From: a virus
Length of the DNA stretch: 35,592 nt
Virus record (IMG/VR): IMGVR_UViG_3300047463_000144
Span: 1-35,592 of that record
Direction: 5' to 3' (one strand)
The first letter of the stretch is position 1. Each line of letters starts with the position of its first letter. The notes beneath the pieces are model-generated. The model did not search any database. It saw only the letters and a program-made list of their open reading frames with translations, and was not told the DNA's origin. Of this stretch, positions 1 through 35,592 are shown piece after piece. Position numbers and translations under genes: made by a program.

Positions 1-2
1 TC

Positions 3-197
3 AGCACGGACTGCGCGCGACGGTTGCCGAGTCATCAGGCGATTGCAGAAGCGCACCGGCTGATCGCGTTTACTCACACCCCACTGGCGACGAGAACACG
101 AACGCGGACGGGAACGGAACCGCTGGGAGTAACCACCGACGGCAGGGGAACGCAGTATGACGGCACCCGAGGAGCGCGACAGGAGCAGCAGACGTGA
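3..197 (+). CDS. 3' end of an unrecognised gene (partial)
   Basis: This frame is open from the left edge and stops at a TGA that overlaps the GTG start of the next gene (GTGA), the overlap style used throughout this phage. The visible 64 residues are rich in Arg and Thr, with a short helical-looking stretch near the start and a disordered-looking tail. No domain is recognisable. An alternative is that frame 1 (stop at 61-63) carries the end of the gene cut at the right edge of the window, if the molecule is circular; in that case this frame could be non-coding. Confidence 0.35.
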   Translation, partial: STDCARRLPSHQAIAEAHRLIAFTHTPLATRTRTRTGTEPLGVTTDGRGTQYDGTRGARQEQQT

Positions 198-739
198 GAG
201 TGGCCTACGCTGACCCGCCGTATCTCGGCTGTTGCCGACTCTACGAGCATCGGCACGATGGCGAGTTCGTTTCTGGCTGTTGGGATGATCTAGCCACGCA
301 CGCGCTGCTGATTACCGCGCTGTGTGACTCGTTCCCTGATGGGTGGGTGTTGTCGTGTTCGACGCCGTCGCTGCGCGCTCTCCTGCCGTTGTGCCCGGAC
401 GATGTGCGAGTGGGAGCGTGGGTCAAGCCGTTCGCAGTATTCAAGCCGAACGTGAATCCGGCCTATGCGTGGGAGCCTGTGATTTGGCGCGGTGGACGGA
501 CGAAGCGGTCGCGCGAGGAGCTGACCGTGCGCGATTGGGTCAGTTCTGAAATCACGCTACGAAAGGGCCTGACTGGAGCGAAGCCGGAGGCGTTTGTCTG
601 GTGGCTATTCGGGCTGCTCGGCTTAGAACGCGGGGACGATCTGCACGACGTGTTCACAGGGTCTGGCGTCGTGGGACGTGTCCATCGGCAATTCATTCAG
701 CAGCTTAACATCGCAGATGCCGCACTGGAGGGCGAGTGA
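194..739 (+). CDS. Adenine-type DNA methyltransferase-like protein
   Basis: The 181-residue protein has the amino-methyltransferase catalytic motif DPPY at residues 7-10. Near the C-terminus, DVFTGSGVVGR fits the S-adenosylmethionine-binding FxGxG motif. Catalytic motif first and SAM motif last is the order of beta-class DNA methyltransferases (MT-A70/Dam-like group). The probable role is N6-adenine or N4-cytosine methylation of phage DNA, which could protect against host restriction. It is short for the class and no target-recognition domain is obvious. The GTG start is supported by AGGAG at 181-185. No partner restriction enzyme lies nearby, so it looks like an orphan phage methylase. Confidence 0.75.
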   Translation: MRVAYADPPYLGCCRLYEHRHDGEFVSGCWDDLATHALLITALCDSFPDGWVLSCSTPSLRALLPLCPDDVRVGAWVKPFAVFKPNVNPAYAWEPVIWRGGRTKRSREELTVRDWVSSEITLRKGLTGAKPEAFVWWLFGLLGLERGDDLHDVFTGSGVVGRVHRQFIQQLNIADAALEGE

Positions 740-1146
740 TCCTCGTCCTGCAACGCGAGGCGTCATCGGGTGATTGCACGATTGGCCGTCTGTTTGTGGA
801 TGGCCGGTCGGAATGCTGGACTCTGGAGGATGTCGTGCGGCCGGTCAAGGTCGCCGGTCAGACCGCGATCCCGGCTGGACGCTATGCCGTCACGGTCACG
901 AAGTCGCAGCGGTTTGGGCGCATGTTACCGCTGCTGCTGGCAGTGCCAGGGTTCGAGGGGATCCGCATCCACGCGGGGAACACGGCGGCGGACACCGAGG
1001 GTTGTGTGCTCGTGGGGCAGCAACGGGGCGTGGCGTCGATTCAACAGTCGGCTCTCGCCCTCGCGCACCTGCAGCCGCAGATCGCCGGCGCACTGGCGCG
1101 CGGCGAGGCTGTGTTCATGGATATTCGAGGGGCCCATGTCGAGTGA
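736..1146 (+). CDS. DUF5675 family protein
   Basis: The 136-residue sequence matches the DUF5675 pattern: TLED, then IPAGRYAVTVTKSQRF, then VPGFEGIRIHAGN and DTEGCVLVG. The conserved His (IRIHAGN) and Cys (TEGC) are arranged much as in L,D-transpeptidase-like folds. That is only a resemblance, and the biochemical role of DUF5675 is not established. The protein is common in phages, often near lysis genes, and this window shows no other lysin. The GTG start overlaps the preceding stop (GTGA), and the 3' end overlaps the next gene by 11 bases, which implies translational coupling. Confidence 0.75.
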   Translation: MILVLQREASSGDCTIGRLFVDGRSECWTLEDVVRPVKVAGQTAIPAGRYAVTVTKSQRFGRMLPLLLAVPGFEGIRIHAGNTAADTEGCVLVGQQRGVASIQQSALALAHLQPQIAGALARGEAVFMDIRGAHVE

Positions 1147-1444
1147 CCGAGAGACCACCCTGCGGAAGAAAGCCGTTGCGGATCACGATGCCCGTCCGTG
1201 GCGCTACTACCAACTCGACAGGGATACGCTGATGAAGATGCTGGAGCAGCTTGCCGACAGGTTGCTCATCGCCTCCACCCCGCCCGCGTCGGCGCCTGCG
1301 GAGCCGTGTCACGAAGTGAACATCGAGCATCAGCAGGCCGGGCATGTGGTTAGCCGAGCGGTGGAGTATAGCTGCTCGTGTGGCAAGTCTTGGGGCACTG
1401 TGCCACGCCCCATTCCGCCCCTCTCCCGCTCGGAGGACACGTAG
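1136..1444 (+). CDS. Hypothetical protein, 102 residues
   Basis: It starts at an ATG inside the end of the DUF5675 gene and stops directly before the next ATG at 1445. The N-terminal half is charged and helical (RWRYYQLD-type region, then an amphipathic helix with LMKMLEQLADRLL). The C-terminal half has CHEV ... H ... YSCSCGKSW, with Cys and His residues that could bind one zinc ion. The longer upstream reading of this frame overlaps the DUF5675 gene and is not supported. Function is unknown. Confidence 0.65.
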   Translation: MSSDRETTLRKKAVADHDARPWRYYQLDRDTLMKMLEQLADRLLIASTPPASAPAEPCHEVNIEHQQAGHVVSRAVEYSCSCGKSWGTVPRPIPPLSRSEDT

Positions 1445-1555
1445 ATGACTGACCGACTCGACCAGATCCTAGTTCCAGGTGTGCTGCTTATTGCCGTCTT
1501 AGCGTGGCTGTGGGGGTTCCGCATGGGCCGCGCTTTCGAACGAGTGAAGCCATGA
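1445..1555 (+). CDS. Small single-pass membrane protein, 36 residues
   Basis: This mini-gene sits tightly between its neighbours: its ATG directly follows the preceding TAG, and its TGA overlaps the next ATG (ATGA). The product has one hydrophobic segment (ILVPGVLLIAVLAWLWGF), followed by a basic tail (RMGRAFERVKP), which predicts a cytoplasmic C-terminus by the positive-inside rule. It could modulate lysis or simply be a small phage membrane protein. It is too short for family assignment. Confidence 0.6.
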   Translation: MTDRLDQILVPGVLLIAVLAWLWGFRMGRAFERVKP

Positions 1556-2184
1556 CCGAGCGAAGCGAAATCATCGCGCACAGGCTGTATCAAGCCACTG
1601 GCGTGCATCCAACTGCGCGAATCGTTGATGTAATTGAAGACTTGATCGCTACGGAGACTGGAGAGCAGCGAGTCATCGGCCACGGCGACGGGCAGGAACA
1701 CACCATCGCAGATGTAAACGCAGGCCGCATCGACGATATGATCGCTCCACGGCTACAGCCCCTCCTGACCGAGATCGCCTCCCTCCGCCAGCGAGCCGAG
1801 ACAGCGGAGCAGGAGCGAGACGCGAAAGAGACAGGCTTGAAGTGTCTCCGCTGCTTACTGGACGAAATGGAGTATCAACGAGACGCCCTCCAGCGCGATC
1901 TCGACACCCTCCGAGGGGCAGCCGCCGCTGATGACGAACGCTTGCAACAGGCAGCGACACGAGTCGGCGTGCTGTATGTCGGCTGCGATACACCAGATGC
2001 GCTCGCCGAAGCCGTCGTGATGGCTAGGCGCGATCTCGACACCCTCAAGACGCAGCTCGCGGCCTTGGCAGATGCCTTCGAGCAGGACGCCAATGGCGAT
2101 TCGCAAGGGACGCCATATGAGCAGACGATGAGATACGCCACAGGCCGAGTGCGTGCCCTCCTCGCAGGAGAGACCCCTAAGTGA
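1552..2184 (+). CDS. Coiled-coil protein, 210 residues
   Basis: The ATG at 1552 overlaps the stop of the small membrane protein gene and is preferred to upstream codons that would overlap it fully. Residues from about 65 to 180 are a long charged heptad-rich helix (IASLRQRAETAEQERDAKE, then QRDALQRDLDTLRG, then RRDLDTLKTQLAALADAF) containing a CLRC pair. The C-terminus is a short helical tail. Such proteins are frequent in phage early/middle regions; no function can be assigned. The stop overlaps the next GTG start. Confidence 0.75.
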   Translation: MTERSEIIAHRLYQATGVHPTARIVDVIEDLIATETGEQRVIGHGDGQEHTIADVNAGRIDDMIAPRLQPLLTEIASLRQRAETAEQERDAKETGLKCLRCLLDEMEYQRDALQRDLDTLRGAAAADDERLQQAATRVGVLYVGCDTPDALAEAVVMARRDLDTLKTQLAALADAFEQDANGDSQGTPYEQTMRYATGRVRALLAGETPK

Positions 2185-2399
2185 GACCCACCCGCCTCGA
2201 AAGCTGGGACACCTGGCCCCTTCGCTCTGTCACGCCGCCCGTCCTCGCGGAGTTCGTCGGCTGCGACCGCCGGACCATCGTGCGCATGATCGAGGCCGGC
2301 AGCGTCATCGCCTTCCGCGTCGGTCGGACCTGGCGCATTCCAGTCAGCGAGGCGAGGCGAGCGTTCCCGGTGCAACGGACGGGTGGAGACAGTGAATGA
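2181..2399 (+). CDS. Excisionase/MerR-like helix-turn-helix protein
   Basis: The 72-residue protein has the compact winged-helix pattern of excisionase-family (helix_turn_helix_17) DNA-binding proteins: VTPPVLAEFVGCDRRTIVRM as the helix-turn-helix, then IEAGSVIAFRVGRTWRIPVSEARRAF as the wing and final helix. It could be the phage excisionase or an early regulator, but it lies far from the integrase. A second protein of the same class is at 28212-28388, so which one directs excision cannot be decided. The GTG start overlaps the preceding stop. Confidence 0.75.
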   Translation: MRPTRLESWDTWPLRSVTPPVLAEFVGCDRRTIVRMIEAGSVIAFRVGRTWRIPVSEARRAFPVQRTGGDSE

Positions 2400-2408
2400 C
2401 CACACACG

Positions 2409-2627
2409 GTGACTCCGATCGGCTGGATTCCAGAGCCTGACCTTGATGAGCAGGTCAGGCTGGAACGTCGGCTGCACACGCGCTTCGCGGCGGCTCGGCA
2501 TCGGTTCGAATGGTTCCACATGACGTCAGACTTGTTGACGTTCATCGTTCACAACGTAGAACCGTGGCCACAAAGGACATCTCGGGACATCTCCGTACAT
2601 GTCGGGCACTCCACGCTTGCCCCGTGA
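2409..2627 (+). pseudogene. GIY-YIG/MUG113-like C-terminal fragment
   Basis: The segment LERRLHTRFAAARHRFEWF followed by MTSDLLTFI matches the C-terminal half of the MUG113/T5orf172 subgroup of GIY-YIG proteins, where the pattern is E..LH.RF...R..GEWF. The N-terminal half with the GIY-YIG residues is missing: the frame is closed by a TGA at 2397-2399, and only a GTG at 2409 is available. The product may be a remnant of a homing-type nuclease or a very short diverged family member. The frame ends just before the HNH gene. Confidence 0.45.
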
Positions 2628-2657
2628 CCCCTGCTGTCACACGCTGAACCTGTCCTC

Positions 2658-3005
2658 GTGTGCGCGCTCCGTTTCTGTCTCTATCCAGGATGCCGAGAGC
2701 TTGTTCCTAGTGGTCGATGTCAGGCACACGGTGGGCCGTCAGGCCAATGGCGTGGCGAGTCACCGAACCGTCTACGCGGCCGCGCGCTGCAGCGGGAGCG
2801 AACGCAGTTGTTCGCGCGTGAGCCGCTGTGTCGTGAGTGTCGACGCAACGGACGCACAAGCCTCGCGACCATCCGTGACCACATCGTGCCCCTCACCGAA
2901 GGCGGCACCGACGCACCAGGCAACATTCAGCCGCTCTGCAAGGCGTGCTCAGACCGGAAGACCGCAGCCGAGTCACTGCGCGGGCGCGAACGTGCGCGGC
3001 TGTGA
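2658..3005 (+). CDS. HNH endonuclease
   Basis: The 115-residue protein contains a complete HNH zinc-finger nuclease domain: C58-x2-C61, H75 in RDHIVP, N89 in GNIQPLC, and C94-x2-C97. An extra N-terminal Cys/His cluster (C7, C12, C21, H24) may bind a second zinc. It lies just upstream of the small terminase gene, as in HK97-type cos phages, where an HNH protein works with terminase to nick the cohesive-end site. The GTG at 2658 is chosen because the same frame is closed at 2625-2627 and no ATG lies between; the ribosome-binding site is weak. Confidence 0.85.
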   Translation: MCALRFCLYPGCRELVPSGRCQAHGGPSGQWRGESPNRLRGRALQRERTQLFAREPLCRECRRNGRTSLATIRDHIVPLTEGGTDAPGNIQPLCKACSDRKTAAESLRGRERARL

Positions 3006-3108
3006 CCAGGTAGGGGGGATCTGTTCTCTGGGGCGGACAGCCCCGGAAACCACGCGGCTCCTTCCGCAAAATGTGCGCGAAATCCAAATCGCGCTGAGGG
3101 TGCAGTAG
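3006..3108 (+). other. Candidate cos region
   Basis: This non-coding gap between the HNH nuclease and small terminase genes contains AGGGGGGATCTG (3012-3023). It is followed by a 7-bp stem (3028-3034 with 3040-3046, loop GGACA) and CCGGAAACCACG. Phages with an HNH protein beside a P27-type small terminase often keep a GGGGGG...CCGGAAACC block here. Placing cos in this gap is an inference from position and sequence character; the cut positions cannot be read from sequence alone. Confidence 0.45.
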
Positions 3109-3693
3109 GTGGGCGGGAAGGGATCAGGCGGCTTCCGGCGCGGCGCGGGTCGTCCGCGTAAGTCCGCAGAAGCAGGTCAGTTGAGCGGGTCTCGACGTAC
3201 CCGAGCGCGGGCGAAAGCTGCGAATCAAAAGACAGCAAATCAAAACGGGCATCAGGCTTCGCCGGCCGCGCCTTTGCAGCCAGAGCCAGCCGCCGTCATC
3301 AGCACGCCTGGTGTACCGCTGGCGCCAGACCGTCTGACCCTCGCGGAGCTGGCCGAGTGGAACTGGTTGGCCCCGCTGGCGTTCAAGGCCGGCAAGTTGA
3401 CCGACATGGACGTGCCGGCGCTCGTGGATCTCTGTCAGCGGCGCGTGCTGTACCGCGAGCTGCTGGACGGCGCGTATTCGGCCGGACTCGAGCAGCTCGC
3501 CCCGACCGGTGCGGTAGCGACGCACCCGCACGTCGCGAAGCTGACCAGTCTCGCAGCCAAGGTAGACGCCTTGATGGACAAGTTCGGTCTGTCGCCGGCG
3601 GCCAGGGAGCCGAAAGCGGCCGACCCTGTGGCGGATCCGTTCGACCAGTTCGACGCCGGCGGGCTCGGCGCCGATGAGGCGACGGTGAACTGA
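3109..3693 (+). CDS. terS: Terminase small subunit, P27-like
   Basis: The 194-residue product starts with GGKGSGGFRRGAGRPRK, a Gly/Arg-rich start typical of P27-family small terminases. A linker rich in Ala, Gln and Pro follows, then a helical domain with LTLAELAEWNWLAPLA and TDMDVPALVDLCQR, and a helix LAAKVDALMDKFGLSPAAR near the end. It would recognise the packaging site and hand DNA to the large subunit. The stop overlaps the terL ATG by one base. The GTG start is the first codon after a TAG. Confidence 0.85.
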   Translation: MGGKGSGGFRRGAGRPRKSAEAGQLSGSRRTRARAKAANQKTANQNGHQASPAAPLQPEPAAVISTPGVPLAPDRLTLAELAEWNWLAPLAFKAGKLTDMDVPALVDLCQRRVLYRELLDGAYSAGLEQLAPTGAVATHPHVAKLTSLAAKVDALMDKFGLSPAAREPKAADPVADPFDQFDAGGLGADEATVN

Positions 3694-5393
3694 TGGAGAA
3701 CGCGGTCGACCTCTACGCCCAGGACGTGGTCGCGGGTCGCGTGCCTGCCGGCAAGTACCACCGGCTGGCGTGCCAGCGGCACCTCGCCGATCGTGCGCGC
3801 GAAGGCACGCCGGGGTTCCCGTTCCGGTTCTCCTGGGCGATGGCCGAGCGGTTCCTGAAGTTCGCTGGCCTGATGAAGCACTACAAGGGGCGCCAGTTCG
3901 CGAACACGCCGTTTACACCGACGTCCTGCCAAGTGTTCCGCCTCGGGTCCATCTTCGGCTGGCGCCACGTCGAGACCGGCCTGCGGAGGTTCACGACCGC
4001 CTATAACGAGGTGCCGCGCAAGCAGGGCAAGTCGTTCGAAGAGGCGGTGGTCTCCGTCTACTGCACGTTCTTCGAGGGCGAGGCTGGCGCTGAGGGCTAC
4101 TGCATCGCCACCAAGGAGAAACAGGCCAAGATCGCGTTCGATGCCGCGAAGAAGCTGGTGAAGTCCAGCGGGCTGTCGCAGCGCATCAAGGTCAACGCCG
4201 CCAACCTGCACCGGGTGTCCTCGGAATCGAAGCTTGAGCCGCTCGGCAGCGACAGCGATACGACGGACGGTCTGAACCCGCACTTTGTAGGTGTCGACGA
4301 GCTGCACGCCTTTAAAAACCGCGGGCTCCTGGACGTCATGGAAAGCGCGACCGGCGCCCGGTTGAACCCGCTGATCTTCCAGATCACGACCGCCGGCGAC
4401 GATCCGGTGTCGGTCTGCGGCGACCAGCATGACTACGCGTGCAAGATCCTCGACGGGGTGCTGGAGGACGACGCCTCGACGCTGTCGTTCTTCGCGTTCA
4501 TTGCGCACGCCGACGAGGGCGACGATCCATGGTCGGAGGACACCTGGCGCAAGGCCAACCCGCACTACGGGATCTCGGTGAATCCCGAGGACATGCGCAA
4601 GCTCGCGGCCAAGGCGCAGAAGATGCCGTCAGCCGCGGCCGAGTTCAAGCAGAAGCGGCTGAACATGTGGGTGAACGCCACGGCGCCGTGCCTCTCGGTC
4701 GACGGGTGGCGCAAGGGGCAGTCGACCGGTGATCCCACGGCCTTCGATGCCGCGCTCGAGCACGAGTCCTGCTTCGTCGGCATCGACCTCGCCTCGAAGA
4801 TTGACCTGTGTGTGTTGTCGGCGGTGTTCCCGCCGACACCCGGGCGGCCAAAGTTCCACGTCATCCAGCGGATCTGGACGCCGGCGGACACGCTCAAGGA
4901 GCGCGCCCACCGAGACCGGGCGCCCTACGACGTGTGGGTGGAGCAGGGGCGGCTGATCGCGACGCCAGGCACGCGCATCGACCATCGGGTTGTGCGTGAG
5001 GCGCTTGCCTGGATGCGGGAGCGCTACGACATTGAGCGGATCGGCTTCGACCCGTGGCACGCGGATCAGCTCGTTGACCAGCTCTCAAAGGACGACGGCT
5101 TCGGCGAAGAGTGCGTGCTAGCGGTGCCGCAGACCTACCAGGGCATGTCGAGTGCCTGCCTCCGTATGCAGGCCGAAATTCTCGACGCCAACGTCGATAC
5201 CTGCGGCTGTCCCGTCACGGCCTGGGCGGCGTCTAACACCGTGGGGCAGAAGGACGGCAAGGACAACTTGATGTTTGCGAAGGGGCGCAGCCGCGGACGC
5301 ATCGACCCAATCATCGCGCCCACCATCGGCTTGTCGCTGTGGCTGCGTGAGCCCGTGCCGCGGCCGGTCGACGTGCGGATCGAAGTCTGGTGA
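3693..5393 (+). CDS. terL: Terminase large subunit
   Basis: The 566-residue packaging motor has an ATPase domain with a deviant Walker A (PRKQGKS, about 108-114), Walker B FVGVDE (about 198-203) with ELH following, and the coupling motif ITTAGDDP (about 231-238). The RNase H-like nuclease follows, with the first acidic site in FVGIDLASKID (about 361-371), another in RIGFDPWHAD, and DPI near the end. Length and motif order match Terminase_1/HK97-type enzymes. It pumps DNA into the prohead and cuts it, probably at cos. The gene is intact. Confidence 0.95.
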   Translation: MENAVDLYAQDVVAGRVPAGKYHRLACQRHLADRAREGTPGFPFRFSWAMAERFLKFAGLMKHYKGRQFANTPFTPTSCQVFRLGSIFGWRHVETGLRRFTTAYNEVPRKQGKSFEEAVVSVYCTFFEGEAGAEGYCIATKEKQAKIAFDAAKKLVKSSGLSQRIKVNAANLHRVSSESKLEPLGSDSDTTDGLNPHFVGVDELHAFKNRGLLDVMESATGARLNPLIFQITTAGDDPVSVCGDQHDYACKILDGVLEDDASTLSFFAFIAHADEGDDPWSEDTWRKANPHYGISVNPEDMRKLAAKAQKMPSAAAEFKQKRLNMWVNATAPCLSVDGWRKGQSTGDPTAFDAALEHESCFVGIDLASKIDLCVLSAVFPPTPGRPKFHVIQRIWTPADTLKERAHRDRAPYDVWVEQGRLIATPGTRIDHRVVREALAWMRERYDIERIGFDPWHADQLVDQLSKDDGFGEECVLAVPQTYQGMSSACLRMQAEILDANVDTCGCPVTAWAASNTVGQKDGKDNLMFAKGRSRGRIDPIIAPTIGLSLWLREPVPRPVDVRIEVW

Positions 5394-5530
5394 TGCTGGC
5401 CGCCGCGTTCCAGATCGTGGGGTTTCTGCTGGCGGTGGCTGGCGTGGCGGCCTGGTCCGGTCCGGCGGCCTGCGTCGTGGCTGGCGTCGTGTTGTTCGTA
5501 GCCGGTGGCCGAGAGCAGGCCCGGAGGTAA
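5393..5530 (+). CDS. Small two-helix membrane protein, 45 residues
   Basis: The ATG overlaps the terL stop (TGATG) and the gene ends four bases before the portal start. Its 3' end contains the GGAGG (5523-5527) that serves the portal. The product is almost entirely hydrophobic (AAAFQIVGFLLAVAGVAAW, then PAACVVAGVVLFVAGG) with a basic end (REQARR), predicting two short membrane spans. Small membrane proteins occur at this position in many HK97-type genomes; the role is unknown. Confidence 0.65.
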   Translation: MLAAAFQIVGFLLAVAGVAAWSGPAACVVAGVVLFVAGGREQARR

Positions 5531-5533
5531 CGC

Positions 5534-6778
5534 GTGCGTACACCATTCGCCAGTCTCTTCGACTCGCGGGCCTCGATCGAGAGTCCCACCACATCGTGGG
5601 ACCGCGTGTTCGATAGCGTCATGGGAGACAGCCATACGTCGAGCGGCGTCACACTGTCCAAGGACAAGGCCGCATCCGTCCCGGAGGTCTTCTCTTGCCT
5701 GCAAGTCATCTCGCAAGACGTGGGCCGCTGCCCGCTGAAACTGCGTCGCGTGGACGGCGACGGCGTCCACACCGATGCGGTCGACCATCCCCTGTGGGAG
5801 ATCCTGGCGGACCTTACGAATCCGGAGACGACGGCATACCAGTTCCGGGCGCAGATGCAGCGCAACCTTCTCCTGCACGAGCGCGCGTACGCGGAGATCA
5901 TCCGCAACGGTCGTGGGGAAGTGGTCGCGCTATGGCCGCTGGACCCTGCTGCGATGACGGTGGGCCGCAACGGGCTGAATCAGAAGACCTACCGATACCG
6001 ACTTGGCAGTGGACGCGAGATCACTTGGGCGTTCAATCCCTCGACGCCGCCGATTCTCGAGCTGACGCACCCGTCGCCGATGGTGGCGTGCAAGGACATG
6101 ATCGGGCTGGCCTACGCGCTGGATCTGTTCGGGGCCAAGTTCTTCGCCAACGGCGCGCGGCCGAGCGGAACCCTAGCGCCGCCGACTGGCGTGTCGCTGG
6201 GCGATGAGCAGCGGCAGCGGCTGCGCGAAGCCTTCCAGAGCATGTTCTCCGGCGCCGAAAACGCCGGCAAGGTGGCGCTGATGGAAGGCGGCATGACCTT
6301 CACGCCGATCACCATCGCAAACAACGAAGCGCAATACAACGAAACGCGCAAATTCCTGCGCACGCTGATTGCGGGCGCCTTCCGGATGCCCCCGCACAAG
6401 ATCGGCGATCTTGAACGGGCGACGTTCAGCAACATCGAGCAGCAGTCGATCGACTACGTGACCGGCACGCTGGATCCGTTTCTGGTGGCGTGGGAGCAAG
6501 CCATCCGGCGGGACATGCTGACGACGCGGCAGTTTCCGGGCTACGTCGTGCAGTTCGACCGGCAGGCTCTCATTAAGGCCGACATCAAGTCCCTGCTGGA
6601 TGCGCTGGCCGTCGGGCGTCAGAACGGCTGGTACAACGCGAACGACATTCTCAAGAAGCTTGGTGAGAACCCGATCGACGGCGAGGCCGGGTCGGCTTAT
6701 CTGGTCAACGGCAACATGATTCCGGTTACGCAGGCCGGACAGAAGACCGCGGGAGCGGTCAGCGGAGGCGCGCAATGA
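5534..6778 (+). CDS. Portal protein, HK97 family
   Basis: The 414-residue protein has the HK97-type portal signature: VPEVFSCLQVISQDVGRCPL near the N-terminus, HPLWEILADLTNPETTAYQF, the LLLHERAYAEIIRNGRGEV segment, and AGAFRMPPHKIGDLERATFSNIEQQ leading to the long crown helix. It forms the dodecameric ring at the packaging vertex through which DNA enters and leaves. The GTG start has a good GGAGG six bases upstream. The 3' end overlaps the protease gene by four bases. Confidence 0.93.
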   Translation: MRTPFASLFDSRASIESPTTSWDRVFDSVMGDSHTSSGVTLSKDKAASVPEVFSCLQVISQDVGRCPLKLRRVDGDGVHTDAVDHPLWEILADLTNPETTAYQFRAQMQRNLLLHERAYAEIIRNGRGEVVALWPLDPAAMTVGRNGLNQKTYRYRLGSGREITWAFNPSTPPILELTHPSPMVACKDMIGLAYALDLFGAKFFANGARPSGTLAPPTGVSLGDEQRQRLREAFQSMFSGAENAGKVALMEGGMTFTPITIANNEAQYNETRKFLRTLIAGAFRMPPHKIGDLERATFSNIEQQSIDYVTGTLDPFLVAWEQAIRRDMLTTRQFPGYVVQFDRQALIKADIKSLLDALAVGRQNGWYNANDILKKLGENPIDGEAGSAYLVNGNMIPVTQAGQKTAGAVSGGAQ

Positions 6779-7389
6779 AGGTAGAACGGCGCATTGTGAA
6801 CGCGCAGCTGGAAGTGCGGGCGGCCGCCGACAAGCCAGCGCGCCTGGTCGGGTACGCCGCGGTCTTCAACCGCGATGCCGTCATCGGTGGCTTCTTTCGC
6901 GAGCGCATCGCGCCTGGTGCGTTCGCCACGGCCATCAAAGAAGACGACGTGCGTGCCCTGTTCAACCACGATCCGAATATCGTGCTGGGGCGTAACACGG
7001 CCGGCACGCTCAGCCTGTCTGAAGACGAGACCGGGTTGCAGTACGACGTTGAACCGCCGGACACGCAACTCGCGCGCGACCTCATGGTCAGCATCAGCCG
7101 TGGCGACGTGAGCCAGAGCTCGTTTGGCTTTCAGGTCGTCCGCGAGGAGTGGTCGAATCCGGAGAGCCGGACCGAATTACCGACGCGCACGATCCTGGAG
7201 GCGCGCCTGTTCGATGTGTCGCCGGTGACCTATCCCGCCTACGAGGAGACCACGGCCGAGGCCCGAGCGAAGGCGGAAGACCTGATCGGCTCGGCTGAGA
7301 CCGCGCTGCGACGCGGGCAGGAGGAGCAGCGGCAGGCCGCCACCGCGCTGCGGCTGTCCCGTCAGCGGTTCATCGAGGCGACGCTCTGA
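6775..7389 (+). CDS. Prohead protease, HK97 (S78) family
   Basis: This 204-residue serine protease cleaves the capsid scaffold domain during maturation. The catalytic His is in FNHDPN (H65) and the Ser in QSSFGF (S115/S116). RLVGYAAVFN near the start and DVSPVTYPAYEET after the core are typical of the family. A charged C-terminal helix (about 160-204) probably directs incorporation into the prohead or works with the delta domain of the capsid protein. The ATG overlaps the portal stop (ATGA). Confidence 0.92.
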   Translation: MKVERRIVNAQLEVRAAADKPARLVGYAAVFNRDAVIGGFFRERIAPGAFATAIKEDDVRALFNHDPNIVLGRNTAGTLSLSEDETGLQYDVEPPDTQLARDLMVSISRGDVSQSSFGFQVVREEWSNPESRTELPTRTILEARLFDVSPVTYPAYEETTAEARAKAEDLIGSAETALRRGQEEQRQAATALRLSRQRFIEATL

Positions 7390-7595
7390 TGGAGGCGCGG
7401 CAGGCCGAGGCGGCCGGACGGCACGCTGTGCCAGACCGTCTCTTTCGGGCGACGCAGTGCCATCACTGCCAGAAGATGATCTGCGAAGTCACCGACGAGG
7501 CGATCCGGCCTGGGCAGGTCGTGGCGATCAAGTGCAGCCGCTGCAAGTCGATGAACTACTTGATGGGGCGGGCGGATGTTGACATCGCCGAGTGA
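7389..7595 (+). CDS. Mu Com-like zinc protein
   Basis: The 68-residue protein has two cysteine knuckles, C24-x2-C27 (TQCHHCQKMICE) and C49-x2-C52 (IKCSRCKSMNYL). This matches the spacing and flanking residues of phage Mu Com (RCKNCNKLL ... IRCPRCK). Mu Com is a zinc-dependent RNA-binding translational activator of mom. No Mom-like acetyltransferase is visible here, so this is an orphan Com-like protein inside the capsid operon. The next large gene, encoding the capsid protein, has a strongly structured leader that would be an attractive target. The ATG overlaps the protease stop by one base. Confidence 0.7.
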   Translation: MEARQAEAAGRHAVPDRLFRATQCHHCQKMICEVTDEAIRPGQVVAIKCSRCKSMNYLMGRADVDIAE

Positions 7596-7761
7596 ACCCG
7601 AGCCGCCGCGACGCGTCTACATGCGGGACTACATGCAGCGCCGGCACGCGGCTGGGCTGTGTGTGCGCTGCGGAAAGCCGCTACCCCGGAACTATCGCGG
7701 ATGGCGGCATCCCGCTTGCGCCGATTCAGTTAAACAATCGGCAAAGCCTGCCGCACAGTAG
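7576..7761 (+). CDS. Small zinc-binding-type protein, 61 residues
   Basis: The frame overlaps the Com-like gene by 20 bases. It contains VYMRDYMQRRHAAGLCVRCG and then HPACAD, with C29, C32, H45 and C48 as likely zinc ligands. MRDYM followed by R/H residues and a CxxCG knuckle is a recurrent small phage protein type. An internal ATG at 7621 (MRDYMQRR) could be the true start. Function is unknown; nucleic-acid binding is plausible. Confidence 0.55.
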   Translation: MLTSPSEPEPPRRVYMRDYMQRRHAAGLCVRCGKPLPRNYRGWRHPACADSVKQSAKPAAQ

Positions 7762-7813
7762 ATGAGGAACCAACATCTAGAGCCCTTCGAGGCCAATAGC
7801 TGAGGCCCTGCGC

Positions 7814-7860
7814 GATGAGCCCAAACGCGCTGGCGGGACTCCCGCCGGAAAGGGCTCATC
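7814..7860 (+). promoter_or_regulatory. Structured leader of the major capsid gene
   Basis: A perfect 9-bp inverted repeat, GATGAGCCC (7814-7822) and GGGCTCATC (7852-7860), abuts the capsid ATG. Inside it is a 6-bp GGCGGG/CCCGCC hairpin with loop ACT (7832-7846). The Shine-Dalgarno-like GGAAAGGG (7847-7854) falls in the internal loop and the outer stem. If formed in mRNA, the fold would limit ribosome access. A further inverted repeat, TAGATG/CATCTA, lies at 7759-7779. The regulatory function is inferred from structure. Confidence 0.55.
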
Positions 7861-9159
7861 ATGGACTCCAAGACTCTGCGCGAGAAGCGCAAGAAGCTCG
7901 CTGAAGACGCCAACGCGATCCTGACCCGTGCGGTCAACGAAGGACGCGCCGCCACCCCCGAAGAACTGCAGACCGTCGACAAGATCCACGCGGATGTTGA
8001 CGCCCTCAAAGCCACCATCGACCGCGTCGAGCGGAGCGCCGATGAAGCGCGCATGTACGCGCCGGAGTCGCAGCGCACCTCGCTGACCGTGGCGGAGACC
8101 CCCGAAGAGCAGGACGTGCGGGTCCGCGCGTTCCGGTCGTGGGCAATGGGCGGCCCAAGTGCGCTGTCGTCCGAGGAGTATCGGGCGCTCAACCCCCAGC
8201 CGTCTGGCAACGGCACGGAGATCACGCTCCGCTTCATGTCGAAGGACGAGCGGCGCCAGTACGACCGCAACGAGCGCGAGAACCGCGCGCAGACGGTCAC
8301 GACCAGCGCAGGCGGCTACATCATCGCGCCGGACTTCTCCAACCGCCTTGAGAAGTCGATGCTGTGGTACGGACCGATGCTCCAGGAGGCCGACGTGTTT
8401 GACACGGCCACCGGCGTCGCGATGAACTGGCCGACCTACGACGACACTTCGAACACCGGCGCGATCCTCGCCATCAACACCAGCGTCAGCAACCAGGACA
8501 TCGCGTTCGGCCAGGTGACGTTCAACAGCTACAAGTACAGCTCCAAGCAGGTGCTCGTGCCTGTCGAACTGATGCAGGATTCGGCGTTCGACATCAACGG
8601 CCTCGTGGCTGATGTCCTCGGCGAGCGTCTCGGCCGCATCCTGAATACCCATTTCACCACGGGTGACGCGTCGAGCAAGCCGAACGGCATCGTGACGGCC
8701 GCTGGCACGGGCAAGACCGGCGCGACCGGTCAGACCACGTCGGTGATCTTCGACGACATCGTGGACCTGGTCTACAGCGTCGACAAGGCGTACCGGATCG
8801 GCGCGAAGTTCATGATGAACGACTCGACGATCAAGGCGCTGCGCAAGCTCAAGGACGGCAACGGGCTGCCGATCTGGACCGCCGGCGGGCCGACCGCTGG
8901 CGAGCCGGACACGCTGCTCGGCTATCCGGTGGTGCCGAACAACGACATGGCGGCGCTGGGCACCAGCAACAAGTCGATCCTTTTTGGGCAGATCAAGAAG
9001 TACAAGATCCGCCGCGTCAAGGACATCACGCTCCTGCGCCTCAACGAGCGCTACGCCGACGCGCACCAGGTCGGCTTCCTCGCCTTCGCCCGTTTCGACG
9101 GCAACCTGCTCGACGCGGGTACCGACCCCGTCAAGCTCTACGTCAACAGCGCCACGTAA
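7861..9159 (+). CDS. Major capsid protein, HK97 gp5 type
   Basis: This 432-residue protein begins with a charged coiled-coil delta (scaffold) domain (about 1-105: TLREKRKKLAEDANAILTR onward). The HK97-fold capsid domain follows, with TTSAGGYIIAPDFSNRLEKS, DVFDTATGVAMNWPTYDD, KQVLVPVELMQDSAFDI and the C-terminal VGFLAFARFDGNLL. The protease encoded upstream would remove the delta domain; the cleavage site is not directly visible. The ATG has GGAAAGGG six bases upstream, inside a predicted hairpin. Confidence 0.95.
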   Translation: MDSKTLREKRKKLAEDANAILTRAVNEGRAATPEELQTVDKIHADVDALKATIDRVERSADEARMYAPESQRTSLTVAETPEEQDVRVRAFRSWAMGGPSALSSEEYRALNPQPSGNGTEITLRFMSKDERRQYDRNERENRAQTVTTSAGGYIIAPDFSNRLEKSMLWYGPMLQEADVFDTATGVAMNWPTYDDTSNTGAILAINTSVSNQDIAFGQVTFNSYKYSSKQVLVPVELMQDSAFDINGLVADVLGERLGRILNTHFTTGDASSKPNGIVTAAGTGKTGATGQTTSVIFDDIVDLVYSVDKAYRIGAKFMMNDSTIKALRKLKDGNGLPIWTAGGPTAGEPDTLLGYPVVPNNDMAALGTSNKSILFGQIKKYKIRRVKDITLLRLNERYADAHQVGFLAFARFDGNLLDAGTDPVKLYVNSAT

Positions 9160-9185
9160 GCAGGCGGCTGCCTGACCCGTGCCAA

Positions 9186-9216
9186 GTGGGATCGCTCCGT
9201 GGTGGAGCGGTCCCAC
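9186..9216 (+). other. Strong stem-loop after the capsid gene
   Basis: GTGGGA, a T, and CGCTCC (9186-9198) pair with GGAGCG, a G, and TCCCAC (9204-9216) around a five-base loop, giving a 13-bp stem with one T-G wobble. No T-run follows, so it is not a classical intrinsic terminator. A stem here could be an RNA processing or stability element setting capsid mRNA above downstream genes, or a weak attenuator. The next gene has its own GGAAAGG ribosome-binding site. Confidence 0.55.
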
Positions 9217-9238
9217 AGCCTAACGGAAAGGATTCCTC

Positions 9239-9733
9239 ATGGCCGCAGACGGAACGTACAACCCAAAAATCTACAAGCGCGACGGCGGGAACACTCTCGT
9301 CTTCGCCTCTGGTGCCGTGCAGGCGGTCGACCAGGCCGGCATTGGTGGACCGTGCAATCAGGTGCGCATTCGCACCACGGCGGCCAACGTCAACGCGGGC
9401 GCCACGCTGCTGGCGGCGCTGCCCGGTTACAAGTACCGCATCCACGACGTCGCCATGATTGCCGTGGGCGGCGCAGCAACGACGTCGACCACGATCGATG
9501 TGCTGGCAACGCAGTCTACGGCCAGCGTGAAGCTGTTCGCTGGAGCCGTAGCCAACCTGACGCAGAGCGCAATTGTGCGCGCTGGCGGTACGGGCGGCGC
9601 GGTGCTGGCAGACGGGGCGTCTTTTGTGGCCAACGACGCGAACACGGCCATTACCATCGGGAAGACGGGGTCGTCGATGACGGTGGCCACGCACATCGAT
9701 GTCCTGCTGACCTACTCCATCGAGGCGGCGTAA
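9239..9733 (+). CDS. Probable capsid decoration/virion protein
   Basis: The 164-residue protein directly follows the capsid gene and has a virion-like composition: Ala, Thr, Gly and Val-rich predicted beta strands (YKYRIHDVAMIAVGGAATT, TSTTIDVLATQSTASVKLFA, THIDVLLTYSIEAA). Position and composition suggest a capsid-stabilising or fibre protein. No specific family motif is recognised. The ATG is preceded by GGAAAGGA at an appropriate distance. Confidence 0.7.
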   Translation: MAADGTYNPKIYKRDGGNTLVFASGAVQAVDQAGIGGPCNQVRIRTTAANVNAGATLLAALPGYKYRIHDVAMIAVGGAATTSTTIDVLATQSTASVKLFAGAVANLTQSAIVRAGGTGGAVLADGASFVANDANTAITIGKTGSSMTVATHIDVLLTYSIEAA

Positions 9734-9737
9734 CGCC

Positions 9738-10115
9738 GTGGTTCGCCACGATTTTACGCTGACGGTCAACGCGTCCGGCGACGCGACCGTCTATTCCAGC
9801 CAGCCGGCGCACGGTGAGATCTATCAGATCCGCTATGTGCCGGATGGTTCTGTTCCGCTGGCTACGGGCGCGGATCTGACCATTACGCTGGAAGGGTCTG
9901 GTTTGACCGTTGCGACATTGACGGACATCGGCACGTCGGCGACACAGTGGGCGCCGCGGCAGGCGACGCACACCGTTGCTGGCGCGGCGTCGCTGTACGC
10001 GGCGGCTGGCACGGCGGTTAATGATCGCATCGGTGTGGTCGCCGAACGCATCAAGGTCGTCGTGGCCCAAGGCGGCGCCTCCAAAACCGGCACGCTGTAC
10101 ATCTGGGTGGGCTAA
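9738..10115 (+). CDS. Probable virion protein, beta-rich, 125 residues
   Basis: The GTG start lies four bases after the previous stop. The sequence is an alternating hydrophobic beta pattern: FTLTVNASGDATVYSS, EIYQIRYVPDG, DLTITLEGSGLTVATLTDI, ERIKVVVAQGGASKTGTLYIWVG. It lacks charged helices, which suits a small capsid accessory or decoration subunit like the product of the preceding gene. The position between capsid and connector genes supports a head role; the family is not identified. Confidence 0.65.
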   Translation: MVRHDFTLTVNASGDATVYSSQPAHGEIYQIRYVPDGSVPLATGADLTITLEGSGLTVATLTDIGTSATQWAPRQATHTVAGAASLYAAAGTAVNDRIGVVAERIKVVVAQGGASKTGTLYIWVG

Positions 10116-10119
10116 GGCC

Positions 10120-10314
10120 GTGCGCGTGCGTGTGCTGAAGTCTATCGCCGCGTTCGACTGGGACTATCAGGCTGGTCAGGTCGTCGACCTGCCTAATGAA
10201 CAGGCGCGCGTGTGGGTCGGCAGCGGCCTCGTCGAAGCGTGCGATCCGGAGACGGCTCTGGCTGCGGCAGCTCCCGAACGGGCTGTCTCGCGTGGTCGCG
10301 CGAGGCGCATGTGA
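10120..10314 (+). CDS. Small protein with SH3-like pattern, 64 residues
   Basis: KSIAAFDWDYQAGQVVDLPNEQARVWVGSGLVE resembles small proteins common in head operons, with a strand, the phrase GQVVDLP..QA, and a final helix. The Arg-rich C-terminus (SRGRARRM) could bind nucleic acid. The GTG at 10120 is the first start after the preceding TAA. The stop overlaps the next GTG (GTGA). A role in head assembly is inferred only from position. Confidence 0.6.
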   Translation: MRVRVLKSIAAFDWDYQAGQVVDLPNEQARVWVGSGLVEACDPETALAAAAPERAVSRGRARRM

Positions 10315-10910
10315 GCGACGAGTGTTACACGCTCTCGCTGGTCACGGCGCCATCCGGCGAGCCGGTTAGCCTTGCCGATGTCAAAGCGCAGCTCGGCATC
10401 GACAGCACATCGCACGATCCCGTGTTGCGGGCGCTGCTGGCGGCGGCAACGCGGCACGTCGAAACCATCACCGGTCGCGCACTGCTAACGCAGACGTGGG
10501 ATGCGAAATTTGAAGAGTTCCCAGACGACGATGATGGTCTGTGGCTCCCAAAAGCGCCGCTACTCTCCGTCACCAGCGTGACCTATCTGGACGCAAACGG
10601 CGGAACGCAGACATGGAGCAGCTCGACCTACACGGTCGATGCGCCGGCCGGGCCGCACGCGCAGCGCGGGCGCATCTACCCGAACTATGGGTTGCTGTAT
10701 CCGACCACGCAAGACATCCCGAACGCGATCACCGTGCGGTTCATCGCGGGATACGGCACGACGTCGGCCAGCGTGCCTGAAGAGCTGCGTCACGCGATCG
10801 CGCTGCTCGTCGGGCATTGGTTCGAGAACCGCGAAGCCACGTCAGCCGCGGCCTCGCTGCCGATCCCGTTCGGCGTTGAGGCGCTGGTGTGGCCCTTCAA
10901 GGTCTGGTGA
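10311..10910 (+). CDS. Head-tail connector (gp6/phiE125 gp8-like)
   Basis: The 199-residue protein carries the connector pattern: LVTAPSGEPVSLADVKAQLGI, HDPVLRALLAAATRHVETITGRALLTQTWD, then beta segments with PLLSVTSVTYLDANG, and ITVRFIAGYG plus VPEELRHAIALLVGHWFENRE near the end. This is typical of the adaptor that binds below the portal. The GTG at 10311 overlaps the previous stop. The reading frame extends further upstream, but that part overlaps the preceding gene. Confidence 0.85.
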   Translation: MSDECYTLSLVTAPSGEPVSLADVKAQLGIDSTSHDPVLRALLAAATRHVETITGRALLTQTWDAKFEEFPDDDDGLWLPKAPLLSVTSVTYLDANGGTQTWSSSTYTVDAPAGPHAQRGRIYPNYGLLYPTTQDIPNAITVRFIAGYGTTSASVPEELRHAIALLVGHWFENREATSAAASLPIPFGVEALVWPFKVW

Positions 10911-11212
10911 TGCAGGCCGGGGTACTTCGTCATCGGGTCAGTCTCGCGAACGCGCCGACGACCAGTGGGGATGCGGACGGGTTCTTCGAGCCCTGCGATC
11001 CGGCGGATGTGTGGTGCGCCATAGAGCCGGTTGCGCCTGGCACGTCGGATGGCACGCGCGTCCAGGGGCATTACGTGACGATGCGCTATCACCCACAAAT
11101 CACGGTGGAGACGCGGCTTCTCTTTGGCACGCGAGAGCTATTTGTGAAGGGCCTTCAGAACATCGGCGAGCGGAATCGAGAGCTGCGGCTCTATTGCGAA
11201 GAAGTGCTGTGA
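10910..11212 (+). CDS. Head closure protein (SPP1 gp16-like)
   Basis: The 100-residue protein fits the phage head-tail joining family: it starts with AGVLRHRVSLANAP, then VWCAIEPVAPGT, GHYVTMRYHPQIT, and a final strand region with RELFVKGLQNIGERNRELRLYCEEV. It would form the stopper ring that closes the packaged head. The ATG overlaps the connector stop by one base, and the stop overlaps the next GTG, so the connector genes are translationally coupled. Confidence 0.85.
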   Translation: MQAGVLRHRVSLANAPTTSGDADGFFEPCDPADVWCAIEPVAPGTSDGTRVQGHYVTMRYHPQITVETRLLFGTRELFVKGLQNIGERNRELRLYCEEVL

Positions 11213-11631
11213 GCGCGAAGGTCGATCTGCACGGGCTCGACGAGTTGCGGGCGTCGCTCCGCAATCTTCCGCAGGAACTCACGCAGGAGGCACAGGCGAT
11301 TGTTGTCGCTCATGCCGAGTTCGCCGAGCGTGAGATTGAGAACGGCTACCCGGTCGGACCCACGGGCAACCTAAAGCGGCGCGTGACGACGGAGGTCAAC
11401 ACGTCGCGCTTTGCGGCGGGGGCTCGTGTTCGGTCTCGTGCGCCGCACGCTTCGCTCTTCGAGCGTGGCACGAAGCGCCGGGTGACGGCTGACGGCCGGA
11501 ACAGGGGCGTCATGCCGCCCGCGCCGGAGAGCGCGCGGATGGTGCCCAAGGCCATCCGGCATCGCCGCCGAATGATGGGTGCGCTGCGCGCCATGCTTGA
11601 ACGACATGGTCTGGTGGTGACAGGTGCATGA
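11209..11631 (+). CDS. HK97 gp10-like tail completion protein
   Basis: The 140-residue protein has the HK97-gp10 pattern: KVDLHGLDELRASLRNLPQE, a central AEREIENGYPVGPTGNLKR, ASLFERGTKRR (usual form VEFGTK), PAPESARMVPKA and a C-terminal helix. It is expected to work at the head-tail joint or tail terminator. GTG overlaps the preceding stop. Its last codons overlap the start of the methyltransferase gene by eight bases. Confidence 0.85.
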   Translation: MSAKVDLHGLDELRASLRNLPQELTQEAQAIVVAHAEFAEREIENGYPVGPTGNLKRRVTTEVNTSRFAAGARVRSRAPHASLFERGTKRRVTADGRNRGVMPPAPESARMVPKAIRHRRRMMGALRAMLERHGLVVTGA

Positions 11632-12121
11632 AGCGGCTTTGCACGCAGTGGGCACGATGCTGGCCGCTACCGGTCGTAAGCCCGGCCTGGTGGTCGAGAT
11701 TGGCGGCAAGGACATCAACGGGTCGGTCCGGCCGCTGTTCGGCGAGCCGTACGTGGCGGTGGATGTCCGGCCGGGGCCTGGCGTCGATGTCGTGGCCGAT
11801 GGGGCAACCTACCGACCGAAGCTGTCGGCGGCGATGGTGGTCTGCTGCGAGGTCCTCGAGCACACGCCTGATGGCGCGGCGATCTGCGCGAACGCCTGCG
11901 CGATGCTGGAGCCGGGCGGGGTCTTCTTCCTGACGGCCGCCGGTGAGGGCCGTGCGCCGCATTCAGCGGTGGATGGCGGGCCGCTTCCCGAGGGTGAGTT
12001 CTACGCAAACGTGACGCGCCCCATGCTTGAAGCATGGCTGGCGCCGTTCGCGGCCGGCACGATCGCCGAGAACCAGACCACCGGTGACATCTACGCGATC
12101 GCCGTGAAGGGGGACGCGTGA
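11624..12121 (+). CDS. Class I SAM-dependent methyltransferase
   Basis: The 165-residue Rossmann-type methyltransferase shows motif I VVEIGG (23-28), an acidic residue after strand 2 in AVDVRPG (45-51), CEVLEH (75-80), and LEPGGVFFLTAAG (95-107), as in the Methyltransf_11 group. It is short and has no DNA target domain, so the substrate is probably a protein, sugar or small molecule. It is paired with the glycosyltransferase that follows, and both interrupt the usual head-tail to tail-tube gene order. The start is a GTG. Confidence 0.85.
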   Translation: MHEAALHAVGTMLAATGRKPGLVVEIGGKDINGSVRPLFGEPYVAVDVRPGPGVDVVADGATYRPKLSAAMVVCCEVLEHTPDGAAICANACAMLEPGGVFFLTAAGEGRAPHSAVDGGPLPEGEFYANVTRPMLEAWLAPFAAGTIAENQTTGDIYAIAVKGDA

Positions 12122-13200
12122 GGGTTCTCATCGTCCACCCGGGCGCCTCGTGGTCGACCGCTGATGTGTTCGAGGGCTTGAAGTACGGCCTCATCTCACA
12201 CGGAGTCGACGTGCGGCCGTACCGCCTGGATACCCGCATCGAGGCCTCGGCCCGCGGTGCGCATGCGCTCTGGCGACAGAAGCGGAAGACAAACCCGACG
12301 CTGCCGAAGCCCAATCAGGCCGACATCTTCTACGACGCGGGCTGTCGGGCGCTGGCGATGGCGTTGCGCGAGCAGGTCGACTGCGTGGTCGTCGTCTCGG
12401 CGATGTTCATGCATCCGGACGTGTTGATCCTGATGAAGCGCGCGGGGCTGCGCGTAACGTGCTTGTTCACCGAGTCCCCCTACGACCTTGAACGCGAAGC
12501 CATCGTTGCGCGCATCGTCGACGGGGTCTGGACGAACGAGCGGTCGTCGGTGCCCATCCTGCAGGCGGTGAACCCCAACGCAGGGTACTTGCCGCACGCG
12601 TGGCACCCGCTGAAGCATCAGCCCGGCATTCAACCCGGCGATGAGCAGGCGCCCGCGCACGATGTCGTGTTCGTGGGGTCCGGGTTCGCGGAGCGGATCG
12701 GCTGGTTCAACAGCCTCGACTGGACCGGCATCGATCTGGGGCTCTATGGGAGCTGGGAGAAGAACCGGCTCACGAAGTCCCTGCGGGCGTGCGTGCGGGC
12801 GGACAACGTCGACAACGCCTTCGCAAGCGCGCTTTACCGGCGCGCGAAGATCGGGCTGAACCTGTACCGCACCTCAAAGGGCGCGACGACACGGGCCGCC
12901 CACCACATCAGCCACGCTGAGAGCCTCAGCCCTCGCGCGTACGAGCTGGCCGCGTGTGGCGTGTTTCATCTCTCAGAGCACCGGGCGGAAGTCACGGAGC
13001 GGTTCGGGGATCTGGTCCCGACCTTCCGAACCCCGTCCGAGGCCGAAGTCCTGATCCGATCCTGGCTGAAGAACGACACAGGACGGCAGGCGATCTCGGC
13101 ATCACTTCCGGCCTGTGTGGCCGCGGCGTCGTGGGTGGATCGGGCGCGCGTGGTGCGCGACGACATTGCACGGCTGATCGAGGCAGCGCGGGCCGCCTGA
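12118..13200 (+). CDS. Glycosyltransferase, CgeB/GT-B-like
   Basis: The 360-residue protein starts like a GT-B enzyme (RVLIVHPGASWSTADVFEGL) and has DVVFVGSGFAERIGWFNSLD and GLYGSW in the middle. The C-terminal nucleotide-sugar segment SPRAYELAACGVFHLSEHRAEVTE is typical of CgeB-like glycosyltransferases. It could glycosylate a virion protein or modify host surface sugar. Placement between tail completion and tail tube genes favours a virion target, which is an inference. The GTG start overlaps the methyltransferase stop. Confidence 0.8.
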   Translation: MRVLIVHPGASWSTADVFEGLKYGLISHGVDVRPYRLDTRIEASARGAHALWRQKRKTNPTLPKPNQADIFYDAGCRALAMALREQVDCVVVVSAMFMHPDVLILMKRAGLRVTCLFTESPYDLEREAIVARIVDGVWTNERSSVPILQAVNPNAGYLPHAWHPLKHQPGIQPGDEQAPAHDVVFVGSGFAERIGWFNSLDWTGIDLGLYGSWEKNRLTKSLRACVRADNVDNAFASALYRRAKIGLNLYRTSKGATTRAAHHISHAESLSPRAYELAACGVFHLSEHRAEVTERFGDLVPTFRTPSEAEVLIRSWLKNDTGRQAISASLPACVAAASWVDRARVVRDDIARLIEAARAA

Positions 13201-13224
13201 CGGCGGACCGAAGGGGTTTGCATC

Positions 13225-13623
13225 ATGGCAAAGTACGCCGGACGCAAGGGCGTCGTCTACATGTCCAGCAGCGGCAGCGGCACGGCCAGCTCAGTGGTGG
13301 GCATGAGCAAATGGTCGATCGACATGTCGACCGACAAGATCGAAGTGACCGCCTTCGGCGACACGAACAAGACGTACGTTCAGGCGCTGCGCGATCTGCA
13401 GGGCGCGTTCGAAGGCCTGTACGACGACACGGAAACCAAGATTTTCGCGGGCGCCCAATCGTCGGACGGCGTGAAGCTCTACCTGTACCCGTCCTCGGAC
13501 GCCGCGACGAAGTACGCCTATGGCACAGCCTGGCTGGATGCGTCGATGGACGTCGACATCAGCGGCGCGGTGAAGATCTCCGCCAAGTTCGCGGCGGCGA
13601 GCTCGTGGGGCATCAACTTCTGA
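13225..13623 (+). CDS. Major tail tube protein
   Basis: The 132-residue protein begins AKYAGRKGVVYMSSSGSG and contains SKWSIDMSTDKIEVTAFGD, then RDLQGAFEGLYDD and a final beta segment ISGAVKISAKFAAASSWGI. The phrase W.ID..TDK.EVTAFGD followed by a substitution/insertion region is characteristic of siphophage tail tube proteins. It would polymerise around the tape measure. An AAGGGG element precedes the ATG. Confidence 0.85.
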   Translation: MAKYAGRKGVVYMSSSGSGTASSVVGMSKWSIDMSTDKIEVTAFGDTNKTYVQALRDLQGAFEGLYDDTETKIFAGAQSSDGVKLYLYPSSDAATKYAYGTAWLDASMDVDISGAVKISAKFAAASSWGINF

Positions 13624-13633
13624 GCCCTGATCG

Positions 13634-13945
13634 ATGGGACACGCGTTGACCATCACCGGACAGCGTGCGTTGGTCTTCTGGGGCTACCGGGAGGTTGGCG
13701 CGCTGTCCGGCTGGTCACTCACGGCACACGACGGCGGCGTCGGCACGCTCACGGGCACGACCGAGCGCGGCGACATCTTCTACCTCCTGCAGCAGGGTCT
13801 GGAAGTTCGCATCGTGCGTCAGAAGGGTCAGCTTTGGCGCTGGCCCGTGCAATCGCTGCAACTCGCGGGCAAGACCGTCACGGCGACGGTGCGACTCGCT
13901 GACGAGGCTGAGATCCATGGCACGCAATCGCTTCGTAAAACCTGA
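13634..13945 (+). CDS. Tail-region protein, 103 residues
   Basis: It lies between the tail tube and tail assembly chaperone genes and overlaps the latter by 29 bases. The sequence is beta-rich with aromatic residues: ITGQRALVFWGYREVGALSG, GDIFYLLQQGLEVRIVRQKG, and WRWPVQSLQLAGKTVTATV. No family is recognised. Position suggests a tail assembly or minor tail protein. Confidence 0.65.
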   Translation: MGHALTITGQRALVFWGYREVGALSGWSLTAHDGGVGTLTGTTERGDIFYLLQQGLEVRIVRQKGQLWRWPVQSLQLAGKTVTATVRLADEAEIHGTQSLRKT

Positions 13946-14285
13946 AACAGTTCGGCTGTCGATTTCGGATGGCGACTGGATCGAAGTCAAGAAACGCCTG
14001 ACGGCTGGCGAGTACCGCGAACGGCTGGCGCGCGAATACGTCCACAGTGATGACAACCGGCTTCGGGCGGATCTGCGACAGCAGGGGATTGCGCTGGTGG
14101 TGTCCTACGTCGTGGACTGGTCCTTTACTGACGACGGGCGGCTGGTGCCCTTCTCGGAAGACGCGCTCAAGTCGGTGGACGTCGACACGTTCCGCGAAAT
14201 TCTCCAGGCAGTGGAAGCACACGACGACGCAGACGACGCGGCGCGGAGTGCGGAAAAAAACGCCCCGGCTGGCGCGAGCAGCTAA
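13917..14285 (+). CDS. Tail assembly chaperone, unshifted product (G-like)
   Basis: The 122-residue protein has a charged alpha/beta domain (ISDGDWIEVKKRLTAGEYRE, YVVDWSFTDDGRLVPFSEDA, DVDTFREILQAVEAHDDAD). This type is found in tail assembly chaperones upstream of the tape measure gene. The last codons are GAA AAA AAC and end at TAA 14283-14285. It is made by ribosomes that do not shift at the slippery site. The ATG at 13917 is preferred to upstream in-frame codons that overlap the previous gene. Confidence 0.85.
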   Translation: MARNRFVKPETVRLSISDGDWIEVKKRLTAGEYRERLAREYVHSDDNRLRADLRQQGIALVVSYVVDWSFTDDGRLVPFSEDALKSVDVDTFREILQAVEAHDDADDAARSAEKNAPAGASS

Positions 14286-14407
14286 CGACTGACTTCGTGC
14301 TGGCGAAGTGGATCGGGTGGTCCTTGGTCGACGTACAGAGCTTGGACCCCCATGAGTATGAAGTCTTGATTGATCTGGTGAAGACCTCGACGACGGCTGA
14401 CGAGTAA
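13917..14407 (+). CDS. Tail assembly chaperone, -1 frameshift fusion (GT-like)
   Basis: At 14255-14261 the heptamer A AAA AAC is in the correct phase for simultaneous -1 slippage. The shifted frame continues with RPGWREQLTTDFVLAKWIGW and ends at 14405-14407, just before the tape measure ATG. That tail has the W-rich, P-rich look of T domains (WIGWSLVDVQSLDPHEY). The fusion would be 163 residues: 115 shared and 48 from the shifted frame. The T part has no good start codon of its own, which supports frameshifting, as in lambda gpG/gpGT. Confidence 0.85.
14255..14261 (+). promoter_or_regulatory. Programmed -1 frameshift site A AAA AAC
   Basis: The seven bases fit X XXY YYZ in the zero frame, with codons AAA and AAC. 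They follow GG and sit 24 bases before the zero-frame TAA. The position at the end of the chaperone gene, immediately before the tape measure gene, is exactly where tailed phages use -1 slippage. A GC-rich stretch just downstream could form stimulatory structure, but no long stem is evident. Confidence 0.85.
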
Positions 14408-14412
14408 CCCCT

Positions 14413-16977
14413 ATGGCAATTTCCGCAACCTTTAAAGCCGATTTCACATCCTTCGTGGATGCGGTGAATCGTGCTGAGACGGAGCTCAAATCGTTTGAGA
14501 CCGGCGCGTCGAAGGTTGAGAAGTCGCTGCAGCGCATGGGTGACAGCTTCAGCGGACGGCGGATCATTCAGGACGCTCAGCTCGCCGCGAAGGCCATTGA
14601 CGACATCGGCGGCGTCTCGAAGCTGACCGAGAACGAACTCAAGCGGGTTAGCAGTCAGGCGCAGGAAGCCGTTGCCAAGCTGAAGGCGATGGGGCTGGAA
14701 GTCCCGCCAGGTATCCAGAAGATCGCCGACGCGACGAAGAACACCGGCACAGCCTTTGAGGGGTTAAAGGGACCGCTCGGTAACGCGACAACCCTTCTGG
14801 CCACATTCGGCGTTGGCATCAGTGCCGCTGCCGTGGTGGGCTTCGGCAAAGCCATCCTCGGCGATGCTGACGCGCTGATCAAGCTGTCCGACCGCACCGG
14901 CATCGCGGTTGAGGGGCTGCAGCGTCTTCAAGTGGCCGGCGACGACGCGGGCAACACGATCGAGGAGATGTCCGGCGCCGTCAACCAGATGCAGAACAGG
15001 CTGGCGAGCGGGGACTCGTCGGCTATCGGCGCGCTCGGCAAGCTTCGTGTGTCGTTCGATGACATCAAGGGCTTGGCGCCGGACCAGCAGTTCATGGCCA
15101 TCTCTGATGCGCTCCGGCAGGTGGACGATCCAGCGCAGCAGGTACAGATCGCAATGGACCTGTTTGGTAAAACCGGGGCGAGTGTCCTGCCGACGTTGAA
15201 GCGCGGATTCGATGACGTGCGCGATGCCAGCGTCGGCATGTCCCGCGAGACGGCCAGGGCGCTCGACATGGCCGGCGACAAGCTGCAGGAGTGGACTCGA
15301 AAGGCAAAGAACGCCTCGGCGGAAGTGATCGTGACGTTCGGCGAAGCGCTGATCGATGGCCTTGACCCCTTTCGACAGATGCAGCGCGAGGTCGCTGCGC
15401 AAGCTGAGGCGCTGTCAGATGCGCTTGGCCGGGTACGCCCGCCGGAGGCGTTTCGCGACGGCCCCAAGACATTCGAGCTGACCGAGGTCGCACTTAAGGC
15501 GTTTGATCGCGAACTCGAAGAGGAGCGCCGGGCGCACGAAGCCGCAGCGGCAGCGGCGCGTAAACAGGCCGACGAGCTTAAGCGTCTTGCTGGGGAACTA
15601 GCGAGCGCGCAGGCCAACGCTCTGCAACTCGAATCGACCATTGGGCGCGGGACGTTCACCGCGCCGACACCGGAGTCTGGGGCCGCCGATGCCCTAGCAC
15701 AGGCACGTCAGCGGTCGGTCGAACTAACAAAGGCGGAGACGCTCACGGGCCGAAGCCGGACGAGCCTACCGACACTCCAGAGTGGCGCCAATCCGCAGCT
15801 CGCGGCGCTCACCCAGAGCTTCGGTAAAGGGCTCAGCGACATGCTGTCGACCCAGATGCCGCAAGCCATTCTGGCGGCCATCACGGGCGGTGGCTCGAAG
15901 CTCGAAGCCATCGGGTCGACGTTCGGATCGTTCCTGACGTCGCCCAAGGGGTTCGGTGGCGCCATCAGCAAGGGGCTGACGTCGGTCTTCGGCGCGAGCT
16001 TCGGCGGAGCGCTGAACGCGCTGATCCCTGGCCTGGGCGCCCTGATGGGGCCGCTGCTCAGCGCGATGGGGAAGAAGATCAAGGCGCTCTTCGGCGGTCC
16101 ATCCGCGGAGGAGCTCGGTGGCCGTGACCTCGAGAAGCAATTCGAGCAGTCGTTCGGCAGCTTCGACAACATGGTCAACGCCATCGGTGAGGCGTACCGG
16201 GCTACTGGCAAGACGAGCGAGGACGCCCAGCGCGACGTGAAGGCGCTCCTCGATGCCGAGAAGCAGGGCCCAGCGGCTGTCAAGGCGTGGATCGACAAGT
16301 TCAACGAAGCCATTGAGAAATCGAAGGCGCTGAAGGATGCAGATGCCGGCGCCGCGTCCGCCGCTATCGACGCCGAGCGGAACCGCATTCAATCCGCCAT
16401 CGACGGTCTCACTAAGCAGCGTGACGATCTGCTGGGCTCGATCGCGAACGAAGCGCCCGAGGAAGTCATGGGTGTGATCGAGGCTGGCATTCGCGGACAA
16501 GCGGCCGGCATCCAGGCGCAGATTGATAAGCAGCAGGAGGAAATGAACGCAATCTCCGACCAGGCGGCTGACGACCTCGAGAAGGCGCTCGGCGACATCC
16601 AGCCGACGACGGTGCATGTGCCGGTGGTTTTCGACATCCCTCGCCTGAACCTCGACGGCCTAGGCACGTTCGGGCCGGAAGTACCTGGCGCGGCAACTGG
16701 TGCGCGCGTCTTGCCGTTCGGCCTGCAGCATCTGGCCGCAGGCGGCTTCGCCAGGCGCGGCACCGACACCGTGCCGGCCATGCTCACGCCCGGCGAGCTG
16801 GTGCTGAACGCGGCGCAGCAGAAGAACATCGCCGGCGCGTTGTCGAGTCAAGGGGCATCGGTCACGGTCATCGTGAATAATCCAAGCTATGACACGCCGG
16901 CGGGTCGGCAGCGTGCGCTGGACGCAACCTCTCGCGCGATCATTGAAGCGCTGAAGCGCGAACGGAGGCTGGCGTAA
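14413..16977 (+). CDS. Tail tape measure protein
   Basis: The 854-residue protein is the longest in the window. It has an N-terminal coiled coil (DAVNRAETELKSFETGASKV), a hydrophobic segment (LLATFGVGISAAAVVGFGKAI excerpt around 135-155), charged helices, a Gly/Ala-rich hydrophobic middle (FGGALNALIPGLGALMGPLL) and the C-terminal AAGGFARRGTDTVPAMLTPG typical of tape measure ends. It sets tail length and probably aids DNA entry. The well-known rule of about 0.15 nm per residue would imply a tail of roughly 130 nm. The stop overlaps the next ATG. Confidence 0.92.
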   Translation: MAISATFKADFTSFVDAVNRAETELKSFETGASKVEKSLQRMGDSFSGRRIIQDAQLAAKAIDDIGGVSKLTENELKRVSSQAQEAVAKLKAMGLEVPPGIQKIADATKNTGTAFEGLKGPLGNATTLLATFGVGISAAAVVGFGKAILGDADALIKLSDRTGIAVEGLQRLQVAGDDAGNTIEEMSGAVNQMQNRLASGDSSAIGALGKLRVSFDDIKGLAPDQQFMAISDALRQVDDPAQQVQIAMDLFGKTGASVLPTLKRGFDDVRDASVGMSRETARALDMAGDKLQEWTRKAKNASAEVIVTFGEALIDGLDPFRQMQREVAAQAEALSDALGRVRPPEAFRDGPKTFELTEVALKAFDRELEEERRAHEAAAAAARKQADELKRLAGELASAQANALQLESTIGRGTFTAPTPESGAADALAQARQRSVELTKAETLTGRSRTSLPTLQSGANPQLAALTQSFGKGLSDMLSTQMPQAILAAITGGGSKLEAIGSTFGSFLTSPKGFGGAISKGLTSVFGASFGGALNALIPGLGALMGPLLSAMGKKIKALFGGPSAEELGGRDLEKQFEQSFGSFDNMVNAIGEAYRATGKTSEDAQRDVKALLDAEKQGPAAVKAWIDKFNEAIEKSKALKDADAGAASAAIDAERNRIQSAIDGLTKQRDDLLGSIANEAPEEVMGVIEAGIRGQAAGIQAQIDKQQEEMNAISDQAADDLEKALGDIQPTTVHVPVVFDIPRLNLDGLGTFGPEVPGAATGARVLPFGLQHLAAGGFARRGTDTVPAMLTPGELVLNAAQQKNIAGALSSQGASVTVIVNNPSYDTPAGRQRALDATSRAIIEALKRERRLA

Positions 16978-18278
16978 TGGCCTACCTTCAGGCGCTGTCT
17001 GGTATCGCTCGTTCTGGTGTCACGTACACGGGCTGGACCAAGCCCGCGTTCGTCATCACCGTCGGCGGCACAACCCGCACAACCGATGTGCTGCGCGACG
17101 GCTGGGCGATTACCGAGCGTTTGAACAGCCCGTCAATCTGCACCTTTACGCTCGACAACGTCACGCCGACGCTCGGATCTGACGTCAAGATCCGCTACTC
17201 GGCGGCAAACGACTGGCTTTTCGGAGGCACGTTACTGCAGGCGGACGCGGAGATCCTCAGCCCGTCGCAGATTCGCTGGCACTGCACGGCCACGGGGTAC
17301 GCGTGGCTGCTTGGGCAGTTCACGGTGAACCGAACATTTACCAACGTCTCGATCAACACCATCCTGGCCACGCTGCTGGCCGACTACGCCTCAAGCGACT
17401 TCTCCGCTGGGTACTGCCCCTATGACGACCGGGTAACCATCGAGTTTTCTAGGACGACGTTGCCGGAGGCCTTTAGCCAGCTCGCCGGCTTGGTCGCCGC
17501 ATCGGGTGCCTGGTGGGAAGTGACCGCCGACAAGCGGGTTAATCTGTGCGCTACGTACCCGGATGGTTCGTTCAGCCTGGGCAACAGCACCCAAGCGCAT
17601 GGGCTTCGCGTAACCAAGGATCTCACCCAAGTTCGGACTCGCACGCGTGTCGTCGGTGTCGAGACCACCGTCACGACGGCGGTCGAAGCGGGCGCCACGT
17701 CTATCAGCGTCGCTGAGATCGGGTGGTTTCAGCCGTCCACCATCGGTGCGGCGTCTGGCGAGGCGATGGTCGGATCGAACGTGCTGACCTACACCGGCAC
17801 GACCAGCCCAGACAACACGACGTATGGGCCCGGCACTATCACCGGCGTGACCGGCGTCTCCGAGGGCATTGCTGAAGGGGAGCGCATCGCGGTCCTCTAC
17901 ACCTACGACGACACCATTGCGCAGACGGCCCTGGCCTCGACGCTGGGAAGCCCGGCGAGCGGCATCGTAACGCACTGGATCACCGACAACACACTGTCCC
18001 TGCTGGCGTGCAAGGCTCGAGCACAGGCGGATGTGACGCAGTACGGAGGCACCGTGACGACCGTCGAGTTTGAGTGCGGGGCGCGGACGCCGCGTGTTGG
18101 TCGATTGGTAGCCGCGTCCGTCTCCACGCCGATCACGGTCTCTGGTAACTACACGATTCAGCAGATGACGACGACGCCGCGTGGGGTGATCGCTGGTACG
18201 ACGGTTGACCTGAACCGGTCGATCGCGGCTGGTGCCTCTCAGGCGCAGGTCAACGACATTCTGCGGCGGGTGAACTGA
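16977..18278 (+). CDS. Tail hub-like/baseplate protein
   Basis: The 433-residue protein resembles phage hub proteins: an N-terminal beta domain (GWAITERLNSPSICTFTLDN), a SGGT-like segment (WLFGGTLLQADAEIL), then YAWLLGQFTVNRTFTNVSIN and EAFSQLAGLVAASGAWWEVT, as in gpD/gp27-type hubs. The later part (about 215-320) carries an inserted Thr/Gly-rich domain. Position after the tape measure gene fits the tail tip. Exact family is uncertain. Confidence 0.7.
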   Translation: MAYLQALSGIARSGVTYTGWTKPAFVITVGGTTRTTDVLRDGWAITERLNSPSICTFTLDNVTPTLGSDVKIRYSAANDWLFGGTLLQADAEILSPSQIRWHCTATGYAWLLGQFTVNRTFTNVSINTILATLLADYASSDFSAGYCPYDDRVTIEFSRTTLPEAFSQLAGLVAASGAWWEVTADKRVNLCATYPDGSFSLGNSTQAHGLRVTKDLTQVRTRTRVVGVETTVTTAVEAGATSISVAEIGWFQPSTIGAASGEAMVGSNVLTYTGTTSPDNTTYGPGTITGVTGVSEGIAEGERIAVLYTYDDTIAQTALASTLGSPASGIVTHWITDNTLSLLACKARAQADVTQYGGTVTTVEFECGARTPRVGRLVAASVSTPITVSGNYTIQQMTTTPRGVIAGTTVDLNRSIAAGASQAQVNDILRRVN

Positions 18279-18889
18279 TGGCTTCGACGATTACGCGCAC
18301 GACATGGACCAACGACACCGGGACGGCGTCGGCGCCGAACAGCGACGGCACGGTCCTCAATAACTCGGCACTGCAAGCGGTCTACGACAAGGTGGACCAG
18401 TTAATGGCGGGTGCCAGCCCCTACAACCCGCTAATCCTCGGTGGGTCGTTGCAGGTCGATGGGCAACCGAAGTACGGCGGGCAGAACTCGACAACGCAGA
18501 GCGTGGCGGATTCGACATGGACCGCACTGACGATGGATACGGAGCAGTGGGATACCGGCTCCATGCACTCCACGGTCACGAATACCAGCCGCATCACGAT
18601 TCCGACGGGGCAGGGCGGACACTACGCGTTTATGGGGCAGGCGGGCTTCGCGGCCAATGCGACCGGCATCCGCAAACTGGCCATTGCCCGCAACGGCACC
18701 AGGATCTGGTCCGTGACGATGAAGGGGGACTCGACGGACGTGCAGGTGCTGCACGTCAACGCGATGTACCCGGCGACGGCGGGCGACTACTTCGAACTGC
18801 ACGCCTACCAGACCAGCGGCGGCGCGCTGAATGTCGGTTCGGCGCTGGCGGTGGAATCGATCTACTTCATGGCGACACGACTGTGCTGA
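18278..18889 (+). CDS. Tail fibre-like protein with C1q-type head
   Basis: The 203-residue protein has a short linker N-terminus (TITRTTWTNDTGTASAPNSD, NNSALQAVYDKVDQLM) that may attach to the tail. The C-terminal beta-sandwich pattern, HYAFMGQAGFAANATG then RKLAIARNGTRIWSVTMKG, TDVQVLHVNAMYPATAGDYF and a final YFMATRLC, resembles C1q/TNF-like heads found on phage fibres. A receptor-binding or tail-tip role is likely. It overlaps the hub stop by one base. Confidence 0.7.
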   Translation: MASTITRTTWTNDTGTASAPNSDGTVLNNSALQAVYDKVDQLMAGASPYNPLILGGSLQVDGQPKYGGQNSTTQSVADSTWTALTMDTEQWDTGSMHSTVTNTSRITIPTGQGGHYAFMGQAGFAANATGIRKLAIARNGTRIWSVTMKGDSTDVQVLHVNAMYPATAGDYFELHAYQTSGGALNVGSALAVESIYFMATRLC

Positions 18890-20082
18890 CGCGTCTGGGC
18901 GTTTTTGGCTTTGTGCTCTGGGCCTCGGTGGTCCGCGCGGCGGTTGTCGTGCCTCCGGATGTGAACCCGGCCACCGACATGGGGCCCGCCATCCAGGCGG
19001 CCGCGGCTTGCCCCTCCGGCTGCGTCGTGCAGTTGCAGGCGGGCGTCTACCGGATCGCTTCGACAGTGTCCGTGCCCTCCTTCGTCACGATTCAGGGCGA
19101 AGGGCCGGCCACGCTGATCCGGGTGGACGGTAACCGCTACGGCTTCGCGTTCACCGGCTCTCTCTCGTCGGTGCGGGCACTGCGGTGTGAAGCCGTCAGC
19201 GTGCAGACGAGCGGCGGATGTGTGAACTGGGCCTCGGCCGAGTGGAACGACCATGTCAGCGATCTGACCTTCGGGAACGGACTGGCCACTTCGCTGGCGA
19301 TAGCACCGACCACAAGCGATAAGGGGATCTATTCGGCGCGGCACATTCGCTGGAATGGTGTGGCGCAGCACGGCACACCGATCCGTATTGGCGACGGCGT
19401 CCACCATGTGTCCGACATCATCGTGGACGACGTGAGCGGGACGGCGGCGACACCGGTCGATGTTGGCGTCTGGATTGAGATCGGCGCGAACACGGACACC
19501 ATCGCGCTCTCTGGCCTCACGCTCATCAAAGGCGCGGTCGGGGTCCGCATGGGCGCGGCCGGTGGGCCGGTGACGGGCGTGACAATCACGGGCTGTCCGG
19601 CGATCGAAAGCATGACGAGCTATGGTCTGCTCGCCTACACGGCGCAGAACGTCCGGATCGTGAACTGCTCGCTCGCGCAGAACCAGGGCGGCATCGGTAC
19701 GTCCTCCGGGGTGCAGGGCTTCTCGGTCACGAATTCCACGATCCACGCAAACCGTAGTGACGGCGTAACGATCTGGCCCGGCTCGCAAGGCGTCATCATC
19801 ACCGGCAACACTATCGCTGACAACGGCACGGCGGGCGGATGGTCGGCTGGCATCTCCATCGCTGGCGGCGTCTCGGATTTTACGCTTGTGAACAACAGGA
19901 TTGGGAACGGTTTGGTCGGGGGCGGATTGGGGCTGCAGCAGTACTGCATCTTTCTCGCTGGCGGCAGCTCAAACAATTACAGCATTACCGGCAATGCCTG
20001 TCGGAATCACGCGGCCATCAATGGCAACGTCGTCGTTGACGGCGGCAGCGGCAGGATCAAGATTGTCGAACTCAACTACTGA
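18883..20082 (+). CDS. Beta-helix tailspike/pectin-lyase-fold protein with signal peptide
   Basis: From the GTG at 18883 the 399-residue product begins with a Sec-like signal: basic LTR, hydrophobic LGVFGFVLWASVV and an Ala-rich cleavage region (RAAVV). The rest is a right-handed parallel beta-helix: VPSFVTIQGEGPATLIRVDG, ISIAGGVSDFTLVNNRIGNG and repeated N.I..N strands. This fold occurs in polysaccharide-degrading tailspikes. A signal peptide is unusual for a virion protein, so it may be exported from the infected cell. The upstream in-frame extension overlaps the preceding gene. Confidence 0.75.
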   Translation: MLTRLGVFGFVLWASVVRAAVVVPPDVNPATDMGPAIQAAAACPSGCVVQLQAGVYRIASTVSVPSFVTIQGEGPATLIRVDGNRYGFAFTGSLSSVRALRCEAVSVQTSGGCVNWASAEWNDHVSDLTFGNGLATSLAIAPTTSDKGIYSARHIRWNGVAQHGTPIRIGDGVHHVSDIIVDDVSGTAATPVDVGVWIEIGANTDTIALSGLTLIKGAVGVRMGAAGGPVTGVTITGCPAIESMTSYGLLAYTAQNVRIVNCSLAQNQGGIGTSSGVQGFSVTNSTIHANRSDGVTIWPGSQGVIITGNTIADNGTAGGWSAGISIAGGVSDFTLVNNRIGNGLVGGGLGLQQYCIFLAGGSSNNYSITGNACRNHAAINGNVVVDGGSGRIKIVELNY

Positions 20083-20129
20083 CATGTATGCAGGACATCC
20101 GGTGGTACCCGACATGGAGGAAGCAGATT

Positions 20130-20417
20130 GTGACTGAGGCCAGATGTTTTTGTCTGACCCGGTGGATTCTGCAATGCAGCCTCGCCGTGCTATTGCTCGG
20201 GTTTGTGGCCTATCGGGTCAGCGGCCAGAGTCAGGACGCTATCAATGCCACTGTGCAGGCCAGGCTTGATGCCTCGGTGGTACGGGAAGAACAGATTGAG
20301 AAACGGATCGACCGCATTGAGAACTTGCTGCAGTTCGGGCTGCTCGGGGTCTTCGGCAATCTGGTCGCCCATTTGCTGCAGCTTGGGGTCGCGGCCAAGG
20401 CGAAAGGCGGACGATGA
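20130..20417 (+). CDS. Membrane protein with coiled coil; holin/spanin candidate
   Basis: GGAGGAAG at 20116-20123 points to the GTG at 20130, rather than the in-frame ATG at 20088. The 95-residue protein has an N-terminal membrane span (WILQCSLAVLLLGFVAYRV), a helical charged stretch (VREEQIEKRIDRIENLLQ) and a second hydrophobic stretch (LLQFGLLGVFGNLVAHLLQL) before a basic tail. Topology would suit a holin or a small phage envelope protein. No family signature is clear. It overlaps the next ATG by four bases. Confidence 0.6.
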   Translation: MTEARCFCLTRWILQCSLAVLLLGFVAYRVSGQSQDAINATVQARLDASVVREEQIEKRIDRIENLLQFGLLGVFGNLVAHLLQLGVAAKAKGGR

Positions 20418-21184
20418 TGACACTGCGTGAGGTGCTCGTGACGAAGGCCGCAGGGCTGTTCTCCGTGCTAGTGCTGGTCCCGTTCTTTCTGCTGACGCTG
20501 GGCGTCAGGCCTACCCTCGCGCAGACGCCGCTGCTCGACGACGTGCGAGCGGAGCGCGCCAAGTACGGCGCCTTGATGACGCCGGCGCAGGTCGCGCAGA
20601 TGCTCAACGCAGTGGCATGGAACCACCGTTCCGAAGGCTGGGGATTGCTCCGGAAGGGTAGCGGCAACTCCTGCCCACTTGGCCAGACGTTCGTATCGTG
20701 CGACATCCTGATCCACGCGCCATCGATCCAGCATTTCGACGTGCTTCGAGATGCGGAGAACACGGCGCTGCCGCAGTGGAGCAACGTAGGCCCGTGTGTG
20801 CTCTCTGATTCCTCTGGCTGTGAGATGTCGCGGTTTCTGTCGCCAGTAGATCCTGGCCAATTAGTACCTGTCATTTCGACAGGCGGAAACGTGCCGACAG
20901 CCAACCAGTCGACCGCGCCGCCCGTCGTTGTGCAGACGCAGCAGGTAGACCTCTCGCCGGTGCTGTCCGTGCTAAGCGTCAACAACGAGCAGGCCGAGCG
21001 TATCTATCGCGATCTGGTGGCCCGCCTCGAGGAGCTGCGCGCCAAGAACGATGCGCTTTCGGCCCAATTAAAACAGCACGACGAATCTCCCACGTTTGTT
21101 GGCAAGTTGTTTGGCTCGCGCTACACCCAAATCATTATGGGCGCGGCCGCGGCGTGGCTGACCGCGCAGCAGACAGGGAAGTGA
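20414..21184 (+). CDS. Secreted/membrane-anchored protein of unknown function
   Basis: The 256-residue protein has a strong signal peptide (VLVTKAAGLFSVLVLVPFFL, then LTLGVRPTLAQTP, likely cut after LAQ). The exported domain has LMTPAQVAQMLNAVAWNHR, GWGLLRKGSGNSCPLGQTF, and four cysteines (NSC..VSCD, GPC..SGC) able to form disulfides. A Pro/Thr linker, a coiled coil (YRDLVARLEELRAKNDALSA) and a final hydrophobic helix (IIMGAAAAWLTAQQ) follow. Lysis, superinfection exclusion or host-surface roles are all possible. Confidence 0.65.
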   Translation: MMTLREVLVTKAAGLFSVLVLVPFFLLTLGVRPTLAQTPLLDDVRAERAKYGALMTPAQVAQMLNAVAWNHRSEGWGLLRKGSGNSCPLGQTFVSCDILIHAPSIQHFDVLRDAENTALPQWSNVGPCVLSDSSGCEMSRFLSPVDPGQLVPVISTGGNVPTANQSTAPPVVVQTQQVDLSPVLSVLSVNNEQAERIYRDLVARLEELRAKNDALSAQLKQHDESPTFVGKLFGSRYTQIIMGAAAAWLTAQQTGK

Positions 21185-21185
21185 C

Positions 21186-21545
21186 ATGGATATTCTGACC
21201 ACTAAGGGACCGTTGCCGATCGTTGACCTGGCGCGCACGGTCGTTGTCGAAGACCGGCCGGACTGTCTCGCGCTCCTCGTGCGCTACGAGCACGAGGGAG
21301 AACGGGTGCGACAGGACGCCTTTAGGCATCCCAAGCAGCTCGGCCAGATGGTGCCAACGGTCGACGGAGATGTGGATCGCGTCTCCCTCTCGCGCACGGT
21401 CGAACTCGAAGACAACGACGGAGAAATCGTGGTCGCGGAAGTTTTCCGCTATGCGGGAGCGACGGAAGCGATTCACCGATCCGTACACGTCGTACTCAAG
21501 CAGCCGTCCGTCGTCGCTGACGCGGTCGCGGCCCAGATCGGATAG
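21186..21545 (+). CDS. Hypothetical beta-rich protein, 119 residues
   Basis: The ATG follows the preceding stop by one base, with AGGGAAG upstream. The sequence has two similar strands of charged, Val-rich character (DLARTVVVEDRPDCLALLVR and SLSRTVELEDNDGEIVVAEV), suggesting a duplicated beta motif. It ends with VHVVLKQPSVVADAVAAQIG. No family is recognised. It sits before a run of virion-type beta proteins, so a structural role is possible. Confidence 0.6.
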   Translation: MDILTTKGPLPIVDLARTVVVEDRPDCLALLVRYEHEGERVRQDAFRHPKQLGQMVPTVDGDVDRVSLSRTVELEDNDGEIVVAEVFRYAGATEAIHRSVHVVLKQPSVVADAVAAQIG

Positions 21546-21559
21546 AGGAGCAGAGCGTC

Positions 21560-22030
21560 ATGGCAAACACGCAGGCAATGTGTACGAGCTTTAAGCAGGA
21601 ACTGCTGCTGGGAGCCCATCAGCTCGGGTCGGTGACCATCTCGTCGAGGAGCAGTCTCACGTCCCCCACGACCGACACCGTCAAAGCGGCGCTGTACCTC
21701 GCGACGGCGACGGTGAACGCAGCCACGACGGCCTATTCCTCGACGAACGAGGTGAGCGGCACCGGTTACAGCGCCGGTGGCGTGACCGTGACCAACGGCA
21801 ACGCGCCGGCAACCAGTGGCACGACGGCCTATTGGACTCCGTCCGCGTCGTTCGCTTGGACCACGGTGACGCTGGCCACAGCCTTTGACGCGGTCCTGCT
21901 CTACAACAGCAGCCAGAGCAACCGCGCGATCAGCGTCCACACCTTTGGATCTCAGACGGTGACGGCGGGTAATTTCACCCTGACGATGCCAGTCAACGAC
22001 AGCTCAAACGCCCTGATCCGCATCGCGTAG
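21560..22030 (+). CDS. Conserved phage virion-type protein
   Basis: The 156-residue sequence has the pattern of a widespread phage protein: CTSFKQELLLGAHQLG, DTVKAALYLATATVNAATT, STNEVSGTGYSAGGVTVTNG, TLATAFDAVLLYNSSQSNRA, and GNFTLTMPVNDSSNALIRIA. It is beta-rich with no catalytic motif. Its position downstream of the tail genes suits a tail- or capsid-associated protein. An AGAGGAG-like ribosome-binding site precedes the ATG. Confidence 0.7.
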   Translation: MANTQAMCTSFKQELLLGAHQLGSVTISSRSSLTSPTTDTVKAALYLATATVNAATTAYSSTNEVSGTGYSAGGVTVTNGNAPATSGTTAYWTPSASFAWTTVTLATAFDAVLLYNSSQSNRAISVHTFGSQTVTAGNFTLTMPVNDSSNALIRIA

Positions 22031-22067
22031 CCGAGAGAGCCGATCCGGTTTGCGTAAAGGGCATTTC

Positions 22068-22484
22068 GTGATTCACACAGTATCGATCGAGCCGACCACT
22101 TGCGATTCGGCGCCTGTCGGCCTCGGCTGCAAGCTGTCGGTGACCTGGGATGACCAGGTAGTTGTCGATCAGCGCACGTTCACACCGGAGACGGTTGATC
22201 GCCGATGTGCGCGACACACGCTGTCGGCGTACCCGACACTCGACAGTCTGTTTGCGCAACTGACGGCGGAACAAGAGTGCCGATCGCGCGTCCTGGGGCA
22301 CATCGAAACGCAGTTTCCGACGTGGTACGACCCTGACACCGGTGAACTGTTAGAGGGCGCACTGTCCTTTGATGCCGGCGGGGCGCTGCATTTCATCTGC
22401 CCAGACGTCTCGCAGGACACAAGGAACGCGTTTCAGGACTGGTGCGACACGAATTTGGGATTCGGGCGGGTGGTCATCGAGTAA
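22068..22484 (+). CDS. Hypothetical protein, 138 residues
   Basis: AAAGGG at 22056-22061 lies six bases before the GTG at 22068, so this start is preferred to the TTG at 22050. The protein starts with beta strands (IHTVSIEPTTCDSAPVGLGC, KLSVTWDDQVVVDQRTF) and continues with a charged domain (LTAEQECRSRVLGHIETQFP) and YDPDTGELLEG. Four or more cysteines are scattered. No recognised domain. Its place among virion-type genes suggests a tail or fibre assembly role. Confidence 0.55.
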   Translation: MIHTVSIEPTTCDSAPVGLGCKLSVTWDDQVVVDQRTFTPETVDRRCARHTLSAYPTLDSLFAQLTAEQECRSRVLGHIETQFPTWYDPDTGELLEGALSFDAGGALHFICPDVSQDTRNAFQDWCDTNLGFGRVVIE

Positions 22485-22487
22485 CGC

Positions 22488-23705
22488 ATGGGGATTCCGG
22501 TCTACCATCCCGGCGCCTGGGAGCGCGGCGTCTCGATTAACTTTAACTCGACGTTGTATGCGTCGCTGTTCAATAGCAATGTGGCGCTCACAGCAACGGA
22601 GGGCGATCGTCAACTGATCGTACGTCCGGCTGGCCGATTCGGTACATCTGGCTTCTATGTGTCGGCAAACACGATTGCGACGTCGGCGACCGTGTTCACG
22701 TTGCGGGTCAATGGGGCGCCGTCGGGGCTCACCGTAACCGTAGCGGCAAACGCGACCGGCTGGCAACCGTCAGTCGGATCGGCCACGATTGCCGCCGGCG
22801 ACAAGGTGTGCTGGCAAATCGTGACGCCGAACACGAGCGGATCGCTGACGGTCACCAATTCGTATTTTGAATTTGCCGCAACCGGGACGTCGTCGCAGAT
22901 TTGGGCGCCGCCGACGGTCGCCGCTGCGAACGGCGTCACCCGTTACGCCACGTTCATGGGCGCGCAGGGCAATACAGCGACGGCGGGTCATGTCTGCAAT
23001 GCCGCTGGCATTCTCCAAAGTCTGTCGGTCTTCTATAACAGCAATGGACGCGCGGTCGTCGACGCGTTTACGGTGATGCAGAATGGGCTCACGTCATCGC
23101 TGACGAAGTCGTCATCGGCGAGTACGTCAGGCCCGTACGAGGATCTGGCACATCCGTTGACGGTTACCGCGGGCGATACGTTCGACCTGCAAAGTGTGTG
23201 GGGTGCATCGGCGACGGGTTCGACCGTGTCGCAGTGCGCGTGTTTTGAGTTGAACGGGACGGCATACCCATTGTTCCAGACGTGGGCGCAAGCGATCGCC
23301 ACGAATACGACGAACTACGCGCAACTGGCCGGTTCAGCTCGTGGCTACACGGCGGCAAACGAAGCGCAAGCACAGACTCTGATGTCGCACGCCGGAACGA
23401 TTAGTAAGGCGTGGATCGTGCCTGGGTCGAATGGTATTACGGCTAACTCGACGCTGTCGCTTCGGGTCAACGGTGTCAACACGGCGATCACGTTCCTGAT
23501 TGGGTCCGGGTCAACGGCACCGCAGACCGATTCAACAAACGTCGTCACCGTGAAAGCGGGCGATCTGGTGGACTGGGAACTGGTGACGGGTGGCACCGGC
23601 ACGACTATCTCGATCACGCGCGCCAGCGTGCTATTTACACCGCGGGCATTGTCGGTGCCGCGGTCGAGACTTGGCGCCGCCGTCCAGCGCGCGGCGTCCT
23701 GGTAA
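22488..23705 (+). CDS. Large repeated beta-domain virion protein; receptor-binding candidate
   Basis: The 405-residue protein appears built of three related beta domains. Each has a line like FTLRVNGAPSGLTVTV, VDAFTVMQNGLTSSLT or LSLRVNGVNTAITFLI, followed by a segment such as TIAAGDKVCWQIVTPN, TVTAGDTFDLQSVW or TVKAGDLVDWELVT and then a final strand. Composition is Thr/Ser/Ala-rich, as in phage fibres. A tail fibre or head fibre with receptor-binding modules is likely; a family name is not assigned. Confidence 0.65.
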   Translation: MGIPVYHPGAWERGVSINFNSTLYASLFNSNVALTATEGDRQLIVRPAGRFGTSGFYVSANTIATSATVFTLRVNGAPSGLTVTVAANATGWQPSVGSATIAAGDKVCWQIVTPNTSGSLTVTNSYFEFAATGTSSQIWAPPTVAAANGVTRYATFMGAQGNTATAGHVCNAAGILQSLSVFYNSNGRAVVDAFTVMQNGLTSSLTKSSSASTSGPYEDLAHPLTVTAGDTFDLQSVWGASATGSTVSQCACFELNGTAYPLFQTWAQAIATNTTNYAQLAGSARGYTAANEAQAQTLMSHAGTISKAWIVPGSNGITANSTLSLRVNGVNTAITFLIGSGSTAPQTDSTNVVTVKAGDLVDWELVTGGTGTTISITRASVLFTPRALSVPRSRLGAAVQRAASW

Positions 23706-23719
23706 GGGAGAGTATTCGC

Positions 23720-24229
23720 ATGGCTTTGTACAAGATTTTCAATGGTCCGATGCCGACCACCGCTTCGCAGGCGGCGGTCACGACCGGCACGTCGATCAAG
23801 ACGCTGCTGCAGGTCAAGCCTGGCACCACGCAGGTCTTGCGCGTACGTGAGTGGGGCATCTCATTCGACGGGTCGGCTGCGGCCACGCCGGGCATTGTCG
23901 AACTGTGCGTCACAGACGTAGCGGCAACGGTCACCGCGCACGTCGCGTCGGGAATTCACAAGTTTGATTCCGCCGCGCTTGCGAGCGGCGATCCTACCAC
24001 CAACATCATCGCGGTGGGCACAACCGGAACTGGCTACACGGCGACCGCAGAAGGAACGATCGCAACAGTTCGCATGGGCGATGTGCAGCACATCGCGCCG
24101 ACGAACCAGTTTGTCTTCCAGTTCCCCCTCGGCGCAGAGTTTGTGGTGAATCCGTCCGAGTTCCTGCGAATCCGGGTCAAATTCGGCGCAGCGGTCAACG
24201 CGATCGGATACGTGCTGATCGAAGCGTAA
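23720..24229 (+). CDS. Conserved beta-rich virion-type protein
   Basis: The 169-residue protein has ALYKIFNGPMPTTASQAAVT, KTLLQVKPGTTQVLRVREWG, ISFDGSAAATPGIVELCVTD and FPLGAEFVVNPSEFLRIRVK. A KTLLQ...VREWGISFDG pattern is seen in conserved phage/metagenome virion proteins. The GGGAGAG element upstream serves the ATG. It probably forms a beta-sandwich associated with the tail fibre or decoration module. Confidence 0.65.
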   Translation: MALYKIFNGPMPTTASQAAVTTGTSIKTLLQVKPGTTQVLRVREWGISFDGSAAATPGIVELCVTDVAATVTAHVASGIHKFDSAALASGDPTTNIIAVGTTGTGYTATAEGTIATVRMGDVQHIAPTNQFVFQFPLGAEFVVNPSEFLRIRVKFGAAVNAIGYVLIEA

Positions 24230-24238
24230 GGCTGAATC

Positions 24239-24823
24239 GTGGCGAGGTTAGGTCGTAGTCAACCGGTTCCGCGTCGGCTGGTACGCGCGGCCGCGCTGGC
24301 CAGCGGTGATGTCACCGTCGCGCTAACCGGCGTGTCGGCGACCGCAACCGTGGGTACTCTGGCGGTCGCGCTTACGATTGGCTTGTCAGGGACGGCGGCC
24401 ACGGCCGCGGTTGCGACTCCCACGCTGGCGACCAGTGTCTCACTGACAGGGACGACCGGTACCGGTGCCACTGGCACCGTTGAAGCGGGAACTCCGGTCA
24501 CGCTCGCGATTACGGGTGTCTCGGCGACCACGGCGGTTGGGACATCGACCCCTGACGCAAAGCTGCCCCTCACTGGCAGTTCGGCGACCGGCGGGGTTGA
24601 CTCGCTGCTGCCAACGCAGACGGTCGACCTGTCCGGGAATACGGGAGCCGGAGGCGTTGGCACGCTCACTGTGAGCGCGCAGGTGCAGCCCGCCGTGCGC
24701 ATTATGGCGGCGATTGCGTGGCCCGCGAACACAGACACCGGCGCGGCTTGGCCTGCCGTCTCGCAGACGGCCACCGCATGGCCCATAACCACGCAGGCGT
24801 CGACCGCCTGGACGGAGGACTAA
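24239..24823 (+). CDS. Tandem-repeat protein with about 20-residue units
   Basis: The 194-residue protein contains about six units of the type VALTGVSATATVGTL, LSGTAATAAVATPTL, LTGTTGTGATGTVEAG, ITGVSATTAVGTSTPD, LTGSSATGGVDSLL and LSGNTGAGGVGTLTV. A C-terminal set of Trp repeats follows (AIAWPANTDTG, AAWPAVSQTA, TAWPITTQAS, TAWTED). Such arrays suggest a beta-spiral shaft of a fibre. The start is a GTG, and the next gene begins two bases after the stop. Low-complexity repeats make homology risky, but the ORF is clearly maintained. Confidence 0.65.
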   Translation: MARLGRSQPVPRRLVRAAALASGDVTVALTGVSATATVGTLAVALTIGLSGTAATAAVATPTLATSVSLTGTTGTGATGTVEAGTPVTLAITGVSATTAVGTSTPDAKLPLTGSSATGGVDSLLPTQTVDLSGNTGAGGVGTLTVSAQVQPAVRIMAAIAWPANTDTGAAWPAVSQTATAWPITTQASTAWTED

Positions 24824-24824
24824 G

Positions 24825-25169
24825 ATGACAGCGCGCGCAACCGATGCGTTCGAGTTCGTGAAGGGCGAGGACGTGCAGATCAACTGGACGGTCCAGACCT
24901 CGAGCACCGACACGTCCGCAAAGAACATCACCGGGTGGACGCTGGCGATGATGATCAAGCGCAAGGCCAGCGATACTGGCGTCACGCAGGTGACCACCTC
25001 GACCAGCGTGACCGTGGGCTCAAGCGGGACGGCGGCCACGACGATTGTTTCGGCCGATACCGATGACCTCGACGGCGACTACGTCTACGACCTCTGGCGC
25101 ACGGATGCCGGGGCGCTGACCTGCCTGTCGTCCGGCACGATCTCATTCATTGACTCACCGAGGTACTGA
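24825..25169 (+). CDS. BppU-like baseplate/Ig-type domain protein
   Basis: The 114-residue protein has the pattern FEFVKGEDVQINWTVQTSST, GWTLAMMIKRKASDTGVTQV, and DDLDGDYVYDLWRTDAG ending with TCLSSGTISFIDSPRY. This resembles the small beta-sandwich domain of BppU-type baseplate upper proteins and related virion accessory proteins (a G.D..I.W.V start and a Y.YDLWRTD end). It probably bridges fibres or decorates the virion. The stop overlaps the next ATG. Confidence 0.6.
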   Translation: MTARATDAFEFVKGEDVQINWTVQTSSTDTSAKNITGWTLAMMIKRKASDTGVTQVTTSTSVTVGSSGTAATTIVSADTDDLDGDYVYDLWRTDAGALTCLSSGTISFIDSPRY

Positions 25170-25345
25170 TGCACCGGGACCACGTCGTATGGACGCTCAC
25201 GCTGATCGCCGCCGTGCTGGTGTTTCTGACGGCCTCCACGACGCATCTGATCCCGGCGGCGTATGTCGACAGGGCCAAGGAGATCGCGGCGTTGGCAGGG
25301 TTTCTTGCCGCGTACCTGAAGGCGAGTCCGCTGCCGGAGCAGTGA
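25169..25345 (+). CDS. Small membrane protein; holin candidate
   Basis: The 58-residue product has a first membrane span (VVWTLTLIAAVLVFLTAS), a short loop with HLIPAAYVDRAKE, and a second hydrophobic segment (IAALAGFLAAYLKASPLP). Two spans, small size and position at the end of the virion gene block make it a good holin candidate. The ATG overlaps the previous stop by one base. Another candidate with similar topology is encoded at 20130-20417. Confidence 0.6.
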   Translation: MHRDHVVWTLTLIAAVLVFLTASTTHLIPAAYVDRAKEIAALAGFLAAYLKASPLPEQ

Positions 25346-25362
25346 CATGGCCAGCCCTCGGC

Positions 25363-25512
25363 GTGAGGCAACAGCAATTAGAGAACCGGCCGATGGTATC
25401 CGGCGTTCCACGATTACTGAAATGCCCACGCTGCGGTGAGGACCGATTGATCGATACCGACGAGCGCGGGCACCATTGCGACGTCTGCGGGTTCGGGCCG
25501 TGGAAGGTCTGA
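25363..25512 (+). CDS. Small zinc-ribbon protein
   Basis: The sequence contains KCPRCGEDRLIDTDERGHHC followed by DVCG, a clean CxxC...CxxC zinc ribbon. The GTG at 25363 is chosen because it gives the shortest gap in this dense operon. An in-frame ATG at 25393 would give a 39-residue protein with the same ribbon. A different short frame starting at 25347 looks non-coding. The role is unknown; RNA, DNA or protein binding are possible. Confidence 0.55.
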   Translation: MRQQQLENRPMVSGVPRLLKCPRCGEDRLIDTDERGHHCDVCGFGPWKV

Positions 25513-25697
25513 TCCTCTATTGCCGTCTCTGCGGCGTCGGCTATGGCAGCGTGGGCGAAATTCCAGTGGAGTGTCCGAATTGCCGGCGTCAAACGCGGTG
25601 GTCGACTTCGCCACGGGCGGACGCTCTGACTGAAGCCATTATGTGGACGCCCGAGGACCGTCGTTTTCTTCGCAGCTTTCGCATCGGTAGCGACTGA
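25500..25697 (+). CDS. Small zinc-ribbon protein, 65 residues
   Basis: The GTG overlaps the end of the preceding zinc-ribbon gene by 13 bases. The product has CRLCGVGYGS and ECPNCRRQTRW, again two CxxC knuckles, and a C-terminal helix (TPEDRRFLRSFRIGSD). Two adjacent zinc-ribbon genes in different frames suggest genuine small regulators rather than chance. The stop TGA is already inside the left arm of the large inverted repeat that follows. Confidence 0.55.
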   Translation: MEGLILYCRLCGVGYGSVGEIPVECPNCRRQTRWSTSPRADALTEAIMWTPEDRRFLRSFRIGSD

Positions 25698-25759
25698 GGC
25701 GAGGCCGGCCGGGCGACTGGGACCGACCGTGCCCCGCGGGCGGACGTCTGGCCGGCCTC
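25694..25759. terminator. Large inverted repeat at end of late operon
   Basis: CTGAGGCGAGGCCGGCC (25694-25710) pairs with GGCCGGCCTCGCTCAG (25750-25765), giving a 16-bp stem with one bulged G and a 39-base loop. It lies exactly where the rightward late operon meets the leftward integrase gene. No long T-run follows, so Rho-dependent or structural stopping of convergent transcription is more likely than a classical terminator. The stem arms include the last codons of the upstream gene. Confidence 0.6.
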
Positions 25760-25765
25760 GCTCAG

Positions 25766-25951
25766 AACCGGGGGGAAACTTTTGCGGAAACTTTTACGGG
25801 CTGAAGTGTCCGGGAGTGTCCACTGAGTTGCGCCACGAATTACCCTTAGACCTTTTTTGAAATGGCCAAATTTACGCGATTTTCTTGATAATACGCGCGG
25901 CTGTTGTGCCGGTCTTACGCTGTCCGACCTCGGCGACGTACGCCGAAGCCA
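25766..25951. other. Candidate attP region
   Basis: This gap between the late-operon inverted repeat and the integrase stop is the usual place for attP. It contains paired direct repeats GGAAACTTTT (25774-25783 and 25786-25795) and AGTGTCC (25805-25811 and 25815-25821), then an AT-richer segment around 25850-25895. No gene is seen in it. The core crossover sequence cannot be recognised without the bacterial attB. Confidence 0.45.
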
Positions 25952-26004
25952 TTACCGTGTTTTCTTAGACTTTTTGTGGGGGGAGACTTTGCCAGGAGAC
26001 TTTG
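25774..26004. repeat. Paired GGRRACTTTK direct repeats
   Basis: Four copies of a closely related 10-mer occur in the same orientation: 25774-25783 and 25786-25795 (GGAAACTTTT), and 25982-25991 and 25995-26004 (GGAGACTTTG). Spacing within pairs is 12 and 13 bases, near one DNA turn. The second pair lies inside the 3' end of the integrase gene. Such pairs resemble arm-type binding sites of tyrosine integrases. The assignment is inferred. Confidence 0.5.
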
Positions 26005-27055
26005 GCCTGTCGAACGCCTGTACTGCGGCATCCAGCCGAGCATCGACAGCGCCCACGGTGTAGCGGTGGGTCGTGCTGATTTGCGCGTGGCCGAGCATCA
26101 TCTGAACGGCGCGCTCGTCGCCCGTGAGTCTGTAAAGTTCTGTGCCGTAGGAGTGTCGCAAGTCATACGGGCGCACGCGGGCGAGCGTTGTGCCGGTGGC
26201 CTCCTGTACCTTCGCGCAGGCTCGGCGAAAGGCACGCCGGAGGGGATTGTTCAGGAACGGCACGCCTAGCGCTTTTGCGGCAACAAGCCTTCGTAAGGCT
26301 CGCACGGCGTCCGCCGTCAACGGGACCGTCTGCCGCTTCGTTCCAGCTCCCTTTAGGCGTTCGGGCCTCAACATCCTGCCGTGCTTCAGGTCCACATCGT
26401 CGACGGTCAGCCGGCGAATCGACGACGGCGGCAATCCGGTATAGGCAATGACTTCCAACCTGGCTTTGGCGAGCGAATCCGGCATGGCGGCGAAGATGGC
26501 CCGAATGATGTCGTAGGACAGCCCGCGCGCCTCTGGGGCCGGCTCACGGTAGGTCGGGGCGCCAGCCACGGGATTCGCCGCCGTGCGCCCGTCCAGTAAT
26601 CGCCACAGGTGCAGTAGGGCCGTACGTCGATGGTTGACGCTGGAGGCCGCAAGTCCAGATTTCTTCCATGCGGCAAGTTGTGCGGCAATCTGCGCAGTGG
26701 TGATGTCCTGACGTGGCGTAGTGCCGAACACATCGATCCACAGGTCAATGTGCCGCTTGCGGTCGACATAGCTCGTCATCGCGGCAACGGCTTGGAGGTA
26801 GCGCGTGGCGTCAGCGGCAAAGCCTTCGGGCGCGTCGGTAGTCGTCGGCTTCGCTGGCCCGTTGCGGACCTTGACCCGCTGGTCTTCCTGCCACTCTTTC
26901 GCGGTGGTGACTGTAGTTTCAGGTTCTTTGAAGCGGTGGGAGTAGAGCTTGCCGCGTACGCGCACCATTGTCCGCACGCCGACCTTCTTCCGCCCGTGAA
27001 AGACCGCCCACACACCTGGGGCCATTTTGCGGTACGTCTCGCGCGGACGGGCCAC
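25952..27055 (-). CDS. int: Tyrosine recombinase (phage integrase)
   Basis: The 367-residue protein has an N-terminal arm-type/core-binding region (SYVDRKRHIDLWIDVFG, VNHRRTALLHLWRLLDGR) and a C-terminal catalytic domain. The motifs seen are RPYDLRHSYGTELYRL (R300), MMLGHAQISTTHRYT (H323, nucleophile Y332) and a Lys in the GAGTKRQTVPLT hairpin. At the usual first catalytic Arg (TGxR) the sequence reads TGLPPSSIRRL, with Pro in place of Arg. It would integrate and excise the phage. The GTG start at 27055 is chosen by length; ATG 27025 is an alternative. Confidence 0.9.
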   Translation of the reverse strand: MARPRETYRKMAPGVWAVFHGRKKVGVRTMVRVRGKLYSHRFKEPETTVTTAKEWQEDQRVKVRNGPAKPTTTDAPEGFAADATRYLQAVAAMTSYVDRKRHIDLWIDVFGTTPRQDITTAQIAAQLAAWKKSGLAASSVNHRRTALLHLWRLLDGRTAANPVAGAPTYREPAPEARGLSYDIIRAIFAAMPDSLAKARLEVIAYTGLPPSSIRRLTVDDVDLKHGRMLRPERLKGAGTKRQTVPLTADAVRALRRLVAAKALGVPFLNNPLRRAFRRACAKVQEATGTTLARVRPYDLRHSYGTELYRLTGDERAVQMMLGHAQISTTHRYTVGAVDARLDAAVQAFDRPKSPGKVSPHKKSKKTR

Positions 27056-27071
27056 GGCTATGACCGAGGAA

Positions 27072-27260
27072 TCAGGAGAGGCCGGCGAGGCTGAAGCCGG
27101 CTAACAGAGCAGCGATGACCCCGAAGAGGCACGCGATGATGAGCGCGGCTGGGATCGCGGCCAGCGCAGCCGTCACCATCAAGTTCACCATCGTCATCAA
27201 CGGAATCTCTACGTCGGTGATCACGATGCGCTGCGCGGCCTGGCGTCGTGGTAACCACAA
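27072..27260 (-). CDS. Small membrane protein between repressor and integrase
   Basis: This frame encodes RIVITDVEIPLMTMVNLMVT followed by hydrophobic AALAAIPAALIIACLFGVIA and ALLAGFSLAGLS, predicting one or two membrane spans. Its own start is poor (TTG at 27260). An ATG at 27288, overlapping the stop of the frame ending at 27285, opens a different frame (REEQEPAPVVVTT) that would need a one-base shift to reach this membrane region. The intact protein is probably encoded by 27288-27072 with a frame break; see findings. Confidence 0.5.
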   Translation of the reverse strand: MWLPRRQAAQRIVITDVEIPLMTMVNLMVTAALAAIPAALIIACLFGVIAALLAGFSLAGLS

Positions 27261-27284
27261 CGGGCGCGGGTTCCTGTTCTTCCC

Positions 27285-27390
27285 TCATGGGCGTTTCCGT
27301 TCGAGGTCATCGAGTACGTCGTCAACGAGTCTTTCGATAACTTCCACGACTGCGGGGCGCAGGCGCTGAAGCCGGACGATTTTCCCTAAT
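27285..27390 (-). other. Out-of-frame extension of the repressor gene
   Basis: In the frame shifted by one base from the repressor there is a protein-like segment, AVVEVIERLVDDVLDDLERK, ending at TGA 27287-27285. That TGA overlaps an ATG on the same strand (ATGA), the coupling style of this phage. The repressor frame itself ends earlier, at 27322, with a less protein-like PRSRGSYRKTR. This suggests the repressor originally, or by frameshift, ended here. The region is not an independent gene on present evidence. Confidence 0.4.
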
Positions 27391-27903
27391 ATCCGTGCTG
27401 AGCAGAGTAAGTCTGGCGACGACGTCACTGAGGGCGTCGGCGTAAGTCTCTCGGTTATCTGCTGGCCGTTGCTGAACGCGAGTCGAAGCTGAGTCACTGA
27501 CGCCTCCGTCTGGAAGCGTCCATTCTGCGGCAGGGGTGTGACTCAGGAGGTCAGGGCTAACAGTCTGTAAGCCGTACCCCGACTTCACGTACTGCCACAC
27601 GAGATCGGCATAGGTGAGGTCGTAGACACTTGCAATCGCGCGCAGCGCGCCCGCGTCAGGGAACTGCACGCGCCCCGCCTCGATCCACGTCAGCTTGTTC
27701 CACGTCAACGCCTGCGGCGCGTTGGCGAGGTTCACCACCTGCTGCACGCTCAAATGTCGGCCTTCTCGCAGCGCCCTCAGCTTTGCGCCAATTGGTGCCG
27801 TAAATGTGGGCCGCAGGCGGCGCGCACTTTTCTTGGCCACTAAAACCCATGATACGCGGCGCTCGTGGCTTTGCAACTGGCGGCAAAAATCAGCTATTGA
27901 CAT
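27322..27903 (-). CDS. CI-like repressor, XRE-type HTH
   Basis: The 193-residue protein (start ATG 27903; GTG 27909 adds two residues) carries an XRE helix-turn-helix: APIGAKLRALREGRHLSVQQ, VVNLANAPQALTWNKLTWIE, then AGALRAIASVYDLTYADLVW. It is divergent from a small Cro-like gene, giving the classic lysogeny switch. There is no LexA-like peptidase domain, so induction is unlikely to be by self-cleavage. The C-terminus beyond about residue 170 may be frameshifted. Confidence 0.8.
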   Translation of the reverse strand: MSIADFCRQLQSHERRVSWVLVAKKSARRLRPTFTAPIGAKLRALREGRHLSVQQVVNLANAPQALTWNKLTWIEAGRVQFPDAGALRAIASVYDLTYADLVWQYVKSGYGLQTVSPDLLSHTPAAEWTLPDGGVSDSASTRVQQRPADNRETYADALSDVVARLTLLSTDIRENRPASAPAPRSRGSYRKTR

Positions 27904-27925
27904 ACTCACGAACTGCCGCTACGCT
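27897..27925 (+). promoter_or_regulatory. Candidate rightward early promoter
   Basis: TTGACA (27897-27902) is a perfect -35 box. Seventeen bases later lies TACGCT (27920-27925), a weak -10 with T1, A2 and T6 matching. Transcription would start about 27932, almost at the ATG at 27934, so the cro-like mRNA could be leaderless or nearly so. The -35 overlaps the start of the repressor gene, as expected for a compact switch. Confidence 0.55.
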
Positions 27926-27933
27926 TCTTGGCA

Positions 27934-28149
27934 ATGTCACGAACGGTTCGTTACAACACCACGAAAATGGCGGCCGACATCGCCGACAAGGGCTGGCAGC
28001 CGGTTGACTTAGCGCGGAAAGCCGGAGTGGCGCCCTCAACCGTTGGACGGTTCCTCGGGGGACAGCAGCAAACGGCGCGTATGGCGGCACGGTTGGCAAC
28101 CGCGCTCGGGTACTCCGCGCGTCGGTACCGCGTTGCCATGGCTGCGTGA
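27934..28149 (+). CDS. Cro-like HTH regulator
   Basis: The 71-residue protein is nearly all helix-turn-helix: NTTKMAADIADKGWQPVDLA, RKAGVAPSTVGRFLGGQQQT, ARMAARLATALGYSARRY. It is divergent from the CI-like gene with only 30 bases between start codons. It is expected to repress the lysogeny promoter and drive lytic commitment. The ATG at 27934 is chosen over TTG 27928; the candidate promoter predicts an almost leaderless mRNA. Confidence 0.85.
   Translation: MSRTVRYNTTKMAADIADKGWQPVDLARKAGVAPSTVGRFLGGQQQTARMAARLATALGYSARRYRVAMAA
27939..27951. promoter_or_regulatory. Candidate operator palindrome
   Basis: ACGAAC-G-GTTCGT is a perfect 13-bp palindrome over codons 2-6 of the cro-like gene. A matching half-site, ACGAAC, lies at 27908-27913 between the promoter boxes, and another at 28191-28196. 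Their arrangement around the divergent promoter suggests binding by the CI-like or Cro-like protein. Confidence 0.55.
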
Positions 28150-28211
28150 CCGCTCACTCACACAGAAGGAAACGGATCGGCGCTTTAGGAACGAACCGGA
28201 CGAGGTAGCAG

Positions 28212-28388
28212 ATGGCGACATGGCAGACGCGAGAACTGATGACGGTTGAGCAGGTCGCTTTGTACTTGAGCAAAAGTCACGACGCAGCGCGCAAGTGGCT
28301 GAAGCGGTCTGGCCTGCCGCTCGCGCGGGCCGGTCGCAAGCTCATGGTGGACAGGCGGGACTTGGACAGGCGGATTGGGGTGGCGTGA
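28212..28388 (+). CDS. Excisionase-like HTH protein, 58 residues
   Basis: The sequence ELMTVEQVALYLSKSHDAAR followed by KWLKRSGLPLARAGRKLMVD and RRDLDRRIG is a compact winged helix of the excisionase/helix_turn_helix_17 type. It is the first gene after cro in the early operon, a typical place for a CII-like or excisionase-type regulator. The stop overlaps the next ATG by one base. Confidence 0.7.
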   Translation: MATWQTRELMTVEQVALYLSKSHDAARKWLKRSGLPLARAGRKLMVDRRDLDRRIGVA

Positions 28389-28540
28389 TGTGCGCCACTT
28401 GCATCCGTCAGGCGCTGGAGATCAAGGCACTGCGCGAGCGGCTGGAGTCGCTGGAGTTGATCCATGCGGCGCTCAAGGCGAGCTACGACGATCGGGAACG
28501 AGTGATCGACAGCCTTGCGCGACAGGGAACGGACGGCTAA
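28388..28540 (+). CDS. Small coiled-coil protein, 50 residues
   Basis: The protein starts CATCIRQALEIKALRERLES and continues as a charged amphipathic helix (LELIHAALKASYDDRERVID), with an N-terminal CxxC that may bind metal when dimerised. It is tightly packed: its ATG overlaps the previous stop and its TAA overlaps the next ATG. The function is unknown. Confidence 0.65.
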   Translation: MCATCIRQALEIKALRERLESLELIHAALKASYDDRERVIDSLARQGTDG

Positions 28541-28656
28541 TGAACAGCGCTTTTCTGTCCTACGCGGCCATCGTCGGCGCGGCGATTGTCGTGGTCATCT
28601 TCGGCGTGCTGATCGGCGCCGCGTGGCTGGCGAGCGGCGACGACATCGAGACCTAA
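28540..28656 (+). CDS. Small membrane protein, 38 residues
   Basis: A single hydrophobic segment (YAAIVGAAIVVVIFGVLIGA) spans most of this product, followed by WLASGDDIET. The acidic C-terminus predicts an outside tail. The ATG overlaps the previous stop. Small early membrane proteins in phages can act in superinfection immunity or envelope alteration, but there is no evidence here for either. Confidence 0.6.
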   Translation: MNSAFLSYAAIVGAAIVVVIFGVLIGAAWLASGDDIET

Positions 28657-28659
28657 ACG

Positions 28660-28695
28660 AAAAGAGGCCGCACGGGGGGACCGCGCGACCTCAGC
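28660..28695 (+). other. Imperfect stem-loop in early operon
   Basis: GAGG, CGC and CGG (28664-28675 region) pair with CCG, GCG and CCTC (28681-28692 region) around GGGGA, with two mismatches. It lies in the gap between early genes and could act as an attenuator or antitermination site. No T-run follows and strength is modest. Confidence 0.3.
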
Positions 28696-28728
28696 GAACA
28701 CCGACTCAGGAGAAAAGGAGCTAAGTCG

Positions 28729-28908
28729 ATGCAAACAGAACATACCATACCACGCCCGTTGCGGCGTTTCCGTGTCGGCGCCCACGGCGCGATGGTCGAA
28801 GACGACAAGGGCGCCTACGTCCGACATGACGACTTGCTGGAGTGGCTGCTGGTGTTTGAAGCCAAGCTGCGCGCTATGCCAGGGGCGAAGCTATTGGAGT
28901 GCGTCTAG
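28729..28908 (+). CDS. Hypothetical early protein, 59 residues
   Basis: AGAAAAGGAG upstream supports the ATG at 28729. The protein reads as a beta start (RRFRVGAHGAMVEDDKGAYV) followed by a helix (RHDDLLEWLLVFEAKLRAMP). No domain is known. It overlaps the next gene start (TAGTG). Such small acidic/basic proteins are common in early phage operons. Confidence 0.6.
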   Translation: MQTEHTIPRPLRRFRVGAHGAMVEDDKGAYVRHDDLLEWLLVFEAKLRAMPGAKLLECV

Positions 28909-29231
28909 TGACCGGGCCTGGTTACATCGGAATAGGGCTGGTCTGCCTCGCCGTGGGCTTGCTGGCAAAGTTTGGCCATCTTCCGCGTTTCATCGTGCGA
29001 TGCCTGACTCCGACTGTCAGCCGAGCGACACCGGAGAACGACGTAGAGCGGCAGCACATTGCCCGCGTGCTCATCACTCACGGCCGGAGCTTGCAGTCGC
29101 AGGAAGCACGCCCGAAGGAAGTTCGGCGCATTCACCCGATTACCGTCATGGAGCGTGAATCCGCGATTGGCCGGTCCAATCTGCGGCGGCTGCGGGCGGT
29201 CAAGCCTTCGGACTCAGACGAGGCGGCGTGA
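28908..29231 (+). CDS. Membrane-anchored basic protein, 107 residues
   Basis: The GTG at 28908 overlaps the preceding TAG; GTG 28899 is a second option. The N-terminus has one membrane segment (YIGIGLVCLAVGLLAKFG). The rest is a basic soluble domain with ERQHIARVLITHGRSLQ and RRIHPITVMERESAIGRSNL. No family is recognised. The next ATG overlaps the stop. Confidence 0.6.
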   Translation: MTGPGYIGIGLVCLAVGLLAKFGHLPRFIVRCLTPTVSRATPENDVERQHIARVLITHGRSLQSQEARPKEVRRIHPITVMERESAIGRSNLRRLRAVKPSDSDEAA

Positions 29232-29419
29232 TGCATCAGCAACCCTGCTCAGACTGTTCAACGGTGCCACACCACGGCTTGTTCCAGACCTCCGAAGGCT
29301 GGACGGTAGCCCTGAAGTGCGAGTGCGGACCTAAGCATGTTGTCTCGCGTGCCTTCTACTCACAGAACGACGCGGCGATCGCAATGCGGATGCTGCTGGT
29401 GCGCGATGAACTCAAGTAA
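29231..29419 (+). CDS. Small Cys-rich protein, 62 residues
   Basis: The product has QQPCSDCSTV near the start and LKCECGPKHVVSRAFYSQND further on, with two cysteine pairs and nearby His residues, which suggests one zinc site. A C-terminal helix (DAAIAMRMLLVRDELK) follows. It overlaps the preceding stop (TGATG). The function is unknown. Confidence 0.6.
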   Translation: MHQQPCSDCSTVPHHGLFQTSEGWTVALKCECGPKHVVSRAFYSQNDAAIAMRMLLVRDELK

Positions 29420-29448
29420 CGCTCCCATTCACGTAGGAGTTTTGACAG

Positions 29449-29850
29449 ATGCCGAATATTAACGACGCGTTTCCTTCCAACTACCTCAAAGCGTCCGACA
29501 TCCAGGGCGCGACCCCCATCGTCACGATCGACCACGTCGCGTTTGAAGCGGTCGGGCGTGAACGGCTCATGAAGGCCGTTGTCTACTTCAAGGGCAAGGA
29601 CAAGGGCGTCATCCTCAACAAGACGAACGCCACGAAGATCGCGCAGATCGCCGGGTCGCAGCAGACCGAGGACTGGACCGGCACGCGCATCATGCTCTAC
29701 GCCACGGAGACCGAGTTCGGCGGAGAGACGGTCGAGTGCATCCGCATCAAGCAGGTGCCCGCCAACCGTCAGCCGCCAGTAGCCGCGCCGCCTCCACCGT
29801 CCGAGCCCGACACGGCCGGCATGGTTGCTGACGACGATATTCCGTTCTGA
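29449..29850 (+). CDS. Conserved phage protein with SSB-like DDDIPF tail
   Basis: The 133-residue protein has NYLKASDIQGATPIVTIDHV, KAVVYFKGKDKGVILNKTNA and TGTRIMLYATETEFGGETVE, a pattern of conserved phage proteins near recombination genes and probably an OB-like beta fold. A Pro-rich linker follows, and the last residues are DDDIPF, the same acidic tip found on bacterial SSB. This suggests it binds ssDNA or recruits SSB-tail partners. No RNA-binding or catalytic motif is seen. The ribosome-binding site is weak (AGGAG at 29433-29437, with 11 bases to the ATG). Confidence 0.75.
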   Translation: MPNINDAFPSNYLKASDIQGATPIVTIDHVAFEAVGRERLMKAVVYFKGKDKGVILNKTNATKIAQIAGSQQTEDWTGTRIMLYATETEFGGETVECIRIKQVPANRQPPVAAPPPPSEPDTAGMVADDDIPF

Positions 29851-29858
29851 GGTGAGCC

Positions 29859-30593
29859 ATGAGCGAACTGGCTTTGGCCCCTCCGACGAAAGACGCCCTC
29901 GCGCGTGACGCGGTGCGGTGGTCGAACGAAGTCAAGTCTCTGACCATCACCGATGCAGACGGCTGCGTGCAGGCCAGCTACCTGCTGCGCTCCATCAAGG
30001 GTGTGCGTTCGGACATTCAGCGGTGGTTCGCGCCACACGTCGAAGGCGCGATGGAGACCAAGCGCAAGGCTGAAGCCGCCCGGAAGGCGCTGGTGGACGA
30101 GCAGGAGCGCATGGAAGCCCCGCTGGTTCACGCGGAGGGGCTGGTGAAGCGTGCGCTCCTCGCATGGGAGCAGGAGCAGGAGCGCGTCCGCCTCGCCGAG
30201 CAGGCTCGGTTGCAGTCCGAAGCGCAGCGTCTCGCTGAGGAGCAGACGCTGGCGGCGGCGGCTGAACTCGAGCTGCACGCCAACCGCACGGGGGATGTTG
30301 AGATGCTGGAGGAGGCGGAAGCCATTCTGGCCCAGCCGATCGATGCTCCGCCCGTGGTGGTCAAGGCGAGCCAGCCGAAGGTGCAGGGCATCACCTACCG
30401 AGACAACTGGACCGTCCACCCTGACGTGAATGTGCGCGTGCTGGCGGCGGCCGTGGCGAAGGGCGATGCGCCGGTCACGTTTCTGGTGCCGAACATGACC
30501 GCGCTGCGACAGTGGGCGAAGGCCACGCAGGGCAGTCAGTCGATGCCAGGTGTGCAGGTCATCAACGACCGGCAGATCGCTGCGCGGGGTTGA
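29859..30593 (+). CDS. Coiled-coil phage recombination-region protein
   Basis: The 244-residue protein starts KSLTITDADGCVQASYLLRS and IKGVRSDIQRWFAPHVEGAM, followed by a long charged helix (KRKAEAARKALVDEQERMEA; EQERVRLAEQARLQSEAQRL). It ends with a beta domain GITYRDNWTVHPDVNVRVLA. This type is common beside ssDNA-binding or annealing genes in phages (DUF1351-like in appearance). It could be a structural partner of the recombination machinery. The start ATG is well placed. Confidence 0.7.
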   Translation: MSELALAPPTKDALARDAVRWSNEVKSLTITDADGCVQASYLLRSIKGVRSDIQRWFAPHVEGAMETKRKAEAARKALVDEQERMEAPLVHAEGLVKRALLAWEQEQERVRLAEQARLQSEAQRLAEEQTLAAAAELELHANRTGDVEMLEEAEAILAQPIDAPPVVVKASQPKVQGITYRDNWTVHPDVNVRVLAAAVAKGDAPVTFLVPNMTALRQWAKATQGSQSMPGVQVINDRQIAARG

Positions 30594-30594
30594 C

Positions 30595-31005
30595 ATGGGG
30601 ATCGAGCTGCCGACCTTCGTGGGTACGGTCAACGAGCACGGGCAGCTCGACTTCGCACCGGCCGTGCGCGGGTTGATGCGGGCGCACCTGCTACGGATGA
30701 AGCCCGGCGCGCCAGTGGAAGTGACCCTAAAGCGGTGGCGTCAGAAGCGCAGCTCGAAGGCAAACCGCTATTACTTCGGGGTAGTCGTGCCGCTCATTGC
30801 GTCGCACTGCGGTTACGACCGGCAGGAGATGCACGAACTACTGGCGATGCGGTTCCTGCGCATTGCGGACGACCCTGTTACCGGCGCGCCTAGGCGGAAG
30901 TCGACTCCAGAGACCGAAAGTGACGAGTTTAGCGAGTACGTGAACCACTGCATCCAGTTCGCCAGCGAACTTGGCGTGGTGATTCCAGACGCGGAGGCGC
31001 GTTGA
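30595..31005 (+). CDS. Conserved phage protein of recombination region
   Basis: The 136-residue protein carries RSSKANRYYFGVVVPLIASH followed by CGYDRQEMHELLAMRFLRI and ESDEFSEYVNHCIQFASELG. This is the recognisable pattern of a widespread phage protein (RS..N.YY.GVV......GY...EMHE.L...FL) found near NinB/recombination genes; the catalytic role is not proven. The ATG lies one base after the previous stop. Confidence 0.7.
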   Translation: MGIELPTFVGTVNEHGQLDFAPAVRGLMRAHLLRMKPGAPVEVTLKRWRQKRSSKANRYYFGVVVPLIASHCGYDRQEMHELLAMRFLRIADDPVTGAPRRKSTPETESDEFSEYVNHCIQFASELGVVIPDAEAR

Positions 31006-31221
31006 GTGGGGATGTATCGCCAAAGTAACTGGGACGTGCCGGATCCGGGTTCACAGAACAGCCCGATACGCACCCATATCACGCTGCGCTGTACCGGTTG
31101 CCCGGCGACGTTCCACGACGGGGAGCCGACCTACTTGGCGCGTGCGGTCGCGCACCACCAGGCAACGGGCCACGACATCAGTGTCCGCGGTGTCGTGCAG
31201 AAGTGGATTCGCCAGCAGTAG
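31006..31221 (+). CDS. Small protein with Cys-x2-Cys and His residues
   Basis: The 71-residue product begins at a GTG next to the preceding stop (ATG at 31012 is an alternative). It contains THITLRCTGCPATFHDGEPT and LARAVAHHQATGHDISVRGV, with CxxC and HH/H residues that may form a zinc finger-like site. It is similar in size to other phage early regulators. No family is assigned. Confidence 0.6.
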   Translation: MGMYRQSNWDVPDPGSQNSPIRTHITLRCTGCPATFHDGEPTYLARAVAHHQATGHDISVRGVVQKWIRQQ

Positions 31222-31224
31222 CAG

Positions 31225-31253
31225 TGACCTCCGGCCAGCAGCGGCCGGTGTCA
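31225..31253 (+). other. Stem-loop in a 227-base gap
   Basis: CCGGCC (31231-31236) pairs with GGCCGG (31243-31248) around a six-base loop, extended outward by TGAC/GTCA with small internal mismatches. It lies just after the preceding stop, in a gap without a gene up to the ribosome-binding site near 31439. It could be a transcription pause, terminator or antitermination site. No T-run follows. The remaining gap holds no clear feature. Confidence 0.45.
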
Positions 31254-31448
31254 TCTGGGCGAAGTAGACGCACACGGTAGCCAATCCGGGAGCGCACGCG
31301 AGAACGACCAGATGACCCATAGGACAGCGGGGCGCGCGGTAGGGGCTGACTCCTGCGGCTGAAGCAAAGAGTACCGCGCAGGTCCGACCGTGGCGGGGCG
31401 AGTCGGCCACTGGAAACAACAATCCGACCGTTGAGGTCGAGGGAACCG

Positions 31449-32111
31449 ATGCAGACATACACAGTGACACTGACCGGGGAATCTCCGCTGCTGATGCACG
31501 CCGACGACCTGAAGTGGCGTGCAGAGGTGGAACGCTACCTAGCCGACCCACAGAACAAGCCGACGATCAAACCTGGCGATGATCGCACGCCCGCGTGGAA
31601 GTGGGTGGGGTACTGCTATCACGACGGCAAGCACCTCGGTATCCCGTCCGACAACCTGATGACGGTGCTCCGTGAGGGCGGCGCGAAAGTGCCCACGGGC
31701 AAGAAGGGCGGGACCTTCAAGCGCCAGTCGCAGAGCGGGCTGGTGGTCAACCAGATGATGTGGCCCATCGTGACCACGGCTGGTTTCGTGAAGTGGTCGG
31801 ATGTGTCTGCGTTGACGGCTGAGCGCGACTACGCCGCCCATGAAGCTGCAGCGGCGTCGCTGGGATTCGAACTCTTTGCCAAGACGGCAAAGGTCGGGAT
31901 GAGCAAGCATGTGCGCGTTCGTCCCCGCTTCAACGGTTGGAGCATCACAGGCACCATCACGGTTCTGGACGACAGCATCACGCCCAACATTTTCCAGTCG
32001 ATTCTGGACATGGCTGGCACCTACTGCGGGCTCGGTGACTGGCGGCCGTCGTCGCCAAGTAAGCCTGGTCCTTGGGGGCGGTTCAAGGCGGAACTGCAGG
32101 TGGCGCGATGA
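31449..32111 (+). CDS. Conserved phage protein (LTGESPLLMH family)
   Basis: The 220-residue protein has TVTLTGESPLLMHADDLKW, then PGDDRTPAWKWVGYCYHDGK, LGIPSDNLMTVLREGGAKVP, and KVGMSKHVRVRPRFNGWSIT and GLGDWRPSSPSKPGPWGRF. These are hallmarks of a widespread phage protein whose biochemical role is not established. The alternation of beta strands and RVRPRF suggests nucleic-acid binding. It is paired with the next gene by a four-base overlap, a recurrent pair. Confidence 0.75.
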   Translation: MQTYTVTLTGESPLLMHADDLKWRAEVERYLADPQNKPTIKPGDDRTPAWKWVGYCYHDGKHLGIPSDNLMTVLREGGAKVPTGKKGGTFKRQSQSGLVVNQMMWPIVTTAGFVKWSDVSALTAERDYAAHEAAAASLGFELFAKTAKVGMSKHVRVRPRFNGWSITGTITVLDDSITPNIFQSILDMAGTYCGLGDWRPSSPSKPGPWGRFKAELQVAR

Positions 32112-32572
32112 CGCTGCCACGGTTCGGCGGACTCCCGACGGACGTCGATGTTCGGGTGTTGCGTGATACCTACGGCGTGCCTGCGGTGGGTTGGTCTGCC
32201 GACTATGCCGATGTCGCCACGCTGATCAATGTCAGCGAGCGCAGCCATCGGTTTCGCACGGTGACGAATCGCTGGCGGCATCAGCTTCGACGCGAGCACA
32301 ACGTCTACATCGCCGCGAAGGATGGCCAGTTCTTCGCGCTGTCCTCGCCCGAACGCATCGACCACGGCAGCGCCAAGTTGCGAACAGCGGTGCGGTCTGC
32401 GCGGCAGGCACACACGGTGGTCGGGGCCACGGATCGCAGCGGTCTGAGCGATGAGCAGAAAGCTCGCGCCGATCACATTCTCATGACGACAACGACGGTG
32501 CTGCAGTCGGCACGGCTGCAGGCGAAGTCGCGCGTGCCGGTGCTGCCGGAAGGCGTGAAGACGGCGAACTAG
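32108..32572 (+). CDS. Conserved phage protein, partner of preceding gene
   Basis: The 154-residue protein contains SHRFRTVTNRWRHQLRREHN followed by YIAAKDGQFFALSSPERID and a helical C-terminus (SDEQKARADHILMTTTTVLQ). The N-R-W-R...RRE/H pattern with a downstream strand is conserved in phages. It directly precedes an unusual GGCNN pentamer array and may act on or through it. The role is unknown. It overlaps the preceding stop (ATGA). Confidence 0.7.
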   Translation: MTLPRFGGLPTDVDVRVLRDTYGVPAVGWSADYADVATLINVSERSHRFRTVTNRWRHQLRREHNVYIAAKDGQFFALSSPERIDHGSAKLRTAVRSARQAHTVVGATDRSGLSDEQKARADHILMTTTTVLQSARLQAKSRVPVLPEGVKTAN

Positions 32573-32578
32573 AACCAC

Positions 32579-32656
32579 GGCATGGCATGGGCAAGGCATG
32601 GACCGCGGCCCGGCAGGGCAAGGCACGGCTTGGCCGGGCATGGCGAGGCATGGGGG
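32579..32656. repeat. GGCNN pentanucleotide array
   Basis: About fifteen five-base units of the form GGCNN lie in this 78-base gap: two GGCAT, a G interruption, GGCAA, GGCAT, GGACC, a GC interruption, then GGCCC, GGCAG, GGCAA, GGCAC, GGCTT, GGCCG, GGCAT, GGCGA, GGCAT, GGGGG. A five-base period cannot preserve reading frame, so it is not coding. GG runs spaced by three bases form a two-quartet G-quadruplex motif. The last G-run serves as the ribosome-binding site of the next gene. Confidence 0.75.
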
Positions 32657-32666
32657 AGATAACTCA

Positions 32667-32801
32667 TTGGATCTGACATTGAAAATTGACGCAAGCGTCA
32701 TGCAGGCCGGGATTTTTGCGCTGTTGCTTGTCGGGTTTGTGGTCGGCGCCGCCTGCTACTACGGACTGCGGAAGGTGGATCTGTTTGCGCGGAGGTCGTG
32801 A
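32667..32801 (+). CDS. Small membrane protein, 44 residues
   Basis: GGGGGAG at 32652-32658 lies eight bases before the TTG at 32667. The product has an N-terminal DLTLKIDASVMQAG and then a membrane span (IFALLLVGFVVGAACYYGLR) with a short basic tail (KVDLFARRS). The frame extends upstream through the repeat array, but that part is repeat-derived and not protein-like. The stop overlaps the next ATG. Confidence 0.6.
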   Translation: MDLTLKIDASVMQAGIFALLLVGFVVGAACYYGLRKVDLFARRS

Positions 32802-33169
32802 TGGAGATGCCATTTCTCCCAGGTATTGAACTGCCACCCGTGCCAGCGTTGACACCACAGCAGCAGGCGAAGCGTGAACGTGACCGCATCTTGAAAGCAG
32901 CCGATGAAAAGGCGGGCGAAGCCTTCAGGAACGCCGCCAGAGCCTTCATTGTGGCCTATCTGGAGTCATACGGCCCAACGGCGGGCGAAGTGCTCGTGAA
33001 CGAGTGCCGGGCGGCAGGCATAGTTCCGAACAACGGCATGGACTCGAGAGCCTTCGGTGGCGTGTTCCTGCGCTTGTCAATGCGGAAGCAGATCTGTGTC
33101 TGCGGTCAGGTGCAGCGCACGAAGGGGCACCACACCGGGGGCGGCAACGTGTGGGGGCTGGTGAAGTAG
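32801..33169 (+). CDS. Conserved phage replication-region protein, 122 residues
   Basis: Charged N-terminal helix PQQQAKRERDRILKAADEKA, then RNAARAFIVAYLESYGPTAG, NECRAAGIVPNNGMDSRAFG, and a C-terminal QVQRTKGHHTGGGNVWGLVK. The pattern resembles winged-helix phage proteins encoded next to the replication initiator. It may be a replication accessory factor. The ATG at 32801 overlaps the previous stop; GTG at 32798 is an alternative. Confidence 0.65.
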   Translation: MEMPFLPGIELPPVPALTPQQQAKRERDRILKAADEKAGEAFRNAARAFIVAYLESYGPTAGEVLVNECRAAGIVPNNGMDSRAFGGVFLRLSMRKQICVCGQVQRTKGHHTGGGNVWGLVK

Positions 33170-33171
33170 TC

Positions 33172-33807
33172 ATGGCTGGCTTCACGAAGCTGTTCGCCTC
33201 GTTGCTCGCGTCTACCGTCTGGCGCGAGGACGACAAGGTGCGGATCGTCTGGATCACGCTGCTGGCGATGGCGGACCAGGACGGCGTGGCTGAAGGGTCA
33301 GTGCCAGGTATCGCAGACCTCGCGCGTGTGTCGCTGGACGACTGCGAACGAGCGTTGACGAAGCTGCAACAGCCCGATCATTACTCTCGGTCACATGATT
33401 ACGAGGGGCGGCGCATCCAAGCGGTAGACGGCGGATTCCGCGTGCTGAATCACACCAAATACCGCGCCAAGTTGAGCAAAGACGAGCGGCGAGAGTATCG
33501 CCGGAAGTGGGTGGCTGACCGTCGCGCGGAAGGTTTCTGTGAACACGGCGTGAACACTCGTGAACACGGCGTGAACAGTTGTGAACGGTGTGAACACAAG
33601 CAGAAGCAGAAGCAGAAGCAGAAGAAATACAAGAACCCCCCTAACCCCCCTAAAGGGGGGCGTGCGAAAAAGCCGACGAGAGACGAACGACAAACAGCGG
33701 AACGCCTGATCAAGCACGCCTTCGGTTGCACGCACATCCCACGGTGCGCGAACCACGAAGCCTGTGTGCTGTTGGTGGTGCAGGGACTGCGGGAGCGGGC
33801 GTCGTGA
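33172..33807 (+). CDS. Replication initiator, O-like winged-helix protein
   Basis: The 211-residue protein starts FTKLFASLLASTVWREDDKV and continues with RIVWITLLAMADQDGVAEGS, VPGIADLARVSLDDCERALT and YEGRRIQAVDGGFRVLNHTK, the winged-helix N-terminal pattern of phage replication organisers (lambda O-like/DnaD-like). The central linker is highly repetitive (EHGVN repeats, KQKQKQKQK, NPPNPPKGG), encoded by iteron DNA. A C-terminal helical domain (LIKHAFGCTHIPRCANHEAC) follows. It would bind the origin in its own gene and recruit a helicase. Confidence 0.8.
   Translation: MAGFTKLFASLLASTVWREDDKVRIVWITLLAMADQDGVAEGSVPGIADLARVSLDDCERALTKLQQPDHYSRSHDYEGRRIQAVDGGFRVLNHTKYRAKLSKDERREYRRKWVADRRAEGFCEHGVNTREHGVNSCERCEHKQKQKQKQKKYKNPPNPPKGGRAKKPTRDERQTAERLIKHAFGCTHIPRCANHEACVLLVVQGLRERAS
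33539..33621. repeat. Iteron cluster and purine repeat; candidate origin
   Basis: GTGAAC begins at 33539, 33550, 33560, 33571, 33581 and 33590: six direct repeats, most continuing as ACxx, with spacing 11, 10, 11, 10 and 9 bases, close to one DNA turn. Four AAGCAG copies (33598-33621) follow, then an A-rich stretch and two C6 blocks with a G6 partner (33636-33660). The layout inside the initiator gene matches lambda-type origins. The spacers fit the reading frame, so amino-acid repeats result. Confidence 0.75.
33645..33660. other. C6/G6 hairpin in replication gene
   Basis: CCCCCC, TAAA and GGGGGG form a six-base-pair stem with a four-base loop. A second C6 block at 33636-33641 could pair with the same G6 in a slipped form. 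It encodes part of NPPNPPKGG. Located right after the iterons and purine repeats, it may be part of the origin or a translational regulator of the C-terminal domain. Confidence 0.55.
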
Positions 33808-34238
33808 GTACGAACAAAGTTGTGATGACCTGTCAGCACGAGGCCTGCGGGCAGTTGTTCCTCGGGCGCTCAGAGCGTTCTCGCTTTTGTTCGCTGGTTT
33901 GCCGGCACGCCGCGAAGCGCATCACGTTGACATGCGCTGGCGTTGGCTGTGGCAAGCCGTTCACGGTGAAACGCAGCGTAACCCGTGGCGATCGTCCGCG
34001 GCGGTTCTGTTCTCGGGCTTGTGCGTGCCGCACGAGCTTGACACCGAAATCGACCTTTGAGGCTAGAAGCCGAGGGGGGCGCAAGGGTTCAGAAACGCGC
34101 TTTGGCTGGTTCTGGAAACAGGCCATGCAGAAGTGCGAGCACCTGACCAAGCAGGAAGCCTTCGCGTGGGGCTACAAGCTCGGCTACTACCGAAAGACAC
34201 GGAAGATCGCCCGCGAGCGGGCCAAGGCGGCGGCATGA
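33804..34238 (+). CDS. Zinc-finger protein with two Cys clusters, 144 residues
   Basis: The protein contains two similar zinc motifs: TCQHEACGQLFLGRSERSR then FCSLVC, and TCAGVGCGKPFTVKRSVT then RRFCSRAC. Each has C..x4-5..C...FCSxxC, typical of treble-clef-like small zinc domains in phages. The basic C-terminus (KQAMQKCEHLTKQEAFAWGY) ends with KIARERAKAAA. Probably a nucleic-acid-binding protein of the replication region. GTG overlaps the preceding stop. Confidence 0.65.
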   Translation: MSTNKVVMTCQHEACGQLFLGRSERSRFCSLVCRHAAKRITLTCAGVGCGKPFTVKRSVTRGDRPRRFCSRACACRTSLTPKSTFEARSRGGRKGSETRFGWFWKQAMQKCEHLTKQEAFAWGYKLGYYRKTRKIARERAKAAA

Positions 34239-34447
34239 CGGACGCACGACGGGAGAAGGTGCGCGCGTGGGTCAAGGCACGGGCGCTGCGCTGGAAGTTG
34301 GCTGGCGGCTGTGCGTGCTGCGGCAAGAAGACCGGGACCAACCGGAACACCGGTAAGCCCTACGCGCGCTGCCTGAAACATCGGCTGTCGGAATGTGCGA
34401 AGCAGACGGCCCGCTACCACCGACGCAAAGCCCAGGTGGCGGCATGA
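34235..34447 (+). CDS. Small Cys-rich protein, 70 residues
   Basis: After a basic helix (REKVRAWVKARALRWKLAGG) the protein has GCACCGKKTG and then YARCLKHRLSECAKQTARYH, with at least four cysteines plus His, suggesting one zinc site. The end is basic. It overlaps the preceding stop (ATGA) and the following start, so it is a tightly coupled gene. The function is unknown. Confidence 0.65.
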   Translation: MTDARREKVRAWVKARALRWKLAGGCACCGKKTGTNRNTGKPYARCLKHRLSECAKQTARYHRRKAQVAA

Positions 34448-34704
34448 GTTTCCGCAAGAACGGCGCAGGCGGGAAGCGAGACACGGCGGAAGGGCCGATT
34501 GTCGAGGCTCTGAGGGGGCTAGGTTGCAAAGTGCGCTTCCTGTCAGGACGTGGGAACCCTGACCTCCTTGTGAAGTCGCCATCGGGCCGCTGGGTTCCTC
34601 TGGAGGTGAAATCCGACAAGGCGGGCTACACCCCGAACCAGGACCCCAACAACTGGCCCACGGTCAGGACGGCTAACGAGGCGATTACTGAGGTGTTTCG
34701 CTAA
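34444..34704 (+). CDS. VRR-NUC-like nuclease, 86 residues
   Basis: The short protein has the PD-(D/E)xK pattern of VRR-NUC endonucleases: an early Glu in TAEGPIVEALRG, D40 in GRGNPDLLV, and E54-x-K56 in WVPLEVKSD, followed by TPNQ. Such stand-alone phage domains act as Holliday-junction or structure-specific nucleases in replication and recombination. The ATG overlaps the previous stop (ATGA). Confidence 0.8.
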   Translation: MSFRKNGAGGKRDTAEGPIVEALRGLGCKVRFLSGRGNPDLLVKSPSGRWVPLEVKSDKAGYTPNQDPNNWPTVRTANEAITEVFR

Positions 34705-35132
34705 TGGGCATCTTCGACAATCTCCCAACGTTAGACCAAACCCCCCGCGGCGGCTGGCGCGTGAAAAACCCGGAACCGACCAGGCTCGAGAAGCGCGCGG
34801 CGGACATCCGCGACGAACGCAAAGAAGAAGCGGGCTGGCGAAAAGCCGTGTGGAAACGCGACGGCGGCTGCTGTCGGTGGTGCCATCGGAGTGTTGAGAA
34901 GTGCTTGGACCTGAAGCCGACGCGCGGCGAAGTGCATCACATCTCTGGCCGTGTCGTTAAGGCAATTCGCTGGGATGCCAGAAATGGGGCGTTGTTGTGC
35001 GCGACGTGTCATGAGCGGCTAACTGGGAAGGTAGCCGAGAAGCACGTTATCGAGTCACGACACACATTCACGGTGGATGGCGTGAGCTACATCGATGGGT
35101 CCAAGCGGCTCAAGTTCACGCGAGTGGCCTAA
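34704..35132 (+). CDS. HNH endonuclease, second copy
   Basis: The 142-residue protein contains an HNH domain: C57 and C60 (CCRWC), H78/H79 in GEVHHISGR, N94 in ARNGALLCATCHERL, with C99 and C102. The basic N-terminal region has RLEKRAADIRDERKEEAGWR. It is not close in sequence to the HNH encoded at 2658. Its role may be DNA processing or homing-like nicking in the early region. The ATG overlaps the VRR-NUC stop. Confidence 0.85.
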   Translation: MGIFDNLPTLDQTPRGGWRVKNPEPTRLEKRAADIRDERKEEAGWRKAVWKRDGGCCRWCHRSVEKCLDLKPTRGEVHHISGRVVKAIRWDARNGALLCATCHERLTGKVAEKHVIESRHTFTVDGVSYIDGSKRLKFTRVA

Positions 35133-35144
35133 TGCGGAGTACCC

Positions 35145-35318
35145 ATGTCACCCAAGCAACCCTGCCGGAACTGTCGCGAGAAGTGGGCGAACGACAAGGG
35201 CGGCCTGTGTCGGGCGTGTCTCAGGGCGACGGGCGACACCAGGACGACGCGGGAGATCCAGCGGGACGAGTCGAGGAGTACCGGATCGTGCTCTACCGGC
35301 ACCACTGCGAAGCCTTGA
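35145..35318 (+). CDS. Small zinc-ribbon protein, 57 residues
   Basis: The N-terminal half has PCRNCREKWANDKGGLCRAC, a clear CxxC...CxxC zinc knuckle. After TREIQRDESR the frame becomes a Ser/Thr-rich, less protein-like tail. The next open frame (-1 relative) carries a good helical sequence starting near 35270, so these two may be one protein in another version of the phage. The ATG follows the HNH stop by 12 bases. Confidence 0.5.
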   Translation: MSPKQPCRNCREKWANDKGGLCRACLRATGDTRTTREIQRDESRSTGSCSTGTTAKP

Positions 35319-35422
35319 TCGCAGGCGTGGTCCCCGAGGACGTGCAGGCGGCGGCGCGGGACTGCCTGACGGCGCTGCACGAGACACCGGCCGAGTCGGT
35401 CAGACGGTGGAGGCGACGATGA
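35288..35422 (+). CDS. Small helical protein, 44 residues
   Basis: GAGGAG (35273-35278) lies nine bases before the GTG at 35288, giving a product LYRHHCEALIAGVVPEDVQA and ARDCLTALHETPAESVRRWR. The open frame extends upstream, overlapping the zinc-ribbon gene, with protein-like sequence only from about VEEYRIVLYRHH on. Either this is a separately initiated gene, or it is the C-terminal half of the zinc-ribbon protein separated by a frame change. It overlaps the next ATG. Confidence 0.45.
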   Translation: MLYRHHCEALIAGVVPEDVQAAARDCLTALHETPAESVRRWRRR

Positions 35423-35592
35423 GTCATCCCCTCGACGGTACCTACTCCCCAGACGCGGAAGACTTCGCCGAACGGATCGCGATTGTTATGGAGGGTTGCA
35501 CGGTAGACGCGAAGGAAGCCGAACGGCTGGTGCTGGAACAGCGCATGGAAGCCCGCCGACAGAAACCCTCTGGGGGTGGGATGCTCCTGGCG
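35419..35592 (+). CDS. 5' part of a gene cut by the window edge
   Basis: The ATG overlaps the preceding TGA (ATGA). The visible 58 residues read SHPLDGTYSPDAEDFAERIA then VMEGCTVDAKEAERLVLEQR and a basic end with QKPSGGG. This is a helical, acidic-basic small protein of no recognised family. If the window is circular, frame 1 at the left edge continues it to a stop at 61-63, giving a protein of 78 residues. Confidence 0.6.
   Translation, partial: MSHPLDGTYSPDAEDFAERIAIVMEGCTVDAKEAERLVLEQRMEARRQKPSGGGMLLA

Follow-up and report, generated by a model that had tools for sequence, protein, structure and literature searches.

A GGCNN pentanucleotide array beside a vipr gene is very probably the guide-RNA region of a phage VIPR system

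A phased GGCNN array in a phage genome

What is the role of a run of five-base units, each beginning with GGC, in a gap between phage genes? The window that we analyzed is the whole 35,592-nucleotide stretch of IMG/VR record IMGVR_UViG_3300047463_000144 (positions 1-35,592, + strand), in which the array spans positions 32579-32656. An earlier note on this DNA had described about fifteen phased GGCNN units with two short interruptions, and by reading the sequence we counted fourteen: 13 GGCNN units and one GGACC unit, starting at positions 32579, 32584, 32590, 32595, 32600 (GGACC), 32607, 32612, 32617, 32622, 32627, 32632, 32637, 32642 and 32647. The two interruptions are a one-base insertion of G (32589) and the seven-base sequence GGACCGC (32600-32606), after which nine consecutive GGCNN units keep perfect phase (32607-32651). 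The array is non-coding, as the note had held: it sits between the TAG stop codon (32570-32572) of the gene at 32108-32572 and the TTG start codon (32667) of the next ORF, which has 44 codons and one hydrophobic stretch.

A scan for phased GGC on both strands of the window found this array alone, with a score of 9, and the maximum score among 200 windows simulated with an order-3 Markov model was 4, so the GGC phase exceeds chance. When order-1 Markov chains were trained on the array, nine phased units appeared in none of 20,000 trials; order-2 chains did so in 101 of 20,000 trials, because they had already learnt the GGC phase. Tandem Repeats Finder (TRF) gives the array a low score (32; period 5, 65% matches), as fits a degenerate unit better than slippage of one unit, in line with the note's argument. 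The array is therefore real, and the original observation is confirmed. Searches of the window and eight array loci against Rfam, hammerhead ribozymes included, gave no match, and a literature search on pentanucleotide repeats and on GGCAAGGCAAGG found nothing relevant.

The window also contains other repeats. Inside the ORF at 33172-33807 there are direct repeats (33539-33597; GTGAACACGGC / GTGAACACTC) with a 21-base period and 2.9 copies by TRF, and these are followed by 4.5 copies of AAGCAG (33598-33624) and 2.2 copies of AACCCCCCT (33634-33653). The repeats in this ORF could be the iterons of a replication origin that lies within a replication-type gene.

The genes upstream of the array belong to the vipr and vap families

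The gene at 31449-32111 (+ strand) encodes a protein of 220 amino acids that matches phrog_4652 (E = 1.6e-21), a family listed with unknown function in PHROGs and matched by 47 of the 48 members of the protein's family. Pfam, NCBIfam and PADLOC gave no name for this gene or for its neighbor at 32108-32572. By contrast, a profile of the 48-sequence family hit one solved protein over nearly its full length, PDB 36pp_D, the 'SUSP1 Vipr protein' (E = 1.8e-33). With AlphaFold2, the window's protein was modeled at a pLDDT of 91.6, and the solved structures that match the model best (lowest E = 1.3e-5) are Cas7-type RAMP subunits from CRISPR complexes of types VII and III; the structure library ended in April 2026, so 36pp itself was not expected among them. 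A glycine-rich C-terminal motif, GxxxGxGxxRP...FGxF, is conserved in the family. Judged by profile match, modeled fold and C-terminal motif, the protein is a RAMP (Cas7-like) homolog and belongs to the Vipr family.

VIPR, as set out in a 2026 bioRxiv preprint (PMC13142463), consists of a vipr gene, a vap gene and guide RNAs (vrRNAs) of 9-16 GGY/NN (YNNGG) repeats. The NN letters of a vrRNA pair with double-stranded DNA, with one target base skipped per unit, and the system represses competing elements; its targets usually lie in competing phages. An invariable 3' tail closes the repeat tract of a vrRNA. The preprint reports that RNA production, binding, the skip rule and silencing were shown for SUSP1 and P. 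fulva, that single-vrRNA systems exist, and that 'staggered arrays with overlapping vrRNAs' are found among other layouts.

The gene at 32108-32572 (+ strand) overlaps the stop of vipr by 4 bases (ATGA), and its product is 29-48% identical to those of genes in six viral loci (L084, L057 and L159-L162). It lies directly 3' of vipr in six of six close relatives. An iterated profile reached vap1 of phage SUSP1 (L170:2091-2531; E = 6.2e-34 after iteration), as well as genes beside vipr elsewhere, and a direct hhalign comparison of a seven-sequence vap profile with SUSP1 vap1 was weaker (E = 8.9e-4, probability 23). The structural model (pLDDT 83) has the order of elements of a winged helix, followed by C-terminal helices, and its structural matches, to winged-helix proteins, are weak, none with E below 0.001. 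The gene pair, which the earlier note had called uncharacterized, thus now consists of vipr and a vap, adjacent to each other as in other VIPR systems. The vap1 homology and the winged-helix-like model point to VIPR type II, which has a DNA-binding vap, as in SUSP1.

Upstream of vipr, at 29859-31005, are an exonuclease-like gene (phrog_10477) and a NinB/Orf-like recombination mediator gene (phrog_72).

GGY arrays accompany vipr genes on the same strand

We compared arrays and vipr genes across loci from two directions. Scanning IMG/VR for four consecutive GGCAW units yielded at least 120 loci, and a reversed-pattern control yielded 37. Most of the listed loci continue as GGCNN well past the 20-mer of the search, and all 16 dinucleotides occur as NN. 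Gene maps of the array-rich loci show that the arrays flank a single family, whose proteins start with ..TGxSPLLMH.. or ..IMFDRYPGDN.., and the gene at 31449-32111 is a member of it. By profile search, this vipr family is present in 60 of the 81 degenerate-array viral loci among the matches listed, versus 2 of the 37 control loci.

In the other direction, 71 distinct loci were fetched by the Vipr protein alone and searched for arrays of at least seven GGY units within 1.2 kb; these loci come from a Vipr subfamily other than the window's, whose own clade is covered by six close relatives (L158-L163). At least one array lies near vipr in 59 of the 71. In equal amounts of DNA there were 152 arrays near vipr and 5 far from it, versus 3 near and 0 far in a reversed-sequence control, and all 152 near arrays share the strand of vipr. 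Of the 12 loci that lack an array, 8 have period-5 tracts that are shorter or irregular. Named phages with Vipr also have arrays, in six cases out of six: LittleE, LESphi2, MakoManhole, Trine, UmaThurman and SUSP1. The absence of arrays beside the same gene pair in relatives was the outcome that the earlier note had named as fatal to its proposal of an RNA-level element linked to the two preceding genes. Arrays are instead present at these loci and in all six close relatives, in agreement with that proposal.

Several loci deserve separate mention. The vipr genes of the well-known phages LittleE, LESphi2, MakoManhole, Trine and UmaThurman (L165-L169) are annotated as hypothetical, with arrays adjoining them, and so is that of SUSP1. 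Four Vipr loci (L199, L202, L205 and L219) have no recognizable GGY array within 1.5 kb, and may use another repeat or guides located elsewhere. Beside vipr in L233 (3842-3896), GC is phased every five bases and the first G is often T (TGC and GGC mixed), perhaps a variant repeat consensus.

Guide blocks and joints in the window and its relatives

The Vipr proteins of L158-L163 are 71-76% identical to that of the window, and some are near-identical among themselves. In all six of these relatives, each of which has downstream sequence, vipr and an overlapping vap are followed by GGCNN blocks joined by the seven-base sequence GGAACNN. The blocks are about 7-18 units long, their lengths are nearly all exact multiples of five, and the relatives have about 6-12 of them, versus one or two in the window. 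As expected of VIPR, the NN letters are hypervariable and GGY is conserved in the blocks of L158-L162. Two more distant relatives, L084 and L057, use GGAACNN too.

Against this pattern the window's array can be divided as follows, all on the + strand. A probable leader, GAACCAC (32572-32578), resembles the GGAACNN found 5' of the first block in relatives, judging by L158 and L162. Block a (32579-32599) is GGCAT GGCAT G GGCAA GGCAT, four units with one inserted G, and is short and possibly decayed. The main interruption, GGACCGC (32600-32606), is probably the joint between two guides, because it is GGAACNN with one change and the identical change occurs in L160 (GGACCGA), according to the separator tables of L158-L162. 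Block b (32607-32651) has nine in-phase units with NN = CC AG AA AC TT CG AT GA AT. Block b thus has exactly 9 units, within the 9-16 known for VIPR, and block a only 4. The array ends in GGGGGAGATAACTCA (32652-32666), in which GGGGGAG (32652-32658) is positioned so that it may double as the ribosome-binding site of the ORF starting at TTG 32667.

Clear 3' tails after the repeat tract are found in L019, where the tail is hairpin-like (GGGGTCTTCGGACC), and in L173 (GGRAGCAG). The window's clade has GGAACNN alone, and the window's GGGGGAG fits neither pattern. The clade (the window, L158-L163, L084 and L057) could have a distinct vrRNA architecture in which many guides stand head to tail and a seven-base GGAACNN joint serves both as the end of one guide and as the start of the following one, with neither folded tail nor ribozyme, although we think this doubtful. 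The compact layout may already be described in the VIPR preprint, to judge from the layouts that it mentions (PMC13142463).

Among whole genomes, the sole relative is a contig (L173) of a Thermoanaerobaculia metagenome-assembled genome, the only one of 149 in its class to carry such a gene; its Vipr is 45% identical to the window's. An in-frame TAG lies close to the 3' end of the L173 vipr gene (2904-3557), and there are five arrays, each capped by GGRAGCAG.

A predicted guide and its targets

The array very probably supplies the guide RNAs (vrRNAs) of a VIPR system encoded by the phage, in which 31449-32111 is vipr and 32108-32572 is vap1-like, a reading that draws together the repeat, the two gene families, the Vipr fold, the strand and position link and the block layout of the relatives. 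VIPR systems are encoded by phages or mobile elements, and the window contains phage genes for terminase, portal, major head and tape-measure proteins. The transcript would run through the array. Vipr, as a small RAMP protein, would coat this RNA with one subunit per pentamer, gripping GGC and presenting NN. Each NN in turn would pair with a double-stranded DNA target, in which one base would be left unread before the next pair. Once bound, the complex would keep a competing phage, or another mobile element, from being transcribed, and vap would assist.

By analogy with the published systems, we infer that block b is a working guide and that the window phage uses it for targeting. Decoded by the 1-nt skip rule (PMC13142463), its predicted protospacer is 5'-CCxAGxAAxACxTTxCGxATxGAxAT-3', which if codon-aligned would encode P-[SR]-[KN]-T-[FL]-R-[IM]-[DE]-[IM]. 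The exact nine-unit protospacer is absent from viral_contigs, and ten related records do not contain it even when up to 3 mismatches are allowed. Where eight-unit windows of it match, the gene is an unrelated structural one or the match is out of codon phase, and in the 149 genomes of the L173 class there were 4 matches versus 1 for the control; neither search gave a convincing target. More broadly, 308 long guides compared with 2 Mb of sequence showed no excess for a 1-nt skip. One match from this comparison, in L040 with 2 mismatches, was rejected as a target because it is not in a credible gene.

Homologous guides recur in the relatives, at L158:1556, L161:1913, L162:6318 and L162:6685 (CC AG GG/GT GT TT TA ...; codons P-[SR]-G/V-V-[FL]-Y). 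This recurrence across related phages suggests a shared target. The recurrent guide CC AG GG GT TT TA AA GA had two matches, neither in codon phase, and the search gave no shared target.

Alternative explanations

The locus might be a VIPR system in decay, from which recombination between repeats has removed most vrRNAs, or its array might have collapsed during metagenome assembly; either would leave one intact-looking and one damaged block. The few blocks relative to relatives, the one-base insertion in block a and the lack of a clear tail are consistent with this, but block b has nine perfectly phased units with GGC intact, in the published range, the vipr and vap frames are open, and single-vrRNA systems are reported in the preprint (PMC13142463). 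We regard decay or collapse as possible but unlikely. The membership of the open vipr and vap genes in VIPR is unaffected by the shortness of the array, its phase error or its 3' end.

Autoregulation resembling that by TRAP was the first mechanism that we considered, and we dropped it on the match to PDB 36pp. Vipr would bind the GGC repeats in the leader of the next gene and block its ribosome-binding site, without DNA targeting. It is very improbable: the period of five, in which three letters are fixed and two vary, would suit it, and so would the way the array runs up to the likely ribosome-binding site of the ORF that follows, but homologous blocks differ in NN and agree in GGC, the relatives' many blocks lie away from start codons, and DNA targeting by the family is reported in PMC13142463.

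The earlier note had proposed a G-quadruplex or a recombination or replication signal, pointing to the GG that recurs at five-base intervals on the + strand, and the NinB-like and exonuclease genes upstream could be seen in the same light. However, arrays follow vipr in differing surroundings and always on its sense strand, NN varies freely, long C-containing blocks included, and SUSP1 units are GGT-rich. The ViennaRNA fold is an ordinary hairpin of equal energy whether or not quadruplexes are allowed, and in the published system Vipr binding accounts for the conservation of the GGY triplets (PMC13142463). Quadruplex, recombination and replication functions are not supported, and the array is not primarily a motif of these kinds; we consider such a signal more improbable still. 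Chance, or slippage of a microsatellite in GC-rich intergenic DNA, is already refuted by the simulations above and by the link of position and strand to vipr (3 control arrays versus 152), even though the window is 64% G+C and the reversed-pattern scan shows that other period-5 tracts occur in viral contigs.

Significance and comparison with known systems

VIPR, described only recently, recognizes DNA through an RNA guide whose code is non-contiguous. It is a phage-encoded relative of CRISPR and has been proposed as an ancestor of class 1 CRISPR. The system itself is already known (2026 preprint, PMC13142463), and the window phage adds a new member. Besides an independent test of the link between vipr and arrays, made from raw sequence without the preprint, the locus and its relatives reveal a compact arrangement of guides with seven-base joints. 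Many further loci for the study of guide processing and natural targets can be drawn from the protein-first and array-first sets.

TRAP binds NAGNN repeats in leaders. The window shares with it the periodic logic of three plus two letters and an RNA bound by protein repeats, but its triplet is GGC, the proposed role is that of a guide, and the protein is a RAMP with no match to the TRAP family. Class 1 CRISPR-Cas systems (types III and VII) resemble the window in the match of the Vipr model to Cas7 subunits, but the window has a single small RAMP and a pentamer code; TRF found no CRISPR repeats in the window, no other cas genes were recognized beside vipr, and a Pfam scan of neighboring genes gave no family except HNH.

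The VIPR system of Escherichia phage SUSP1 (L170) has a RAMP Vipr, an adjacent vap1 homolog and same-strand GGY/NN arrays beside vipr in common with the window. Its Vipr is only about 23% identical to the window's, its units are mostly GGT and not GGC, its vrRNA has a structured 3' tail whereas the window has no recognizable tail and instead the short separator GGACCGC, and it has four blocks compared to one or two. L158-L163 have more blocks than the window, which has one good block and one damaged, but share with it the ATGA overlap of vipr and vap, followed by GGCNN blocks split by a seven-base separator.
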